This document shows positions 1 through 64,000 of a stretch of 64,000 nucleotides of DNA, one piece after another. Positions within the stretch are counted from its first letter, which is position 1, and each line of letters opens with the position of its first letter. The DNA is from Curtobacterium sp. MCSS17_007 (GTDB taxonomy: Bacteria; Actinomycetota; Actinomycetes; Actinomycetales; Microbacteriaceae): the NCBI RefSeq assembly GCF_003234175.2, contig NZ_CP126257.1, forward strand, positions 992,001 through 1,056,000, in the 5' to 3' direction. The position numbers and the translations under genes are program-made. The notes below the pieces were generated by a model. The model had not been told where the DNA came from, searched no databases, and saw nothing but the letters and a program-made list of their open reading frames with translations.

Positions 1-588
1 CGAGGCGTAGGGGCCGTCACCCCGGAGCCCCGCGACGATCCGCTCGACGACCTCGGGAGCCTTGTTCTGCGAGAGCTTCGCGCGTGCGTCGAACCGGGTG
101 ACCCGGACGCGGATGCCGACGGTGCCCTTCGCCATGCGCCGGGCCGTGTCCTCGTCGACCTCGAGGGACACCGGTTCGGGCATGACCCGCTCGAAGTGGT
201 CGACCAGCTCGCCGAGCACGCGGAAGTTCTCCTCGTCGGACAGGATCTCCGGCGTCCCCCAGCAGTGCGCCGTCACGTGGTTCCAGGTCGGGACGAACTG
301 CTCCGGCGGGTACCAGGCGGGGGAGACGTACCCGTGCGGACCCTGGAAGACGACGAGGACCTCGTGCTGTCCGAGCTCGTGCGCGACCTCGTCCGGCCTG
401 CCGACGTGCGACACGAGGACGAGGTGGTCGGGATCGTCGTCCGGGCCCGGCGCCTCGAGCAGGAAGGGGTAGTGCGAGGCGACGAGCCCCGAAGCGGTGT
501 GCGAGACGATCGTCGCCCACGGGTGCCCGTCGATCAGGCGCCGCACCTCGTCGACGTCGGTCATCAGGAAGTGGGGTGTGTGCCGCAT
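1..588 (-). CDS. FMN-binding negative transcriptional regulator, PaiB family (partial)
   Basis: The reverse-strand frame is open from ATG at 588 to the left edge, so the C-terminus is missing; at least 196 codons are present. It begins MRHTPHFLMTDVDEV, followed by a block like GHPWATIVSHTASGL and then WYPPEQFVPTWNH. This N-terminal layout and the Trp/Tyr-rich middle are typical of PaiB-type proteins with a split-barrel FMN-binding fold. Members are annotated as regulators or flavin-binding proteins; the true substrate is unknown. An in-frame ATG at 606 is an alternative start, but the MRHTPHF start matches family members better. It is divergent from the serine hydrolase at 622, with only 33 bp between the starts. 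Codon use looks ordinary for the window. Confidence 0.85.
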   Translation of the reverse strand, partial: MRHTPHFLMTDVDEVRRLIDGHPWATIVSHTASGLVASHYPFLLEAPGPDDDPDHLVLVSHVGRPDEVAHELGQHEVLVVFQGPHGYVSPAWYPPEQFVPTWNHVTAHCWGTPEILSDEENFRVLGELVDHFERVMPEPVSLEVDEDTARRMAKGTVGIRVRVTRFDARAKLSQNKAPEVVERIVAGLRGDGPYAS

Positions 589-621
589 GCGACGAGCGTG
601 GCACATGCCAGGCTGGTCGGC

Positions 622-2028
622 ATGGAGAAGCGCGCCGCGTACGAGTCCGTCCTGCCGTACATCCGTGAGTGGATCGACTACAAGGTGTGGCAGCTCCGGC
701 TCCCCGGCGTGCAGGTCGCGATCGGCTTCGAGGACGAGGTGCTCTTCTCGGAGGCCTGGGGGTACGCCGACGTCGAAGCGGGGCGACGCCTGACGACCAC
801 GGACCTGTTCCGGATCGCGTCGCACTCGAAGACGTTCACCGCGACCGCGCTGCTGCAGCTCGCCGACGCCGGCGCGCTCCGGCTCGACGACACCGTCGGC
901 TCGTTCGTGCCCGCGCTCGTCGAGGCGGGCTCTCCGATCGCCGACGCCACGGTGCGCGAGCTGATGGAGATGGGTGGTGGCGTGGTCCGCGACGGTGCCG
1001 ACGGTGACCACTGGGCGCTCGACCACCCGTTCCCGGATTCCGACCAGCTCGTCACGCTCGTGGTCGAGGGCGGCGCGAAGGTGCCCGTCGGGTCCGCCTT
1101 CAACTACTCGAACCTCGGCTACGGCCTGCTCGGGCTCGTGATCGAGGCCGTCACCGGCACGTCCTACGCCGAGCACGTCCGGAGCGCGATCGTCGAGCCG
1201 CTCGGGCTGACCGGCACGGGCCCGGAGTTCGACCCCGCCCGCGAGGACGAGTTCGTCGTCGGCTACACGGGCCTGCACACCGCGCGGACCCGCGCGCGCG
1301 TCCCGCACGTGACGACCGGGGCGCTCGCCGCGGCGACGGGCTTCCACGGCACCGCGTCCGACCTCGTCCGGTACTTCTCGGCGCACGTGCCCGGTCGGGG
1401 CTCGCTGCTCTCGGACCACGCGAAGCGGCTGGCGCAGCGGAAGGCGTGGAGCGCGCTCGACAGCGACCCGGCCGCGCGCGGCTACGGCGCGGGGTTCATC
1501 GTCGACCGGATCGGCGGGCGGGAGGTGCGCGGGCACTCCGGCGGGTTCCCCGGGCAGATCACGCAGTCGGTGTTCGACCCGGCGTCGTCACTCGTGGTCT
1601 CCGTCCTGACGAGCAGCGCGACCGGCCCCGCGGGCATGCTGGCGACCGGCATCGTGCACCTGCTCGACGCCGCTGCCGACGAGCAGGCTCCCGGTCCCGA
1701 GCTGCCCGAGGGCGTGGACACCGATCGGTACACGGGACGGTTCACCACGTTCGAGGGCATCACCGACGTCGCCCGGATCGGCGATCGTCTGCTCGCGATC
1801 GACCCCACCCAGCCCGTCCCCACGGAGTCGCCGGTGCGGCTCGCGGTCGTCGACGAGGACACACTCCTCATGGCGTCGGGCAACCGCTTCGGCTCGGTCG
1901 ACGAGCGCATCACCTACACACGGGACGAGACCGGCACCGTCGTGTCGTTCCGCGGGGACAGCGGCATGACGCACCGCCCGTGGTCGGTGCCCGGGGAGAC
2001 CCCCGAGGTCGCCGCCGCCCTCGTCTGA
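622..2028 (+). CDS. Serine hydrolase, beta-lactamase / class C PBP family
   Basis: A 468-aa protein with the three class C signatures in order: SxxK as SHSK (S67, K70), YSN at 162-164 and HSGG at 305-308. These make the acyl-serine active site of penicillin-binding-protein-like esterases and D-aminopeptidases. No signal peptide is visible, so a cytoplasmic esterase or peptidase is more likely than a secreted beta-lactamase. The frame is open far upstream (to 196), but ATG 622 fits the family start and is preceded by CAGGCT seven bases before it, a leaderless-type promoter also seen at 3754. The region after about residue 370 is a small beta-rich domain of the kind often found behind such hydrolases. 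The substrate cannot be assigned. Confidence 0.88.
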   Translation: MEKRAAYESVLPYIREWIDYKVWQLRLPGVQVAIGFEDEVLFSEAWGYADVEAGRRLTTTDLFRIASHSKTFTATALLQLADAGALRLDDTVGSFVPALVEAGSPIADATVRELMEMGGGVVRDGADGDHWALDHPFPDSDQLVTLVVEGGAKVPVGSAFNYSNLGYGLLGLVIEAVTGTSYAEHVRSAIVEPLGLTGTGPEFDPAREDEFVVGYTGLHTARTRARVPHVTTGALAAATGFHGTASDLVRYFSAHVPGRGSLLSDHAKRLAQRKAWSALDSDPAARGYGAGFIVDRIGGREVRGHSGGFPGQITQSVFDPASSLVVSVLTSSATGPAGMLATGIVHLLDAAADEQAPGPELPEGVDTDRYTGRFTTFEGITDVARIGDRLLAIDPTQPVPTESPVRLAVVDEDTLLMASGNRFGSVDERITYTRDETGTVVSFRGDSGMTHRPWSVPGETPEVAAALV

Positions 2029-2121
2029 CGGCGCGTCCGGCGCAGGCCGGGGGATAACCCCACCCCCGATCCGGGAGACGGCAGGATGGGACGTGGGGAC
2101 GGGCTCCGGGAGGCTGGACCC

Positions 2122-3726
2122 ATGACCGACACCGACCGCCTCGACCAGGCCGAGACCGTCCCGCTGGACGACCACGCCGCCGATCGTGCACCGACCGTCC
2201 CGCTCGACGGAACCGTGCACCAGGGAGCCACGAAGCCGATGCCCGAACAGCACCCCACGCCCGACGCCGGTCCTCCCACGGCGCCGTCGGGCTGGGCTGC
2301 GACGCCGACGGCGGGGCAGGCGTCCGCACCGGGGCAGTCGCCCTTCGCCGCCGGGCAGCCGCCGTTCGCCGCCGCGGGCGCGTCGGGGAGCGGGGGCGGT
2401 GCCGGCTCGGGCATGACCGCCGGCCGGTTCTACCGCGAGGCCTGGCGCCGCCTGCCGCGCGACTTCGGGTACATGGCACTGACCGCCGTGCTGCTCTGCA
2501 CACTCTACGCGGCGTTCCCCGCAGCGCTGTTCGGTCGGGGCCTGCGCGACCTGTTCAACCCGTTCGTGCTCCTGATGTTCTTCATCGCGCTGTTCGTGGC
2601 GCGGTGGCTCGGCCAGTTCGAGAAGCTCCGCATCGGCTGGGCCGACCCGCGGCCGATCCGTCCGGTGGACTGGACGCCGCGGTGGCAGCAGAACTGGTGG
2701 ACGCGCACCGGCTCCGCGGTGGCGAACCCGCACTACTGGCTCTACCTGCTGCACGCGGCCGTGGTCTACCCGCTCGCTGCCCTGGTGACCGTCGGGGCCG
2801 GGGTCCTGCTCGCCGTCGGGTTCGCGTGGCCCCTGGCCGTCGGCGCGGCGTGGAGCCTGGGCGGGGTCGGTGGACTGTACTTCCCGAGCTGGGACACCGG
2901 CTTCGTGGGAGGTGTCGCGCTCCTCGGCCTGCTGTCGATGGCTGCGTCCGTCCTGCTCCTGCCGCTCTGGGCACGCGGCTCCGTGCTCGCCCATTACTGG
3001 ATCGATTTCGGCCTGCTCGGCGGGTTCCGTGCCGAGCAGCTCGAGCAGCGCGTCGCCGGGCTGCAGGCGTCCCGTGCGGGCGCCGTGACCGCCGAGGGTC
3101 AGACGCTCCGGCAGATCGAGCGCGACCTGCACGACGGCCCGCAGCAGCGGCTCGTCCGGCTCCGCATGGACCTGGCCGCCGCCGAGCGCGCCTTCGACCG
3201 CGACCCGGAGAAGGCGAAGCAGCTCATCGGCGAGGCCACAGAGCACGCGCAGGACGCCCTCGACGAACTGCGCGCCCTGTCCCGGGGCTTCGCGCCGCCG
3301 ATCCTGCTCGACCGCGGCCTGGTCGCCGCGCTCGAGGCCCTGGTGGCACGCACCCCGATCCCCGTGGGGCTCGACGTCCGCCTGCCCGAAGGGCTCGAGC
3401 TGGCGACGGAGATCCAGCGCAACGTGTACTTCACGGTCAGCGAGCTGCTGACGAACACGATGAAGCACGCGGGTGCCTCGACCGCGGGGGTGTACCTCGG
3501 ACTCATCGTCGACGCCTCCGGTCTCTGGTACCTGACCGTCAGCGTCACCGACGACGGCCGGGGCGGCGCCCGACCGCAGGAGGGGCACGGGCTCGAGGGG
3601 CTGACCGGCCGGATGCGGGCACTCGACGGCGAGCTCGTCGTGAACAGCCCCGAGGGCGGCCCGACCGAGGTCACCGCGCGCATCCCGCTCGGCGCCCTGA
3701 ACGGCGTGCCCGTCGGCCGCGTCTGA
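2122..3726 (+). CDS. Two-component sensor histidine kinase, NarL/HisKA_3 type
   Basis: A 534-aa membrane sensor. The first ~100 residues are Pro/Ala/Gly-rich and probably disordered, then come about four to five hydrophobic helices (roughly residues 115-300). A dimerisation helix follows with the phospho-acceptor in RDLHDGPQQR (H337), and an HATPase_c domain with SELLTNTMKHA and DDGRGGARPQEGHG. LHDGPQQ is diagnostic of the HisKA_3 family that pairs with LuxR-type regulators. The start is set by GGGAGG eight bases before ATG 2122; the frame has an ATG at 2086 that is less likely. The partner regulator starts 41 bp downstream. The signal is unknown; similar four-TM sensors often respond to envelope stress. 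Confidence 0.92.
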   Translation: MTDTDRLDQAETVPLDDHAADRAPTVPLDGTVHQGATKPMPEQHPTPDAGPPTAPSGWAATPTAGQASAPGQSPFAAGQPPFAAAGASGSGGGAGSGMTAGRFYREAWRRLPRDFGYMALTAVLLCTLYAAFPAALFGRGLRDLFNPFVLLMFFIALFVARWLGQFEKLRIGWADPRPIRPVDWTPRWQQNWWTRTGSAVANPHYWLYLLHAAVVYPLAALVTVGAGVLLAVGFAWPLAVGAAWSLGGVGGLYFPSWDTGFVGGVALLGLLSMAASVLLLPLWARGSVLAHYWIDFGLLGGFRAEQLEQRVAGLQASRAGAVTAEGQTLRQIERDLHDGPQQRLVRLRMDLAAAERAFDRDPEKAKQLIGEATEHAQDALDELRALSRGFAPPILLDRGLVAALEALVARTPIPVGLDVRLPEGLELATEIQRNVYFTVSELLTNTMKHAGASTAGVYLGLIVDASGLWYLTVSVTDDGRGGARPQEGHGLEGLTGRMRALDGELVVNSPEGGPTEVTARIPLGALNGVPVGRV

Positions 3727-3753
3727 AGCCGCGGGGAGCACCGACGCTCCCAC

Positions 3754-3766
3754 TAGGCTGGTCGGC
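3754..3766 (+). promoter_or_regulatory. Leaderless-type promoter of the response regulator
   Basis: TAGGCT (3754-3759) sits seven bases before ATG 3767 with no ribosome binding site, the arrangement of a leaderless actinobacterial transcript. The 15-mer AGGCTGGTCGGCATG here is identical to the one before the hydrolase gene at 609-623. Confidence 0.55.
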
Positions 3767-4429
3767 ATGAGCGACGGCCCGGGTGCAGCACGCATCCGGG
3801 CCGTCGTCGTCGACGACGCCGTGCTCCTGCGCGAGGGGCTCGCGCGCGTGCTGGACGAGGCCGGGATCGACGTCGTCGGTCAGTACGCCGACGCCGACAC
3901 GTTCCTCGCCACGCTGCCGCACGACGCCCCCGACGTGGTCGTGATGGACGTGCGGATGCCGCCGACCTTCACCGACGAGGGCGTGCGTGCCGCCGTCGAG
4001 ACCCGCCGCGTCGCCCCCGGCACCGGGGTCCTGCTGCTGTCCCAGTACGTCGAGGCCACCTACGCGGAGGACGTCCTCGCCGCCGGCGCGACGGGCATCG
4101 GGTACCTGCTCAAGGACCGTGTGACCCGGCTCGAGGAGATCGACGACGCCGTCCGCCGCATCGCCGGTGGGGGCACCGTGCTCGACCCCGAGGTCGTCAC
4201 GCAGCTCATGGGACGCCGACGCGACCCGCTCGCCGCGCTGACACCGCGGGAGCGCGAGGTGCTCGGACTCATGGCCGAGGGCCGCACGAACGCCGCGATC
4301 GCCCGCGCGCTGGTGATCGGCACCGGCGCGGTCGAGAAGCACGTGTCGAGCATCTTCGGCAAGCTCGCGCTCGAGGACACCGGTGAGGACCACCGCCGCG
4401 TCCTCGCCGTCCTCGCCTACCTCGGCTGA
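3767..4429 (+). CDS. Response regulator, NarL/LuxR family
   Basis: A 220-aa regulator: an N-terminal receiver domain (phospho-acceptor D61 in VVMDVRMPP, acidic pair in VVVDDA, Lys in YLLKDR) followed by a LuxR-type helix-turn-helix (LTPREREVLGLMAEG to about residue 205). It is the evident partner of the upstream kinase. The receiver surface carries an unusual LLSQYVEATYAED stretch, which is common in this subfamily. Its own TAGGCT element just before the ATG suggests it can be transcribed separately from the kinase. DNA targets are not visible. The coding end lies 13 bp before the GTG of the exporter gene. Confidence 0.93.
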   Translation: MSDGPGAARIRAVVVDDAVLLREGLARVLDEAGIDVVGQYADADTFLATLPHDAPDVVVMDVRMPPTFTDEGVRAAVETRRVAPGTGVLLLSQYVEATYAEDVLAAGATGIGYLLKDRVTRLEEIDDAVRRIAGGGTVLDPEVVTQLMGRRRDPLAALTPREREVLGLMAEGRTNAAIARALVIGTGAVEKHVSSIFGKLALEDTGEDHRRVLAVLAYLG

Positions 4430-4442
4430 CCGCGACCACGCC

Positions 4443-5330
4443 GTGAACCGCGTCCCCGCACCGCTCCTCGCGCTCGCCGCGATGGTGTCCGTGCAGATCG
4501 GTGCGGCGGTCGCGAAGACCCGCTTCGACGAGGTCGCACCGGTCGGCGCAGCCACGCTCCGGCTCGTCATCGGCGCCGTCGTGCTCGTGCTCCTCGTCCG
4601 GCCTCGCGTGCGGCACTGGACCCGGGGGCAGTGGACGGCGGCGGTGCTGCTCGGGCTGGCGCTCGGCGGCATGAACGTGTTCATCTACGTGGCGTTCGCG
4701 AGCATCCCGATCGGCGTCGCCGTGACGATCGAGTTCCTCGGACCGCTCGCCCTGTCGCTCGTGCACACCCGGCGGTGGCGCGACGTCACCTGGGCGCTCC
4801 TGGCGCTCGCCGGTGTCGTGCTGCTGGGCGTCGGGCCCGCCGCGGTCACCGCAGTGGGCGGTGTCGTCGCTGCCGTCGCGGCGGCCGCGTGCTGGGCGGG
4901 CTACATCGTGATGAACCAGCGCGTCGGTGCCGCGATCCCCGGTGTCGACGGGCTCGCGGTCTCGATGGTCGTCGCGATGCTCGTGTCGCTGCCGACCGGG
5001 CTCCTGCCCGCGGTCGACGGTGTCGTCGCAGCACCGTCGCTGCTGCTCGTGTTCGCGGGGGTCGCGGTCCTGTCGAGCGTGCTCCCGTACGCGCTCGAGA
5101 TGCTCGCCCTGCGGCGCATGCCGACCCGGGTGTTCGGGGTGCTGCAGAGCCTCGGCCCGGCGATCGCCGCCCTGGCGGGCCTGGTCGTCCTGCGCGAGGG
5201 CCTGGCGGCGCAGGAGGTCGTCGCCCTCGCCTGCGTGAGCGTCGCGAGCATCGGGGTCACGCTGTCGGCGCGACGCGGACGCATCCGGCCGGCCGCGGGA
5301 CGGACAGGAGGCGCGGGGCAGGTTCCCTGA
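4443..5330 (+). CDS. EamA/RhtA-family inner-membrane exporter
   Basis: A 295-aa protein with about ten hydrophobic helices arranged as two EamA repeats of five; the pattern (PVGAATLRLVIGA, then FASIPIGVAVTIEFLGPLALSL) is that of RhtA-like threonine/homoserine or drug/metabolite exporters. The open frame reaches back to 4383, inside the response regulator, so GTG 4443 (VNRVPAPLLALAAMV) is chosen as the first sensible start after that gene. No clear Shine-Dalgarno sequence is present. Substrate is unknown: an amino acid exporter is the best guess from similarity to RhtA. It ends in a hairpin shared with the convergent small gene at 5367. Confidence 0.85.
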   Translation: MNRVPAPLLALAAMVSVQIGAAVAKTRFDEVAPVGAATLRLVIGAVVLVLLVRPRVRHWTRGQWTAAVLLGLALGGMNVFIYVAFASIPIGVAVTIEFLGPLALSLVHTRRWRDVTWALLALAGVVLLGVGPAAVTAVGGVVAAVAAAACWAGYIVMNQRVGAAIPGVDGLAVSMVVAMLVSLPTGLLPAVDGVVAAPSLLLVFAGVAVLSSVLPYALEMLALRRMPTRVFGVLQSLGPAIAALAGLVVLREGLAAQEVVALACVSVASIGVTLSARRGRIRPAAGRTGGAGQVP

Positions 5331-5357
5331 CGTCGGGAACGTCCGCCGCGCCTCCCG
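5308..5357. terminator. Bidirectional hairpin between the exporter gene and the small gene
   Basis: GGAGGCGCGG (from 5308) pairs with CCGCGCCTCC further on, and an inner GTTCCC/GGGAAC pair closes the loop. It overlaps the exporter stop region and lies just beyond the convergent small gene. The outer arm belongs to the GGGAGGCRCGG family seen in other terminators of this window. Confidence 0.6.
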
Positions 5358-5366
5358 GAAGACCGC

Positions 5367-5519
5367 CTACTCGACGCGGAGGAAGTCCGCGTACGTGGGT
5401 TCCGCCTGCACACCCGACAGGAGCGCCGGATCGTTGATCCGCCGCTCGACGTAGGCCGCGATGACCTCCGGCGGGGTGAGCACGTGGGCGACCCAGGACG
5501 GCACCTCGCGCTTCTTCAT
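5367..5519 (-). CDS. Small hypothetical protein (50 aa)
   Basis: ATG 5519 is preceded by a perfect AAGGAGG seven bases away, strong support for a real short gene. The product begins MKKREVPSWVAHVL and ends TYADFLRVE; it is soluble, with a mixed charged/amphipathic sequence and no membrane segment. A longer frame with a GTG start at 5588 exists but the ribosome binding site points to 5519. It lies 99 bp downstream, on the same strand, of the SOS-boxed gene 5619-5933 and could be cotranscribed with it. No function is recognised. Confidence 0.72.
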   Translation of the reverse strand: MKKREVPSWVAHVLTPPEVIAAYVERRINDPALLSGVQAEPTYADFLRVE

Positions 5520-5618
5520 GGTGCCTCCTTCCATCCGGTCGTCGGGACGAACTACACGATCGATGAGTATTTCGACGAACCGGTGCACACGGAACGATCC
5601 TCGGCATCCGGGCCGAAG

Positions 5619-5933
5619 TCAATGCAGTGCGTTCCCCGGATGCCGGTCCGCGCGGAGGGTGCGGTGCTTGACGGCGGAACGCCACACCCACGCGTCCGCC
5701 TGCTGCCCGAACTGCGCCCACTCCACGAGGACGGCATCGCGCGTCCAGCTCTTCGCGAAGCCCTTCACCCGGATGTGGAAGGTGGGGAACTGTATCCACG
5801 CCCACACGGGCACGGGCGTGACGGCGTGGCACACGTCGGGCCCGCGCGCCTCCTCGGACAGCGAGTAGGCGCGCGGGCGTTCGACCTCCGGGTGTTCCGG
5901 GGGCTGCCACCGGTTCTCGCGACGCCGTCCCAC
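5619..5933 (-). CDS. Small Trp-rich basic protein under an SOS-type promoter
   Basis: A 104-aa protein from GTG 5933 (the frame stays open upstream, but the promoter fixes the start). It carries seven tryptophans and three recognisable blocks: PVPVWAWIQFP (about 40-50), SWTRDAVLVEW (62-72) and DAWVWRSAVKH (80-90), with a basic tail. Short Trp-rich proteins with this pattern occur as uncharacterised proteins in Microbacteriaceae, from memory rather than a search. A perfect TCGAAC-N4-GTTCGA LexA box sits in the promoter spacer, and the -10 element is only four bases from the GTG, so the message is probably leaderless. DNA-damage induction is a strong inference; a role beside ImuB/DnaE2 is speculative. 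It has no signal peptide or membrane helix. Confidence 0.75.
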   Translation of the reverse strand: MGRRRENRWQPPEHPEVERPRAYSLSEEARGPDVCHAVTPVPVWAWIQFPTFHIRVKGFAKSWTRDAVLVEWAQFGQQADAWVWRSAVKHRTLRADRHPGNALH

Positions 5934-5937
5934 AGCG

Positions 5938-5968
5938 GTATTCGAACGTGTGTTCGAACCAACGTCAA
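5938..5968 (-). promoter_or_regulatory. SOS (LexA) box and promoter of the 104-aa gene
   Basis: Read on the reverse strand: TTGACG (-35; 5968-5963), spacer, GAATAC (-10; 5943-5938). The spacer holds TCGAACACACGTTCGA (5942-5957), a perfect match to the actinobacterial LexA consensus TCGAAC-N4-GTTCGA, with palindromy extending one more base on each side. LexA bound here would cover the -10 side of the promoter. The predicted transcription start falls on or next to GTG 5933. Confidence 0.82.
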
Positions 5969-6174
5969 GTCGAGCGCGTGCGCGCCGCGGCGACCGGCCT
6001 GTCGGCGGGCGTGTCGGTCGAGCCCGGGGTGGGGATCGTGGCGCGCATCCATTCCGATCGGTCCGCAGACAGGGGGACCAGCGTGTACCCCGTTCGTGGG
6101 CTGTCGTGTCCGCGGAACGCGAGGTGGAATGGACGGTGCAGGACACCCCTGCGCGCTTCACCCGGAGGAGCCGC

Positions 6175-7341
6175 ATGACCGTCACGCTCTCCCGCCCGCA
6201 CCCGGTACCGACCGGTGCGGTGCCGGCACCCGCAACGCTCCGCCCGCTGCCGCCCGTCGCCGTGCGGTGGCTGCTCCGCGCCGCCTTCGCGCTGCCGTAC
6301 GTCGTCCTCGCGGTGATCGCGTCGCGGATCGCCCCGACCCCGCTCCTCGAGCTCACGGGCAACCAGGTGACCATGGACCGCGCGACCGCAGCGCTCGACG
6401 GCGGCGTCGTGCAGGCCATCGGGCAGCTCTGGCCGCTGCTGTCCGGGGTACTGCTGCGCTTCATGCCGTTCGGGGTTGACGGCGCTGCGGTCCTCGGTGG
6501 CGTCACGGCCGGCGTGCTCCTGCAGCTCCTCGCGCAGGCCATGCTCCGACGTGGGCTGCCGATGCGGAAGGTCGTCGCGTTCACCATCGCCCTCGGTGCG
6601 AACCCGCTCTACGCGTTCGTCGCCCTCAACGACCTGCAGGCGTTCCTCGGCATCGCGCTCTTCGCACTCGCGGTCGTCGACATGGTGCGGTTCTTCGCGT
6701 GGGGCGACACCCAGGCGGGGTTCCGCGCCGGGCTCTCGCTGATGATGTCGACACTCCTCGACCCGATGGGGTTCGTCTACGTCGTCATCGCCGCGCTCGC
6801 GGCGCCGCTCCTCGACCTCGCGCGGCGCGGCCAGCAGGGCGTCCGGCGTGCGAACGTGCTCGTGCTCGTGTTCCCGAGTGCCGCCGTCGCGCTGTCGACG
6901 GCCGTACTCGACGTCATGGTCCTCCACGACCCGTTCGCGGCCCTGCGCGGGTCCATCGACGTCTCCGGGGAGCGTCTCGCCGGCCTGCAGCACCTCTTCG
7001 CCACCGCGGACGGGCTGCTCCTCGTGGCGATGCTCGTGGCCGGGGCGGCACTGGCGCTGCTCGTCGGCCGGCCGGGCGCGATCGCGCTCGTCGCGGCGCT
7101 GTTCGGCGGGATCATCGGCGGGTACGCGATCGGCCTGATCCCCGTCGCAGCAGCGGGCAACGTCTTCGTCACGATGCTCAGCGTCGCCATCGCGATCCTC
7201 CCGCGGGCCGGCAGCCGGGTGACCAGCGCGTTGGTCGTGCTCCTCGCCGTGCTGCAGGTGCCGCTCGCGTGGGCCGCTGCGTTCCAGCGCGAGGTCGTCG
7301 TCCAGTGGATGCACGCCCTGGTCGCGGTGGTGGCCGGATGA
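6175..7341 (+). CDS. Polytopic membrane protein, partner of the downstream glycosyltransferase
   Basis: A 388-aa protein with roughly eight to ten transmembrane helices after a short Pro-rich N-terminus. ATG 6175 has CCGGAGGAG just upstream (spacing about 5), so it is preferred over the long open frame before it. Loop features include HDPFAALRGSIDVSGERLAGLQ. It is not assigned to a family I recognise. The stop codon overlaps the glycosyltransferase start (ATGA), which argues for translational coupling and a joint role, such as polysaccharide export or an acceptor-side subunit. The last helix ends at the coupling point (VQWMHALVAVVAG). Confidence 0.82.
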   Translation: MTVTLSRPHPVPTGAVPAPATLRPLPPVAVRWLLRAAFALPYVVLAVIASRIAPTPLLELTGNQVTMDRATAALDGGVVQAIGQLWPLLSGVLLRFMPFGVDGAAVLGGVTAGVLLQLLAQAMLRRGLPMRKVVAFTIALGANPLYAFVALNDLQAFLGIALFALAVVDMVRFFAWGDTQAGFRAGLSLMMSTLLDPMGFVYVVIAALAAPLLDLARRGQQGVRRANVLVLVFPSAAVALSTAVLDVMVLHDPFAALRGSIDVSGERLAGLQHLFATADGLLLVAMLVAGAALALLVGRPGAIALVAALFGGIIGGYAIGLIPVAAAGNVFVTMLSVAIAILPRAGSRVTSALVVLLAVLQVPLAWAAAFQREVVVQWMHALVAVVAG

Positions 7342-9065
7342 CCGCCGTCGAGCCCCGTGCCGAGGGCAGCCCGACCGTCTCCACGTCGTCGGTCCGCCCG
7401 GCCGTCGTCGCCACCGGCCGCCACCGCGGCGAGGAGACCGACTGGCGGCCGCCGCACCGCTGCTCGGTGCAGCGGCACGTCGACGAGGGGTGGGTCGCGT
7501 CCGCGCGCATCCGCGAGGGCGTGCTCGTCCTGACGAGCGGGCGGTCCGAGCCGGACGTGCTCCGCGCCGCGCTCACCGAGGAGTTCGGCGAGCCCGTCGT
7601 GCTCCGCAGCGCGTCCGAGGCGGACGTCCGCCAGCGCATCGCCTACGAGCTCGAGGAGGAGGTCGCCGACCTCGCCGCCCACGGTCTCGCCCGCACGAAC
7701 CCGGCACTGTCCGCCCGCACCGTGCTGTCCCGGGGCCAGCAGGTCGGCGTCGTCGTCGCGCTGGTGGTGCTCGCCGCCTGCCTGGTCGTGGCGCCGGGGA
7801 CCACCGCCGCCGTGGTGACCGCGGCGCTCTCGCTCGGGTTCCTGGCCGGGATCGTGTTCAAGTTCTGGGTGTCGATGGTCGGCGCCCGTTTCGACCTGGT
7901 CGAGCAGGTGTCGGCGGAGGACGTCACCGCGCTCGATGACGACACCCTGCCCACGTACACCGTGCTGGTGCCCGTCTTCCGCGAGGCGAACATCGTGCAC
8001 GACCTCGTGCGCAACCTCGAGGTACTCGACTGGCCGAAGGACCGGCTCGAGGTCCTCGTGCTCGTCGAGGCCGAGGACCACGAGACCCGCCAGGCCGTCC
8101 TCGACGCCGCACCGCCGGACTGGATGCGCATCGTGATCGTGCCGCCGGGGTCTCCCCAGACGAAGCCGCGCGCCTGCAACGTCGGACTCGCGATCGCGCA
8201 GGGAGAGTACGTCGTCATCTACGACGCCGAGGACCGACCCGACCCGGACCAGCTCAAGAAGGTGTTCCTGACCTTCGACCGCGCCGGTGACGACACCGTG
8301 TGCGTGCAGGCGGCGCTGAGCTACTTCAACGCCGACGAGAACCCGCTGACCCGCATGTTCACGCTCGAGTACTCGTACTGGTTCGACTACATGCTCGCCG
8401 GACTCGACGCCCGCCAGTTGCCGATCCCGCTCGGCGGCACGTCCAACCACTTCCGCACCGACCTGCTCCGCGAACTCGGCGGGTGGGACCCGTACAACGT
8501 CACCGAGGACGCCGACCTCGGCATCCGGGCCTCCGCCGTCGGGTACCGCGTCGCCGTGGTCAACTCCACGACGATGGAGGAGGCGAACACCTCGATCCCG
8601 AACTTCGTCCGGCAACGCTCCCGCTGGATCAAGGGGTACATGCAGACCGCCCTCGTGCACGCACGACGCCCGCGTGCGCTCGTGGCCGAGATCGGCATCC
8701 GTCGTGCGGCCGCGTTCGCGCTGCTCATCGCCGGGACGCCGCTGACGTTCCTCGGCATGCTGCCCGGCATCGTCGTCACGGTCGCGACGCTGGTGCTCCC
8801 GCCCGAGTGGACCGCCCCGGTGTTCCCGGCGCCGGTCCTCTGGCTCTGCGTGCTCGACTTCCTGCTCGGCAACGCGACGATGATCTACCTCACGATGATG
8901 GGGCCCTACAAGCGCGCTCGGTTCGACCTCATGGGGTGGGCGCTCCTCAACCCCGTGTACTGGGTCCTGCACTCGATCGCCGCGTACAAGGGGCTCTGGC
9001 AGCTGATCACCCGGCCGCACTACTGGGAGAAGACGGAGCACGGCCTGACGAAGACGACGGCCTGA
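7338..9065 (+). CDS. Glycosyltransferase family 2 membrane protein with GspE-N-like front domain
   Basis: A 575-aa processive-type GT2 enzyme. Residues about 35-130 form a soluble segment resembling the MshEN/GspE N-terminal fold (CSVQRHVDEGW, then VLTSGRSEPDVLRAALTEEFG), then two helices (about 135-175), then the catalytic domain: TVLVPVFREANIV, the metal-binding YDAEDRPDPDQ (D296-D299), TEDADLG (E390, D391) and the QRSRW signature (426-430). Three or four helices follow. This layout occurs in cellulose-synthase-like enzymes of exopolysaccharide loci. It acts at the cytoplasmic membrane on a nucleotide sugar; the polymer is unknown. It overlaps the upstream membrane-protein gene by four bases. 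Confidence 0.9.
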   Translation: MTAVEPRAEGSPTVSTSSVRPAVVATGRHRGEETDWRPPHRCSVQRHVDEGWVASARIREGVLVLTSGRSEPDVLRAALTEEFGEPVVLRSASEADVRQRIAYELEEEVADLAAHGLARTNPALSARTVLSRGQQVGVVVALVVLAACLVVAPGTTAAVVTAALSLGFLAGIVFKFWVSMVGARFDLVEQVSAEDVTALDDDTLPTYTVLVPVFREANIVHDLVRNLEVLDWPKDRLEVLVLVEAEDHETRQAVLDAAPPDWMRIVIVPPGSPQTKPRACNVGLAIAQGEYVVIYDAEDRPDPDQLKKVFLTFDRAGDDTVCVQAALSYFNADENPLTRMFTLEYSYWFDYMLAGLDARQLPIPLGGTSNHFRTDLLRELGGWDPYNVTEDADLGIRASAVGYRVAVVNSTTMEEANTSIPNFVRQRSRWIKGYMQTALVHARRPRALVAEIGIRRAAAFALLIAGTPLTFLGMLPGIVVTVATLVLPPEWTAPVFPAPVLWLCVLDFLLGNATMIYLTMMGPYKRARFDLMGWALLNPVYWVLHSIAAYKGLWQLITRPHYWEKTEHGLTKTTA

Positions 9066-9084
9066 GCACGACGAGGCCCGGTAC

Positions 9085-9304
9085 GGAGGGGATGACGGGG
9101 ATCGAGCGTCGGCGCAGTGCCAGCTGGAAGGCCGTGGAGGGGATGACGGGGATCGAGCGTCGGCGCAGTGCCAGCTGGAAGGCCGTGGAGGGGATGACGG
9201 GAATCGAGCGTCGGCGCAGTGCCAGCTGGAAGCCCGTGGAAGGGGTGGAGGGGATGACGGGGATCGAGCGTCGGCGCAGTGCCAGCTGGAAGCCCGTGGA
9301 AAGG
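9085..9304 (-). repeat. Four tandem copies of a tRNA-Gly 3'-half-like unit
   Basis: Four units start (GGAGGGGATGACGG on the + strand) at 9085, 9136, 9187 and 9247, with spacings 51, 51, 60 and then 59 to the tRNA. Read in the tRNA direction each unit runs CTTCCAGCTGGC ... TCGATYCCC ... ending in CCCCTCCA, matching tRNA-Gly from its anticodon loop (CTTCCAA) through the T arm to the encoded CCA. The last 22 nt are identical to the tRNA in the third copy and differ by one base in the others. The array lies directly downstream of tRNA-Gly on the same strand, so read-through would transcribe it. Confidence 0.93.
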
Positions 9305-9378
9305 TGGAGGGGATGACGGGAATCGAACCCGCGTGGCCAGTTTGGAAGACTGGGGCTCTACCATTGAGCTACATCCCC
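9305..9378 (-). tRNA. tRNA-Gly (anticodon TCC)
   Basis: Reverse strand. The acceptor stem GGGGATG pairs with CATCCCC, the discriminator is T and CCA is encoded. The anticodon loop is CTTCCAA inside a CCAGT/ACTGG stem, and the T loop is TTCGATT. 71 nt before CCA, normal for tRNA-Gly. A TACGAT element on the reverse strand at 9413-9408 is the likely -10. Tandem copies of its 3' half follow immediately. Confidence 0.97.
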
Positions 9379-9433
9379 GCGCTGCGACTCACGTCCGCAG
9401 CGCCACCATCGTAGCGGACGAACGGCCCCCGAC

Positions 9434-9757
9434 ATGCCATCGAACGTGCTGCCGCAGCCGGGTGACTCCGACACGCGCCGGATCAAGCGCTCCCGGGTGC
9501 TCTCGTTCGTGCTGCTCGCCGTCGCCGCCGTCGTCTTCTCGCTCCGTCCCGAGGTCTTCGGCGACCCGCAGGCCCAGCCCTGGCACGCGCTGCTGCACGT
9601 CTGGCGGATCGTCCTCGGGGTCGGGCTCATGGTCGCCGCGCTCGGGGTGCAGATCGCCGTCGGCCTGCGGTGGCGGCAGGCGCTCAGGCGCGGTGCCGAG
9701 CAGGAACCGTCCACACGCGGCACGCCGCCCGGGAACCAGGCACCGGGGGACCGCTAG
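9434..9757 (+). CDS. Small two-TM membrane protein (107 aa)
   Basis: ATG 9434 to TAG 9757. There are two hydrophobic helices (VLSFVLLAVAAVVFSL, about 22-37, and a second about 52-77) separated by a short loop containing HALLHVWR. The tail is charged and Pro/Gly-rich. No clear ribosome binding site is present, so the start is uncertain. It lies between tRNA-Gly and tRNA-Pro; the tRNA-Pro -10 (TAGACT, 9755-9760) overlaps its stop codon. Small two-TM proteins of this kind are often annotated only as hypothetical. Function unknown. Confidence 0.6.
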   Translation: MPSNVLPQPGDSDTRRIKRSRVLSFVLLAVAAVVFSLRPEVFGDPQAQPWHALLHVWRIVLGVGLMVAALGVQIAVGLRWRQALRRGAEQEPSTRGTPPGNQAPGDR

Positions 9758-9811
9758 ACTCGTCGCGGTCGTGCGTGCCCTCGGGCGTGCGCGGCCACCC
9801 TGGCCCAGTCA

Positions 9812-9888
9812 CGGGGCGTAGCTCAGCTTGGTAGAGCGCCCGCTTTGGGAGCGGGAGGTCGCAGGTTCGAATCCTGTCGCCCCGACCA
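9812..9888 (+). tRNA. tRNA-Pro (anticodon TGG)
   Basis: Acceptor CGGGGCG/CGCCCCG, D arm starting TAGCTCAG, anticodon stem CCCGC with loop TTTGGGA (anticodon TGG), T loop TTCGAAT, A discriminator and encoded CCA. 77 nt. The likely -10 is TAGACT at 9755-9760. It is transcribed towards tig, which begins 36 bp downstream. Confidence 0.97.
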
Positions 9889-9924
9889 GGTCCACTCGAA
9901 CGTCAACCAACAGGAGTACATCCC

Positions 9925-11268
9925 TTGGCCACCAGCACCGTCGACAAGGTGAGCGACACCCGCGTCAAGCTCACCGTGAACGTGACGCCGGAAGATCTCA
10001 AGCCGAGCATCGACCACGCCTACAAGCACATCGCCGAGCAGATCAACATCCCCGGCTTCCGCAAGGGCAAGGTCCCGCCGGCGATCGTCGACCAGCGCGT
10101 CGGCCGCGGCGAGGTCCTGAACCACGCCGTCGGTGACGCCATCGACACCTTCTACCGCCAGGCGGTGGAGGAGCAGGAGCTGCGCATCCTCGGTCGCGCC
10201 GAGGCCGACGTCGCCGAGCTCCCGAACGTCAAGGACTTCTCGGGTGACCTCGTCCTCACCTTCGAGGTCGACGTCCGTCCCGAGTTCGACCTGCCCGCGT
10301 ACGACCAGTACGAGCTCACGGTCGACGCCGTCGAGGTCTCCGACGACGAGGTCGAGGAGGAGCTGCAGAACCTGCGCACCCGCTTCGGCACGCTCGTGAC
10401 GGTCGACCGTCCGGCCAAGACCGGCGACTTCGCCCAGATCGACCTGACCGCCACCATCGGTGACGACGAGGTCGACTCGGCCACCGGCGTCTCCTACGAG
10501 ATCGGCTCGGGCGACCTGCTCGAGGGCATCGACGAGGCGCTCGAGTCGCTCACCGCGGGTGAGTCGACCACGTTCGAGTCCACGCTCGTCGGTGGCGACC
10601 GCGAGGGCGAGACCGCGCAGATCGCCGTGACCGTCACCGCCGTCAAGGAGCGCGAGCTCCCCGAGGCCGACGACGAGTTCGCGCAGATCGCCAGCCAGTT
10701 CGACACCATCGACGAGCTCAAGGCGGACCTCAAGGAGCAGATCGCGAAGTCCAAGACCTTCGGTCAGGGCGCCGCGGCGCGCGACAAGCTCGTCGAGAAG
10801 CTCATCGAGGACGTGGACATCCCGATCTCGGAGCAGCTCATCGAGGACGAGGTGCACCGTCACCTCGAGCAGGAGAACCGCCTCGAGGACGACGAGCACC
10901 GCAAGGAGGTCTCCGAGTCCAGCGAGAAGGCCTTCCGCTCGCAGCTGCTCCTCGACGCCATCGCCGAGAAGGAGGAGATCCAGGTCTCCCAGGAGGAACT
11001 CACGCAGTACCTCATCCAGGCTGCGGCGCAGTACGGCATGGAGCCGGCCGAGTTCATCAAGGTCATCGACCAGAACGGCCAGATCCCCGGCATGGTCGGC
11101 GAGGTCGCCCGCTCGAAGGCGGTCGCGACCGTCCTGTCGAAGGTGACCGTCAAGGACACCAACGGCGACGTCGTCGACCTCTCCGCCTTCACCGCCGGTG
11201 TGGCGCAGGAGTCGGCTGACGACGAGTCGGCCGACGCCGACGAGGTCACCGAGGCCGACGCGAAGTAA
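9925..11268 (+). CDS. tig: Trigger factor, ribosome-associated chaperone and PPIase
   Basis: A 447-aa protein with the three trigger-factor domains: ribosome-binding tail signature [10 protein letters not shown] (41-50), a central FKBP-like prolyl isomerase domain (about 155-245), and a helical C-terminal chaperone domain. The acidic tail ([16 protein letters not shown]) is typical of actinobacterial members. Translation starts at TTG 9925 with AGGAG about 8 bases upstream; no ATG fits. It binds ribosomes at the exit tunnel and shields nascent chains. It is followed by clpP1-clpP2 and, further on, clpX, the usual quality-control neighbourhood. A strong hairpin after the stop ends the transcript. 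Confidence 0.98.
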
Positions 11269-11285
11269 CGCGACGCGCTGACGGA

Positions 11286-11321
11286 CGGGAGGCACGGTGC
11301 CAGCTGGCACCGTGCCTCCCG
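11286..11321. terminator. Perfect-stem terminator after tig
   Basis: A 36-base perfect palindrome: CGGGAGGCACGGTGCC, AGCT centre, GGCACCGTGCCTCCCG, followed by TTCGTC. The T run is weak, as is usual in high-GC actinobacteria. The arm is another GGGAGGCRCGG family member. Confidence 0.75.
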
Positions 11322-11435
11322 TTCGTCGTCGGCGCACTTTCCGCGCCCGCGCACCGCCCACAGCGAACAGGCGCGAAGAGCCGCGTTGCACCCGATAAGT
11401 TCGACAGCAAGCGACAACTGAACGGGAGCTTTTCC

Positions 11436-12062
11436 ATGGCCGAAGCGACACTGAACCCCAGTGTTTTTGACCGCCTTCTGAGAGACCGGATCGTGTGGCT
11501 CGGCTCTGAGGTCCGCGACGAGAACTCGAACGAGATCGCAGCGAAGCTGCTGATGCTCGCCGCCGAGGACCCTGAGAAGGACATCTACCTCTACATCAAC
11601 TCGCCCGGTGGCTCGATCACCGCGGGCATGGCGATCTACGACACGATGCAGTTCGTGCCGAACGACATCGTCACCGTGGGCATCGGCCTCGCCGCCTCGA
11701 TGGGGCAGTTCCTGCTCTCGTCGGGCACCCCGGGCAAGCGCTACATCACCCCGAACGCCCGCGTGCTCCTGCACCAGCCGTCCGGTGGCTTCGGCGGCAC
11801 CGCTGCCGACATCCAGACGCAGGCCAAGGTCATCCTCGACATGAAGCAGCGGATGGCGGAGCTCACGGCCGAGCAGACCGGCAAGTCGATCGAGCAGATC
11901 CTCAAGGACAACGACCGCGACAACTGGTTCACGGCGCAGGAAGCCCTGGAGTACGGCTTCGTCGACCACCTCCGCGCGTCCTCGAACGAGGTCGTCGGCG
12001 GCGGCGGCACCGTGGGCGACGGCGAGACGCCGACCCCGGCCGCCGAGCCCGAGTCCAACTGA
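11436..12062 (+). CDS. clpP1: ATP-dependent Clp protease proteolytic subunit (first)
   Basis: A 208-aa ClpP with catalytic triad S88 (GLAASMG), H113 (LLHQPS) and D162 (DNDRDNW). The handle region ([13 protein letters not shown]) is intact. ATG 11436 follows GGGAGC. It forms the mixed ClpP1P2 tetradecamer with the next gene, as known for actinobacteria, and is driven by ClpX (14440) or ClpC. The C-terminal tail after 190 is Gly/Pro-rich and variable. The 27-bp gap to the second subunit holds a ribosome binding site (GAAGGAAACGAG), so the two are one operon. Confidence 0.97.
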
Positions 12063-12088
12063 CCACCACCGAAGAGAAGGAAACGAGA

Positions 12089-12748
12089 ATGCACCTCCCC
12101 ATGCTCGGTGGCGCGCAGAACGTCCCGGCTCCGTCCGATCGCTACATCCTCCCCAGCTTCGAGGAGCGCACGGCCTACGGCTTCAAGCGCCAGGACCCGT
12201 ACGCGAAGCTCTTCGAGGACCGCATCGTGTTCCTCGGTGTCCAGGTCGACGACGCGTCCGCCGACGACGTCATGGCCCAGCTGCTCGTGCTCGAGTCGAT
12301 GGACCCGGACCGCGACATCGTGATGTACATCAACTCGCCCGGTGGCTCGTTCACCGCGATGACGGCGATCTACGACACGATGCAGTACATCCGCCCGCAG
12401 ATCCAGACGGTCTGCCTCGGCCAGGCCGCCTCGGCCGCGTCGGTGCTCCTCGCTGCCGGTACCCCCGGCAAGCGTCTGGCGCTCCCGAACGCCCGCGTGC
12501 TCATCCACCAGCCCGCGACCCAGCAGGGTGGCGGTCAGGCGTCGGACATCGAGATCCAGGCGGCGGAGATCCTCCGCATGCGCACCTGGCTCGAGGAGAC
12601 GCTGTCGAAGCACTCGAACCGCACCCCGGAGCAGGTCAACAACGACATCGAGCGCGACAAGATCATGTCCGCCGAAGAGGCGCTCGAGTACGGCCTGATC
12701 GACCAGGTCCTCACGAGCCGCAAGAACCTGCCGGCGCTCGTCAAGTAG
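12089..12748 (+). CDS. clpP2: ATP-dependent Clp protease proteolytic subunit (second)
   Basis: A 219-aa ClpP with triad S115 (GQAASAA), H140 (VLIHQP) and D190 (IERDKIM). It has a ~20-residue N-terminal extension rich in Pro, with SRY-like [16 protein letters not shown], characteristic of the ClpP2 class that docks the ATPase. An AAGGAA ribosome binding site precedes ATG 12089. Partner of ClpP1 in the heteromeric protease. The next gene on this strand, clpX, starts about 1.7 kb away after the copper pair, so clpX is not in this operon. Confidence 0.97.
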
Positions 12749-12760
12749 TGCCCCGCACGA

Positions 12761-12794
12761 CGAAGGCCCCGCACCGATCGGTGCGGGGCCTTCG
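12761..12794. terminator. Terminator between clpP2 and copC
   Basis: CGAAGGCCCCGCACCGA pairs perfectly with TCGGTGCGGGGCCTTCG. It lies between convergent genes and probably serves both. Confidence 0.85.
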
Positions 12795-12840
12795 TAGTGC
12801 GCGCGCGGGGCTCGCGGGACCTGGTTCCCGGCGGGGGCGG

Positions 12841-13524
12841 TCAGTCCTCGTCGTGGTCGTCGGTTGCCGGGGCAGCGGGGCGGCGACGGAGCAGCAGCAG
12901 GACGGCCACGACGACGCCGGCGAGGACGATGCCGCCGGCGCCGATGAACAGGGCGTCCGTGGCGCTCGAGTCGCCGTCGGTGTCACCCGCTGCGGCGTCG
13001 GGTGCGCTGGTCGACCCGGTCCCGCCACCGTCGGCGCAGGTCGCCGGTGTCGCGGTGCCGCGGTCGGGGGAGAAGCCCGCCGGAGCCTTCCACGTGAAGT
13101 CGTACGAGTCGGACACGGTGTGTCCGTCGGCGGAGACGATCTGCCACTCGACCTCGTACTTCCCGGAGTCGCCGAGGGCGGCCTTCGTGGTCATCGACGG
13201 GCCGTCCACGGAGACGCAGCCGTCCTCGTGGTAGCGCCCGTCGGGGCCGATGACCCGGAAGGCGAAGCCCGAGTCGGACCCGCCGATCGCCAGCAGGCGG
13301 TCGTTCGTGGTGATGTCGAAGCGGTCGGGGAGCTCCGTGAGCGTGCCACCGACCGCGGGGGTCGACGACACCAGGTAGTTGTGCGCGCTGGCGGGGGCGG
13401 CGAGCCCGAGGACCGCACCGCCCGCGACGGCGAGGGTCGCGGCGGTCGCGGCCACGCGCCTCCAGACCGGGCGTCGGGACGTGCCGGACCGGCGGCCGCC
13501 CGTCGGACACGCGCGACGGGTCAC
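12841..13524 (-). CDS. copC: CopC/YobA-family copper-binding protein, membrane-anchored
   Basis: A 227-aa secreted protein. The signal peptide ends at ASA (45-47), leaving an N-terminal His (HNYLVSSTPAVGG), the classic first Cu(II) ligand of CopC. The beta-sandwich follows (TELPDRFDITTNDRL ... WQIVSADGHTVSD); the ADGH His is the usual second histidine ligand. After an Ala/Asp/Ser-rich linker, one C-terminal TM helix (about 190-212) anchors it outside the cell. It overlaps ycnI by four bases (ATGA) and is cotranscribed with it, downstream in the operon. Role: extracytoplasmic copper handling or delivery. No CopD-type importer is adjacent. Confidence 0.92.
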   Translation of the reverse strand: MTRRACPTGGRRSGTSRRPVWRRVAATAATLAVAGGAVLGLAAPASAHNYLVSSTPAVGGTLTELPDRFDITTNDRLLAIGGSDSGFAFRVIGPDGRYHEDGCVSVDGPSMTTKAALGDSGKYEVEWQIVSADGHTVSDSYDFTWKAPAGFSPDRGTATPATCADGGGTGSTSAPDAAAGDTDGDSSATDALFIGAGGIVLAGVVVAVLLLLRRRPAAPATDDHDED

Positions 13525-14243
13525 TTCGCGGCGTCCCGACGGCGGGTGGCTGCGACGGCGACGACCAGGCCGACCGCTCCGACCACCAGGCCGCCGAGGC
13601 CGAGGAAGCGACCGACCAGGTCGGGCTGCGCGGACGTCGTGCTGCTGGTGTCGCTCGCGGTCGCGGTGGTGGCGTCGTCGTCGTCACCGCTCGACGAGCT
13701 GGCGGTCAGGACGATCGAGGGGGCGGGGTGCTCCGGCTCCGACTCGCCGCTCTCCTGGACCTGGTCCCAGTCGGTCGATCCCTGCTCGCAGGTCTGCACC
13801 ACCGGGAAGGAGACCCGGTCACCGGGCTTGCCGTCCGGCAGCGAGAACGAGAGCGAGAAGGTGTCGCGCTCGTCCGCGGGGAGCGGGGTCTTCGCCGTGT
13901 ACGTGATGCTCGTGACGCGCTCGGCGCCGGCCTCGGACTCCTCGTCGCTCGCGGTGCTGCTCGACGGAGCGGTGTAGGGCTCGGTGGCCTTCGTGATCGT
14001 CCAGTTCGGGTTGACCGTCGGGGTGACCTCGACGACGGACTCGGGCACCTGGAAGACGAGCTTCGTGGTGGGGGAGCCGTCGCAGCCGTGCGGCACCGAG
14101 AAGGTCGCCGTCGTGTACGAGTTCGCGGCGGTCGAGGTCACGTCGGCCTCGACGTGTGCGCTGGCGGCCGCCGCGGTGCCGAGGACGATCGCGGCGGTGA
14201 CGCCGAGGGTTCCGGTGCCGAGGAGGGCGAGGCGCTTCGTCAT
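13521..14243 (-). CDS. ycnI: YcnI-family (DUF1775) copper-binding protein
   Basis: A 240-aa secreted protein. The signal peptide ends AAASA, leaving the invariant His (AHVEADVTS; H30) that binds Cu(II) in YcnI. The DUF1775 domain continues to about residue 170 (VPHGCDGSPTTKLVFQVPE, NPNWTI). A Ser/Thr/Asp-rich linker and a C-terminal TM helix (about 207-230) follow. First gene of the ycnI-copC operon. A 17-bp palindrome just upstream of the start is a good candidate operator. Pairing with CopC fits a copper-scavenging or trafficking module on the outside of the membrane. Confidence 0.92.
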   Translation of the reverse strand: MTKRLALLGTGTLGVTAAIVLGTAAAASAHVEADVTSTAANSYTTATFSVPHGCDGSPTTKLVFQVPESVVEVTPTVNPNWTITKATEPYTAPSSSTASDEESEAGAERVTSITYTAKTPLPADERDTFSLSFSLPDGKPGDRVSFPVVQTCEQGSTDWDQVQESGESEPEHPAPSIVLTASSSSGDDDDATTATASDTSSTTSAQPDLVGRFLGLGGLVVGAVGLVVAVAATRRRDAAK

Positions 14244-14258
14244 GGGGTCCTTCCGGTT

Positions 14259-14275
14259 CTCTACAACTTGTAGAG
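14259..14275. promoter_or_regulatory. Palindromic operator upstream of ycnI-copC
   Basis: CTCTACAACTTGTAGAG is a 17-bp perfect palindrome with a single central base, 16 bp before the ycnI ATG on the reverse strand. Its TACA/TGTA core resembles sites bound by BlaI/CopY-type winged-helix repressors, which often control copper genes. No such regulator gene lies in this window. Confidence 0.6.
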
Positions 14276-14439
14276 GCTAGGGGTAACGGTACCAGGTGTG
14301 CACGCCCTGGGCGAACGGGCGGGGACAGGCCGGACGGCGTCGCGGTGGCTGTCACCGGATGCGGTTAGAGTCGATCACATCGGGCGGGTCACCAGCCTGC
14401 ATCGGTCAACCGCACCGGTCATCCAAGGAGGGCACCGAC

Positions 14440-15720
14440 ATGGCACGCATCGGGGAGAGCGCTGACCTGCTGAAGTGCTCCTTCTGCGGCAAGAGCCAGA
14501 AGCAGGTCCAGCAGCTCATCGCCGGACCGGGGGTGTACATCTGCGACGAGTGCGTCGAGCTGTGCAACGAGATCATCGAGGAGCGCCTCGCCGAAGCGGG
14601 CGAGGACACCACGAGCGGCGACTTCGAGCTGCCGAAGCCCCGCGAGATCTTCGACTTCCTGCAGGAGTACGTGATCGGGCAGGACCCGGCGAAGCGCGCC
14701 CTGGCCGTGGCCGTCTACAACCACTACAAGCGCATCCGTGCGCAGGGGCAGATCACCGCTGCCGAGGACCGCGACGACGTCGAGATCGCGAAGTCGAACA
14801 TCCTGCTCATCGGCCCGACGGGCTGCGGTAAGACCTACCTGGCGCAGACCTTGGCGAAGCGGCTCAACGTGCCGTTCGCCGTCGCCGACGCCACCGCGCT
14901 GACCGAGGCCGGCTACGTGGGCGAGGACGTCGAGAACATCCTGCTCAAGCTCATCCAGGCCGCCGACTACGACGTCAAGCGCGCCGAGACCGGCATCATC
15001 TACATCGACGAGGTCGACAAGATCGCCCGCAAGGCGGAGAACCCGTCGATCACGCGCGACGTCTCGGGCGAGGGTGTGCAGCAGGCCCTGCTCAAGATCC
15101 TCGAGGGAACCACGGCCTCAGTGCCGCCGCAGGGCGGTCGGAAGCACCCGCACCAGGAGTTCATCCAGATCGACACGACGAACGTGCTGTTCATCGTGGC
15201 CGGTGCGTTCGCAGGGCTCGAGGACATCGTGTCGTCGCGGGTCGGCAAGCGGGGCATCGGCTTCGGCGCTCCGCTGCACAGCCCGCTCGATCAGCAGGAC
15301 CTGTTCGCCGACGTCCTGCCCGAGGACCTGCACAAGTTCGGCCTCATCCCGGAGTTCATCGGCCGTCTGCCGGTCGTGACGACGGTGTCGCAGCTCGACC
15401 AGGCCGCGCTCATGCAGATCCTGACCGAGCCGAAGAACGCGCTCGTGAAGCAGTACCAGCGGATGTTCGCGATCGACGGGGTCGAGCTCGAGTTCGACCG
15501 TGGTGCGCTCGAGGCCATCGCCGACCTCGCCGTGCTGCGGCAGACCGGTGCCCGTGGCCTCCGGGCGATCCTCGAAGAGGTGCTCGGCCCGGTCATGTTC
15601 GACGTCCCGTCGGAGGACGACGTCGCCCGTGTGGTGATCACCCGCGAGTCCGTGCTCGAGAACGCAGCGCCGACGATCGTGCCGCGTCCGCGAGCGACTC
15701 GCGCGGAGAAGTCCGCGTAG
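14440..15720 (+). CDS. clpX: ATP-dependent Clp protease ATP-binding subunit ClpX
   Basis: A 426-aa AAA+ unfoldase. The N-terminal zinc-binding domain has C13, C16, C35 and C38 (KCSFCGKS ... YICDECVE). Walker A is GPTGCGKT (about 125-132), Walker B is [10 protein letters not shown], and the pore loop is [11 protein letters not shown]. The sensor-2 region is [11 protein letters not shown]. The start is ATG 14440 with AAGGAGGG upstream; an earlier in-frame start at 14296 has no support. TAGAGT at 14366-14371 is a likely -10. It delivers substrates to ClpP1P2. Confidence 0.98.
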
Positions 15721-15740
15721 CGTCCGACGCGCGCAGGCTG

Positions 15741-15768
15741 ACGGCCCGGTCCCAGTGGACCGGGCCGT
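15741..15768. terminator. Terminator after clpX
   Basis: ACGGCCCGGTCC, CAGT loop, GGACCGGGCCGT: a 12-bp perfect stem 20 bases after the clpX stop. Confidence 0.8.
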
Positions 15769-15824
15769 CGCCGTGTTCCCGTTGCCCGCGCTGCGCACCG
15801 GCGTCGTGGAGGGTCGGGCACGGG

Positions 15825-15919
15825 ATCGAACCACGGATCCGACATCGAACCAGGGTCCGCGCCTGGTTCGATGTCGGGAACGTGGTTCGATGCTGCGGCG
15901 CGGACGCTGCGGCGCGGAC
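15825..15919. repeat. Nested inverted repeat plus 14-bp direct repeat
   Basis: The outer arms ATCGAACCACG (15825-15835) and CGTGGTTCGAT (15881-15891) enclose inner arms GACATCGAACCAGG (15841-15854) and CCTGGTTCGATGTC (15862-15875). It is immediately followed by two tandem copies of GCTGCGGCGCGGAC (15892-15919). The arms share the word ATCGAACCA, so they may come from duplication. It lies between the convergent clpX and peptidase genes; it could end the peptidase transcript but is more complex than an ordinary terminator. Confidence 0.8.
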
Positions 15920-15924
15920 GCTGC

Positions 15925-17952
15925 CTACTCCAGCCCGCGGCGCCGCAGCAGCGGGCCGACCTCGGCGTCGCGCCCGCGGAAGGCGCGGTAGGCCTCGAGC
16001 GGGTCCTGCGCGCCACCGACCCCGAGCAGCATCGTGGCGAAGCGACGGCCGGCATCTCGCGACAGGCCGCCGTTCTCGCGGAACCACTCGACGGTGTCGG
16101 CGTCGAGCACCTCGGACCAGATGTAGCCGTAGTACCCGGCGTCGTACCCTCCCGAGAACGTGTGCGCGAAGTACGTCGACGAGTACCGCGGCGGTACCGC
16201 TTCGACGTCGACGCCGGCATCGGCCAGGGCCTGGCGCTCGAACGCCTCGACGTCGGTCACCGCAGCGGCCTCGGCGGTGGAGAGCCGGTGCCACGCCTGG
16301 TCGAGCAGCGCGGCGGCGAGGTACTCCGTCGTCGAGAAGCCCTCGTTGAAGCCAGCGGAGTCGCTCAGCCCGAGGACGAGCTCCGGCGGCAGCGGCTCGC
16401 CGGTCTCGTGGTGCCTCGCGTAGTTCGCGAGCACCGACGGCCACGACACCCACATCTCGTTCACCTGCGACGGGAACTCCACGAAGTCGCGCTCGACGTT
16501 CGTGCCCGAGAACCGCGGGTACGTCGTCCGAGCGATGAGTCCGTGCAGCGCGTGTCCGAACTCGTGGAAGAGCGTCTCCACCTCGTCCTGGACCAGCAGG
16601 GTGGGGGAGCCGGCGGCCGGCTTGGCGACGTTGAGGTTGTTCACCACGACCGGCAGCGTGCCGAGCAGGTGCGACTGCTCGACGACCGGGTTCATCCAGG
16701 CGCCGCCGCGCTTGCCGTCCCGCGTGTACAGGTCGAGCAGGTAGAGCCCGACCTCCTCGCCGGAGTCGCCGCGGACCTCGAAGACCCGGACCTCGTCGTT
16801 GTAGCCGTGCAGGTCCGGGCGCTCGGTGAACGTCAGCCCGTACAGGGCGTTCGCGGCGTGGAAGACCCCGTCGCGCAGCACCCGGTCGGCCTCGAAGTAC
16901 GGGCGCAGGGCCGAGCTGTCGGCGGCGAACTGCGCACCGCGGAGGATCTCGGTGGCGTACGCCCAGTCCCACGCCTCGACGTCGAAGCCGACGGTGCGCG
17001 AGCGCACGGCGCGCTCGTCCTCGGCATTGGCAGCGGCGGCCGGGACGAGTGAGGAGAGCAGCCCGTCGACGGCCTCGGGGGACCCGGCGGTCTCGTCGGC
17101 GGTGACGACGGCGGCGTGGTTCGGGAAGCCGAGGAGCTCGGCGCGTTCGGCGCGCAGCCGCACGATGCGCAGCAGCACCTCGCGGTTGTCGTGCGCGTTC
17201 CCACGACGTCCACGCGATCGTGAGGCGCGCATGATCCGTTCGCGCAGGCCACGGTCGGTCAGCGATCCGAGCCACGGGTGCCCGGTGTAGAGCGGCAGGG
17301 TGACGAGCCAGCCGTCGAGCCCCCGGTCGGCCGCGGCCGATGCGGCGGCGGACTTGGCGCCGTCGTCCAGCCCGTCGAGCTCGTCCTCGTCGGTGACGTG
17401 CACGGCGAGGTCGTTGGTGTCCTCGAGCAGGTTGCGCTCGAAGGTGGTGGTGAGCGTCGACAGCTCCTGGTTGATCGCGGTGAGGCGCTCCTTGCCGTCG
17501 TCGTCGAGGCCGGCCCCGGCGAGGGTCATCTCGGTGTGGACCCGCTCGACGAGCCGACGGTCCTCGTCGGACAGGTCCGCGCGCTCGCTGAGCGAGGACC
17601 GCACCGCACCGACCCGCGCGTACAGGCGCGCGTCGAGCGTGATCGCGTCGCGGTGCGCGGCGAGGAGCGGCGACACCTCGGCTTCGAGGTCGTGCAGCTC
17701 GGGCGTCGAGTCGGCGGACGACAGCGTGAAGAAGACGTGCGAGACCCGGGTCAGTAGCTGCCCGGTCCGTTCGAGCGCGACGAGCGTGTTCTCGAACGTC
17801 GGGGCGTCCGGGTCGGTGGCGATCGCCTCGACCTCGGCGCGCTGCTCGGCCGTCCCGGCGTCGAACGCGGGGCGGAAGTGCTCGAGCCGGACGTCGTCGA
17901 ACGGCGGCAGGGCGTAGGGGAGGGTGCTCGGCTGGTCGAACGGGGTGTCCAT
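15925..17952 (-). CDS. M3-family zinc metallopeptidase (oligopeptidase A / dipeptidyl carboxypeptidase type)
   Basis: A 675-aa protein, normal length for the Dcp/PrlC group of M3. The zinc motif is HEFGH (463-467), with downstream EFPSQVNEMW supplying the third ligand region, and a Tyr/Gly-rich FAHTFSGGYDAGYYGYIWSE near the C-terminus, as expected for the substrate-binding tyrosines. No signal peptide, so it is cytoplasmic and likely degrades peptides released by proteases. Start ATG 17952 lies six bases after TAGGGT with no ribosome binding site, i.e. a leaderless message. The TetR gene is upstream on the same strand, but a hairpin separates them. Confidence 0.94.
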   Translation of the reverse strand: MDTPFDQPSTLPYALPPFDDVRLEHFRPAFDAGTAEQRAEVEAIATDPDAPTFENTLVALERTGQLLTRVSHVFFTLSSADSTPELHDLEAEVSPLLAAHRDAITLDARLYARVGAVRSSLSERADLSDEDRRLVERVHTEMTLAGAGLDDDGKERLTAINQELSTLTTTFERNLLEDTNDLAVHVTDEDELDGLDDGAKSAAASAAADRGLDGWLVTLPLYTGHPWLGSLTDRGLRERIMRASRSRGRRGNAHDNREVLLRIVRLRAERAELLGFPNHAAVVTADETAGSPEAVDGLLSSLVPAAAANAEDERAVRSRTVGFDVEAWDWAYATEILRGAQFAADSSALRPYFEADRVLRDGVFHAANALYGLTFTERPDLHGYNDEVRVFEVRGDSGEEVGLYLLDLYTRDGKRGGAWMNPVVEQSHLLGTLPVVVNNLNVAKPAAGSPTLLVQDEVETLFHEFGHALHGLIARTTYPRFSGTNVERDFVEFPSQVNEMWVSWPSVLANYARHHETGEPLPPELVLGLSDSAGFNEGFSTTEYLAAALLDQAWHRLSTAEAAAVTDVEAFERQALADAGVDVEAVPPRYSSTYFAHTFSGGYDAGYYGYIWSEVLDADTVEWFRENGGLSRDAGRRFATMLLGVGGAQDPLEAYRAFRGRDAEVGPLLRRRGLE

Positions 17953-17958
17953 GGCCCC

Positions 17959-17964
17959 ACCCTA
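17959..17964 (-). promoter_or_regulatory. -10 of a leaderless promoter for the M3 peptidase
   Basis: TAGGGT on the reverse strand, six bases from the ATG at 17952, with no ribosome binding site between. Confidence 0.5.
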
Positions 17965-17968
17965 CGGT

Positions 17969-17989
17969 CCGGCCCGGTCGCCGGGCCGG
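17969..17989 (-). terminator. Short hairpin after the TetR gene
   Basis: CCGGCCCGG, TCG loop, CCGGGCCGG: a 9-bp perfect stem directly after the TetR stop codon and just before the peptidase promoter. Confidence 0.6.
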
Positions 17990-18586
17990 TCAGGCCCGAC
18001 GGGTCGTGGCAGCGTCGATGAGGACCTCCGCGGCCCGGCGCGCGTGCCGTGCCGCCTCCGGCGTCCCGGCGATCGCGGCCGTGGTCTGTGCCCCCTCCGC
18101 GAGCAGCGCGAGCTGCGCGGCGAGCTCCTCGGCCGCGGCCACGTCCGGCACCGCCGCCGCGGCGAGGCCGGCGACGTACCGCTGGAAGGAGTCCTTGTGC
18201 TCGCGTGCGATCTCGGCGACGGCCGGGGAGGTCGCCCCGAGCTCACCGAAGGCGTTGATGAAGCCGCAGCCGCGGAAGGTGTCGTCGCCGAACCACTGCT
18301 CGAGGAAGTCGTACATCGCGAGCAGCCGGTCACGCGGGGTGTCGGCCGCGGCGACGGCCTGCTCGATGCCGTGCTCCCAGTACTCGTGACGGCCGCCGAG
18401 CACCGCGGCGACGAGCTGGTCCTTGCCGGGGAAGGCCGCGTAGAGCTTCTTCAACGAGACGCCCGCCCCGGTCCGGATCTCGTCCATGCCCACCGACTGG
18501 AAGCCACGCGCGTAGAAGAGTCCGTCGGCGACGTCGACGATCCGCGCCCGGGTCTCCGGGTCGACGGTGCTGCTCGGTGTGGCCAC
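17990..18586 (-). CDS. TetR/AcrR-family transcriptional regulator
   Basis: A 198-aa repressor. The N-terminal helix-turn-helix (RARIVDVADGLFYARGFQSVGMDEIRT-type, about 13-58) has GVSLKKLYAAFPGKDQLV as its recognition part. The C-terminal ligand domain has GCGFINAFGELGATSPAV, like the subfamily that often controls efflux or oxidoreductase genes. Two GAAC-N4-GTTC palindromes 44-94 bp upstream are probably its own operators. The only neighbour on the same strand is the M3 peptidase, behind a hairpin, so its regulatory target is not obvious from context. Autoregulation is the best-supported role. Confidence 0.9.
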   Translation of the reverse strand: MATPSSTVDPETRARIVDVADGLFYARGFQSVGMDEIRTGAGVSLKKLYAAFPGKDQLVAAVLGGRHEYWEHGIEQAVAAADTPRDRLLAMYDFLEQWFGDDTFRGCGFINAFGELGATSPAVAEIAREHKDSFQRYVAGLAAAAVPDVAAAEELAAQLALLAEGAQTTAAIAGTPEAARHARRAAEVLIDAATTRRA

Positions 18587-18629
18587 GACGGTCCCCTTCC
18601 CTGTGTGTCCGCCGTTCCCCCTTGCCGTG

Positions 18630-18680
18630 GGAACGGACGTTCTCTAGTGTAGGACGCGCCCGGCGAGAACGATCGTTCTC
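18630..18680. promoter_or_regulatory. Two palindromic operators upstream of the TetR gene
   Basis: GGGAACGGACGTTCTC (around 18629-18644) and GAGAACGATCGTTCTC (18665-18680) share GAAC-N4-GTTC and are 35-36 bp apart. The second is a perfect 16-bp palindrome. Position just ahead of a TetR gene suggests autoregulation. The outer bases differ from the SOS consensus TCGAAC-N4-GTTCGA. Confidence 0.65.
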
Positions 18681-18748
18681 ATCCGGGGTGCACACGCCGG
18701 GTCCTGATCCCCCGACGATGGGGCACCCTGGGTGGCGCGCCGTGCACA

Positions 18749-18789
18749 CGGTGCCCCGGACCACGTCGACGACGTGGACCGGGGCACCG
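18749..18789. terminator. Long hairpin after the valS-linked small gene
   Basis: CGGTGCCCCGGACCACGT pairs with ACGTGGACCGGGGCACCG around a 5-base loop: 18 positions with one A-A mismatch. It lies downstream of the 83-aa gene on the reverse strand, and probably ends the valS transcript. Confidence 0.7.
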
Positions 18790-18819
18790 GTCCGCGCGGG
18801 CCTGCCGTGCCGGCGGGTG

Positions 18820-19071
18820 TCAGTCCTCTTCCGCCGCGTCGTCCGGGTTCGTGACCTGTGCGGTCCCCTCCGGTCCGAGGCGGATCGACGTGCCGTCGTC
18901 GAGTTCGACGACGGGCTTGCCCTCGAGGAACGTGAGCGTCCACCGCCAGGTCGAGGCGTCCACGGCCTCGGCGGCCAACTCCTCCTCGACCCCGCGCACG
19001 GCGACGACCACCGCCTCGGGGAGTCGCTCGGGCGGCTGCCCACCCACGTTCCAGCGTGTGCCCAACTGCAT
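18820..19071 (-). CDS. Conserved small hypothetical protein (83 aa) downstream of valS
   Basis: MQLGTRWNVGGQPPERLP then VVVAVRGVEEEL, a Trp pair (STWRWTLTFLEG), and KPVVELDDGTSIRL. A soluble alpha/beta-looking protein with an acidic tail. ATG 19071 is preceded by GGAGGAAC. It sits 82 bp after the valS stop on the same strand and is likely in the valS transcript. I recall similar short proteins beside valS in related actinobacteria, but have no function to offer. Confidence 0.78.
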   Translation of the reverse strand: MQLGTRWNVGGQPPERLPEAVVVAVRGVEEELAAEAVDASTWRWTLTFLEGKPVVELDDGTSIRLGPEGTAQVTNPDDAAEED

Positions 19072-19153
19072 CCGTTCCTCCAGTACGTGCTGCGGTCCGC
19101 TCCTGCGACGACGGGCCGGACCGCACGCGCGGCCCGGCCCGTCGACGGCGACG

Positions 19154-21745
19154 CTACGCCTGCTGCTCGGCGAGTTCGATCTCGGTCACCGCGAGCTCCT
19201 CGCCGTCCGTGAACAACAGGTTCTCGATGCGGCCGACGGCGGCCAGGTCGACCGCCGCGCGCTCGATGAGCGCCCGCTGCTCGGCCGGTGCGGCGACGAC
19301 GGCACGCGTGACCGGGGTCTTCTGCGATGCCTTGGCGGCGGTCTTCGCGCCGCGGATGCCGATGAGCGCCTGCCCGACCGCGGCCAGCAGGCCCGACGGC
19401 TCGGCCTGCGTGGGCAGCTCGGCGACGGTCGGCCACGACGCGCGGTGCACGCTGGTGTCGTGCGTCCAGGCCCACACCTCCTCGGTCGCGAACGGGAGGA
19501 ACGGTGCCAGCAGGCGGAGCAGCGCGTCGATCGCGGCACGCAGCGCCAGGACCGCGCTCGCCTGGGTCTCGTGCGTCGCGTCCGCCGCGGTGCCGTAGGC
19601 GCGCTCCTTGACGAGCTCGAGGTAGTCGTCGCAGAAGGTCCAGAAGAACCGCTCGGTGACCTCGAGCGCGCGGGCGTGGTCGAAGCCGTCGAAGGCCGCG
19701 GTGGCCTGCTCGATCACGGACCCGAGCTCGGCGAGCACGTCGACGTCGAGGGGCTCGGTCACGCTCGTCGCGCCGCTCGGCAGCTCGAAGCCGTAGACGA
19801 ACTTCGCCGCGTTGAGCACCTTGATCGCCAGACGGCGGCCGACCTTGATCTGCTTCGGGTTCTGCGGGTCGAACGCCGCGTCGGTGCCGAGCTTCGACGA
19901 CGCCGCCCAGTAGCGGACCGCGTCGGCGCCGTGCTGCTCGAGGATCGCCAGCGGCGTGACGACGTTGCCCTTGGACTTCGACATCTTCTTGCGGTCCGGG
20001 TCGACGATGAAGCCGGAGATGCTCGCGTGCTTCCACGGGGCGACATCGGCTTCGAGCTGGCTGCGGAGGACGGTCGTGAAGAGCCAGGTGCGGATGATGT
20101 CCTGCGCCTGCGGGCGGACGTCGTACGGGTACACCAGGTCGTACAGCTCGGTGTCGGTCTCCCACTTGCCGGCGAGCTGCGGCGTGAGCGACGAGGTCGC
20201 CCAGGTGTCCATCACGTCGAGCTCGCCCTGGAACCCGCCGGCGACGCCGCGCTGGTCCTCGGAGTACCCGGGCGCCGGCTCGGCGGCCGGGTCGACGGGC
20301 AGCTGGGCCTCGGTCGGCACGATCGGCTGGTCGAAGACCGGGTTGCCGTCGGCGTCGAGCGGGTACCAGACCGGGATCGGCACGCCGAAGAAGCGCTGGC
20401 GCGAGATGAGCCAGTCACCGGACAGGCCGCCGACCCAGTTGTCGTAGCGGACGCGCATGAAGTCCGGGTGGAAGGCGATCTCCTCGCCACGCTTCCGGAG
20501 GGTCTCCTTGAGCTGCTCGTCGCGCGCACCGTTGACGATGTACCACTGGCGGGTCGAGACGATCTCGAGCGGCTTGTCGCCCTTCTCGAAGAACTTCACC
20601 GGGTGGTTGATCGTCCTGACGTCGCCGACCAGCTCGCCGGACTCGGTGAGGGCGTCGACCACGACCTTCTTCGCGGAGAACACGGTCTTGCCCGCCATCT
20701 CGGCGTACAGCGCCCTGCCCTGCTCGCTCTCGATCCACTCCGGCTGCTCCGAGCGCACCCGGCCGTCGAAGCCGATGATCGCGCGGTTCGGCAGCTGCAG
20801 CTCGCGCCACCACACCACGTCGGTGGTGTCGCCGAAGGTGCAGACCATCGCGATGCCCGCGCCCTTGTCCTGCTGCGCCAGGTGGTGCGCGAGCACCGGG
20901 ACCTCGACGTCGAACAGGGGGGAGCGGACCGTCGTGCCGAAGAGGTCCTGGAACCGCTCGTCGTCCGGGTGCGCGACGAGGGCGACGCACGCCGGGAGGA
21001 GTTCGGGGCGGGTGGTCTGGATGACGACGTCCTCGCCACCGTCGGTGCGGTGGAACGCCAGGCCGTGGTACGCGCCGGGCATCTCCTTGTCCTCGAGCTC
21101 GGCCTGGGCGACCGCGGTGCGGAAGGTGACGTCCCAGAGGGTCGGGGCGTCGGCCTGGTAGGCCTCCCCGCGCTCGAGGTTCCGCAGGAAGGCGCGCTGC
21201 GCGCTCGCCCGCGAGGTGTCGTCGATGGTGCGGTACGACTGCGTCCAGTCCACCGACAGGCCGAGGGTGCGGAAGAGGTGCTCGAACTGCTGCTCGTCCT
21301 GCACCGTCAGGCGCTCGCAGAGCTCGATGAAGTTGCGGCGCGAGACGGGGACCTGGTCGGCGGCCTTGCTCGACTTGCCGTCGCCGCCCTCGAACGGCGG
21401 CACGAACGCCGGGTCGTAGGGGAGCTGCGGGTCGCAGCGGACGCCGTAGTAGTTCTGCACGCGGCGCTCGGTCGGCAGGCCGTTGTCGTCCCAGCCCATC
21501 GGGTAGAAGACGTGCTTGCCGCGCATGCGCTCGTACCGGGCCTTGAGGTCGGTGTGCGTGTACGAGAACACGTGGCCGATGTGGAGCGAGCCCGACGCGG
21601 TCGGCGGCGGGGTGTCGATCGAGTACACCGCGTCCTTCGTCGCGCTGTCGCGGTCGAACCGGTAGGTGCCGTCCTGCTCCCAGACCGGGCCCCAGACCTG
21701 CTCGAGTCCGTCGACGGTGGGCTTCTCGGGCATGGGCTTCGACAT
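19154..21745 (-). CDS. valS: Valyl-tRNA synthetase
   Basis: An 863-aa class I synthetase. HIGH motif as SLHIGHV (H55-H58), KMSKS as KKMSKSKG (587-591), a CP1 editing domain between them (VIQTTRPELLPACVALVAHPDD), and an anticodon-binding domain with WFFxxF-like ERFFWTFCDDYLELVK. The usual C-terminal coiled-coil arm is short (the last ~70 residues are only weakly helical). The frame remains open upstream for 600 codons, but ATG 21745 (MSKPMPEKP) is the first family-like start; the ribosome binding site is weak (AAAGG). It is divergent from the ProP-like transporter. No T-box is seen upstream, in contrast to ileS. Confidence 0.97.
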   Translation of the reverse strand: MSKPMPEKPTVDGLEQVWGPVWEQDGTYRFDRDSATKDAVYSIDTPPPTASGSLHIGHVFSYTHTDLKARYERMRGKHVFYPMGWDDNGLPTERRVQNYYGVRCDPQLPYDPAFVPPFEGGDGKSSKAADQVPVSRRNFIELCERLTVQDEQQFEHLFRTLGLSVDWTQSYRTIDDTSRASAQRAFLRNLERGEAYQADAPTLWDVTFRTAVAQAELEDKEMPGAYHGLAFHRTDGGEDVVIQTTRPELLPACVALVAHPDDERFQDLFGTTVRSPLFDVEVPVLAHHLAQQDKGAGIAMVCTFGDTTDVVWWRELQLPNRAIIGFDGRVRSEQPEWIESEQGRALYAEMAGKTVFSAKKVVVDALTESGELVGDVRTINHPVKFFEKGDKPLEIVSTRQWYIVNGARDEQLKETLRKRGEEIAFHPDFMRVRYDNWVGGLSGDWLISRQRFFGVPIPVWYPLDADGNPVFDQPIVPTEAQLPVDPAAEPAPGYSEDQRGVAGGFQGELDVMDTWATSSLTPQLAGKWETDTELYDLVYPYDVRPQAQDIIRTWLFTTVLRSQLEADVAPWKHASISGFIVDPDRKKMSKSKGNVVTPLAILEQHGADAVRYWAASSKLGTDAAFDPQNPKQIKVGRRLAIKVLNAAKFVYGFELPSGATSVTEPLDVDVLAELGSVIEQATAAFDGFDHARALEVTERFFWTFCDDYLELVKERAYGTAADATHETQASAVLALRAAIDALLRLLAPFLPFATEEVWAWTHDTSVHRASWPTVAELPTQAEPSGLLAAVGQALIGIRGAKTAAKASQKTPVTRAVVAAPAEQRALIERAAVDLAAVGRIENLLFTDGEELAVTEIELAEQQA

Positions 21746-21970
21746 GGCTGGGCCTTTCGATCGATGTGTGCGGCACCGAGTCCGTGGTGAGGTGCCTGAG
21801 TGTCGCGAGTACAGTCCGCGGTGACCACATCGTAGCGGTCCACCGCGTCGGAGCGCTCCATCTGGTAGGCTGTCGGAGTTTGTCCGGCGAGCGCGGTGTT
21901 CGCGAGGACTGCACAGTCGCTCTCCGCCGGATGCCCGAAGGCAAGACACAGCACTACCGGAGGAACGAAC

Positions 21971-23545
21971 TTGGCACCGAACGAAGCCCACCAGCACGGC
22001 GACCGGCCGTTGCGCACGAAGGCCGCCGCGAAGCGCGCACGCCGCAAGCTGACCGAGGACGACGTCACCGTCGTCGAGGAGTCGCTGCTCAAGCGTGCCG
22101 TCGCCGCCGCCGCGCTCGGCAACGCCATGGAGTGGTTCGACTTCGGCATCTTCGCGTACCTGACGGTCACGATCTCCAAGGTCTTCCTGCCCGAGGGCGA
22201 CCCCACGTCGAACCTCGTCGCGACCTTCGGGTTCTTCGCCGCGGCGTTCATCGTGCGGCCGATCGGCGGTGCCGTCTTCGGCCCGATCGGCGACAAGATC
22301 GGTCGGCAGAAGGTCCTCGCGCTGACGATGATCCTGATGGCCGCCGGCACGCTCATGATCGGTCTCATCCCGTCGTACGCGACGATCGGCTTCTGGGCGC
22401 CCGTGCTGCTCCTCGTCGCCCGGTTCGTGCAGGGCTTCTCGACCGGCGGCGAGTACGGCGGTGCCGCGACCTTCATCGCCGAGTACTCGCCCGACAAGCG
22501 CCGCGGGTTCATGGGGTCCTGGCTCGAGTTCGGGACGCTGGCCGGCTACGTGCTCGGCGCCTCGATCGTCACGATCCTGCAGTACACGCTGCCCGAGGAC
22601 GCCCTGCTCAGCTGGGGCTGGCGGATCCCGTTCATCGTCGCCGGCCCGCTCGGGCTCATCGGTCTGTACCTCCGCCTGAAGCTCGAGGAGACCCCCGCGT
22701 TCCAGAAGCAGCAGGAGCAGGCCGCCGAGCGCGAGTCGCAGAAGACCCCGTTCCTCAAGCTGTTCGCCGAGAACTGGCGCTCGCTCCTCATCTGCATCGG
22801 CCTGGTCCTCGTGTTCAACGTGACCGACTACATGCTGCTGTCGTACATGCCGACCTACCTCGAGACGAACCTCGGTCAGAACGCCACGTTCGGCCTGATC
22901 CTGATCGTCATCGTGATGATCCTGATGATGGTCGTCATCACCTTCGGCGGCCGTCTGTCCGACAAGTTCGGGCGTCGTCCCGTGCTCGCCGCGGGCTGCA
23001 TCGGCTTCATCGTGCTGTCCTGGCCGGCGCTCAAGCTCGTCCAGTCCGGCACCGGCGCCGGTGTCTTCTTCGGCCTGCTGATCCTCGGCCTCGTGCTCGT
23101 CACGTTCACCTCGACCATGCCGTCGACGCTCCCCGCGCTGTTCCCGACGATCATCCGCTACGGCGCGCTCGCGATCGCGTTCAACGTGTCCGTCTCGCTG
23201 TTCGGCGGCACGACGCCCCTCGCGACGCAGGCGCTCATCGCGGGTGCGAAGGACGCCGGCCTGTCGTGGGCCGAGGACATCCCGGCCTTCTACCTCATGC
23301 TCGCGGCCGTGATCGGTCTGGTGGCCGTGTACTTCACGAAGGAGACCGCCTCGACGCCGCTCATGGGTTCCGGACCGACGGTCGCGCACGAGGACGAGGT
23401 CGCCGACGTCATCAAGGACTACAACGACCCGACCTCGGAGCTCGCGCAGTCCGACTGGGCGAAGGACTTCTCGACGAGCGAGATCCCCATCATCTCGGGT
23501 GACACCCCGAAGCCGGGCACCGACAAGGAGCCCGCGGGCTCGTAG
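21971..23545 (+). CDS. MFS transporter, ProP/MHS family (compatible-solute or organic-acid symporter)
   Basis: A 524-aa protein with 12 predicted helices. Family motifs: GNAMEWFDFGIFAYL near helix 1, GDKIGRQKVL between helices 2 and 3, and ARFVQGFSTGGEYGGAATFIAEYSP-type helix 4/5 loop. These place it in the metabolite:H+ symporter group that includes ProP and citrate/ketoglutarate carriers. The long charged N-terminus (about 45 aa) and acidic C-terminal tail (DEVADVIKDYNDP) are typical of actinobacterial ProP-like proteins. Start is TTG 21971 after GGAGGAAC; no ATG fits. TAGGCT about 105 bp upstream is the likely -10. Osmoprotectant uptake is the best guess. Confidence 0.9.
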   Translation: MAPNEAHQHGDRPLRTKAAAKRARRKLTEDDVTVVEESLLKRAVAAAALGNAMEWFDFGIFAYLTVTISKVFLPEGDPTSNLVATFGFFAAAFIVRPIGGAVFGPIGDKIGRQKVLALTMILMAAGTLMIGLIPSYATIGFWAPVLLLVARFVQGFSTGGEYGGAATFIAEYSPDKRRGFMGSWLEFGTLAGYVLGASIVTILQYTLPEDALLSWGWRIPFIVAGPLGLIGLYLRLKLEETPAFQKQQEQAAERESQKTPFLKLFAENWRSLLICIGLVLVFNVTDYMLLSYMPTYLETNLGQNATFGLILIVIVMILMMVVITFGGRLSDKFGRRPVLAAGCIGFIVLSWPALKLVQSGTGAGVFFGLLILGLVLVTFTSTMPSTLPALFPTIIRYGALAIAFNVSVSLFGGTTPLATQALIAGAKDAGLSWAEDIPAFYLMLAAVIGLVAVYFTKETASTPLMGSGPTVAHEDEVADVIKDYNDPTSELAQSDWAKDFSTSEIPIISGDTPKPGTDKEPAGS

Positions 23546-23561
23546 CCGCTGCTGCCGGCCG

Positions 23562-23603
23562 GGAGGCACGGTGCACGTCCGTCGCGACGCGCACCGTGCC
23601 TCC
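23562..23603. terminator. Terminator after the ProP-like gene
   Basis: GGAGGCACGGTGC and GCACCGTGCCTCC form a 13-bp perfect stem around a 16-base loop. The arm is nearly identical to the tig terminator arm. Confidence 0.75.
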
Positions 23604-23648
23604 TGTCACGTCCGGCGCCGGGGCCGCCGCGTGCAGCAGGCCGGCGGC

Positions 23649-25289
23649 TCAGGCGCCCCGGGCGAGCCGCGCTGCGGCGTCGACCAGGCGTGCGGTCGCG
23701 GGGTGATCCGGCGCGCCGAGCACCCGGTCCGCCGGGCCCTGCTCGACAACGCGCCCCTGGTCGACGACGAGCACCTCGTCGGCCATCCGCCGGACGGCAC
23801 GCAGGTCGTGCGACACGAACACCATCGCCACGCCGGTCTCGTCGCGCAGTCGTTCGAGCAGCGTGAGCACCGCGTCCTGCACGGTCGCGTCGAGCGCCGT
23901 CACGGGTTCGTCGAGCACGACCACCTCGGGCGAGGTCGCCAGTGCGCGCGCGATCGCCAGGCGCTGCCGCTGCCCGCCGGACAGGGTGCGGGGGGAACGG
24001 GACCGCAGCGCCGGGTCGAGTCCGACCTGCCGGAGCGCCGCGTCGACCTGCTCCGACATGGCACCGACCGCCCGTCGCTGCCGCCCGTCGGTCAGCGCGT
24101 CCGCGAGCACCCGTTCGACGCTCCACCGCTCGTCGAACGTCGCCCCGGGGTCCTGCACGACGGCGGCCACCCGGTGCCGACGGCCGCGGCGGTCGCGCTC
24201 GGGCAGCGGCACCCAGGGGGCGCCGTCGAGCGTGACGGCGCCGGCGTCGGGTGCCTCGAGCCCGAGCAGCATCCGCGCGACCGTCGTCTTGCCCGACCCG
24301 GAGGCACCGATCACGCCCGTCACCCGCCCCGGGCGGACCGCGATCGAGACGTCCTGCACGGCGGGGACCCGGTCGAACGCGCGGGACAGCCGGGCACCCG
24401 CCAGGACCGGGGACGACCCGGCACCGGTCAGGGGCGCGGGACGTGCGCCCCGGTCCACCCCCGCACGAGCGGCCCGCACCAGCGCCTCGGTCACCGGGTG
24501 CTGCGGCGCGGCGAGGACGGCGGCGACCGGTCCGTGCTCGATCACCGTGCCGTCGTCGACGACGAGCACCCGGTCCGCCCACCCGGCGACGAGCCCGAGG
24601 TCGTGCGTGATGACGAGCAGCCCGGCACCGTGGTCCTGCACCGCCCGGAGCTGCCCCATCACGGTGACGGCGACGGCTGCGTCGAGGGCGGTCGTCGGCT
24701 CGTCCGCCACCACGAGCGCGGGGGACGCCACGGTCGCCGCCGCGATCAGGGCACGCTGCCGCATCCCGCCGGAGAGCGTGCCGGAGCGTCTGCCGTCGGT
24801 CGCCATCGCCGGGTCGAGTCCCACGCCCGTCAGTGCTGCACGCACGGCGTCCACCCGTTCCGCCGCCCGCAGGTCGGTGTGCAGGCGCAGCGCGTCGGCG
24901 ACCTCGCGGCCGACCGGTCGGAGGGGGTCGAGTGCACCGAGGGCCTCCTGGCCGACGTAGCCGACGGACCTGCCGCGCAGCCGCCGCCAGCGCCGCTCGG
25001 TGAGCCCACGCGCATCGGTGCCGACGAGGTCGAGGCGGTCGGCGGTGACGGCGGCACCCGCGGCGGAGAGCCCGAGCACCGCCCGTGCGGTCACCGTCTT
25101 GCCGGAGCCGGACGCCCCGACCAGGGCGACGCACTCCCCGGCGTCGACGTGGAGGTCGACGTCGTGCACCACCGTCGTGCCGTCGATCGACACCGAGAGT
25201 CCGCGGACGTCGAGCACCCGCGTCCCCACGGGCAGTGCGGCACCGACCAGCGCCGGAACGTCTCCGGGCTCCTGCTCCGCGCCCGTCAC
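23649..25289 (-). CDS. Peptide/nickel-type ABC transporter, fused double ATPase
   Basis: A 546-aa protein with two complete ABC domains in one chain. First half: GASGSGKT (58-65), LSGGMRQR and a Walker B ending ADEPTTALD. Second half: GASGSGKT (about 312), LSGGQRQR and VVLDEPVTALD. This replaces separate DppD and DppF subunits. GTG 25289 overlaps the permease stop (GTGA), so translation is coupled. It supplies ATP hydrolysis for the two permeases and the lipoprotein upstream. All catalytic motifs are intact. Last gene of the four-gene operon. Confidence 0.93.
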   Translation of the reverse strand: MTGAEQEPGDVPALVGAALPVGTRVLDVRGLSVSIDGTTVVHDVDLHVDAGECVALVGASGSGKTVTARAVLGLSAAGAAVTADRLDLVGTDARGLTERRWRRLRGRSVGYVGQEALGALDPLRPVGREVADALRLHTDLRAAERVDAVRAALTGVGLDPAMATDGRRSGTLSGGMRQRALIAAATVASPALVVADEPTTALDAAVAVTVMGQLRAVQDHGAGLLVITHDLGLVAGWADRVLVVDDGTVIEHGPVAAVLAAPQHPVTEALVRAARAGVDRGARPAPLTGAGSSPVLAGARLSRAFDRVPAVQDVSIAVRPGRVTGVIGASGSGKTTVARMLLGLEAPDAGAVTLDGAPWVPLPERDRRGRRHRVAAVVQDPGATFDERWSVERVLADALTDGRQRRAVGAMSEQVDAALRQVGLDPALRSRSPRTLSGGQRQRLAIARALATSPEVVVLDEPVTALDATVQDAVLTLLERLRDETGVAMVFVSHDLRAVRRMADEVLVVDQGRVVEQGPADRVLGAPDHPATARLVDAAARLARGA

Positions 25290-26164
25290 CGCGCGGCCCC
25301 CGTCCGGCGCAGCGCGCGCCCGAGCACCGTCACCGCGGTCGCCAGCACGACGATCGCGAGGCCGGGGAACGTGCTCATCCACGGTGCCGTCAGCAGGTAG
25401 GTGCGGCCGTCCGCGAGCATCGCACCCCACTCCGGGGCGGGCGGCGGGGTCCCGACACCGAGGTAGCTGAGCGCCGACGCCCACACGACCGCCTGTCCGA
25501 CCCCGAGCGTGGCGACGGCGACGACGGGCCAGAGCGCCGCGGGCAGGACGTGGCGGAAGAGGATCCGGCCGGGGGAGCGGCCCTGCAGCACGGCGGTCTC
25601 GACCACCTGCGACGACCGGGCGCTCCGCACCAGGGCCCGGACGATCCGCGCGTACCCGGGCGCCGTCGCGAACCCCACCGCCAGGGTCGCCGGTACCGGT
25701 CCGGGCCCGGTGACTGCGATGACGACGAGCGCGACGAGCAGGAGCGGCAGCGCGAACGCCACCTCGGTGACCCGACCGACGACCGCGTCCACGACACGAC
25801 CGCCGAGGCCGGCGAGCGTGCCGAGCAGGATCCCGGTGAGGCCGCCGACGAGCGTCGCCGCGACCCCGACCAGGAGCGAGGCCCGCGTCCCCGCGACCAC
25901 GCGCGCGAGCACGTCACGCCCGGACTCGTCGGTGCCGAACGGGTGCGCCGCTCCGGGTGGCGTCAGCGCGTCGGTCGGGTGCACCGCGAGGGGGTCGCCG
26001 CCGCCGAGCAGCGACGGCCACACCGCGGCCACGACCGCCACCGCGACGACGACCGCCGCGACCGTGCCCGCCGGGCCGAGCGTCCCCCCACGGAACCGCT
26101 CGGACCGTCGGGTCCGTCGTTCGGACGCACCAGCCTGGAGGCCCGGGTCCAGCACCCCGCTCAC
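25286..26164 (-). CDS. ABC transporter permease, DppC type
   Basis: A 292-aa permease with six helices. The N-terminal periplasmic loop has PFGTDESGRDVLARV, the DppC-type signature. The coupling EAA loop is around ALVRSARSSQVVETAVLQGRS. It overlaps both neighbours by four bases. Second permease of the importer. Confidence 0.93.
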   Translation of the reverse strand: MSGVLDPGLQAGASERRTRRSERFRGGTLGPAGTVAAVVVAVAVVAAVWPSLLGGGDPLAVHPTDALTPPGAAHPFGTDESGRDVLARVVAGTRASLLVGVAATLVGGLTGILLGTLAGLGGRVVDAVVGRVTEVAFALPLLLVALVVIAVTGPGPVPATLAVGFATAPGYARIVRALVRSARSSQVVETAVLQGRSPGRILFRHVLPAALWPVVAVATLGVGQAVVWASALSYLGVGTPPPAPEWGAMLADGRTYLLTAPWMSTFPGLAIVVLATAVTVLGRALRRTGAAR

Positions 26165-27231
26165 CGCGTGCCCGCCCCGTGCTGCGTGCGCACGCGCACT
26201 CGCCCTGCCCGGACGGGCGCGTGTGGGTCGCGGGTCCGCGGGTCCACCGCCCGCTCGACCAGGTCAGCGACCGCCAGCACGACGACGTAGGCCGCGGCGG
26301 ACACGAGGGCGATCCCGGCCACGAGCGGCATGTCCCGCTGGGTGACCGCGGTGACCAGGGCGCGCCCGATCCCGGGCAGCGCGAAGACCGACTCGACGAC
26401 CACGGCGCCGGAGACCAGCGAGCCGAAGGCCCAGGCGGACAGTGCGATGCCGGGGAGCGCCGCGTGCCGGAGCAGGTGACGGCCGAAGAGTCCGACGCGG
26501 GACTCCCCGCGGCCGCGGGCGGCGAGGGCGAACGCGGAGCGCTGGGCGTCGACGACGCCGTCGCGGACCGTCTCGGCCAGGTACCCGGCGACCGGGACGG
26601 CGACGGTGAGCACGGGCAGGACCCACCCGCGCAGACTGCCGTCCGACACCGCCGGTACCCACCCGAGCGCGCTGGCGAAGACCACGATGAGCACGCTGCC
26701 GAGCCAGAAGTGCGGGACGACGCTCGCCGTCACGGTGATCGCGCCCGTCAGCGCGGCGGCGATCCGTCCGCGCTGCGTCGACCACCAGGCGGCGCCGATC
26801 GCCAGGACCCACGCCACGACGAGCCCGGCGACGGCGAGCGTCAGCGTCACCGGCAGCTGCTGCGCGAGCAGCGTCGACACCGGGGTGCGGAACGCGTACG
26901 AGTCGCCGAGGTGCCCGGTCACCAGGCGCCCGAGGAACACCGCGTACTGCACCAGCACCGGACGGTCGAGCCCGTACTCCCGCCGCACGGCGTCGACCGC
27001 CTCGGCCGAGGCCTGCGACCCCGGCCCGCCGAGGATCGCGAGTGCCGGGTCACCGGGGATCAACCGGATCGCGACGAAGACGATCGTGGCGACCGCCCAG
27101 AGCACGCCGATGCCGCCGGCCAGTCGGCGGAGGCCCCACCGGACCCATGCCGACCAGCCGGTGGCGCGGAGCTCGCGGGACGGACGTAGGGGGCGCCTCC
27201 CGGCCAGCCCGCCCGTCAGCGTGCGATCCAC
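26161..27231 (-). CDS. ABC transporter permease, DppB type
   Basis: About 356 aa with six helices; family features are RLIPGDPALAIL, YGLDRPVLVQYAVFL and the coupling loop YLAETVRDGVVDAQRSAF. The start is uncertain. GTG 27231 overlaps the end of the lipoprotein gene by 16 bases and gives a ~35-residue N-terminal extension before the first helix (GLRRLAGGIGVLWAVATIV). The open frame continues far upstream inside the lipoprotein gene, and no ATG or clear ribosome binding site lies nearer. First permease of the importer, coupled to DppC by a 4-base overlap. Confidence 0.88.
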   Translation of the reverse strand: MDRTLTGGLAGRRPLRPSRELRATGWSAWVRWGLRRLAGGIGVLWAVATIVFVAIRLIPGDPALAILGGPGSQASAEAVDAVRREYGLDRPVLVQYAVFLGRLVTGHLGDSYAFRTPVSTLLAQQLPVTLTLAVAGLVVAWVLAIGAAWWSTQRGRIAAALTGAITVTASVVPHFWLGSVLIVVFASALGWVPAVSDGSLRGWVLPVLTVAVPVAGYLAETVRDGVVDAQRSAFALAARGRGESRVGLFGRHLLRHAALPGIALSAWAFGSLVSGAVVVESVFALPGIGRALVTAVTQRDMPLVAGIALVSAAAYVVVLAVADLVERAVDPRTRDPHAPVRAGRVRVRTQHGAGTR

Positions 27232-28868
27232 GCGGTGCCGAACCAGGGCGTGGAGACCGAGGTGGTCTCGATGCCGTGGACGGCCGAGCGGTACAGGAAG
27301 TGGTTCTGCTGGTCGTACAGCGGCAGGACCGTCCCGCTCGCCAGGATCCGCTGCTGCGCCTGGCGGTACAGGGTCCCGCGTTCGTCGGCGTCGCTCGTGC
27401 GGGCGGCACGGCGGAGGAGGTCGTCCACCGTCGGGTCGTCGAGCTGGGCGAGGTTCGCGAAGTAGCCGGACGGTGCGGGCTCGATGCTCGCGCTGTCGTA
27501 CAGGATGCGGAGGACGTCCGGGCCGACCTTCGTGTACGGCGCGCTGACGACGTCGTACTCGTTCGCGGCCAGGGCGGCGTACCAGCTGGACAGGTCGAGC
27601 TCCTCGAGCCGGACGTCGAACCCGACGGCCTTCTCGGAGGCCTGGACCTGCTGGAACAGACTGCGCTCGGCCGGCACGGACTGGTTCGTCGAGACCGGGA
27701 ACGTGACGGTGAGGCGCTGCCCGTCCTTCTCGCGGACCCCGTCGCTGCCGACCTTCCAGCCGGCCCGGTCGAGCAGGCGCTTCGCCGTGCTCGGGGAGTA
27801 CTCGAACAGCGCGGGGTCGGAGTACCCGTCGGGCTCGACGCTGGACAGCACCGAGTACGAGCGCTTCGCGGTGCCGAGGAACAGGCTCTGCAGGCCCGGG
27901 TCGATCTCGGCGCCGGCGATGAACGCCTTGCGGACGGCCTCGTCGCGGAAGACGCCGTGCCCGGAGTTCAGCTCGAGGCGGTTCGAGGCGCCGGGCCGCG
28001 GGGCGTCGAGGTCGCGGATCGCGCCCTTCGTGGACGCGCTCTCCAACTGGTCGGGCTGGGCGTTGTCGATGACGTCGACCTGACCGGCCTGCAGTGCCGC
28101 GTAGCGCGAGGTGGAGTCGGGCAGGAAGCGCCACGTGATGCCGTCGAGGCGAGGCTTCGTCGAGCCGGAGAGCGGCGTGTGGTCGTCGTTCTTCGTCAGC
28201 GTGATGCGATCGCCGCGCTGCCACTTCGTCACGGTGAACGGGCCGGTGCCGACGGGGGAGGCGCAGTTCGTCGCCTGCGGGCGCTGCAGGGCCTTCGGTG
28301 ACTCCATGCCGACCCAGGGCTGCGAGAAGGACTCGAGCAGCGCGCTGTCCGGACGGCTCAGGGTGAGCGTGACGGTGTGCTCGTCGGTGGCGGTGGCCTT
28401 CGTGATCGACTGCAGTGCGAGGTAGCCCGTGCTCGATGCCGTCGCCGGGTCCTGCACGTGCTGGATGTTCGCGACGACCGCGTCCGCGTCGAACGGAGTG
28501 CCGTCGGAGAACGTCACGTCCTTGCGGAGGTCGAGCGTCAGTGTCTGCCCGTCGTCGCTCGTCGTCCACCCCGTCGCGAGCGCCGGCGTCGGCTGCCCCT
28601 CCCGGTCGAGCCCGGTCAGCATCTCGATGTACTGCGTCGACAGCAGCGCCTGCGGGTAGTTGCCACCGACGTGCGGGTCGAGGCAGGTCGGCTCGGCGTC
28701 ACCGGAGGCGTAGGTGAGCGTGCCGCCGCTGACCGGCGTGCTGTCGGACGTGGCCGTCCCGCCGCCGGTGCAGGCGGTCAGGGCCAGCAGGACCGCGGTG
28801 GCTCCCGCAGCGCCGGCGAGGGTGCGCTGCGCGCGGGTTCGGGTTTGTTGTACTCGGTCCAAGATCAT
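27216..28868 (-). CDS. ABC transporter substrate-binding lipoprotein, family 5
   Basis: A 550-aa lipoprotein: basic N-terminus, hydrophobic stretch and lipobox LTAC (C33), followed by a Gly/Thr/Ser linker. The SBP_bac_5 fold is shown by PHVGGNYPQALLSTQYIEMLT and DVTFSDGTPFDADAVVANIQ. It binds oligopeptides or a metal-chelate and hands it to the permeases. ATG 28868 is 31 bp from the divergent TetR. There is no ribosome binding site; TAGACT on the reverse strand (28883-28878) implies a very short leader. The inverted repeat 28852-28880 crosses its start codon, pointing to control by the TetR next door. Confidence 0.93.
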   Translation of the reverse strand: MILDRVQQTRTRAQRTLAGAAGATAVLLALTACTGGGTATSDSTPVSGGTLTYASGDAEPTCLDPHVGGNYPQALLSTQYIEMLTGLDREGQPTPALATGWTTSDDGQTLTLDLRKDVTFSDGTPFDADAVVANIQHVQDPATASSTGYLALQSITKATATDEHTVTLTLSRPDSALLESFSQPWVGMESPKALQRPQATNCASPVGTGPFTVTKWQRGDRITLTKNDDHTPLSGSTKPRLDGITWRFLPDSTSRYAALQAGQVDVIDNAQPDQLESASTKGAIRDLDAPRPGASNRLELNSGHGVFRDEAVRKAFIAGAEIDPGLQSLFLGTAKRSYSVLSSVEPDGYSDPALFEYSPSTAKRLLDRAGWKVGSDGVREKDGQRLTVTFPVSTNQSVPAERSLFQQVQASEKAVGFDVRLEELDLSSWYAALAANEYDVVSAPYTKVGPDVLRILYDSASIEPAPSGYFANLAQLDDPTVDDLLRRAARTSDADERGTLYRQAQQRILASGTVLPLYDQQNHFLYRSAVHGIETTSVSTPWFGTAWIAR

Positions 28869-28880
28869 GGCTGACCGAGT
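28852..28880. promoter_or_regulatory. Inverted repeat over the lipoprotein start, probable TetR operator
   Basis: ACTCGGTC (28852-28859) and GACCGAGT (28873-28880) form a perfect 8-bp inverted repeat with a 13-base spacer. It covers the lipoprotein start codon and borders its -10, so a bound repressor would block transcription of the importer. It also lies 20 bp ahead of the TetR ATG. Confidence 0.65.
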
Positions 28881-28899
28881 CTAGCGGTTTACTGGCGAC

Positions 28900-29499
28900 A
28901 TGGACGAGACGATGCGCCGCGGTGGCCGCCCCCGACGCTCGAGCGCCGAGGTCCTCGCCGACGCGGCCGCCGAGCTGTTCCTCGAGCAGGGGTACGCGCG
29001 GACGACCGTGGACCACATCGCCGCGCGGGCGGGGGTGAGCCGGGCCACCTTCTTCAACTACTTCGGCGCGAAGTCCGACGTGCTCTGGCTCGAGCTCGAT
29101 GCCGCGGTCGCCGACATCCCCGCGTTCCTCGCTGCGTCCACGGAGCCGAGCCCGGTGCGGGCCGTCGAGGAGGCCCTGGTCGCCGCCGCCCGCGCGCACG
29201 ACCCGGAGCGGGTGCCGTGGGCGATCGCGCAGGCCGAGGTCATGGACATCGGGACGGAACTCGTCGCGAGCGTCGCTGCTCGGGTGATGGCGCAGCACGG
29301 GGCGGTCTCGGCGTTCGTCGGGGCCCGGACGGGGGAGCACCCGACGTCGCTCTGGCCGCAGACCGTGTCCGGTGCGCTGCTCGGGGCAGCCGCCGCTGCG
29401 TTCGGGGTCTGGGTGGCGGACGGTGTCGGGCGCCGGTCGCTCGTCGAGTACGTCGCCGCGGCGCTCACGCCCGTGGCCGCCGGGCTCGACGCCCGCTGA
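28900..29499 (+). CDS. TetR-family regulator, divergent from the ABC importer
   Basis: A 199-aa TetR: N-terminal helix-turn-helix (SSAEVLADAAAELFLEQGY, then TTVDHIAARAGVSRATFFNYFG) and a ligand domain of about 135 residues with many alanines. TTTACT six bases before ATG 28900 looks like a leaderless -10. Gene position opposite the importer and the inverted repeat between them suggest it represses the importer and itself in response to the transported ligand. That is inference from arrangement only. Confidence 0.9.
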   Translation: MDETMRRGGRPRRSSAEVLADAAAELFLEQGYARTTVDHIAARAGVSRATFFNYFGAKSDVLWLELDAAVADIPAFLAASTEPSPVRAVEEALVAAARAHDPERVPWAIAQAEVMDIGTELVASVAARVMAQHGAVSAFVGARTGEHPTSLWPQTVSGALLGAAAAAFGVWVADGVGRRSLVEYVAAALTPVAAGLDAR

Positions 29500-29513
29500 C
29501 CGGCCACTCGCCG

Positions 29514-30543
29514 CTACTCCGTCCGCAGGGTCCCCGCGCCGCCGGCCGCGACGTCCTCGACCGTGCCGTCGCGCACGATCCCCGGCACCTCGCCGTCCCC
29601 TCGCGCCGCGAGCGACGCGTCACCCGGGATGCTCAGGGTGAGGACGGCCTCCTCGATGTACTGGCTCTCCTCGAGCGAGGCCTCGACCCGGCGGAGCCGC
29701 ACCGCGACGTGGTCCTCGAGCTCGTTGCCGGTCAGGTCGACGGCGGCCACGAGGAACACGCGGGACGGCCCGACGAACTCGAGGTGCAGGTAGGTCACCC
29801 GCTCGACCTCGTCGCGGCGGAGCAGCTCGGTGAGGACGGCGTCCTCGAGCTCGGGCGAGGTGGCCTCGCCGACGAGGAACCGGCGGTTGCGCTCGATGAG
29901 CACGATCGCGACGACGCCGAGCAGGAGTCCGACCGCGATGGACCCGACGGCGTCGAACACCGCGAGCCCCGTGAGCTGGTGCAGGAGCACACCGAGGAAC
30001 GCGATGACGAGCCCGACCAGGGCCGCGGCGTCCTCGGCGAAGACGGCGCGGAGCGTGGGGTTCGACGACTGCAGCACGTGCCGGAGCACGGGCACGCGAC
30101 GCTTCGTCGCCGCACCGTGCGCCTGGCGGTACGCCTGCAGGAAGCTCGTGCCCTCGAGCACGAACGCGATCCCGAGCACGACGTAGTTCAGGACGACGTC
30201 CTCCGCGGGACCGGTCTCACCGAGTTCGGTGATGCCAGATCGACACGACGGCACCGGCGGTGAACAGGCCGAAGGCGGCGAACATCGACCAGATGTAGGT
30301 CTCGCGGCCGTACCCGAGCGGGTGCTTCCGGTCACGCTGCTTCGCGCCACGCCGCTCGGCCACGAGCAGGAAGACCTCGTTGCCGGTGTCGGCCCAGGAG
30401 TGCGCGGCCTCGGCCGTCATCGATGCTGACCCCGAGATCAGCGAGGCGATGGTCTTGGCGACGGCGACGAGCAGGTTGGCGGCGAACGCGATGACGACGG
30501 TGAGCAGGGACTCCGGACGGTCCTGCTTCTCGGACGAGGGCAT
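29514..30543 (-). pseudogene. Cation diffusion facilitator family transporter, frameshifted
   Basis: Two reading frames together encode one CDF protein. The upstream part (ATG 30543 to the stop at 30217) has MTAEAAHSWADTGNEVFLLV (the HxxxD zinc-site helix), KHPLGYGRETYIWS and ends FTAGAVVSIWHHRTR. The downstream part, in another frame from about 30235 to 29514, continues GITELGETGPAEDVVLNYVV, LGIAFVLEGTSFLQA and the cytoplasmic domain. CDF relatives read SIWHGITEL-like across this point, so about five bases (one GGCA repeat plus one) appear deleted between 30229 and 30240. The rest is intact, so the break is recent, an assembly error, or a recoding site. It is divergent from the ileS T-box. 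Metal exported is unknown. Confidence 0.85.
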
Positions 30544-30567
30544 CGCTCCAGCATGCTCCGACTCTTG

Positions 30568-30780
30568 TAGACTCGTCCCCACCAGGCAGCGATCCGGCCA
30601 TCACCGGGGAGCCTCCGGAAGAACGCGGCAGCACCACCGCCGTCAGTAGACCCGGGCGGACCGGACCGCACCCCATCCGGCGAACGAGCGGTCGGTCGCA
30701 GCGCGAGCAGCGTCCGGCAAGCGAGGTGGTACCGCGGAGCACACTCCGTCCTCGTGGAGACGAACCGACCCACAGGAGCC
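30568..30780 (+). promoter_or_regulatory. T-box riboswitch leader of ileS
   Basis: TAGACT (30568-30573) is the -10. Stem I holds a small hairpin CCGG-CCATCA-CCGG (30594-30607), giving an ATC isoleucine specifier at 30600-30602. The T-box itself is AGGTGGTACCGCGG (30724-30737), whose TGGT pairs with the free tRNA-Ile CCA end. A 3' pairing region (GGAGC ... GTCCTCG) follows, then AGGAG (30774-30778), the ileS ribosome binding site. The short stem I and the position of the ribosome site fit the actinobacterial translational T-box class: uncharged tRNA-Ile frees the ribosome site. Confidence 0.9.
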
Positions 30781-30785
30781 CCCAG

Positions 30786-33700
30786 GTGCGCTACCCGCTC
30801 AACTCCGATGCCGACGGCGTCACGCCGTCCCCGTCCTTCCCCGCCGTCGAGCAGGGGATCCTCGCCTTCTGGAAGGGCGACGACACCTTCCAGGCGTCGA
30901 TCGACCAGCGCGAGGGCTGCACCGAGTGGACGTTCTACGACGGCCCGCCCTTCGCGAACGGCCTGCCGCACTACGGCCACCTGCTGACCGGGTACGCGAA
31001 GGACGTCTTCCCGCGCTACCAGACCATGCGCGGCAAGCAGGTGCACCGCCGGTTCGGGTGGGACACCCACGGGCTGCCCGCCGAGCTCGAGGCCATGCGC
31101 CAGCTCGGCATCACCGAGAAGCACGAGATCGACGACATGGGCGTCGACGTGTTCAACGCGGCGGCCAAGAAGTCCGTGCTGCAGTACACCGACGAGTGGC
31201 AGGCGTACGTCACCCGTCAGGCGCGCTGGGTCGACTTCGAGGACGACTACAAGACGCTCGACGTCACCTTCATGGAGAGCGTGCTGTGGGCGTGGAAGCA
31301 GCTCTGGGACAAGGGGCTGGCGTACGAGGGCTTCCGGGTCCTGCCGTACTGCTGGAACGACCAGACGCCGCTGTCGAACCACGAGCTGCGCATGGACGAC
31401 GACGTCTACAAGATGCGCCAGGACCAGTCGGTCACGGTCGTCTTCCCGCTGCAGGGCGCCCGCGCCGCCGAGCTCGGGCTCGAGGGCGTCCGTGCGCTCG
31501 CCTGGACGACGACCCCGTGGACGCTGCCGACGAACGCGGCGCTCGCGGTCGGTCCGGAGATCGCCTACGCGGTCGTGCCGGCCGGGCCGGGAGGCGCGGC
31601 TGACGGTGGCGACGCCGGCTCGGCTCGCTACCTGCTCGCCGCGGACACCGTGGCCGCCCACGCGAAGGACCTCGGCTACGAGTCGGCCGACGACGCGCTC
31701 GCCGCCGTGCTCCGCACGGTCGCCGGCGCCGAGCTCGACGGTGTCGCGTACGAGCGCCTGTTCGACTTCCTCGCGGACGCCGAGGGCTACGAGCACGCGT
31801 GGCGCATCCTCGTCGCCGAGTACGTCGAGACGGGCGAGGGCACGGGCATCGTGCACCAGGCCCCGGCGTACGGTGCCGAAGACCAGGAGGTCTGCGCGGC
31901 CGCCGGCATCCCGGTCGTGCTGTCCCTCGACGAGGGCGGTCTCTTCACGACGCAGTTCGGCGACGTGGCCGGCATGCTCTGGTCCGACGCCAACAAGCCG
32001 CTGACGAAGGCCGTGCGCGAGTCGGGCCGGCTCCTCCGCCAGGCGTCCTACGAGCACAGCTACCCGCACTGCTGGCGCTGCCGCAAGCCGCTCATCTACA
32101 AGGCGGTCTCGTCGTGGTTCGTCCGCGTCACCGAGTTCCGCGACCGCATGGGCGAGCTCAACCAGGACATCAACTGGGTGCCGGACAACGTCAAGGACGG
32201 CCAGTTCGGCAAGTGGGTCGGCAACGCGATCGACTGGTCGGTCTCCCGCAACCGCTACTTCGGCACCCCGATCCCGGTGTGGGTGTCCGACGACCCGGCG
32301 TACCCGCGTCAGGACGTCTACGGCTCGCTCGAGGAGCTCGAGCGTGACTTCGGCCGCCTGCCGACGAACGCCGACGGCGAGGTCGACCTGCACCGTCCGT
32401 TCATCGACGAGCTGACGCGCCCGAACCCCGACGACCCGACCGGGCAGTCAACCATGCGCCGCATCTCGGACGTGTTCGACGTCTGGTTCGACTCCGGCTC
32501 GATGCCGTACGCCCAGGTGCACTACCCGTTCGAGAACCGCGAGTGGTTCGAGGAGCACAGCCCTGCGGACTTCATCGTCGAGTACATCGGGCAGACCCGC
32601 GGCTGGTTCTACGTCATGCACGCGCTGTCCACCGCGCTGTTCGACCGCCCGGCGTTCCGGAACGTCATCAGCCACGGCATCGTGCTCGGCTCGGACGGCC
32701 AGAAGATGTCGAAGAGCCTGCGGAACTACCCGGACGTCTCCGAGGTGTTCGACCGCGACGGCGCCGACGCCATGCGCTGGTTCCTCATGTCGTCGTCGGT
32801 GATCCGCGGCGGCAACCTCGTCGTGACCGAGGAGGGCATCCGCCAGGGCGTCCGCGAGTTCCTGCTGCCGCTGTGGTCGACGTACTACTTCTTCACCCTC
32901 TACGCCAACGCGTCGGGGGAGAGCGGCTACCAGGCCACCCGTCGCGCCGACAGCACCGACGTGCTCGACCGCTACCTGCTCGCGAAGACCCGCGTGCTCG
33001 TCGAGGACGTCACGACGCACCTCGACGCGCTCGACACCCCGCTCGCCGCGCAGGCCGTGCGGGACTTCGCCGACGTGCTGACGAACTGGTACGTCCGTCG
33101 GTCGCGCGACAAGTTCTGGCTCGGCGCGGAGTCCTCGCCCGATGCCCGAGCGGCGTTCGACACGCTGTACACCGTGCTCGAGACGCTCACCCGCGTCGCC
33201 GCACCGCTCGCACCGCTCGTCACCGAGGAGGTCTGGAAGGGTCTCACCGGCGGGCGCAGCGTGCACCTGCAGGACTTCCCGGACGCCGACGAGTTCCCCG
33301 CGGACGACGCCCTCGTCGCCGCGATGGACCGCGTGCGCGACGTCGCGTCGAAGGGCCTCGCGCTCCGCAAGGCCACCGGCAAGCGCGTCCGGCTGCCGCT
33401 CGCGACGCTGACGCTCGTCGTGCCGGACCCCGCCGCGATCGAGCCGTTCGCGGACATCCTCCGCGACGAGCTCAACGTCAAGCAGGTCGTGCTCGAGCAG
33501 CAGGAGGAGTCCTCGCTCGGCCGCTACGGCATCGAGCGCAAGCTCACCGTCAACGCCCGTGCCGCCGGTCCGCGCATCGGCGGGCAGGTGCAGCAGGTGA
33601 TCCCGGCCGCCAAGAAGGGCGACTGGGTCGCGACCGAGTCCGGCGTGACCGTCGGCGGTGTCGACCTCGTCGAGGGCGAGTACACGCTCGACCTCACCGT

Positions 33701-34040
33701 GGCGGACGACTCCGTCGCGGTGGCGTTCCTCGACGGCGGCGGCTTCGCGGTGCTCGACACCGTCACGACCCCGGAGCTCGAGGCCGAGGGGCTCGCCCGT
33801 GACGTCGTGCGCGCCGTGCAGCAGGCCCGCCGTGACGCCGACCTCGACGTCAGCGACCGGATCGCCCTGACGCTCCGGGTGTCCGACGACGCTGAGGGCG
33901 CCGTCCGCACGCACGAGCAGCTGATCGCGGGGGAGACCCTGGCGACGAGCGTCGAGGTGACCACGACGACGTTCGCTCCCGGCGAGGGCTCGGACGTCGG
34001 CGACGGTGCGAAGGTGTCCGTGGAGGTGGCACGCGCATGA
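30786..34040 (+). CDS. ileS: Isoleucyl-tRNA synthetase
   Basis: A 1084-aa class I synthetase. HIGH motif as PHYGHL (H62-H65), KMSKS as QKMSKSLR (640-644), editing domain with [18 protein letters not shown], and the [12 protein letters not shown] zinc-like segment. It is the eukaryote-like (IleS2) long type, common in actinobacteria. Start is GTG 30786, with AGGAG seven bases upstream, released by the T-box. An in-frame ATG at 30726 lies inside the T-box and is rejected. Residues around 273-285 ([14 protein letters not shown]) look like a low-complexity insert carrying a GGGAGGCGCGG motif. It overlaps folC by four bases. Confidence 0.97.
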
Positions 34041-35518
34041 GCGACAGCGAGCAGTACGACGACCACGACGGCATCGAGGACCTCGGTCCGCTCGACGACA
34101 CGGCCGGGGTCCGCATCCCGGTCGGGCCGTCCGGCGACCAGGCCCCGACCGAGGCCCTGCCGTACGGCGGGGACGACGACGAGGTCCGCCGGGTCGAGGC
34201 GGCGCTCTACGCCCGCATCGGCGAGCAGGCGCCCGAGCGCCGGCTGACCGCCACCCGTCGCGCGGTCGAGCTCCTCGGCGACCCGCACCTGGCCTACCCG
34301 GTCATCCACGTCACCGGCACGAACGGCAAGACGTCGACCGCGCGCATGACCGAGAGCATCGTCCGCGCGCACGGACTCCGCACCGGCCTGATGACGAGCC
34401 CGCACCTGGTGTCGATCCGGGAGCGCATCGTCATCGACGGCGAGCCGATCGCGGCGGACCGCTTCGTCGAGAACTGGGACGACATCACCCCGATCCTCGA
34501 GATGACGGACCAGGAGCTCACCGCCAAGGGTGAGCAGCCGCTGACCTTCTTCGAGGCGCTGACCGTCCTCGCGCTGGCGTGCTTCGCCGAGGCGCCGGTG
34601 GACGTCGCCGTCATCGAGGTCGGCATGGGCGGCGAGTGGGACTCCACCAACGTCGTGCAGAGCCAGGTGCAGGTGATCACCCCCGTCGCGATCGACCACG
34701 CCAAGCAGCTCGGGTCGACCGTCGCCGAGATCGCCCGGACCAAGTCCGGCATCATCAAGCCGTCCTCGTCGGTGGTGTCGAGCGCGCAGACGCCCGAGGC
34801 CCTCGCCGAGCTCGAGCGCGCTGCGGAACTCACCGAGTCGACGCTCGCGGTCGAGGGCACCGGGTTCTCCGTCGTGTCGGACACCCCGGCCGTCGGCGGC
34901 CAGCTCGTCACCGTGCAGGGCATCGCCGGGCGCTACGACGACCTGTTCGTGCCGCTCTTCGGCCAGCACCAGGCGCACAACGCCGCCGTCGCGATCGCCG
35001 CGGTCGAGTCGTTCCTCGGACGCGGGTCGCAGGCCCTCGACGAGGACGTCCTGTCCGAGGGTCTCGCCGCTGCGACGAGTCCCGGACGCCTGCAGCCGAT
35101 CGCGCAGGAGCCGACCGTCGTGGTCGACGCCGCGCACAACCCGCACGGAGCGCGCGCCCTGGCCGAGGCGCTGCCGGTCGCGTTCCCGTCCGAGCACGTC
35201 GTCGGCGTGGTCGGGATCCTCGGCGACAAGGACGCCCGCGGCTTCGTCCGTGCGCTGAAGGACACCGTGCAGACGTTCGTCGTCACGCAGCCACCGGGGG
35301 ACCGCGCCCTCGACGCCGACGCGTTCGCCCGCATCGTCGTCGCCGAGGTCGGCGAGGACCGCGTGGTCGTCGAGCCCTCGCTCGAGCAGGCACTGCAGGA
35401 GGCCCGTGACCTCGCGGACGAGGCGGACGCAGAGGACGCCCTCGTGCTCGTCGCCGGCTCCATCGTGATGGTGGGCAAGGTCATGGACCTGGTCCACGCG
35501 GAAGGCGGTGCCGAGTGA
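34037..35518 (+). CDS. folC: Folylpolyglutamate synthase / dihydrofolate synthase
   Basis: A 493-aa Mur-ligase-family enzyme. The P-loop is [13 protein letters not shown] (about 92-104), followed by [15 protein letters not shown], the VEVGMGGxxDSTN motif (here [12 protein letters not shown]), and [12 protein letters not shown] in the C-terminal domain. It adds glutamate to folates in the cytosol. The ~55-residue acidic N-terminus is longer than usual. ATG overlaps the ileS stop. It is followed by a DUF4233 gene with GTGA overlap and then ndk: the standard Microbacteriaceae order. Confidence 0.95.
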
Positions 35519-35931
35519 CGGACGCACCACGCGCCTCCCGACCGGGCCGCCAGCCGCGCGTGCGGAAGCCGCGTCCGCAGCGCGGCGCCCGCGAGAGCCT
35601 GCTGTCGATCACGCTCGGACTCGAAGCGGTCATGTTCTTCTTCCCGATGCTCGTCGTCTACGGGAAGGGCACGCTGCCGCCCCTCGCGGCGTTCGGCGGG
35701 GGCATCCTGGCGATCATCGTCCTCGCAGCTGCCTCACGCCTGACGGGCAAGCCGGCCGGTGTATGGTTCGGGTGGCTGCTGCAGGCGGCCATCCTCGCCA
35801 CCGGGTTCATCGAACCGTTCATGTTCGCGGTCGGCGCGGTGTTCCTGGCGCTGTGGGTGTTCTGCTTCGTCAAGGGCGGTCAGCTCGACCGGCAGAACGC
35901 CGCGTTCCGGGCCGCTCAGGCCGAGGACTGA
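35515..35931 (+). CDS. DUF4233-family membrane protein
   Basis: A 138-aa protein with four helices after a basic N-terminus (RQPRVRKPRPQRGARESLL). The family signature is LGLEAVMFFFPMLVVYGKG. GTG 35515 overlaps the folC stop by four bases. The family is almost always found between folC and ndk in actinobacteria; its function is unknown. Confidence 0.88.
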   Translation: MTDAPRASRPGRQPRVRKPRPQRGARESLLSITLGLEAVMFFFPMLVVYGKGTLPPLAAFGGGILAIIVLAAASRLTGKPAGVWFGWLLQAAILATGFIEPFMFAVGAVFLALWVFCFVKGGQLDRQNAAFRAAQAED

Positions 35932-35957
35932 CCACCACCGAACCACAGGAGAACTGC

Positions 35958-36377
35958 GTGTCCGATCTCGAAGAGACCCTCGTCCTCGTCAAGCCCGACG
36001 GCGTCGCCCGCCAGCTCACCGGAGAGGTCCTCCGTCGCATCGAGACCAAGGGCTACGAGATCGTCGACCTCAAGATGGTCACGGCGTCGCGTGAGCTGCT
36101 CGACTCCCACTACGAGGAGCACCAGGGCAAGCCGTTCTTCGAGCCGCTCGTCGAGTTCATGCAGTCCGGTCCGGTCGTCGCCGTGCGCGTCGCGGGCAAC
36201 GGTGTCATCGCGGGCTTCCGCTCGCTCGCCGGCACCACGGACCCGACCTCGGCCGCCCCGGGCACCATCCGCGGTGACCTCGGTCGCGACTGGGGCCTGA
36301 AGGTGCAGCAGAACCTCGTGCACGGCTCGGACTCCCCGGAGTCGGCCGCACGCGAGCTCGCCCTCTGGTTCGCCTGA
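35958..36377 (+). CDS. ndk: Nucleoside diphosphate kinase
   Basis: A 139-aa NDK. The phospho-histidine is H122 in NLVHGSDSPESA; the front sequence is ETLVLVKPDGVARQL. It equilibrates NTP pools. GTG 35958 has CAGGAG eight bases upstream. Last gene of the ileS-folC-DUF4233-ndk block. Confidence 0.98.
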   Translation: MSDLEETLVLVKPDGVARQLTGEVLRRIETKGYEIVDLKMVTASRELLDSHYEEHQGKPFFEPLVEFMQSGPVVAVRVAGNGVIAGFRSLAGTTDPTSAAPGTIRGDLGRDWGLKVQQNLVHGSDSPESAARELALWFA

Positions 36378-36402
36378 TCGACGGAAGCGGAGCACAGACG
36401 CG

Positions 36403-37251
36403 ATGACGAACAACGACCGTCCCACCAAGAACGAGCGTCGTCAGCACGCGCGTGAGATCGCCCGCCAGCGGGCCGACGCCGAGAGGCGCCGCAAGCGCCG
36501 CAACAAGTGGTTCCTGCAGGGCGGCATCGGCCTGGGCATCGTGGCCGTCGCGGCGATCATCGCGATCGTCGTGGTGAACGTGAACAGCGGCGGCACCACC
36601 TCGGCCGCCGGCCCGAAGAACATGGTGACCGGCGGCATCCAGTTCACCGGAGGCGACGGCACGATCACGCCCGTCACGACCGGAGCGGTCTCGGCGGACG
36701 GCACCCCGTCGCCGGTCGCCACGGCGGACAGCGACGGCAAGGTCAAGGTCGTCGAGTACGTCGACTGGGCCTGCCCGGTCTGCAAGCAGTTCGAGGCCGC
36801 CTACGCCGACCAGATCACGGACTTCGTGAAGAACGGCCAGGCGACGCTCGAGATCCACCCGGTGTCGATCCTCGACCGCAGCTACCTCGGCTCGCGGTAC
36901 GCCAGCCGTGCCGCGAACGCCGCCATGTGCGTCGCGAACTACGCGCCGGACAAGTTCCTCGACGTGCAGACGCAGTTCTTCGAGAAGCAGCCGGAAGAGG
37001 GCACGAAGGGCCTGACCAACGCCGAGATCGCCGACCTGGTGAAGGCCGGCGGGGCGACCGGTTCCGACGTGTCCGAGTGCCTGTCGAACGAGACGTACAA
37101 GGGCTGGGTGACGAAGATCACGAACCAGGTGACCTCGGACCCCGCGGTCGCCGGCCCGCAGGGCTTCGGCACGCCGACGATCCTGGTCGACGGCAAGCGC
37201 GTGAGCACCCTCACCGACGTCGTGCCGACCATCGAGGCCGCCGCGAAGTAA
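36403..37251 (+). CDS. Membrane-anchored DsbA-like thioredoxin-fold protein
   Basis: A 282-aa protein. The basic N-terminus is followed by one TM helix (about 38-60), then a thioredoxin domain outside the cell with the active site CPVC (C124-C127) after VVEYVDWA. The conserved cis-Pro is in GTPTILVDGKRV. This is the Thioredoxin_4/DsbA group that introduces disulfides into secreted proteins. It is 25 bp after ndk. The convergent VKOR gene 480 bp away is the expected re-oxidant. A strong terminator follows the stop. Confidence 0.92.
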   Translation: MTNNDRPTKNERRQHAREIARQRADAERRRKRRNKWFLQGGIGLGIVAVAAIIAIVVVNVNSGGTTSAAGPKNMVTGGIQFTGGDGTITPVTTGAVSADGTPSPVATADSDGKVKVVEYVDWACPVCKQFEAAYADQITDFVKNGQATLEIHPVSILDRSYLGSRYASRAANAAMCVANYAPDKFLDVQTQFFEKQPEEGTKGLTNAEIADLVKAGGATGSDVSECLSNETYKGWVTKITNQVTSDPAVAGPQGFGTPTILVDGKRVSTLTDVVPTIEAAAK

Positions 37252-37265
37252 CCGCTCGACCACGA

Positions 37266-37302
37266 TCGGCCCCGCGCTCCCGCTCCGGGAGCGCGGGGCC
37301 GA
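37266..37302. terminator. Terminator after the DsbA-like gene
   Basis: TCGGCCCCGCGCTCCC and GGGAGCGCGGGGCCGA form a 16-bp perfect stem with a 5-base loop. Confidence 0.85.
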
Positions 37303-37730
37303 CGTCGTTCCCGGTCAGGTGCGAGTGCGCGCGGGCGCGGCGTGGGTGCGGGCGCGGCGGGCGCGGGCGCGGCGGGCGCGGGCACTGGTGCGGGTGCCTC
37401 GTCGATCCGGGCGTACCGAGCGGAACCGGGCGTAGCTGGTGCATCGGTCTCATCAGGGATGCCCGTTCCCACGCGGGATCACAAGTGTCGTGGGAAGGAC
37501 CGGGCGCGGCGCAGTGTCGCTCGGCTCGGACGAACGCCCGCAGCCGGCGCCGTCCGGGAAGCCGCACCGGCAGAGCGAAGCCGCCGGCGGGGGAGCACCG
37601 AGCGGGCGGGACATGCCGTCGGCTTCTCGGGCGAGGGCAAGATCCGTCGCCGGAGACGGACGAGGGTGACAGATCTGGCCCGCTCGGTGGGCCGAGATGG
37701 GCACTCCGCAGCGGCCGGGGCGCCGCGGCG
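37303..37730. other. 428-bp intergenic region with GC tandem repeats
   Basis: There is no convincing gene on either strand. From about 37329 to 37384 it holds repeats of GCGGGCGCGGCG. The part 37480-37700 is structured-looking (CCGCCGGCGG, CCGTCGCCGGAGACGG), and could be a 3' UTR, an ncRNA or noise. The region separates the convergent DsbA and VKOR genes. No riboswitch family is recognised. Confidence 0.5.
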
Positions 37731-38339
37731 TCAGAAGGGGAGCGTCGTGAGCACCCGAGGGAAGACGATGAGGATGCAGACCACGATCACCGCGTAGTTC
37801 GCCAGGACGAGCGCCCACGAGTAGGGCAGCAGCGCGCGACCGACCCGCTGGACCCCGGCGCCGAAGCGGCCCTGCGCAGCGTTCCAGGTGGTGAAGATCC
37901 AGAACATCGGGATCGTCACCGACCACACGAGCATGCACCAGGGGCAGAGGTACCCGATGACCCACACGGTCTGGGTGAAGAGCCAGGTGACGAAGACCCA
38001 CGCCAGGAACACCCCGGCGTTGAAGAGGATCCAGAACCACCGGTTGCCGTTCCGCATCCCCGCGAGCAACATGACGCCCACGGCGATCGGGGCGACGAAT
38101 CCCATGACGCCGAGCAGCGGGTTCGGGAAGCCGAAGAGCGAGCCCTGCCAGCTCGTCATCACCTGGGAGCAGTTCACGAACGGGCTGACGTCGCAGCTGA
38201 GCGCCTTCGACGGGTTCTCGTACTTCGCGAACTCGTCGAGCACGAGGTTGAACGCGGCGAAGAGGCCGACCGCGCCGGTGACGACGAGGAAGACCGCCAT
38301 CGCGATCGGGCGGCGGGGCGTGGTTGCACTCGTGCTCAC
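37731..38339 (-). CDS. Vitamin K epoxide reductase (VKOR) family protein
   Basis: A 202-aa integral membrane protein with about five helices. Loop cysteines are C49 and C57 (SCDVSPFVNCSQV) and the active-site pair is CPWC (C132-C135), in the order typical of bacterial VKOR. These enzymes use a quinone to re-oxidise DsbA-like proteins. The convergent DsbA-like gene is its probable partner. No thioredoxin fusion is present. ATG 38339 is divergent from the ribonuclease gene leader. Confidence 0.92.
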   Translation of the reverse strand: MSTSATTPRRPIAMAVFLVVTGAVGLFAAFNLVLDEFAKYENPSKALSCDVSPFVNCSQVMTSWQGSLFGFPNPLLGVMGFVAPIAVGVMLLAGMRNGNRWFWILFNAGVFLAWVFVTWLFTQTVWVIGYLCPWCMLVWSVTIPMFWIFTTWNAAQGRFGAGVQRVGRALLPYSWALVLANYAVIVVCILIVFPRVLTTLPF

Positions 38340-38675
38340 GGCGTCATCATCGCATGCCCGTTCCGGTACTTTCCTGGCACCTCGTGCGACAATGACAGCA
38401 GCCGCGCGGCCATCCGTGCGGCGAAGAGAGCTTTCCGGGCAGCAGCCCGGACGATCAGGTGCGGTGAGAGCGCGCCGTGACCGGGACTCGCGTCACTTCC
38501 GATGCCGAGCCGGACGGGCCGGGTGCCCGACACGGAACGGCTGCGGACCGAACGACGGGGTGCCGCGGACCGGTCGCAAGACAACGAACGCGGGGGCGTG
38601 GACGCCGCCCGTGACAACCACAGAATTCCCGCCGTCCGTCAGGATGCGAGTGGGGCCGAGGAGTGCACCAGATCC
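38340..38675 (+). other. 336-bp leader of the ribonuclease gene
   Basis: There is no supported ORF. GACAAT (about 38388-38393) resembles a -10, and implies a 5' UTR of roughly 280 bases with several GC stems (GCCGCGCGGC; TTCCGGGCAGCAGCCCGGA). RNase E messages commonly carry long structured leaders used for self-cleavage feedback; that function here is inference. The ribosome binding site GAGGAG (38658-38663) lies 12 bases before the ATG, a long spacing. Confidence 0.5.
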
Positions 38676-41600
38676 ATGGTGGAGCAGAACACCGACAACC
38701 CGAACAACGAAGAAGTCGCACCGAAGCGCCGTGGCCGCCTGTTCGGCAGCCGTCGCGCCCGGTCCACCGGCCAGGAGGCCCGTGGTGACGTCGACGAGAC
38801 CACGCAGGACGTCGAGTCGGTCGCGCTGACCGACGACGCACCGGTCGACGAGGCGCCGGTCGACGAGGTGCCGGTGGACGACGCGCCCGCCTCGGACGAG
38901 AGCGCCGCACCCGCCGGGACCGACGCCCCGTCCTCCCCGGTCGAGGTGGCCGTGGAGCAGGTCGCGAGCCCGAGCACCGAACCCCAGGACGTCTCGACGG
39001 TGACCGGCAGCCAGCCCGTCGTCGCCGGTGACGCATCGACGGCGGCCGAGCCCGCAGGCGCCGGGGCCGCCGAGACCGCGGCCGCGCCCGACGGCGGTGC
39101 GAGCACGCCGGAGCCCAGCGTCGTTGCCGCACCCGCGTCCGAGGTGACGGGCGTCGGCGAGGGGAGCCCCGCCTCCCGGCCGGAGCTCACGTCTGCGCCG
39201 GAGGCCGACGAGCCGTTCGTGCCGAAGGCCACGAGCACGCTGAGCCTCATCTTCCATGCCCCGGTCCTGCTGGACCTGCCGGTGCGTGCCGCCCGCGACG
39301 AGCACGAGGACGACGACGAGGACGACGAGCAGGGCGGCGGACGCCGTCGCTCGCGCCGTCGGGGGAGCAGCGCGGACCGTCAGGAGCGCGGCGTCCGTGA
39401 GCCGCGCGACCACCAGGAGCCGCGCCGCCGCGAGCCGGAGCTCATCACCGAGCCGCAGCGCATCAAGGGGTCGACGCGACTCGAGGCCAAGAAGCAGCGC
39501 CGCCGCGACGGTCGTGACGCCGGTCGCCGACGCACCGTCATCACCGAGGACGAGTTCCTCGCTCGGCGCGAGAGCGTCGACCGCCAGATGATCGTCCGCT
39601 CGAGCTCGTCGAAGATCGAGATCGGCGTGCTCGAGGACAACGTCCTCGCGGAGCACTACGTCACGAAGTCGCACAACGTCTCGCTCATCGGCAACGTCTA
39701 CCTCGGCAAGGTGCAGAACGTGCTCCCCTCGATGGAGGCGGCGTTCGTCGACATCGGACGCGGCCGGAACGCCGTGCTCTACGCGGGCGAGGTCGACTGG
39801 AACTCGGTCGACACCGGCAACCACGGCCGCCGCATCGAAGCCGCCCTGAAGCCGGGCGACAAGGTGCTCGTGCAGGTCACGAAGGACCCGGTCGGCCACA
39901 AGGGTGCCCGCCTCACCTCGCAGATCTCGCTGCCCGGCCGCTACCTGGTGTACGTGCCGAACGGCTCGATGAACGGCATCTCGCGCAAGCTGCCCGACAC
40001 GGAGCGCGCGCGGCTCAAGAAGATCCTCAAGGAGGTCCTGCCGGAGCACGCGGGCGTCATCGTCCGCACCGCTGCCGAGGGCGCCACCGAGGAGCAGCTG
40101 ACGCGCGACGTCCAGCGCCTGACCAGCCAGTGGGAGGCGATCCAGAAGAAGGTCGCGAACGGTCACGCGCCGGTCATGCTGCACTCCGAGCCGGATCTGC
40201 TCGTGAAGATCGTCCGCGACGTCTTCAACGAGGACTTCACGAAGCTCATCATCGACGGCGAGGCGGCGCGCGGCACGATCGAGGAGTACCTCGACGCCGT
40301 GGCACCGGACCTCAAGGACCGCGTCGAGGTCTACGACGGCCCGGACTCGTTCGAGGAGTACCGCCTCAACGAGCAGATCGAGAAGGCCCTGGACCGCAAG
40401 GTCTGGCTGCCGTCGGGCGGTTCGCTCGTCATCGACCGCACCGAGGCCATGACCGTCGTCGACGTCAACACGGGGAAGTTCGTCGGTTCCGGCGGCAACC
40501 TCGAGGAGACCGTCACGAAGAACAACCTCGAGGCGGCCGAGGAGATCGTGCGGCAGCTCCGCCTCCGCGACATCGGCGGCATCATCGTCATCGACTTCAT
40601 CGACATGGTCCTCGAGTCGAACCGCGACCTCGTGCTCCGGCGTCTCGTCGAGTGCCTCAGCCGTGACCGCACGAAGCACCAGGTCGCCGAGGTGACCTCG
40701 CTGGGCCTCGTGCAGATGACCCGCAAGAAGATCGGCGTCGGGCTCCGCGAGTCCCTCGACGAGGTCAACGCGAAGGTCAACGACAACACGGCCGAGCAGC
40801 AGGGCAAGAGCCGTCGGAAGAGCCGCGGCAACGCGGGCTCGAACAACAACGGCGGCAACGGCAACGGCAACGGCAACGGCGGCGGGAGCAGCAACGGCGG
40901 CGGTTCGGGCAACGGCTCCAACGCACAGTCCTCGCAGGCGCACCAGATCACCGAGGACGTCAAGAACGCGCTGTCCCGCATCGCGGCGTCCACGCTGCCG
41001 CACGAGGAGGCGGCAGGCGTGACCGGCGTCGCCGCGCCGCGCGCCGGTGCTGCGTCGGTCCCGTCGCCCGAGTCGGCCGGATCGCCGGCGTCAGCCGGGT
41101 CGCCCGCATCCGCCGGTTCGCCCGCGTCCGCACCGGAGCAGGGCTCCGACGAGACCGCCGGTCAGAAGGCTCCTGGTCGTGACGGCTCGGGTCGTGACGG
41201 CGAGCAGGGCTCCGGCTCGAAGCGCCGCCGCCGTCGCGGTGGTCGCGGTGCCGGCAGCCCCGCCACCGAGCAGCAGGGATCGAACGAGCAGGTGTCGGCC
41301 GCGCAGCCGTCGGACGAGGCCCGGCCCTCCGGAGCCGCGTCGACGGCCACGGAGGCGGCCGCGAGCACCCCGGAAGCGGCCCCGGCCGCGCCCGTGACGG
41401 CGTCGGAGGAGTCGGCGCCCGTGAAGGCCGCCGCGCCGGTCCGTCGTCGGGTCAGCTCGAGTGCTCCGGTCACCCCGACCGAGAACACCGTCGCGATCCT
41501 CGACATCCCGGTCGCGGTGACGAAGCGCGAGCCGCGCTCGGTGCGCGACGACACCGAGTCGCTCCTCGACTCCGTGCTGCAGGCGCTCCCGGAGCCGAAG

Positions 41601-41714
41601 CAGCCGGGACAGGGACGGTCGCGCTCGCGGCGCGTGTCCTCGCCGAGCATCAGTGCGCCGGCGACCACGGGTGACGACGCGCAGGACGACGGTTCCGTGA
41701 TCGTGGGGAACTGA
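38676..41714 (+). CDS. rne: RNase E/G-family ribonuclease
   Basis: A 1012-aa protein. Residues 1-290 are an acidic and Ala/Pro-rich extension. The catalytic half follows: S1-like domain (NVSLIGNVYLGKVQNVLPSME), 5' sensor/RNase H region, and DNase-I-like motif with MTVVDVNTGKFVG and VIDFIDM (catalytic Asp residues). The Zn-link is reduced to VECLSRDRTKHQVAE. The C-terminal ~300 residues are disordered: an Asn/Gly run (NNNGGNGNGNGNGGG), tandem SAGSPA repeats and an Arg cluster KRRRRRGGRG that may bind RNA. Central-domain extensions on both sides are normal for actinobacterial RNase E. ATG 38676 is chosen; upstream in-frame codons are possible. Global mRNA decay and rRNA processing. Confidence 0.92.
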   Translation: MVEQNTDNPNNEEVAPKRRGRLFGSRRARSTGQEARGDVDETTQDVESVALTDDAPVDEAPVDEVPVDDAPASDESAAPAGTDAPSSPVEVAVEQVASPSTEPQDVSTVTGSQPVVAGDASTAAEPAGAGAAETAAAPDGGASTPEPSVVAAPASEVTGVGEGSPASRPELTSAPEADEPFVPKATSTLSLIFHAPVLLDLPVRAARDEHEDDDEDDEQGGGRRRSRRRGSSADRQERGVREPRDHQEPRRREPELITEPQRIKGSTRLEAKKQRRRDGRDAGRRRTVITEDEFLARRESVDRQMIVRSSSSKIEIGVLEDNVLAEHYVTKSHNVSLIGNVYLGKVQNVLPSMEAAFVDIGRGRNAVLYAGEVDWNSVDTGNHGRRIEAALKPGDKVLVQVTKDPVGHKGARLTSQISLPGRYLVYVPNGSMNGISRKLPDTERARLKKILKEVLPEHAGVIVRTAAEGATEEQLTRDVQRLTSQWEAIQKKVANGHAPVMLHSEPDLLVKIVRDVFNEDFTKLIIDGEAARGTIEEYLDAVAPDLKDRVEVYDGPDSFEEYRLNEQIEKALDRKVWLPSGGSLVIDRTEAMTVVDVNTGKFVGSGGNLEETVTKNNLEAAEEIVRQLRLRDIGGIIVIDFIDMVLESNRDLVLRRLVECLSRDRTKHQVAEVTSLGLVQMTRKKIGVGLRESLDEVNAKVNDNTAEQQGKSRRKSRGNAGSNNNGGNGNGNGNGGGSSNGGGSGNGSNAQSSQAHQITEDVKNALSRIAASTLPHEEAAGVTGVAAPRAGAASVPSPESAGSPASAGSPASAGSPASAPEQGSDETAGQKAPGRDGSGRDGEQGSGSKRRRRRGGRGAGSPATEQQGSNEQVSAAQPSDEARPSGAASTATEAAASTPEAAPAAPVTASEESAPVKAAAPVRRRVSSSAPVTPTENTVAILDIPVAVTKREPRSVRDDTESLLDSVLQALPEPKQPGQGRSRSRRVSSPSISAPATTGDDAQDDGSVIVGN

Positions 41715-41715
41715 G

Positions 41716-42624
41716 GTGTCCGACGCAGGTGACCCCCGAGGTCGCCAGCAGGACCGTGGGTACTACGGTGCGGGCTGGTCCCAGCCCGCACCGCCCTCGG
41801 ACGGGCAGCCGAGCGGAGCCCCCGGGTACGCGGGGCAGCCGTACGGCCAGCAGCAGCCGTTCGGCCAGCAGCAGCCGTTCGGCCAGCAGCAGCCGTTCGG
41901 CCGGGCCGCGTCCCGGAGACCCCGGCGACCGTCCGACCCGCGTCGCGCGTTCGCACCGGGCGCCTCCGTCGCGAACACCACCGGCGCGCTCATCGCCGTG
42001 GTGTCGATCGTGCTGGTCGAGTTCGTCTCGGGGGTCCTCGGGCTGCTCGGGACGTCCCTCGTCGTGCACCCCTTCTCGACCTACGGCACCGGCGCGAGCC
42101 TGATCGGCAGCTTCGTCTCCGGGGTCTTCGCATCGCCGTTCCCGTTCTACGCAGGGGCGTTCCTCGCGCTCGCGTTCCTCACGCCGATCGACCGACGCAG
42201 TCCGCTGCCGACCGTGCTCCTGCGGGCAGTGCTCGCCGGGGCCGGCGGCACGATCGCCCTGGCGCTCGTCGGGGTGTTCACGGGTGCGTACGCAGCCGTG
42301 CGGACGGGCTCCGGGGCGCGGCTCGTGATCGACGTCGTCACCGGCCCGCTGCGGGACGGCGTGCCCTTCACGCTGATGCTCCTCGGTTCCGCGACGGCGG
42401 CCTGGCTGTGGCTCGGTCGTCCGCGCGGCGGGCGCAACGGCCAGCGCTCGGACGCCGGCCGGCCGGGCACGGTGCGGCCGGCGGACGCCGTGCCCCCGTC
42501 GACGTTCCCGCCCGCCCCGGGACCGTCCGCGCCGCAGCAGGCGGGCCGCCCGTACGGTGCGCAGCCGAGCGGTCCGCAGGCAGGGCAGCGTCCTGACGAT
42601 CGGTGGGCTCCGCCGACCCGCTAG
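41716..42624 (+). CDS. Membrane protein with QQQPFG repeats
   Basis: A 302-aa protein. The N-terminus carries three tandem GQQQPFG units (DNA repeat of 18 bp, about 41846-41902), then about four TM helices (about 80-240), then a Pro/Gln tail. GTG 41716 is two bases after the ribonuclease stop, without its own ribosome binding site, so it is probably translationally coupled. No family is recognised. Pro/Gln-rich cytoplasmic ends with a four-helix membrane core are common among unnamed actinobacterial proteins. Confidence 0.78.
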   Translation: MSDAGDPRGRQQDRGYYGAGWSQPAPPSDGQPSGAPGYAGQPYGQQQPFGQQQPFGQQQPFGRAASRRPRRPSDPRRAFAPGASVANTTGALIAVVSIVLVEFVSGVLGLLGTSLVVHPFSTYGTGASLIGSFVSGVFASPFPFYAGAFLALAFLTPIDRRSPLPTVLLRAVLAGAGGTIALALVGVFTGAYAAVRTGSGARLVIDVVTGPLRDGVPFTLMLLGSATAAWLWLGRPRGGRNGQRSDAGRPGTVRPADAVPPSTFPPAPGPSAPQQAGRPYGAQPSGPQAGQRPDDRWAPPTR

Positions 42625-42772
42625 CGTCCCACGCCCTGGCACGCGCGCTCTGCGTCGTCCCCGGACCACATCTCGCACCGGGGGTCGGACCGCGCCCTGC
42701 CGCGCCGGGGAGGCCGAGCCGAGCAGCACCGCGGCGACCACGCCGCCCGCCCCGAGCGGTGTGACGAGCATC

Positions 42773-42791
42773 GGAGGCGATCCGTGCCTCC
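42773..42791. terminator. Small GGAGGC/GCCTCC hairpin before DUF4031
   Basis: GGAGGC, 7-base loop, GCCTCC, in the gap between the convergent membrane-protein and DUF4031 genes. It shares the GGGAGGC arm with other terminators here. The remaining ~190 bp of the gap has nothing clear. Confidence 0.4.
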
Positions 42792-42833
42792 CGGCCGTGC
42801 GCCTGCCGTCCGGACCGTCCGCGCGCTGGGCGG

Positions 42834-43115
42834 TCAGTGCGCGCGCTTGTCGCGCTGCGGGACCCGCAGGCCGCTGGCGATGAGCCGGAGCACGAGCTCG
42901 CGACCGGTGACGGCCGTCGCCCCGGCGGCGACCAGTTCCTCGTAGCGGGAGCGCGGCACGTCGTAGTGGTCGTGGTCGAACGCACGGCGCGGAACCCCGG
43001 CCCGTTCGGCGAAGGCGTGGAGCTCGTCGTAGGATGCATCACTGACGAGGTGCGACCAGACGGTGTCGTGGGCGGGCCACGTCGGCGGGTCGATCAACAC
43101 GGTCACGCGAGCCAT
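42834..43115 (-). CDS. DUF4031 domain protein
   Basis: A 93-aa protein: [37 protein letters not shown] and [15 protein letters not shown], the hallmark sequence of DUF4031. Soluble, basic C-terminus. Function unknown. Ends convergent with the gene at 41716 and starts divergent from the rplU promoter. Confidence 0.88.
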
Positions 43116-43132
43116 CGTACGTGTGTCGCCGT

Positions 43133-43162
43133 TTGACCGGACCCGGGGGGATCGAGTATTCT
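43133..43162 (+). promoter_or_regulatory. Promoter of the rplU operon
   Basis: TTGACC (43133-43138), 18-base spacer, TATTCT (43157-43162), a near-consensus housekeeping promoter. The -10 sits in the loop of GGGATCGAG/CTCGATCCC (43148-43169), an inverted repeat over the start site. The leader before rplU is ~115 bases. Confidence 0.65.
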
Positions 43163-43284
43163 CGATCCCTGGTGTCAGCGGGCCGTTCTGCCTGCGTCGC
43201 CGATCGGGCCCGGCCTCCGGGAGCCGCTCGTGCAGAAGTGGGCACCCGAGACTTCCCTCAAGCAGAGTACGTAAGGAATTCCAC

Positions 43285-43593
43285 GTGGTTTACGCAGTAG
43301 TGCGCGCCGGCGGCCGTCAGGAGAAGGTCGAGGTCGGCACGATCCTCACGATCGACCGTGCCAAGGCCGACGACAAGGGCAACATCGACCTCGCCCCGGT
43401 GCTCCTCGTGGACGGTGACACGATCACGTCGGCGGCTTCCGAGCTCGCGAACGTGACCGTCACCGCCCAGGTGCTCGAGGACCTCCGTGGTCCGAAGGTC
43501 GTCATCCAGAAGTTCAAGAACAAGACCGGGTACAAGAAGCGTCAGGGCTTCCGCGCTGAGCTGACCCGCGTCAAGATCACCTCGATCGCGTAA
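43285..43593 (+). CDS. rplU: 50S ribosomal protein L21
   Basis: A 102-aa protein, full length: [18 protein letters not shown] ... [24 protein letters not shown] 43285 follows AAGGAA. Assembly-associated protein of the large subunit; the ~115-base leader may allow feedback by L21, as in other bacteria, but no specific structure is identified. First gene of rplU-rpmA-obg. Confidence 0.98.
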
Positions 43594-43607
43594 GGCGGGA
43601 GTAGAAG

Positions 43608-43859
43608 ATGGCACACAAGAAGGGTGCGAGCTCCACTCGCAACGGTCGTGACTCGAACGCACAGCGCCTCGGCGTGAAGCGCTTCGGTGGCGAGGTCGTC
43701 AACGCCGGCGAGATCATCCTGCGCCAGCGTGGCACCCACTTCCACCCGGGCGCCAACGTCGGCCGCGGTGGCGACGACACGCTGTTCGCCCTCTCGGCCG
43801 GTTCGGTCGAGTTCGGCACCAAGGGCGGCCGCAAGGTCGTCAACATCGTCAACGCGTAA
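43608..43859 (+). CDS. rpmA: 50S ribosomal protein L27
   Basis: An 83-aa protein starting [20 protein letters not shown]; no N-terminal cleavable extension of the Firmicutes type. The N-terminal tail reaches the peptidyl transferase centre. It is 14 bp after rplU and is followed by a hairpin. Confidence 0.98.
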
Positions 43860-43881
43860 CACCAGCGACGACAAGACTCTG

Positions 43882-43914
43882 CGGGAGGGGCGGGCCACGT
43901 GCCCGCTCCTCCCG
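43882..43914 (+). terminator. Hairpin between rpmA and obg
   Basis: CGGGAGGGGCGGG and CCCGCTCCTCCCG form a 13-bp stem with one G-U pair, followed by TTCTTTC. It probably attenuates transcription so that obg is made at a lower level than the ribosomal proteins. Confidence 0.75.
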
Positions 43915-43953
43915 TTCTTTCGTGCAACACCAGCAACACCTAGGAGTGGACCC

Positions 43954-45474
43954 ATGGCGACCTTTGTCGACCGCGTGACCCTGCACCTCACCGCGGGGAA
44001 CGGCGGCAACGGCTGCGTGTCGGTCCGCCGTGAGAAGTTCAAGCCCCTCGCCGGCCCCGACGGCGGCAACGGCGGCGACGGCGGCGACATCGTCCTCGTC
44101 GCCGACCCGCAGGTGACGACCCTGCTCGGCTACCACCGCTCGCCGCACCGGTCGTCGCGCAACGGCCAGCCGGGCATGGGCGACATGCGCAGCGGTGTGA
44201 GCGGGGAGACCCTCGAGCTCCCCGTACCGATCGGCACCGTCGTGCACGACGAGGACGGCGAGGTCCTCGCCGACATGACCGAGCCGGGCATGCGCGTCGT
44301 CGTCGCCCCCGGCGGCCAGGGCGGTCTCGGCAACGCCGCGCTCGCGACCACGAAGCGCAAGGCCCCGGGCTTCGCGCTGCTCGGCACCCCGGGATGGACC
44401 GGCGACGTCAGCCTCGAGCTGAAGACGATCGCCGACGTCGCCCTGGTCGGCTTCCCGAGCGCCGGCAAGTCCTCGCTCATCGCCGCGATCTCGGCCGCGA
44501 AGCCGAAGATCGCCGACTACCCGTTCACGACGCTGACGCCGAACCTCGGGGTCGTCGAGTCGGGCGAGGTCCGCTTCACCGTCGCCGACGTGCCCGGCCT
44601 GATCGAGGGCGCGTCCGAGGGCAAGGGCCTCGGGCTCGAGTTCCTGCGCCACGTCGAGCGCTGCGAGGCGCTGCTGCACGTGATCGACTGCGCCACGCTC
44701 GACCCCGGTCGCGACCCGATCTCCGACCTCGACGTCATCCTCGGCGAGCTCGAGCGCTACCCGGTTCCCGAGGGACAGACCCCGCTGCTCGAACGCCCGC
44801 AGCTCGTCGCCCTGAACAAGGTCGACGTGCCCGAGGCCGCCGAGCTCGCCGAGTTCGTCACCGCGGAACTCGAGGAACGCGGGTACCGCGTCTTCCCGAT
44901 CTCGACCGCCTCCCGCAAGGGCCTCCGCGAGTTGACCTTCGCGCTGGCCGAGGTCGTCGAGCAGGCCCGGGCCGACCGTCCCGCCGCCCCCGAGCAGGAG
45001 CGCATCGTCCTCCGCCCGAAGGCCGTGGACGAGAAGCCCTTCACCGTGCGCGCCGAGGGTGGCGAGGAGCACCGCTTCTACCGGGTCCGCGGCGCGAAGC
45101 CCGAGCGTTGGGTCACGCAGACCGACTTCACCAACGAGGAGGCGATCGGCTACCTGGCCGACCGGCTCGCCAAGCTCGGCGTCGAGGACGGCCTGTTCAA
45201 GGCCGGGGCCGTCGCCGGTTCCACCGTCGTCATCGGTGGCGACGGCGGCATGGTGTTCGACTGGGAGCCCACGCTCACGTCGACCGCCGAGCTCATCACC
45301 AGCGCCCGTGGCACCGACGCCCGCGTCGGTGGTTCGTCGCGTCCGACCCGCAACGAGCGCCGCGAGGAGTACTTCGAGCGCATGGACGCCAAGGCCGCCG
45401 CGCGCGCCGAGCTCGAGCAGGAGCGCGTCTCCGGGCTGTGGGCCGACGACGACGCCCGCACCGACGAGGACTGA
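43954..45474 (+). CDS. obg: GTPase Obg/CgtA
   Basis: A 506-aa GTPase. The glycine-rich Obg fold is N-terminal ([19 protein letters not shown]); the G1 motif is [10 protein letters not shown] (about 167-176), G3 is DVPGLIEGA, and G4 is ALNKVDVP. An OCT domain follows ([18 protein letters not shown] to about residue 430) and then a charged tail. It acts in late 50S assembly. ATG 43954 has TAGGAG eight bases upstream. It overlaps nothing; proB begins 7 bp downstream. Confidence 0.97.
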
Positions 45475-45481
45475 CCACGGC

Positions 45482-46300
45482 ATGACCGACACGAGCGCGC
45501 GCACCGACCTCGGCCCCGTCACCCGGCGGGAGGACGTGCCGCGTGCGCGTCGCCTCGTGGTCAAGGTCGGCTCGTCTTCGGTGAGCGGCGCCAACACCGG
45601 CCAGATCGCGGCACTCGTCGACGCCCTCGCCGCGGCACACGCGCGGGGGACCGAGGTCGTCCTCGTGTCGTCCGGTGCCATCGCGACGGGCTTCCCCTTC
45701 CTGGGGCTCGAGGGGCGTCCGGACGACCTCGCCACCCAGCAGGCGGCGGCTGCGACCGGGCAGAACGTCCTCATGTTCCGGTACCAGAAGGAGCTCGACC
45801 GGCACGGGATCGTCGCGGCGCAGATCCTGCTCACCGCTGGGGACCTGCAGAACCCGACGCACCGGGTGAACGCCCAGCGTGCCGTCGACCGGCTGCTCGC
45901 CCTGCGGGTGCTGCCCATCGTGAACGAGAACGACACGGTCGCCACGCACGAGATCCGCTTCGGCGACAACGACCGGCTCGCGGCGCTCGTCGCGCGCCTG
46001 CTCGGGGCCGACGCCCTCGTGCTGCTGTCGGACGTCGAGTCGCTCTACACGCGGCCCCCGGAGCACCCGGACGCCCGACCCATCGACGAAGTCCCGTTCG
46101 GTGACGAGCTCGCAGGGGTGACCTTCGGGTCCGTGGGCAAGGCCGGGGTCGGCACCGGGGGAGCCGGGACGAAGGTCGCCGCGGCCCGCCTGGCGGCCGA
46201 GGCGGGCACCGCGGTGCTCGTGACGGCGACCTCGTTGGTCGACCGCGCGCTCGCCGGGGAGCACGTCGGCACCTGGTTCCACGCGGCGCCGCGCAGCTGA
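45482..46300 (+). CDS. proB: Glutamate 5-kinase
   Basis: A 272-aa amino acid kinase: LVVKVGSSSVSG, LVSSGAIATGFP, IVNENDTVA and FGDNDRLAALVA. It lacks the C-terminal PUA domain, as many shorter bacterial enzymes do. First step of proline synthesis from glutamate, cytosolic. It starts 7 bp after obg and is probably in the same transcript. Its partner proA follows after a 435-bp gap with a minisatellite. Confidence 0.95.
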   Translation: MTDTSARTDLGPVTRREDVPRARRLVVKVGSSSVSGANTGQIAALVDALAAAHARGTEVVLVSSGAIATGFPFLGLEGRPDDLATQQAAAATGQNVLMFRYQKELDRHGIVAAQILLTAGDLQNPTHRVNAQRAVDRLLALRVLPIVNENDTVATHEIRFGDNDRLAALVARLLGADALVLLSDVESLYTRPPEHPDARPIDEVPFGDELAGVTFGSVGKAGVGTGGAGTKVAAARLAAEAGTAVLVTATSLVDRALAGEHVGTWFHAAPRS

Positions 46301-46301
46301 C

Positions 46302-46428
46302 GGTCTGCGGCTGATCCGGTCTGCCGCGGCACGGTCCTGCCGTCGGTCGGGTCTGCCGCGGCACGGGTCTGCCGTCGGTCGGGTCTGCCGCGGCACGGGT
46401 CTGCCGCGGCACGGTTCTACTGCCGCAC
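46302..46428. repeat. 16-bp minisatellite between proB and proA
   Basis: Eight units (period 16, one of 15) of GGGTCTGCCGCGGCAC and its variant GGGTCTGCCGTCGGTC, in mixed order, starting right after the proB stop. The end units are degenerate. The GCCGCGGC core is self-complementary. Not a CRISPR: there are no unique spacers. Confidence 0.92.
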
Positions 46429-46735
46429 AGGTCGGCCGCCGGCCGGGAGGCGCGGGGCAGGCCCGCCACGTCGGCCCGCCGGACGACGTGGGTGCGCGAG
46501 ACGCCGCCCACCACGCGGGACACCGTCACCCCGTCGAGACGCCGCACGGTACGGGACCGTCTCGGCGGAGCCGGTCCGTCCCGGACGGACGCCGGCGCCT
46601 CGCGGCGCCCGGGTCGGTGGGAGCACCCCTCGGAGACGTGAGCGGAGTCCGGCACAGGCGCGGCGCCTCCCGGTCCACTCCACAGCTGTGACGCGAGCAG
46701 CGTCACGGGACGGGGGGTCGACCTAGTATCGGACC
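46429..46735 (+). other. Structured region and leaderless promoter before proA
   Basis: No ORF is convincing. It is bounded by CCGGGAGGCGC (46443) and GCGCCTCCCGG (46663-46673), distant inverted arms of about 200 bp. Inside are GTCCGTCCCGGACGGAC and GGCGCCTCGCGGCGCC hairpins. At the end, TAGTAT (46724-46729) stands six bases before ATG 46736 with no ribosome binding site, i.e. a leaderless proA promoter independent of proB. Confidence 0.55.
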
Positions 46736-48001
46736 ATGTCGTCGACCGCCACCGCTCCCTCCCTCTCCGACAAGCTCGTCGCAGCGCGCGACGCCTCGTC
46801 GGCACTCGCGACGGCCACCACCGCGGTCAAGGACGAGGCCCTGCGTGCAGTGGCAGCAGCGGTCCGTGCGGGGGCGGACGCCATCGTCGCCGCGAACCAC
46901 GAGGACCTCGTGGCGGGTGAGGACGGCGGGCTCTCGTCGGGGCTCCTGGACCGCCTGCGTCTCGATGCCGCCCGGATCGAGGCGTTGGCCGCGGCGGTGG
47001 AGCACGTGGTCGGGCTGACGGATCCGGTCGGTGAGCACGTGCGCGGTTCGCGGCTGCCGAACGGCCTGCAGCTCACGCAGATCCGTGTCCCCTTCGGCGT
47101 CGTCGGTGCCATCTACGAGGCACGGCCCAACGTCACCGTCGACATCGCCGCGCTCGCGCTGAAGAGCGGCAACGCGGTGGTGCTCCGAGGCGGGTCGGCG
47201 GCCCAGCGCACGAACGCGGAGCTCGTCGAGCGCATCCGGCAGGCGGTCGCCTCGGTCGGGCTGCCCGCCGACCTCGTCCAGACCATCGACGAGTTCGGGC
47301 GGCAGGGCGCGACGGACCTCATGCGTGCCCGTGGGCTGGTCGACGTGCTCGTCCCGCGGGGGAGCGCGTCGCTCATCCAGACCGTGGTCACCGAGTCGCA
47401 GGTGCCCGTGATCGAGACGGGTGCCGGCGTGGTGCACGTCTTCCTCGACGCGTCGGCGCCGCTCGAGCGATCGGTGGACATCGTCCTCAACAGCAAGGTG
47501 CAGCGTCCGAGCGTCTGCAACGCCCTCGAGACCCTCCTCGTGCACCAGCAGGCCGCCGAGCGGTTGCTGCCGGTGCTCGCCGACCGGCTCCGTGCCGCCG
47601 GGGTGACCCTGCGGGGCGACGACGCGACACGCGTGATCGTGCCGGGTGTGCTGCGGGCGACCGAGGCCGACTGGGCGACCGAGTCGATGGACCTCGACCT
47701 GTCGATCCGGGTCGTGCCCGACGTCGACGCCGCGATGGCGCACATCGCCCGGTGGTCGACGCACCACACCGAGTCGATCGTGACGAACGACGTCGACACG
47801 GCGGAACGGTTCCTGGCGGGCGTCGACTCGGCGGTGGTGATGGCGAACGCCTCGACCCGGTTCACCGACGGCGGGGAGTTCGGCTTCGGTGCCGAGGTGG
47901 GCATCTCGACGCAGAAGCTGCACGCGCGGGGGCCGATGGGCCTGCCCGAACTCACGAGCACCAAGTGGATCGTGCGCGGGCATGGACAGATCCGCGGCTA
48001 G
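46736..48001 (+). CDS. proA: Glutamate-5-semialdehyde dehydrogenase (gamma-glutamyl phosphate reductase)
   Basis: A 421-aa enzyme of the aldehyde dehydrogenase fold. The catalytic Cys is C261 in RPSVCNALET; other motifs are IYEARPNVTVD, LKSGNAVVLRGG and STRFTDGGEFGFGAEVGIST. It reduces gamma-glutamyl phosphate with NADPH, the step after ProB. The leaderless -10 suggests it can be expressed apart from proB. Followed by a small membrane protein and nadD. Confidence 0.96.
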   Translation: MSSTATAPSLSDKLVAARDASSALATATTAVKDEALRAVAAAVRAGADAIVAANHEDLVAGEDGGLSSGLLDRLRLDAARIEALAAAVEHVVGLTDPVGEHVRGSRLPNGLQLTQIRVPFGVVGAIYEARPNVTVDIAALALKSGNAVVLRGGSAAQRTNAELVERIRQAVASVGLPADLVQTIDEFGRQGATDLMRARGLVDVLVPRGSASLIQTVVTESQVPVIETGAGVVHVFLDASAPLERSVDIVLNSKVQRPSVCNALETLLVHQQAAERLLPVLADRLRAAGVTLRGDDATRVIVPGVLRATEADWATESMDLDLSIRVVPDVDAAMAHIARWSTHHTESIVTNDVDTAERFLAGVDSAVVMANASTRFTDGGEFGFGAEVGISTQKLHARGPMGLPELTSTKWIVRGHGQIRG

Positions 48002-48045
48002 ACTGGGCGGCGACTTCCCACCCGATCGAACGGAGCACCGGACCG

Positions 48046-48246
48046 ATGACCTTCCTCGCTGAAGCCGCAGAGCACGCCTCCGGGGTCCCCGCCTACGTCT
48101 TCCCGCTCGTCGGCGCCCTGTTCTTCACCTTCCTCGGGTTCGTCACGTGGAGCTTCCGCGACGTGGCGTACCGTCACTCGCACAAGTTCGAGGCCACCCG
48201 CCACCACGAGACGGGTGTCGACGAGTTCGGTCACACCAAGCTCTGA
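48046..48246 (+). CDS. Small single-TM protein (66 aa) between proA and nadD
   Basis: A 66-aa protein, [20 protein letters not shown] then [17 protein letters not shown] (one TM helix, about 20-40), [12 protein letters not shown] and a His/acidic tail ([14 protein letters not shown]). ATG 48046 has CGGAGC nine bases upstream. The many histidines in the tail (7 after residue 45) could bind metal, but this is only a compositional remark. It is placed in the proA-nadD-rsfS block as in related genomes, from memory. Function unknown. Confidence 0.78.
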
Positions 48247-48257
48247 CGCGCCGCTCG

Positions 48258-48857
48258 ATGCTCGAGAGCACGGGGCGCCCACGCATCGGTGTGATGGGTG
48301 GCACGTTCGACCCCATCCACCACGGCCACCTCGTGGCCGCGTCCGAGGTCGCCCGTGCGTTCGACCTGGACGAGGTCGTCTTCGTCCCCACCGGTCAGCC
48401 GTACATGAAGTCGGGCGTCACCGACGCCGAGCACCGGTACCTGATGACCGTCGTCGCCACGGCGTCGAACCCGATGTTCACGGTCAGCCGTGTCGACATC
48501 GACCGCCCGGGGCCGACCTACACGATCGACACGCTCCGCGACCTGCACGAGCAGCGTCCGGACGCGCAGCTCGTCTTCATCTCGGGCGCGGACGCCGTTC
48601 AGCAGATCCTCGACTGGAAGGATCATGATGGGTTGTGGGACCTCGCGCACTTCGTCGCGGTCACCCGGCCGGGCCACGATCTCAGCATCACCGGACTGCC
48701 CGAACGTGACGTGAGCTTGCTCGAAGTCCCCGCCCTGGCGATATCCTCGACCGATTGCCGCGACCGGGTCAGGCGTGGCCACCCCGTGTGGTACTTGGTC
48801 CCAGACGGTGTCGTCCAGTACATCTCCAAGCACCATCTGTATCGGAGCGTTGCATGA
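48258..48857 (+). CDS. nadD: Nicotinate-nucleotide adenylyltransferase
   Basis: A 199-aa nucleotidyl transferase: [19 protein letters not shown] (11-29, T/HxGH motif), [28 protein letters not shown] and [13 protein letters not shown]. It makes deamido-NAD from NaMN and ATP. ATG 48258 is 11 bp after the small membrane gene. It overlaps the next gene (ATGA). Confidence 0.95.
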
Positions 48858-50368
48858 GTTCGTCCGACGCGCAGCCGCCACTCTCGCGGCGCCAGGCGCG
48901 CGAGCGGGAGCGTGCCGCCGCGGCCGGCGGGCAGCCGGTCACGCCGCCGCCCACGGTCGCGGCGTCGACCGACCAGCCCGAGGCCCGACGCCGCCCCGGC
49001 TCACACGTCGCGCCGTCGCCGAGCGGCCCGGCGCAGTCCGCGGCCCGGCCGACCAGCGGTGGTGCACCCGGCTCGACGGGCGGCGTGTTCCCGCTTGCCC
49101 CGGCTCCGGCCTCGGCGACCGAGATCGTCCCGGGCACCGGTGGGCTCACCCGTCGCCAGCTCCGGCTCATGCGCGAGGCCGAGGGGCAGGCCGTGCAGCC
49201 GGTCCCGCTGCAGGCGCCCACCCCGCAGTCGTCCGACCGGACCGTGCAGGACGTCATCGGTTCCGTGGACCGCCTCGGCGAGGACGCCCAGCGCGTCCGT
49301 CCCGCGCAGGCCGCAGGCCGCTCGGCCGTGGTCCCGCTCCTGCCCGCGCCCGCCTCGACGTCGCAGGCGGAGTCCGAGACGGACCGGCCCGCCGTCGACG
49401 AGCAGCAGGACGTGTCGGAGCGCACTGCCGGGTCCCCGCCCACGGACTCCGACCGGGCCGGTACCGAGCCGACCGAGCGTGACGAGTCCGAGGCCGAGCA
49501 GGACGGCAGCGGAGAGGACGCTCCCGAGCACCTCGACGCAGCAGCCGTCGCGCAGGCGACCGAGGCCGACGGTTCGCCCGACGCCGTCGAGTCCCTGAGC
49601 GAGGCCGTCGCGCACGCCGAGGAGCCCCGGCGGCACCGTTCGACCTGGGCACCGCCGGAGGACGACGACGCCGACCCGGTGACGCCGACCACCGAGGACC
49701 CCGAGCCGTCCGAGGGGCTCCCGCCGACGCCCTCGTCCTCGACCCCCGTGGTCTTCCCGCTCTCGCTCGACGACGACACGAACGAGGTGCCCGTCCAGCG
49801 CCCGACGCCGGCCACGGCGCGGCGTGACGACGACGGCGAGGCGCCACGCGTGCCCGCGGCGTTCCAGCGACGCTCGGAGCCGAAGCCGGTCACCACCGTC
49901 TTCGAGCCGCCCGCCGGGCACTGGTCGCAGCAGGCCGACGACGCCGAGGTCCACGACACGACCGGCACCCGTCGCGTCGCCGTCCAGGACACGAACTCGA
50001 TCGTCCTGCCCGACTCGGCGCTCGCGGACCCGACCGGCGCCCTCAACGCCACGGGCGAGGTCATCCTCACCGGGTCGATCGACCTGCCCGCATCGCTGTC
50101 GTCGACCGGGTCGCACCGGCCGATCGACGGCGCCGAGGTCGACCGTCTGCTCGAGCAGCACGACGAGCAGCCCGAGACCGACGCGAGCCCCGTGCGGGCG
50201 AGCCGTGCGGTGTCGAGCCACACGTCGACCCGTCAGGTCGTGCTCGCTGCCGCGAAGCCGAAGGAGTCCCGCACGCCGGTGATCCTCGGTGTCACGGTCG
50301 GTGCCGTCGGGCTGGCCGCGGCGGGTGTCATCATCGTCGCCCTGCTCACCACGCACTTCGGCGGCTGA
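48854..50368 (+). CDS. Disordered protein with one C-terminal TM helix
   Basis: A 504-aa protein dominated by Pro, Ala, Asp, Glu, Ser and Thr with no visible fold; short repeats such as [12 protein letters not shown] (11-22) and [13 protein letters not shown] appear in the N-terminal third. The final ~25 residues form one TM helix ([21 protein letters not shown]). It is a candidate tail-anchored or scaffold-type protein facing the cytoplasm. It overlaps nadD by four bases and lies before rsfS; this position (nadD - large disordered protein - rsfS) is typical of Microbacteriaceae. No function is known to me. Confidence 0.85.
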
Positions 50369-50447
50369 GCCCTCGCTCCGCACACGCCATCCTGATCACC
50401 CCGCCGCTCCGGCCGAGCCCGCCCTGGCCGCTGTCGGCGGGGTGGCT

Positions 50448-50490
50448 TATGATCAGGACCCACCACACGGACCCACCGATCGTGGGTCCG
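50448..50490 (+). promoter_or_regulatory. Promoter and short hairpin before rsfS
   Basis: TATGAT (50448-50453) is a good -10. Immediately downstream CGGACCCAC-CGATC-GTGGGTCCG (50468-50490) forms a 9-bp hairpin in the 5' leader, 7 bases before GGAAGGA. It could modulate rsfS translation or stabilise the mRNA. Confidence 0.5.
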
Positions 50491-50507
50491 ACGACCGGAA
50501 GGACTCC

Positions 50508-50882
50508 GTGACCGCCTCCTCACGCGCACTGGAACTCGTGCAGATCGCCGCCCAGGCGGCCGACGCGAAGCAGGCCGAAGACCTCGTCGCCCTCGACGTG
50601 ACCGGGCCGCTGCAGCTCACCGACGTGTTCCTGCTCGCGACCGGTCGGAACGAGCGCAACGTGCTCGCCATCGCGGACGAGGTCGAGGACCGCATGATCG
50701 CCGCCGGCGCCAAGCCCCTCCGTCGCGAGGGGCGGACCGAGGGCCGTTGGGTCCTCATCGACTTCGGCGACGTCGTCGTGCACGTCTTCCACGAGGAAGA
50801 CCGCCAGTACTACTCGCTCGAGCGCCTCTGGTCGGACTGCCCGACCATCCCGCTCGAGCTGCCCGTCGACCACACGGCGTAG
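50508..50882 (+). CDS. rsfS: Ribosomal silencing factor RsfS
   Basis: A 124-aa protein of the Iojap family: KQAEDLVALDVTGPLQLTDV, FLLATGRNERNVLAIADEV, and GRWVLIDFGDVVVHVFHEE. It binds L14 and prevents subunit joining during starvation. GTG 50508 has GGAAGGA six bases away. Confidence 0.96.
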   Translation: MTASSRALELVQIAAQAADAKQAEDLVALDVTGPLQLTDVFLLATGRNERNVLAIADEVEDRMIAAGAKPLRREGRTEGRWVLIDFGDVVVHVFHEEDRQYYSLERLWSDCPTIPLELPVDHTA

Positions 50883-50988
50883 GCGCGACGCGCCCGGGTG
50901 ACGGAGCTGATTTCGTCACCCGGCGTTCGCGTGGTGTACGCTTTCATGGTGCCTCCGGGAACGGAGAACACGCCGAGCAAGTGAACAT

Positions 50989-51061
50989 GGGTCTGTGGCG
51001 CAGCTGGTAGCGCACCTGCATGGCATGCAGGGGGTCAGGGGTTCGAGTCCCCTCAGATCCA
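50989..51061 (+). tRNA. tRNA-Ala (anticodon GGC)
   Basis: Acceptor GGGTCTG/CAGATCC (one G-U), D arm TGGCGCAGCTGG, anticodon stem CCTGC/GCAGG with loop ATGGCAT (anticodon GGC), T loop TTCGAGT, discriminator A. CCA is not encoded. TACGCT at 50937-50942 is a likely -10. Confidence 0.95.
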
Positions 51062-51070
51062 CCCGAGCAT

Positions 51071-51113
51071 CAGAACCCCGCGGCAGTGACACGGTCACAA
51101 CCGCGGGGTTCTG
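51071..51113. terminator. Terminator after tRNA-Ala
   Basis: CAGAACCCCGCGG and CCGCGGGGTTCTG form a 13-bp perfect stem. Confidence 0.8.
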
Positions 51114-51177
51114 TCGTTGTTGCGGCGCGTTCCGGTCGCGTCCGGTCGACGGCTCCCGCGCCACTACGCTGATGCGC

Positions 51178-52098
51178 ATGAACGACGCGCCCCTGTCCGG
51201 ATCCGCCCTGACGATCACCGCCGGTGGGTACACCGCCGAGATCGCGTCGGTGGGGGCATCGCTCCGGACGCTCCGCGCCGAAGACCGCGACCTGGTCGTG
51301 CCGTTCGCCGCAGACGAGGTCCGTCCGGCGTTCCGCGGCGCCGTCCTCGCGCCGTGGCCGAACCGGGTCGTCGACGGCCGCTACACCTTCGGCGGGCAGG
51401 AGCACGAGCTCGCCCTGACGGAGCCGAAGCGGCACCACGCCCTGCACGGGCTCGTCGCCTGGACCGACTTCCGCATCGTCGCCCACGAGCCGGACCGCGC
51501 CGTCCTCGCCACGACGGTGCCCGCGCAGGAGGGCTACCCGTTCCGCGTCGACGTCCTCGTCGAGTACCGCGTCGACGGCGACGGGCTGCACACCACGATC
51601 ACCGGCACGAACACCGGCGCCGGTGCAGCGCCGTGGGGGACCGGCCCGCACCCGTACCTCGTCGCCGGCGAGGGGCGTGTCGACGACTGGACCCTCACCC
51701 TGCCCGCGTCGCAGGTGCTCGAGGTCACCGAGGACCGTCTCGTCCCGACCGGCCTCGCACCCGTGCACGACGAGTTCGACCTGCGCACCGCGACCCCGAT
51801 CGGCGACCGGTTCATCGACCACGCCTTCACCGGCTTCGAGCGTGACGCCGAGGGGCTCGCCACCATCGTGCTCACCGCCGTGGACGGGCGTGGCGTGCGG
51901 GTGTCGTTCGGGCCCGAGTGCGGGTGGGCGCAGGTGCACACCGCAGACCACGTCGTGCCGGAGTACCACCGCGTCGGCCTCGCCGTGGAGCCCATGACCT
52001 GCGCGCCGGACGCGTTCAACGCCGGCGAGGACGCGGGCCTCGTCGTGCTCGACCCCGGCGCCGCGCACGCAGCCTCGTGGACGATCGCCGCCGTCTGA
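51178..52098 (+). CDS. Aldose 1-epimerase family protein
   Basis: A 306-aa beta-sandwich enzyme of the galactose mutarotase group: FRGAVLAPWPNRVVDGRYTF, KRHHALHGLV (catalytic His region), GPHPYL and CGWAQVHTA near the general base Glu region. It interconverts anomers of free sugars, or a related phosphosugar. TACGCT (51165-51170) sits seven bases before ATG 51178, so a leaderless message is likely; an in-frame ATG at 51172 would lie just before the predicted transcript start. pabB begins before its end by 22 bases. Confidence 0.88.
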   Translation: MNDAPLSGSALTITAGGYTAEIASVGASLRTLRAEDRDLVVPFAADEVRPAFRGAVLAPWPNRVVDGRYTFGGQEHELALTEPKRHHALHGLVAWTDFRIVAHEPDRAVLATTVPAQEGYPFRVDVLVEYRVDGDGLHTTITGTNTGAGAAPWGTGPHPYLVAGEGRVDDWTLTLPASQVLEVTEDRLVPTGLAPVHDEFDLRTATPIGDRFIDHAFTGFERDAEGLATIVLTAVDGRGVRVSFGPECGWAQVHTADHVVPEYHRVGLAVEPMTCAPDAFNAGEDAGLVVLDPGAAHAASWTIAAV

Positions 52099-53591
52099 CC
52101 GGACCCCGGGTCGTCGCACGCCGTCTGGACGGGACCCCGGACCTCGGAGCCCTGGCCGACGCGTCCCACGGTGACGTCGTCTGGCTCGACTCCGGGTTGC
52201 CCGACGGCGCTCCCGACACCGCCCACGAGCGCGCCCGCTGGTCCGTCCTCGCGCAGACGGACGGTCCGTTCGCGACCCGGTTCCGGCACGAGGGCCGCCG
52301 TGCCGTCGTGGACGTCCCGCCCGCCGCCGAGCGGTGGTTCGGGACCTCCCGCGTCGAGGACCGCCCGGCGTTCGCCGTGCTGGGTGACCTGCTCGACCGG
52401 ACGCCGGCGCTCGCAGCTCCCGTGGTCGGGTGCGGCTTCGCGCTCGGGTGGGTCGGGTTCCTCGGCTACGAGCTCGGCCGCGAGTCCGGTGGCCCGGACC
52501 GCACGGCCGACGGGCACGCCGACGCGGACCTGCGGTTCGTCGACCGGGCCGTCGTCGTGCACGCCGACGGCCGTGCCTGGGCGCTCGCGCTGGTGACCGA
52601 CGACGAGCCGGCGGCCAGCGCGGCGAACCGGGCGTGGCTCGACGAGCCGCACGTGTCCGTCACGCGGGGCGGCCTGCCGGACGCAGCCACGGGCCTCCCG
52701 GTCGGCGCCACCGGGCGGGTGTCGCGCGCCGCCTACGAGGCCGCGGTCGAGACCTGTCGCGCGGAGATCCGAGAGGGGAACGCCTTCCAGGTGTGCCTCA
52801 CCACCGTCTTCGCGGTCGGCGCGGTCGGCGCGGTCGGACGGGAGGCACGGGTCGCCCCCGGTGCGGACCCACACCTGGACGAGTACCTGCGACTGCGCCG
52901 CGCCGACCCCGTCCCGTTCGGTGCCTACCTGCGGCTCGGCCCCCTGCGGGTGGCGAGCCGGTCACCGGAGCGGTTCCTGCGCGTCGGAGCGGACGACACG
53001 GTCGTCGCGGAGCCGATCAAGGGCACGCGGCGCCGTGACCCCGACCCGGAGCGCGACGCCGTCGTGCGGGCCGGGCTGATGGCGAGTGCGAAGGACCGAG
53101 CCGAGAACGTCATGATCGTCGACCTGCTCCGGAACGACCTGCTCCGCACCGCGGTGCCGGGGTCGGTGCACGTGGAGCGGCTCTGCGACGTCGAGACCTA
53201 CGCGAGCGTGCACCAGCTCGTGTCGACGGTCTCGGCGGTGCTGCCGCCGGGCACTGCACGGGCAGCGGTCGTGCGCGCGGCGTTCCCGCCGGGGTCGATG
53301 ACCGGGGCGCCCAAGATCAGCGCGATGGCCGTCGCCGACCGGCTCGAGGACGCACCGCGGGGCGTGTACTCCGGTGCGGTCGGGTACTTCTCGGCGGACG
53401 GGTCGGTCGACCTGTCGGTGGCCATCCGCACACTGGTGACGGTCCTCGACGACCGGGGTGCCGAGCGGTCGCGGTCGTACGGGGCCGGGGGAGCGGTGAC
53501 GTGGTCCTCGGTCGCGGCGGACGAGGCGGACGAGGTGGAGACGAAGACACGGTCGGTGTTCAGCGCGCTGGGGGTCACAGCTCGCTGGTGA
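52077..53591 (+). CDS. pabB: Aminodeoxychorismate synthase component I (PabB type)
   Basis: A 504-aa chorismate-binding enzyme with motifs AEPIKGTRRR, AENVMIVDLLRNDLLR, PPGSMTGAPKISAM and YSGAVGYFSADGSVDLSVAIRTL. No amidotransferase domain is fused. It makes 4-amino-4-deoxychorismate for folate; anthranilate synthase is the alternative assignment. GTG 52077 overlaps the epimerase gene by 22 bases and has no clear ribosome binding site; the start is tentative. Around residues 245-262 an extra GAVGAVGREARVAPGADP segment, encoded by GCGGTCGGC repeats and a GGGAGGCACGG motif, interrupts the usual alignment. Confidence 0.85.
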   Translation: MDDRRRLTGPRVVARRLDGTPDLGALADASHGDVVWLDSGLPDGAPDTAHERARWSVLAQTDGPFATRFRHEGRRAVVDVPPAAERWFGTSRVEDRPAFAVLGDLLDRTPALAAPVVGCGFALGWVGFLGYELGRESGGPDRTADGHADADLRFVDRAVVVHADGRAWALALVTDDEPAASAANRAWLDEPHVSVTRGGLPDAATGLPVGATGRVSRAAYEAAVETCRAEIREGNAFQVCLTTVFAVGAVGAVGREARVAPGADPHLDEYLRLRRADPVPFGAYLRLGPLRVASRSPERFLRVGADDTVVAEPIKGTRRRDPDPERDAVVRAGLMASAKDRAENVMIVDLLRNDLLRTAVPGSVHVERLCDVETYASVHQLVSTVSAVLPPGTARAAVVRAAFPPGSMTGAPKISAMAVADRLEDAPRGVYSGAVGYFSADGSVDLSVAIRTLVTVLDDRGAERSRSYGAGGAVTWSSVAADEADEVETKTRSVFSALGVTARW

Positions 53592-53640
53592 GCCGTCCGG
53601 TCCGTCGGGAACGACGGAACCGGTTCGCGACCCCGCCGTG

Positions 53641-53656
53641 TCGAAGGGGTGTTCGA
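53641..53656. promoter_or_regulatory. Second, imperfect SOS box upstream of imuA'
   Basis: TCGAAG-GGGT-GTTCGA differs from TCGAAC-N4-GTTCGA at one position. Its centre is 53 bp from the perfect box at 53694-53709, i.e. five helical turns, so two LexA dimers could bind on one face. Confidence 0.6.
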
Positions 53657-53684
53657 AGGACTGTCCACCGGATGTCGGACCCGG

Positions 53685-53713
53685 TTGACATCATCGAACA
53701 CATGTTCGAATAT
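53685..53713 (+). promoter_or_regulatory. SOS box and promoter of imuA'-imuB-dnaE2
   Basis: TTGACA (53685-53690), 17-base spacer, GAATAT (53708-53713). The perfect SOS box TCGAACACATGTTCGA (53694-53709) fills the spacer and overlaps the -10. ATG 53720 follows the -10 by six bases, so the transcript is leaderless. Same design as the promoter at 5938-5968. Confidence 0.9.
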
Positions 53714-53719
53714 GAGGGC

Positions 53720-54553
53720 ATGCAGACGGCGGCGGCACTCCTGTCGCCCGGGGCCGAGGGGGCGTCCGGGCACGATGCCCCTGCTCGCCCCGCCGTTCGG
53801 TCCGGGGCGGGCCGGCCGACCCGACGCGTCGATCACCTGGGCGACGCCCGGGCAGCGCTCGAGCGGATCACGGCACTGCGCTCCCGCGTGGCCGAGATGG
53901 AAGCACCCCGCGTCGACGTCCAGGGGCTGCCCACCGCCACGGCGCTGCAGCCCCTGCTGCCGGGTGGTGCGATCCGGGTCGGCGGGGCCTACGCCGTGCA
54001 GGAGTCGGTGCTCCTCGCGATGACCATGCTGCAGGCAGCCTCGGCCGAGGGTGCCTGGTGCGCCGTCGTCGGCGTGCCGTCCTTCGGGGTCGAGGCCGCT
54101 GCGGCGATGGGCATCGACCTCGAACGGCTCGTGCTCGTCCCCGATCCGGGCGACCAGTGGCTCACCGTGACCGCGGCGCTCGCAGACGTCGCCCAGATCG
54201 TCCTGACCCGGCCGCTCGGGCGGGTGGCGCCCGGTGACGTCTCGCGGCTCTCCGCACGGCTGCGACAGCGCGGTGGAGCGCTCGTCGCGCTCGGGTCCTG
54301 GCCGGGCGCCGACGTCACGCTGCGGGTGACGGAGTCGGTGTGGAGCGGGATCGGCGACGGCCACGGGCACCTGGCGGAGCGCCGGGCCACGGTGACGGCA
54401 TCCGGCCGCGCGGGAGCGGGACGACCGGTCAGCGCCGACCTGCTGCTGCCGGCGGCCGACGGTGCGGTGCGACCCGCGGTGGTCGGCGCTGCCGGCGCTT
54501 CCGGTGGCGTGGACTCGCCGCGCGTGCTGCGTCCCGTCGCGGTGGCGTCGTGA
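53720..54553 (+). CDS. imuA': ImuA'-type RecA-like accessory protein
   Basis: A 277-aa protein with a degenerate RecA-like core: LLPGGAIRVGGAYAVQES (in place of a Walker A), GAWCAVVGVPSFGVEAAAAMGI, LERLVLVPDPGDQWLTVTAAL and DVAQIVLTRPLG. The loss of a proper P-loop is expected for ImuA'. It helps bring ImuB to sites of damage. The ATG at 53702 lies inside the SOS box and is excluded by promoter position. It overlaps imuB (GTGA). First gene of the mutasome operon. Confidence 0.88.
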   Translation: MQTAAALLSPGAEGASGHDAPARPAVRSGAGRPTRRVDHLGDARAALERITALRSRVAEMEAPRVDVQGLPTATALQPLLPGGAIRVGGAYAVQESVLLAMTMLQAASAEGAWCAVVGVPSFGVEAAAAMGIDLERLVLVPDPGDQWLTVTAALADVAQIVLTRPLGRVAPGDVSRLSARLRQRGGALVALGSWPGADVTLRVTESVWSGIGDGHGHLAERRATVTASGRAGAGRPVSADLLLPAADGAVRPAVVGAAGASGGVDSPRVLRPVAVAS

Positions 54554-56244
54554 GCCCCCGCGGACGGGCACGGGCGGCCGCCCCCCTGGCACCCGCCAGG
54601 AGCGGCGGCGCCGGGACACCCGGTCCGGGTGCGGTGCGCGCTGACGCCCTGGCGCGCGGTGGCGCCCTGCCCGAGCCACCGCCCGCCCGCACGATCGTGC
54701 TGTGGTGCCCGGACTGGCCCGTGATCGCTGCCGCCCGAGCGGCCGGCTCACCGCCCGACCACCCGTTCGCCCTGGTCGCGAAGGGGCTGGTGTTCGCCAG
54801 CTCGGCCAGTGCCCGGCAGCAGGGGGTCGTCCGGGGGCTCCGCGTGCGCGAGGCCCAGGCGCGCTGCCCTGAGCTCGTGGTCGAGCCGTACGACGACGCG
54901 CTCGACCACCGAGCGTTCGAACCCGTCATCCGCGCGATCGAGGAGGCGGTCCCCGGGGTCGAGGTCCTGCGGCCCGGCACGGTCGCCCTGCGCTCCCGCG
55001 GGCCGGCGCGCTACTACGGCGGTGAACGGGCGGCGGCGGCGACACTCGCGGGCATCGCGGCCGACCACGGCGCCCCCGGCGTGCGAGCCGGGGTGGCGGA
55101 CACGCCGTTCGCGGCGGAGCAGGCGGCGCGGGCGAGACCGGTGCGGCCGGGGGAGCGGGTGCGGATCGTCCCCGTCGGTGGCTCCGCGGCGTTCCTGGCG
55201 GACCTACCGCTCGGCGTGCTCGGCGACCCCGACCTGGCGATGGTGCTCGGGCGGCTGGGCGTCGGCACGCTCGGTGACTTCGCGGCACTCGGTGACGAGC
55301 AGGTGCGGGACCGCTTCGGCGTCGCCGGGGCGTTCCTGCACCGGCTCGCCGGCGGTCGCGACCCGCGAGCGGTCACTGCACGTGCGGTGCCGCCCGAGCT
55401 CCGGGTCGAGGCGTCCTTCGAACCCCCGCTCGACCGCGCCGACCAGGTGGCGTTCGCGTTCCGGCGGTCGGCGGACGACTTCGCCGCCCGACTGCGAGCG
55501 GCCGGGTTGGTCGCCACCACGATCCGCGTGGGCATCGTCGACGAGCGCGACCTGCTGCTCGAGCGGACCTGGGTGCACCCGCGCTGGTTCGACGCCGCCG
55601 ACGTGGTCGACCGGGTGCGGTGGCAGCTCGCCGGCGGCGTGGACCCGACGGGGCTCGAGGCACCCGTGGTCCAGGTCATGCTCGAGCCGGTCGCGGTCGA
55701 CGACGCCGCGAACCACGAGCGCGGACTCTGGGGCACCGGCCCCGATGAGCGCGTGCACCATGCCCTCGCCCGCGTGCAGGGGCTCGTCGGGCACGACGGG
55801 GTGGTGACCCCGCGGATCGGCGGCGGCCGGACCCTGGCCGAACGCGTCGTGCTCGTGCCGTGGGGAGACGCGCCCGTCGGGGGAGAGCGGGCACTGGCGA
55901 CGGTGCGCGACCGCCCGTGGCCCGGCAGGCTGCCCGGGCCGCCCCCGGCGACCGTCCTCGAGCGACCCCGACCGGTGGACGTCGTGGCGGCAGGGGGCGA
56001 CAGCGTCGACGTCGACGAGCGCGGATCCCTCACCGGCGCTCCCGAGCGGTTCCGGGCCGAGGGTGAGCGTGGCGGGCGGTTCGCCCCGGTGACCGCGTGG
56101 GCCGGGCCATGGCCACTCGTCGTGCGCTGGTGGGAGGCGGGGGGACGGCGGCTGCACCGACTGCAGCTCGTCGACGGTGACGGCCGCGCCTGGTACCTGG
56201 TGCTCGCCGACCACCGGTGGTGGGCCGAGGCGGTCGCGACGTGA
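54550..56244 (+). CDS. imuB: ImuB, inactive Y-family polymerase adaptor
   Basis: A 564-aa protein of the DNA polymerase Y family: RTIVLWCPDWPVIAAARAAG, DHPFALVAKGLVFASSASAR, PGVEVLRPGTVALRSRGPARYYGGE. The catalytic acidic residues of true Y-family polymerases are missing (WCPDWP instead of DxD; no SxDE), as in ImuB. It acts as a hub for DnaE2, ImuA' and the beta clamp. N-terminal ~45 residues are Ala/Pro/Gly-rich. The C-terminus ends in a Trp-rich stretch (VVRWWEAGGRRLHRLQLVD). Confidence 0.92.
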   Translation: MSPRGRARAAAPLAPARSGGAGTPGPGAVRADALARGGALPEPPPARTIVLWCPDWPVIAAARAAGSPPDHPFALVAKGLVFASSASARQQGVVRGLRVREAQARCPELVVEPYDDALDHRAFEPVIRAIEEAVPGVEVLRPGTVALRSRGPARYYGGERAAAATLAGIAADHGAPGVRAGVADTPFAAEQAARARPVRPGERVRIVPVGGSAAFLADLPLGVLGDPDLAMVLGRLGVGTLGDFAALGDEQVRDRFGVAGAFLHRLAGGRDPRAVTARAVPPELRVEASFEPPLDRADQVAFAFRRSADDFAARLRAAGLVATTIRVGIVDERDLLLERTWVHPRWFDAADVVDRVRWQLAGGVDPTGLEAPVVQVMLEPVAVDDAANHERGLWGTGPDERVHHALARVQGLVGHDGVVTPRIGGGRTLAERVVLVPWGDAPVGGERALATVRDRPWPGRLPGPPPATVLERPRPVDVVAAGGDSVDVDERGSLTGAPERFRAEGERGGRFAPVTAWAGPWPLVVRWWEAGGRRLHRLQLVDGDGRAWYLVLADHRWWAEAVAT

Positions 56245-56254
56245 AGGAGTCCTG

Positions 56255-59200
56255 ATGGGGTACAGCAACCCACCCATCCCGTGGTCGCAGTTCGAGCGTG
56301 CCCTGTCGGACAAGCGCCCGGACAGCGCACACGCCGGAGACGGCGGCGACAGCCCGGCGTGGTCGCGCAAGCGGTCCCGGTACGTCCCACCGCCGACGGC
56401 GTCGGACGACGACGCCCCGGTCGTGCCGTACGCCGAACTGCACGCGCACTCGACCTTCAGCTTCCTCGACGGGGCGAGCGGTCCCGAGCACCTGGTCGAG
56501 GAGGCCGCGCGCCTGCACCTGCACGGCCTCGCTCTGACCGACCACGACGGGTTCTACGGCGCCGCCCGGATGGCCGAGGTGGCCGAGGCGTACCCGACCG
56601 TGACGACCGTGTACGGCACCGAGCTGTCCCTCGGGCTGACCGAGCCGCAGAACGGCGTGCCAGACCCCGAGGGCACGCACCTGCTGCTGCTCGCCGACGG
56701 CCAGGACGGCTACCACCGGCTCGCCGCTGCGGTCACCCGGGCGCACCTGGCGGTCGGTGCCGAGAAGGGGCGGCCGCAGTACGACCTCGACGAGCTCGCG
56801 GCGCAGGCGGACGGGCACTGGCGGGTCCTGACCGGCTGCCGGAAGGGCACGGTGCGCCAGGCCCTCGAGCACGGGGGCGAGTCCGCGGCGGACGTGGCGC
56901 TGCGCGCGCTGCTCGACCGGTTCGGCACGGCCGGGGTCGTCGTCGAGCTCACCGACCACGGCGAACCGCTCGACACCGCCCGGAACGACCTCCTCGCGGG
57001 GCTCGCCGCACGGCACGGGTTGCCGGTCGTGGCGACGGGGAACGTGCACTACGCGACCCCCGACCGCTTCCCGGTGGCGACCGCGCTGGCGGCCGTGCGG
57101 GCCCGGAGGAGCCTGGACGAGATCGACGGCTGGCTGCCGGCGGCACCGACCGCCCACCTGCGCTCGGGCGCCGAGATGGCCCGGCGCTTCGCGCGCTACC
57201 CGGGGGCGGTGGAGACGAGCGTCGAGCTGGCCGACGAGCTCGGCTTCCGGCTCCGGACCGCCAAGCCCGGCCTGCCCGACGTCGAGGTGCCGGAGGGGCA
57301 CACCACGATGTCGTGGCTCCGGGAACTCACCTGGCGTGGGGCACGGCGGTTCTACCCGGGCAGCGCGGACGGCGTCGACCCGCAGAAGCGCGAACGCATC
57401 GAGCGGGAGCTCTCCGTCATCGCGGACAAGGACTTCCCCGGCTACTTCCTGATCGTGCGGGACATGGTGCAGTACGCCCGGCAGCGGGGCATCCTCTGCC
57501 AGGGCCGCGGATCGGCGGCGAACTCGGCGGTCTGCTACCTGCTCGAGATCACCGCGGTGGACTCGATCCGGTACGGGCTGCCGTTCGAGCGGTTCCTGTC
57601 GGCCATGCGCGACGAGGAGCCGGACATCGACGTGGACTTCGACTCGGACCGCCGTGAAGAGGTGATCCAGTACGTCTACGAGAAGTACGGGCGCTTCAAC
57701 GCCGCCCAGGTCGCGAACGTCATCACCTACCGGCCGAAGGGGGCCGTCCGGGACATGGCGAAGGCGCTCGGGCACAGCCCCGGGCAGCAGGACGCCTGGT
57801 CGAAGCAGGTCGAGCGGTGGGGGTCGGTGACCGAGAGCCAGGACCACGACATCCCGGACACCGTGGTCGACATGGCCCAGCAGGTGCTCGGGTTCCCGCG
57901 GCACCTCGGCATCCACTCCGGGGGCATGGTCCTCACCGACCGCCCCGTGGGCGAGGTCGTCCCGATCGAGCACGCCCGGATGGACGGCCGGACCGTGCTG
58001 CAGTGGGACAAGGACGACTGCGCGTACATGGGGCTCGTGAAGTTCGACATGCTCGGACTGGGGATGCTCGCGGCGTTGCAGTACGCGTTCGACCTGGCCG
58101 ATGAGCACTGCGGGGAGCGCTGGGACATGCACTCCATCCCGAAGGAGGAACAGGGCGTCTACGACCAGCTGTGCCGGGCGGACACGATCGGGGTGTTCCA
58201 GGTGGAGTCCCGCGCGCAGATGGGGACGTTGCCGCGGCTGCTGCCCCGACGGTTCTACGACCTGGTCATCGAGGTCGCCCTGGTGCGGCCCGGACCAATC
58301 CAGGGCGGTGCCGTGCACCCGTACATCCGACGACGCACGGGCGAGGAACCGATCACCTACATCCACCCGTCGCTCGAGCCCGTGCTCGAGCGGACGCTCG
58401 GGGTGCCGCTGTTCCAGGAGCAGCTCATGCAGATGGCCATCGCCGTGGGCGGGTGCTCGGGGGACGACGCCGACCTGCTCCGCCGGGCGATGGGCTCGAA
58501 GCGGGGCCTCGAGAAGATCGAGCGGCTGCGCGAGAAGCTCTACGCGGGGATGGCGGCGAACGACATCCACGGTGCGGACGCCGACGCGATCTACGCCAAG
58601 ATCCAGGCGTTCGCGAACTTCGGCTTCGCGGAGAGCCACTCGATCAGCTTCGCGCTCATCGTCTACGCGAGCGCGTGGATGCGCCTGCACTACCCCGGGG
58701 CGTTCCTGGCAGCGCTGCTCCGGGCGCAGCCGATGGGGTTCTACTCGCCGCAGACCCTGGTGGCGGACGCCCGACGGCACGGGGTGCGGGTGCTCCGGCC
58801 CGACATCCTGCGCTCGGGCGTCGACGCGACGCTGGAACCCCTGCACGGTGACGGTAGCGACGGTGATGCCTCGGGCGGCAACGGCAACGGCAACGGCAGC
58901 GGCGACGGCGACGGCGAGGGCAGCGACGCCGGGACCGGAGGCGGTCCGGACACGTGCCTGGCCGAGGAGCAGCCGCCCGTGCTGCCGTTCGACGCCTCCC
59001 GTCCGGACGACACCGCCGAGCACCGCCGCGACGGGGCCTTCGCGGTCCGCCTGGGCCTGGCCGAGGTGGCCTCGCTGGGGCGGAAGAGCGCCGAGGCGAT
59101 CGTCGCCGAACGCGATGCGCACGGCCCGTTCACCGACATGTCCGACCTGGCACGCCGCGTACGTCTGACCACGGCGCAGCTGGAGGCACTTGCGGCGGCG

Positions 59201-59743
59201 GACGCCTTCGCCGGGCTCGGCATCGACCGGCGCAGCGGCATGTGGTCCGCCGCGCAGGCCGCAGCCGAGCGCCCGGACCAACTGCCCGACACGCAGGTGA
59301 CGGTGCAGCCGCCGCTCTTCGGGCAGATGACGAGCGGGGACGTCCTGATCGCCGACATGTGGTCGACGGGCATGACCACCGACGACCACCCCGTGCGGCA
59401 CGTGCGACCGCGCCTCGACGCCCGCGGGGCGCTCAGCGTGCTCGACACCGCGACGGCGGAGACCGGGCGGCGCGTCGAGGTCGGTGGGATCGTCACCCAT
59501 CGGCAGCGTCCGGCGACGGCCTCGGGGATCACGTTCATGAACGTCGAGGACGAGACCGGACTGGTCAACGTGATCTGCAGCGTCGGGGTGTGGGGCCGGT
59601 ACCGGCGGGTGGCACGGGAGTCACCCGCCGTGGTCGTGCGGGGCATCCTCGAGCGGTCACCGGACGGGGTCGTGAACCTCGTGGCGGACCGGATCGAGCA
59701 CCTGCCCTTGTCGGTGCGGACCCGGTCGCGGGACTTCCAGTGA
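56255..59743 (+). CDS. dnaE2: Error-prone DNA polymerase DnaE2
   Basis: A 1162-aa C-family polymerase. It has an N-terminal PHP domain (YAELHAHSTFSFLDGAS), catalytic Asp cluster PDIDVDFD (D457, D459, D461), FQVESRAQMGTLPRLLPRRF, the helix-hairpin-helix region and a C-terminal OB domain (GITFMNVEDETGLVNVI). It lacks the tau/epsilon-binding tail of DnaE1. Translesion synthesis with ImuB. An unusual Gly/Asp/Asn linker (about residues 866-900; GGNGNGNGSGDGDGEG) interrupts the C-terminal half. AAGGAG precedes ATG 56255. Last gene of the SOS operon. Confidence 0.96.
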   Translation: MGYSNPPIPWSQFERALSDKRPDSAHAGDGGDSPAWSRKRSRYVPPPTASDDDAPVVPYAELHAHSTFSFLDGASGPEHLVEEAARLHLHGLALTDHDGFYGAARMAEVAEAYPTVTTVYGTELSLGLTEPQNGVPDPEGTHLLLLADGQDGYHRLAAAVTRAHLAVGAEKGRPQYDLDELAAQADGHWRVLTGCRKGTVRQALEHGGESAADVALRALLDRFGTAGVVVELTDHGEPLDTARNDLLAGLAARHGLPVVATGNVHYATPDRFPVATALAAVRARRSLDEIDGWLPAAPTAHLRSGAEMARRFARYPGAVETSVELADELGFRLRTAKPGLPDVEVPEGHTTMSWLRELTWRGARRFYPGSADGVDPQKRERIERELSVIADKDFPGYFLIVRDMVQYARQRGILCQGRGSAANSAVCYLLEITAVDSIRYGLPFERFLSAMRDEEPDIDVDFDSDRREEVIQYVYEKYGRFNAAQVANVITYRPKGAVRDMAKALGHSPGQQDAWSKQVERWGSVTESQDHDIPDTVVDMAQQVLGFPRHLGIHSGGMVLTDRPVGEVVPIEHARMDGRTVLQWDKDDCAYMGLVKFDMLGLGMLAALQYAFDLADEHCGERWDMHSIPKEEQGVYDQLCRADTIGVFQVESRAQMGTLPRLLPRRFYDLVIEVALVRPGPIQGGAVHPYIRRRTGEEPITYIHPSLEPVLERTLGVPLFQEQLMQMAIAVGGCSGDDADLLRRAMGSKRGLEKIERLREKLYAGMAANDIHGADADAIYAKIQAFANFGFAESHSISFALIVYASAWMRLHYPGAFLAALLRAQPMGFYSPQTLVADARRHGVRVLRPDILRSGVDATLEPLHGDGSDGDASGGNGNGNGSGDGDGEGSDAGTGGGPDTCLAEEQPPVLPFDASRPDDTAEHRRDGAFAVRLGLAEVASLGRKSAEAIVAERDAHGPFTDMSDLARRVRLTTAQLEALAAADAFAGLGIDRRSGMWSAAQAAAERPDQLPDTQVTVQPPLFGQMTSGDVLIADMWSTGMTTDDHPVRHVRPRLDARGALSVLDTATAETGRRVEVGGIVTHRQRPATASGITFMNVEDETGLVNVICSVGVWGRYRRVARESPAVVVRGILERSPDGVVNLVADRIEHLPLSVRTRSRDFQ

Positions 59744-59837
59744 GCCCGTCCCGGGTCCGTGGCGCCGTCGCGGCCCGGGGACGGCAGCCGCCGGCCGGTC
59801 CGTTCCGCCTCCGTGTCCCCGCCACGGCCCGGGGAGG

Positions 59838-61388
59838 TCAGCCGGCGGCCTGCTCGTGCACCACGGGGACGCGGACGGTGACCTCGAGCCCGCCGGAGCG
59901 GACGTTACGGAGGGACGCCGTGCCTCCCGACCGTTCCGCGATGGCGCGCACGATCGCGAGTCCGAGACCGGAGCCGCCCGGCATCGGTGTCCCGCCGGTC
60001 GCCGGATCGGGGTCGCGGCGGGAGGTCCGGGCCTCGTCGGGCCGGGTGAACCGGTCGAAGGCGACCGGGATGAACGACTCGGGCACCCCGGGGCCGTCGT
60101 CCGTGACCTGGAGGACGCCCTCGTCGCCCTCGACCCGCCAGGACACGAAGACGCCGCCGCCGCGGGGGAGTGCCGCGACCGCGTTGCTCGCGGTGTTCGT
60201 GACGAGCTGGGCGATGCCACCGGTGTCGAGGCGGAAGTGCGGCTCGGCCGAGCGGCCGGAGCTGGGGTCGGTCCCCGAGCCGTCCCGACCCCCCACGCTG
60301 CTGCCGACGGTCGTCGGAGCCGGCGGCTCGAGGTCGAAGTCGACCGTGACGTCCTTCGCCGACGCGATCAGCCGGACGCGGTCGACGGCGGCCATCACCT
60401 CGTCGCCGAGGTCGCTCCACGAGGTCGTTGCCTGCGCGCCGTCCTGCTCGTGTCGTTCGGACTCTTCGATGCGGGACAGGGTGAGCAGGTCGTTGGCCAG
60501 CCGCGAGAGCCGCGCGACGCTGCGCTTGGCGCGGTCGATGTGCGCCGCGAGCGCGGCCGCGTCGTCACCGTCGAGCGAGGCCAGGTCGAGCTGCGTCGTG
60601 AGGATCGCGAGCGGGGTCCGCAGTTCGTGGCTGGCGTCCGACACCATCTGCCGCTCACGCTCGGTGGCCTGGCGGGTCCGGGCGAGGAACGCGTTGAGGG
60701 TGGTCGCGAGCGACGCGAGCTCGTCCTGCGCGGGGCCGACCGGGAGCTCGGCGCGCTCGGGGGCGACGGAGAGCCGCTCCGCCTCGCGACGCATCCGGTT
60801 GACCGGCCGGAGCGCCGCAGTGGCGAGGGCCCACGAGGCGATGCCGAAGGCGATGAGGATCGCCAGCCCGGTGAGCGACAGGGTCGTCGTCAGGTCGTCG
60901 ACGACGATGGCCTCCGCCTGCGAGTTGCGTGCGGCCACGACGGTCCAGCGTCCGGCCTGGTTCACCGGGTGTTCGATGACGACGCGGTACTCGGAACCGG
61001 ACACGGTGATGAGCGAGGTGCCGGCCGGTCTCGACGTCAGGCTGCCGAGTGCCCGCTCGACGCGCGGTGGCATGGTCGAGAGCCGGATCTGCCCGGACGG
61101 CGCCACGACCGCGACGAGCTGTGCGTTGCCCGGCGCCGACAGGTCGGGGTCGCTGTCCACCTCGAGCGTCGCCACGTACGGGTCCACGTCGGCGTCGAGC
61201 AGCGTGCGGGTGGCGCTGGCGACGACGCTGACCACGCTGACGCGCATGACGAGCACGAGCAGGACGATCACGACCGCGGCGATGGCGGTCGACCCGATGG
61301 TGATCCGGGCGCGGAGCGACAGCACGCGGAGGGGCCGGGGCAGCCCACGGCGTCGGGCGCTCCCGGGCGTCGGTGCGGGGTCGGTCAC
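59838..61388 (-). CDS. Sensor histidine kinase, OmpR-pair type
   Basis: A 516-aa kinase. Two TM helices (about 28-52 and 170-195) flank an extracytoplasmic sensor of ~115 residues. A HAMP region follows, then HisKA with SDASHELRTPLAIL (H254), N-box (NTASNAVAALPRGGG), and G-boxes DDGPGVPE and GGSGLGLAIV. A Ser/Gly/Asp insert lies between the H and N boxes. GTG 61388 overlaps the regulator stop (GTGA), giving coupled synthesis. Ends convergent with dnaE2, with no known link to SOS. Confidence 0.92.
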   Translation of the reverse strand: MTDPAPTPGSARRRGLPRPLRVLSLRARITIGSTAIAAVVIVLLVLVMRVSVVSVVASATRTLLDADVDPYVATLEVDSDPDLSAPGNAQLVAVVAPSGQIRLSTMPPRVERALGSLTSRPAGTSLITVSGSEYRVVIEHPVNQAGRWTVVAARNSQAEAIVVDDLTTTLSLTGLAILIAFGIASWALATAALRPVNRMRREAERLSVAPERAELPVGPAQDELASLATTLNAFLARTRQATERERQMVSDASHELRTPLAILTTQLDLASLDGDDAAALAAHIDRAKRSVARLSRLANDLLTLSRIEESERHEQDGAQATTSWSDLGDEVMAAVDRVRLIASAKDVTVDFDLEPPAPTTVGSSVGGRDGSGTDPSSGRSAEPHFRLDTGGIAQLVTNTASNAVAALPRGGGVFVSWRVEGDEGVLQVTDDGPGVPESFIPVAFDRFTRPDEARTSRRDPDPATGGTPMPGGSGLGLAIVRAIAERSGGTASLRNVRSGGLEVTVRVPVVHEQAAG

Positions 61389-62062
61389 GCCCCGAGCAGG
61401 TCGAGCCGGTAGCCGCGGCCCCGGACCGTGGCGATCGCGACGGTCGCCTCGTGCGACGTGAGCTTCTTGCGGAGGTACGAGATGTACTGCTCGACGACGT
61501 TCGGGTCGACGTGCTGCGAGCCGTCCCAGACCTCCTCGAGGATCTTCGGACGGTCGACGACGGTGCCGACCGAGCGTGCGAGCAGACGGAGCAGTGCGAA
61601 CTCGGTCGGGCTGACCGCCACGCGCTGGCCCTTGATCGAGACGCGGCGTGCCTCGGAGTCGATGGCCACGTCGCCGACCTCGATCGTGCGCTGACCGGCG
61701 GCGGACTCGCGCCGACCGAGCGCGCGCAGACGTGCGGTCAGCTCGGCGAAGGCGAACGGCTTGGTCAGGTAGTCGTCGGCACCGGCGTCGAGGCCGAACA
61801 CCCGGTCGTCCACGGCGTCGCGTGCCGTGACGAGCAGGATGCGGACCGGGTCCTCGCGCTCGCGGATGCGACGGGCGAGCTCGAAGCCCGACATCCCCGG
61901 CATCATCACGTCGACCACGGCCAGGTCGAAGGCCTGGTCGCCGAGGGCGATGAGCGCCTCGACCCCGTTCTCGACCGCGGTGACGCGGTACCCCTCTGCT
62001 GCGAGTCCACGCTCCATGAGCGCACGCATCTCGTCGTCGTCCTCGACCACCAACAGGCGCAT
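61385..62062 (-). CDS. Response regulator, OmpR/PhoB family
   Basis: A 225-aa regulator. Receiver domain with acidic EDDDE, phospho-acceptor D51 (VVDVMMPG), and K in LTKPFAF; winged-helix DNA-binding domain with SPTEFALLRLLARSVGTVVDR and RGRGYRLDLLG. Partner of the downstream kinase. DNA targets not visible. Confidence 0.95.
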   Translation of the reverse strand: MRLLVVEDDDEMRALMERGLAAEGYRVTAVENGVEALIALGDQAFDLAVVDVMMPGMSGFELARRIREREDPVRILLVTARDAVDDRVFGLDAGADDYLTKPFAFAELTARLRALGRRESAAGQRTIEVGDVAIDSEARRVSIKGQRVAVSPTEFALLRLLARSVGTVVDRPKILEEVWDGSQHVDPNVVEQYISYLRKKLTSHEATVAIATVRGRGYRLDLLGA

Positions 62063-62317
62063 GATCGACCTCCTCGGAGCCCATCGTGGCAGGGATCGCC
62101 CGTCGGGGGCACGATCCCGCTCGGAACTCGCTGAACCTCGTCACAGCGACCTCTCGGCGGGCTGGCACGACTGCTCGGCGGGGCGGATCGGTCGACGTCG
62201 CCCGGAGAGGGGTAGGACGACCTGTCCCGCGGAGGGGGGTATGGGTACCGAGGGGTGCTCGTTGCTAGGCTCCGCACCGGACGAGGCGTACCCGACGCAG
62301 CGTCCGTAGGGGGCACC

Positions 62318-62674
62318 ATGCAGGACCAGTCAGAACCGTCCGTCCACCCGGCCATCGCCCGGTTGCACGCCGAACTCGACGCGGCACGTCGTGGCATCGA
62401 CGTGCTCGCCGACCTGGAGGACGCCCGTCGGGACCGTGTCGTCGCCGAGTTGCTCAGCGCCGTCCCCGACGTCGCGAGCCGGGCTGCGCACGAAGCCGGA
62501 GCCGACGGCGTCGTCGCGACCATCCAGGGGTTCGCGGACGCGGCTGGTGACCACGGGGATCCGGCGACCGCGCTGTGGGACCGCATCGTGCTCACCGCGG
62601 TCGAGGCGGCGGCCGCCGTCGAGCCCGGTGGAGTGGACCGTACGACGAGCCGCGAGCGCGCCGCCACCGGCTGA
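62318..62674 (+). CDS. Small acidic hypothetical protein (118 aa)
   Basis: A 118-aa soluble helical protein: HPAIARLHAELDAARRGIDVL, DLEDARRDRVVAELLSAVPDV. Start ATG 62318 follows TAGGGGG; an earlier in-frame TTG-type start at 62255 is possible but would lie upstream of a TAGGCT -10 near 62266. It is divergent from the OmpR-type regulator. No family recognised. Confidence 0.6.
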   Translation: MQDQSEPSVHPAIARLHAELDAARRGIDVLADLEDARRDRVVAELLSAVPDVASRAAHEAGADGVVATIQGFADAAGDHGDPATALWDRIVLTAVEAAAAVEPGGVDRTTSRERAATG

Positions 62675-62681
62675 CGGCAGG

Positions 62682-63758
62682 TCAGTCGTCCTCGCCGAGC
62701 AGCTCCTCGCGCACGCGTCGGATGTCCTCGAGCAGCGCGCCGATGAGCACCCAGTGCCGTGAGTTCGGTCGGACCACCTCGAGCGGCGCCGTCAGCGCCG
62801 GTTCCGGCGACCCGGCGTCGTCCGCCGCGGCGCCGGTGATGCCGTCGCTCTCGGAGTGGTGGAGCCGGGTCGCCTCGACCCGCGCGCTCAGGGCACGGAC
62901 GTCCGCGCCGATCCGTGCGACCTCGGTCGCGATGCTGCCCACCACCGGGTCCGCCCGCAGGTCGGGCGCCGTGTTGTCCCGGATCGCCCGCGTCATGCCG
63001 GTCACGCGGGTCACGAGCACACGCAGGTGCTCGGCGATCGCGGTGTCCCGCTCCAGGATCGTCCGGTGCCGCCCGCCCCGCGGGTTCATCGTCAGCGATT
63101 CACCCGCCGCCGTGAGCGATGCCTCGGCACGGGCGTGCTGCTGACGGAGTGCCCGAGCCTGCAGGAGTGCCTGGTGCCAGCGGTCGGCATCCCACCCTTC
63201 GGTCAGCCCGATCGCGATCCGCTCGAAGGCCGCGGCGGTGTCGCGGGCGAGCCGGGCGACCGCCAGGTGGGCCGGTTCGAGGAGCACGGGCGGCACGATG
63301 ACGGCGTTCACCGCGAGCGCGACGACCGCGCCGACGACGGTCTCGAGGATCCGGTCGGCCGAGTAGTTCGGCGTCACCACCCCGGCGGTGAGCACGAGCA
63401 TCCCGCTGATGCCGACCTGCGTCGCCGAGGTCGGGGTGAGTCGGAGCGCCCAGCTCAGCAGGATCGCCAGGACGATGACGACGAGCACGACCCACACGGC
63501 GTCGCCGAGGAGCAGGTGGAACGCGGTCGCCAGCACCACTCCGAGCACCACACCGGCGCTGCGCTCCAGGCCCTTCACGAAGGACTGGTTGATGCTCGGC
63601 TGCACCACGAGCAGCGCGGCGATCGCGGCGAAGGTGGGGAACGGGCCGTCGATGAGCAGGCGGCACAGCAGGACGGCGGCGACCACCGCGACCGCGGTCT
63701 TCACGACCTGCAGGAACGGTGTGCGGCTCGAACTGCGGAGGCGTGCGACCGGGTTCAC
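62682..63758 (-). CDS. FUSC-type aromatic acid/efflux membrane protein
   Basis: About 358 aa. Six helices in the N-terminal half (VVKTAVAVVAAVLLCRLLIDGPFP, PSINQSFVKGLERSAGVVLG), typical of the FUSC/ArAE group, then a long soluble helical C-terminus. Possible starts are GTG 63758, 63767 or 63776; none has a ribosome binding site, so the start is tentative. It may export aromatic acids, or simply be a membrane protein of unknown role. Convergent with the small gene at 62318. Confidence 0.75.
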   Translation of the reverse strand: MNPVARLRSSSRTPFLQVVKTAVAVVAAVLLCRLLIDGPFPTFAAIAALLVVQPSINQSFVKGLERSAGVVLGVVLATAFHLLLGDAVWVVLVVIVLAILLSWALRLTPTSATQVGISGMLVLTAGVVTPNYSADRILETVVGAVVALAVNAVIVPPVLLEPAHLAVARLARDTAAAFERIAIGLTEGWDADRWHQALLQARALRQQHARAEASLTAAGESLTMNPRGGRHRTILERDTAIAEHLRVLVTRVTGMTRAIRDNTAPDLRADPVVGSIATEVARIGADVRALSARVEATRLHHSESDGITGAAADDAGSPEPALTAPLEVVRPNSRHWVLIGALLEDIRRVREELLGEDD

Positions 63759-63838
63759 GACGACCACGGTAGCCACGAGCCGCACGCCGAGCCGTGCACG
63801 TTGGCGACGAAACGGCCCCGGCACGGTTGACTGTTCCC

Positions 63839-64000
63839 GTGTGGCCGAACCACGAGCGCGTCATCCCGCAGGCCTTCGCCGGCTCCGGGACCTCCGTCGT
63901 GGCCGCACGCGCCCACTCGGTCGAGCCGTCGGGCAACGGGTACCTGTACGGCTACGAGGTCGACACCGTCGACCGGGCCGGGCAGCGCGCCACCGTCCTG
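63839..64000 (+). CDS. Unidentified protein, cut by the right edge
   Basis: GTG 63839 opens VWPNHERVIPQAFAGSG, TSVVAARAHSVEPSGNGYLY, GYEVDTVDRAGQRATVL and stays open to the window end. The reading frame looks coding by composition (balanced residues, no high-Arg shadow pattern). TTGACT just upstream could be a -35. The family cannot be told from 54 residues. Confidence 0.55.
   Translation, partial: MWPNHERVIPQAFAGSGTSVVAARAHSVEPSGNGYLYGYEVDTVDRAGQRATVL

Follow-up and report, generated by a model that had tools for sequence, protein, structure and literature searches.

The closest described counterpart of the arrangement reported here is rtT (rttR) of the E. coli tyrT/tyrV genes, where tandem repeats, each a copy of the tRNA 3' end and then trailer, likewise stand right behind a tRNA gene. 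In MG1655, three exact copies of the last 19 nt of tyrV lie behind that gene, spaced 178 bp apart, and rttR and tpr are annotated there. To our knowledge, the tyrT/rtT repeats of E. coli have been an isolated curiosity. Two further kinds of sequence resemble partial tRNA genes: attachment sites of tyrosine integrases, such as the annotated attP of mycobacteriophage L5, which matches a similar stretch (nt 17 to 73) of the tRNA that concerns us here, tRNA-Gly(TCC), and tRNA pseudogenes or partial duplications, which are likewise 5'-truncated copies of a neighbouring tRNA. No similar array is described in the titles and abstract openings of papers on tRNA repeats and integrases, tRNA pseudogenes, tRNA-fragment repeats or Curtobacterium tandem repeats.

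The window, by which we mean the whole 64,000-nucleotide stretch of Curtobacterium sp. MCSS17_007 (genome G000) that was analysed, holds a tRNA-Gly(TCC) gene on the minus strand at 9305-9378, behind which four array units run outward to 9084:

9305 to 9378, minus strand: tRNA-Gly(TCC) with encoded CCA (ARAGORN; Rfam RF00005, 71.2 bits)
9246 to 9304, minus strand: unit 1, 59 bp, a spacer that contains CTTCCA and a hairpin (GGC/GCC), followed by the tRNA-Gly 3' end; one mismatch in the last 20 nt; ends in CCA
9186 to 9245, minus strand: unit 2, 60 bp; last 20 nt exactly those of the tRNA; ends in CCA
9135 to 9185, minus strand: unit 3, 51 bp; one mismatch in the last 20 nt; ends in CCA
9084 to 9134, minus strand: unit 4, 51 bp, outermost; two mismatches in the last 20 nt; ends in CCG
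9066 to 9083, no strand: 18 bp that separate the array from the stop codon of a convergent ORF (6699-9065)

Each unit consists of a spacer and ~22 nt of the tRNA-Gly 3' end, and the array is the top-scoring tandem repeat of the 64-kb window (TRF score 330). Judged by eye, the convergent ORF beside it is putatively glycosyltransferase-like, and no terminator- or promoter-like sites were found at 8900-9900 around the array. A second tandem repeat of the window, at 46318-46447 (32 bp x 4.1, GGTCTGCCGCGGCACG..., TRF score 167), has no tRNA link. The original prediction had placed four repeats behind the tRNA-Gly at spacings of 51, 51, 60 and 59, and this layout was confirmed, with starts at 9085, 9136, 9187, 9247 and, for the tRNA, 9306. 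Its statement that every unit ends in CCA is right for three units and wrong for the outermost, which ends in CTCCG; similarly, one identical copy with the others a single base off describes units 1-3 and fails for the fourth (1, 0, 1 and 2 mismatches outward in the last 20 nt). A GACG/CGTC stem thought to close a T-arm-like hairpin proved not to be conserved: in 6 of 12 species the innermost pair cannot form, and there is no two-sided pair change.

The window array is real. Shuffled tRNA ends found a downstream match in only 2 of 6500 trials over 325 tRNA loci, compared to 103 of the 325 loci for real ends in a sample enriched for arrays, and this control rules out a chance match. An assembly artefact is unlikely because G000 is one contig and one-contig relatives (e.g., G007, G010 and G017) carry such arrays. 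Exact or near-exact repeats of a tRNA 3' end directly behind the tRNA, the feature by which rtT is recognized, are present in the window, and the rtT analogy drawn earlier is good in layout. The arrays considered here nevertheless have a period of about 40-71 bp (59, 60, 51 and 51 in the window) as opposed to 178 bp, contain up to a whole tRNA 3' half as opposed to the 19 nt usually given for the rtT unit, and, unlike E. coli tyrT/rtT, stand behind many different tRNAs. With another period and other tRNAs, they are an analogue of rtT and not a member.

We surveyed 66 genomes of the genus, including G000, for copies downstream of tRNA-Gly(TCC), tRNA-Lys(TTT) and tRNA-Leu(CAA), counting copies of the last 20 nt where the best had no more than 4 mismatches and steps were no longer than 75 nt. 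Such copies followed tRNA-Gly(TCC) at 12 of 64 loci (1-4 copies each), in keeping with the prediction that related species would have them at this gene, tRNA-Lys(TTT) at 31 of 65 (1-6 copies) and tRNA-Leu(CAA) at 25 of 65 (1-7 copies), so that 45 of the 66 genomes have at least one array at these loci; these counts leave out two genomes without a Gly locus, one without a Leu locus and one without an ARAGORN-called tRNA-Lys(TTT), and the Gly count also omits the 18- and 19-bp repeat forms of G019 and G020 and one diverged unit in G021. Behind the tRNA-Gly of G020 (L050) lie five ~19-bp repeats of the hairpin part only, and behind that of G019 (L049) lie 18-bp repeats of the tRNA end alone; repeat registers therefore differ at one place. 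In G000 itself, arrays stand behind three of 47 tRNAs examined, namely Gly(TCC), Lys(TTT) and Leu(CAA); a match behind tRNA-Glu(CTC) was rejected because it is the next tRNA gene. A control, tRNA-Pro(TGG), the neighbour of the Gly gene, gave a weak match at 1 of 50 loci, and that one was in another family.

Elsewhere in the family and phylum, no fewer than six other tRNAs also have arrays behind them. We searched up to 398 genomes per pattern for two T arms 45-71 bp apart, a distance normally too tight for two complete tRNA genes. Within the family, 59 of 398 genomes had the pattern (a reversed control pattern, 1); it was also present in 30 of 396 of a phylum sample and in 32 of 396 of an order sample, where many matches were apparently coding. 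Fetching 50 loci yielded arrays behind an ARAGORN-called tRNA in 37 pattern-matched family genomes besides G000; L206 was dropped, as it is not a copy of its own tRNA. Eight of nine fetched phylum loci had copies, at Trp, Ala, Val, Arg-UCU, Arg-CCU, Leu, Met and Ser tRNAs. Matches that resembled conserved coding sequence (e.g., G406, G375, G139, G441 and G444) or abutting tRNA genes were taken as false. Two features of the search may lower these numbers: the pattern detects intact T arms only and therefore misses arrays like that of the window, and the draft contigs of L222, L224, L226 and L366 stop inside the array or no more than ~70 bp behind it, so arrays may be under-counted in drafts. 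Five Arg arrays of genus g71 (L216 and L218-L221) are followed, a few bases past the array, by the near-palindromic CCCTTCGACAAGCTCAGGG, and the start of this motif recurs in the stretch examined for L219.

Units that join the 3' part of the adjacent tRNA to a spacer were found at Gly, Lys, Leu, Arg, Ser, His, Thr, Val, Ala, Trp and Met tRNA loci, with lengths of about 40-71 bp and 1 to 8 copies per array. How much of the tRNA is included varies with the tRNA: some Thr and His units start inside the D stem or close to it, whereas clear homology sets in only at the anticodon loop in Arg-UCU and most Lys units, at the variable region in Leu(CAA) and Ser, and at the T arm in Gly, Ala and some Leu(TAA). 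The idea that the repeats come from a tRNA half fits the arrays of relatives at Lys, Arg(UCU) and Met tRNAs and some of those at Thr and His. In the Gly array, for which it was proposed, only the last ~22 nt of tRNA-Gly are common to all 12 species with an array, and the CTTCCA anticodon-loop match is present in the Gly units of some array-bearing species and missing from others. Unlike tRNA pseudogenes, the arrays are ordered, consist of near-identical units and recur at set tRNAs through genus and family, and one class of them has a fixed base change at position 37.

The best explanation of the arrays, to which we give about an even chance of being correct, is tandem duplication followed by amplification, homogenisation and frequent gain or loss. 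In this scheme, a tRNA 3' part together with a short stretch of trailer would first be duplicated in tandem; the copies would then be amplified and homogenised as the direct repeats slip or recombine unequally; and arrays would often be gained or lost while persisting in a nearly neutral manner, their units probably being transcribed within the tRNA trailer and then removed in processing. First, units within an array are near-identical and spacers differ from species to species, as homogenisation would give. Second, the spacer is repeated past the last unit at p<=0.01 in a small minority of arrays, 16 of 97 tested (2 more were skipped). Nine of these cases are clean, in register from the first base and with no more tRNA end (L134, L144, L159, L174, L187, L188, L207, L213 and L226), three then run into another decayed unit (L115, L156 and L168), and the remaining four (L029, L166, L186 and L229) are not in register. 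In L213 and L226, the spacer match extends as far as the tRNA-derived part and no further, which is the trace expected of a tandem duplication of 3' part plus trailer. A significant copy is missing from the other 81 arrays, including the window's own (p=0.98), for which duplication would be the source by extension. Third, array presence is scattered. A tree of 65 genomes was built from three flanks (2661 columns); along it, presence at the Gly and Lys loci changes 10 and 22 times, compared to means of 11.3 and 21.5 for shuffled labels, and is no more clustered than these; at the Leu locus it changes 14 times (shuffled mean 20.1, minimum 15) and is clustered. G026 has three Gly units and G029 has none, with similar downstream sequence. 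The outermost copy has the most mismatches in four of five multi-unit Gly arrays and ties in the fifth. For G000 and G026, insertion of a spacer plus 3' end fits the data as well as duplication does. The unit-specific bases of Gly units are kept over 12 species, for which a neutral reading gives no explanation.

The transcription of units with the trailer is probable because arrays lie at tRNA genes without a strong hairpin terminator close behind. In G000, a stem of at least 9 pairs lies within 75 nt behind 29 of 47 tRNA genes; the best stem has 5 pairs at Gly(TCC) and 7 at Lys(TTT), and the 9-pair stem at Leu(CAA) sits within its unit. Stems of at least 10 pairs within 75 nt past the array were found at 4 of 112 arrays versus 22 of 35 array-free tRNA loci of G000. 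Array-free copies of the array-bearing loci are also poor in stems (at least 9 pairs at 5/52 Gly, 6/34 Lys and 4/40 Leu loci), which makes terminator poverty a trait of the locus and not a product of the array. Two roles were rejected. A role as replacement terminators is not supported, as array-free tRNA-Arg(TCT) genes do without terminators too (a stem of at least 10 pairs in 3/22). Nor is a role as C-rich Rho-type regions: Gly arrays are C-rich (mean skew 0.35), but the skew is lower in arrays at Lys (0.15), Leu(CAA) (0.07) and Arg(TCT) (0.05), and array-free tRNA-Pro trailers are also C-rich (skew 0.21).

One regularity is left unexplained by neutral duplication. We scored position 37 in units that keep the anticodon loop and match at least 7 of 9 neighbouring positions, with 37 itself ignored. 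All 108 alignable units of five tRNAs have C where the tRNA has A: 52 of Lys-UUU, 45 of Arg-UCU (two of which adjoin a tRNA whose own base reads N), 6 of Thr-UGU, 4 of Arg-CCU and 1 of Met-CAU. We take these five tRNAs to read ANN codons and to carry t6A37. The 108 units are not independent of one another, and the rule was formulated post hoc; they come from nine tRNA-by-family combinations (Lys, Arg-UCU and Thr in f1; Arg-UCU and Thr in f8; Thr in f15; Arg-UCU in f37; Arg-CCU in f45; Met in f86). In a small comparison group of one Gly, two Ser (both doubtfully aligned) and two Val units, the base is G or A, that is, C in 0 of 5; with looser alignment, one Gly and one Trp unit also show C. Units of the t6A class that have no loop were not counted (the first unit of the Arg-CCU array, L386 of Arg-UCU, and L334 and L370 of Ser-GCU), and the window's own array, being of tRNA-Gly, is outside the C37 cases. 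By eye, avoidance of a promoter box was discarded as the cause because TAAT is absent at Arg-CCU, and avoidance of stop codons because many periods are not multiples of 3. C37 would be predicted alike by selection against t6A recognition or ribosome binding and by a copying process that misreads the modified base.

The first of these possibilities leads to a reading that we consider doubtful, in which units act as RNA, as transcribed 5'-truncated tRNA mimics or processed pieces that bind t6A synthase, the ribosome or a processing enzyme, with C37 tuning the binding or avoiding harm. The C37 class is consistent with such a role, with 108 of 108 units against 0 of 5 at Gly, Ser and Val, as is the variation of Lys units at positions 33-35 around a constant C37, and some His and Thr units (L207, L400, L398 and L399) retain the anticodon arm and part of the D stem. 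Because C37 removes the U36-A37 mark that the t6A machinery reads, mimics exposed as RNA could have been selected against confusion or competition with the real tRNA. The fullest form of this idea, in which mimics transcribed behind terminator-poor tRNA genes and held at C37 by selection would make up a tRNA-linked RNA system and not junk, is a shade more doubtful again. A structured non-coding RNA was rejected on covariation and folding tests: there are no compensatory changes at 12 predicted pairs in the Leu units of 22 arrays or at 7 pairs in the Gly units of 12 species, where the near-constant 3' end leaves covariation little room to appear, and folding energy is barely under that of shuffles (mean z -0.53, 94 units). 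The scattered presence of arrays among genomes also argues against an RNA role, as does the Rfam scan of the window, in which only the tRNA family, and no other, passed the cut-off. The analysis bore out none of the roles put forward in the original prediction: small RNAs, a decoy, a recombination target or selfish duplication.

Integrated elements offer another origin, which we think improbable. The arrays would then be relics of elements that used the tRNA 3' half as attachment site, the units being att remnants; that a recombinase or homologous exchange multiplied these remnants is improbable to the same degree. The Gly and Lys loci are 3'-side hotspots of gene replacement, with 21 flank clusters downstream and 1 upstream of tRNA-Gly(TCC) in 64 genomes and 13 downstream (65 genomes) and 2 upstream (64 genomes) of tRNA-Lys. 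The Leu locus is not, with 1 downstream (64 genomes) and 8 upstream, and yet it has arrays. Isolated att-like copies of the tRNA do exist, and with the L5 attP they speak for such an origin. A partial tRNA-Gly(TCC) 3' half at G000:C1:1236745-1236801 (L069, ~3746-3802; RF00005, 35.1 bits), 235 kb from the gene, looks like the att relic of an integrated element. Partial copies that begin at the anticodon loop and run to the 3' end also occur in G027 (L067, G027:C33:153396) and G057 (L068, G057:C16:238254), and the flank behind the G027 copy resembles that behind the intact tRNA of G016, which suggests that the tRNA has served as an integration site in G027. The 81 of 97 arrays that are missing a significant trailer copy would also fit att remnants, but the nine with an in-register spacer past the last unit would not. 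Moreover, in contrast to att sites of tyrosine integrases, the arrays comprise several short tandem copies with short spacers and have no integrase gene in their vicinity. In G000, the three PF00589 genes are all more than 150 kb from the three arrays, and for 13 arrays of nine other genomes the nearest are at ~40 kb (G385), 44 kb (G017) and 55 kb (G215), with every match in G077 and G440 (two of the 13 arrays) on other contigs. None of 167 matching phage records covers 80% of the tRNA plus array, the array matches no plasmid in the search, and the exact unit pattern is absent from the viral contigs searched. With no unit source in viral contigs, phages, plasmids or integrase positions, an origin from an insertion element or attP was rejected, and a plain attachment-site relic fails for want of a nearby integrase and a carrier element.

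Finally, we regard as highly improbable an RNA-templated origin, in which reverse transcription of the tRNA and its trailer misread the modified A37. C37 is confined to tRNAs of the t6A37 class and G000 has one reverse transcriptase domain match, but PF00078 occurs in only three of 16 array-bearing genomes (G000, G070 and G010), the other 13 disfavouring a misreading copy process. T-loop A58, a base that is often methylated in bacteria of this kind, has not changed in the Lys units of Curtobacterium that were examined; arrays found by the T-arm pattern are uninformative here because the pattern demands A58.

We conclude that these arrays are a recurrent, labile, rtT-like arrangement that most likely arises by tandem duplication; they resemble the known rtT kind but have shorter units and involve many tRNAs, and part of them share one strong regularity, C37, for which duplication gives no explanation. 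Genus- and family-wide arrays of short units behind varied tRNAs make the multiplication of tRNA ends testable by comparison, and their natural presence or absence and variation in copy number are material for asking by what route and for what reason this happens. As a precise and falsifiable lead, the C37 rule connects a repeat in DNA with a class of tRNA modification and calls for either selection on RNA or an unusual copying mechanism.
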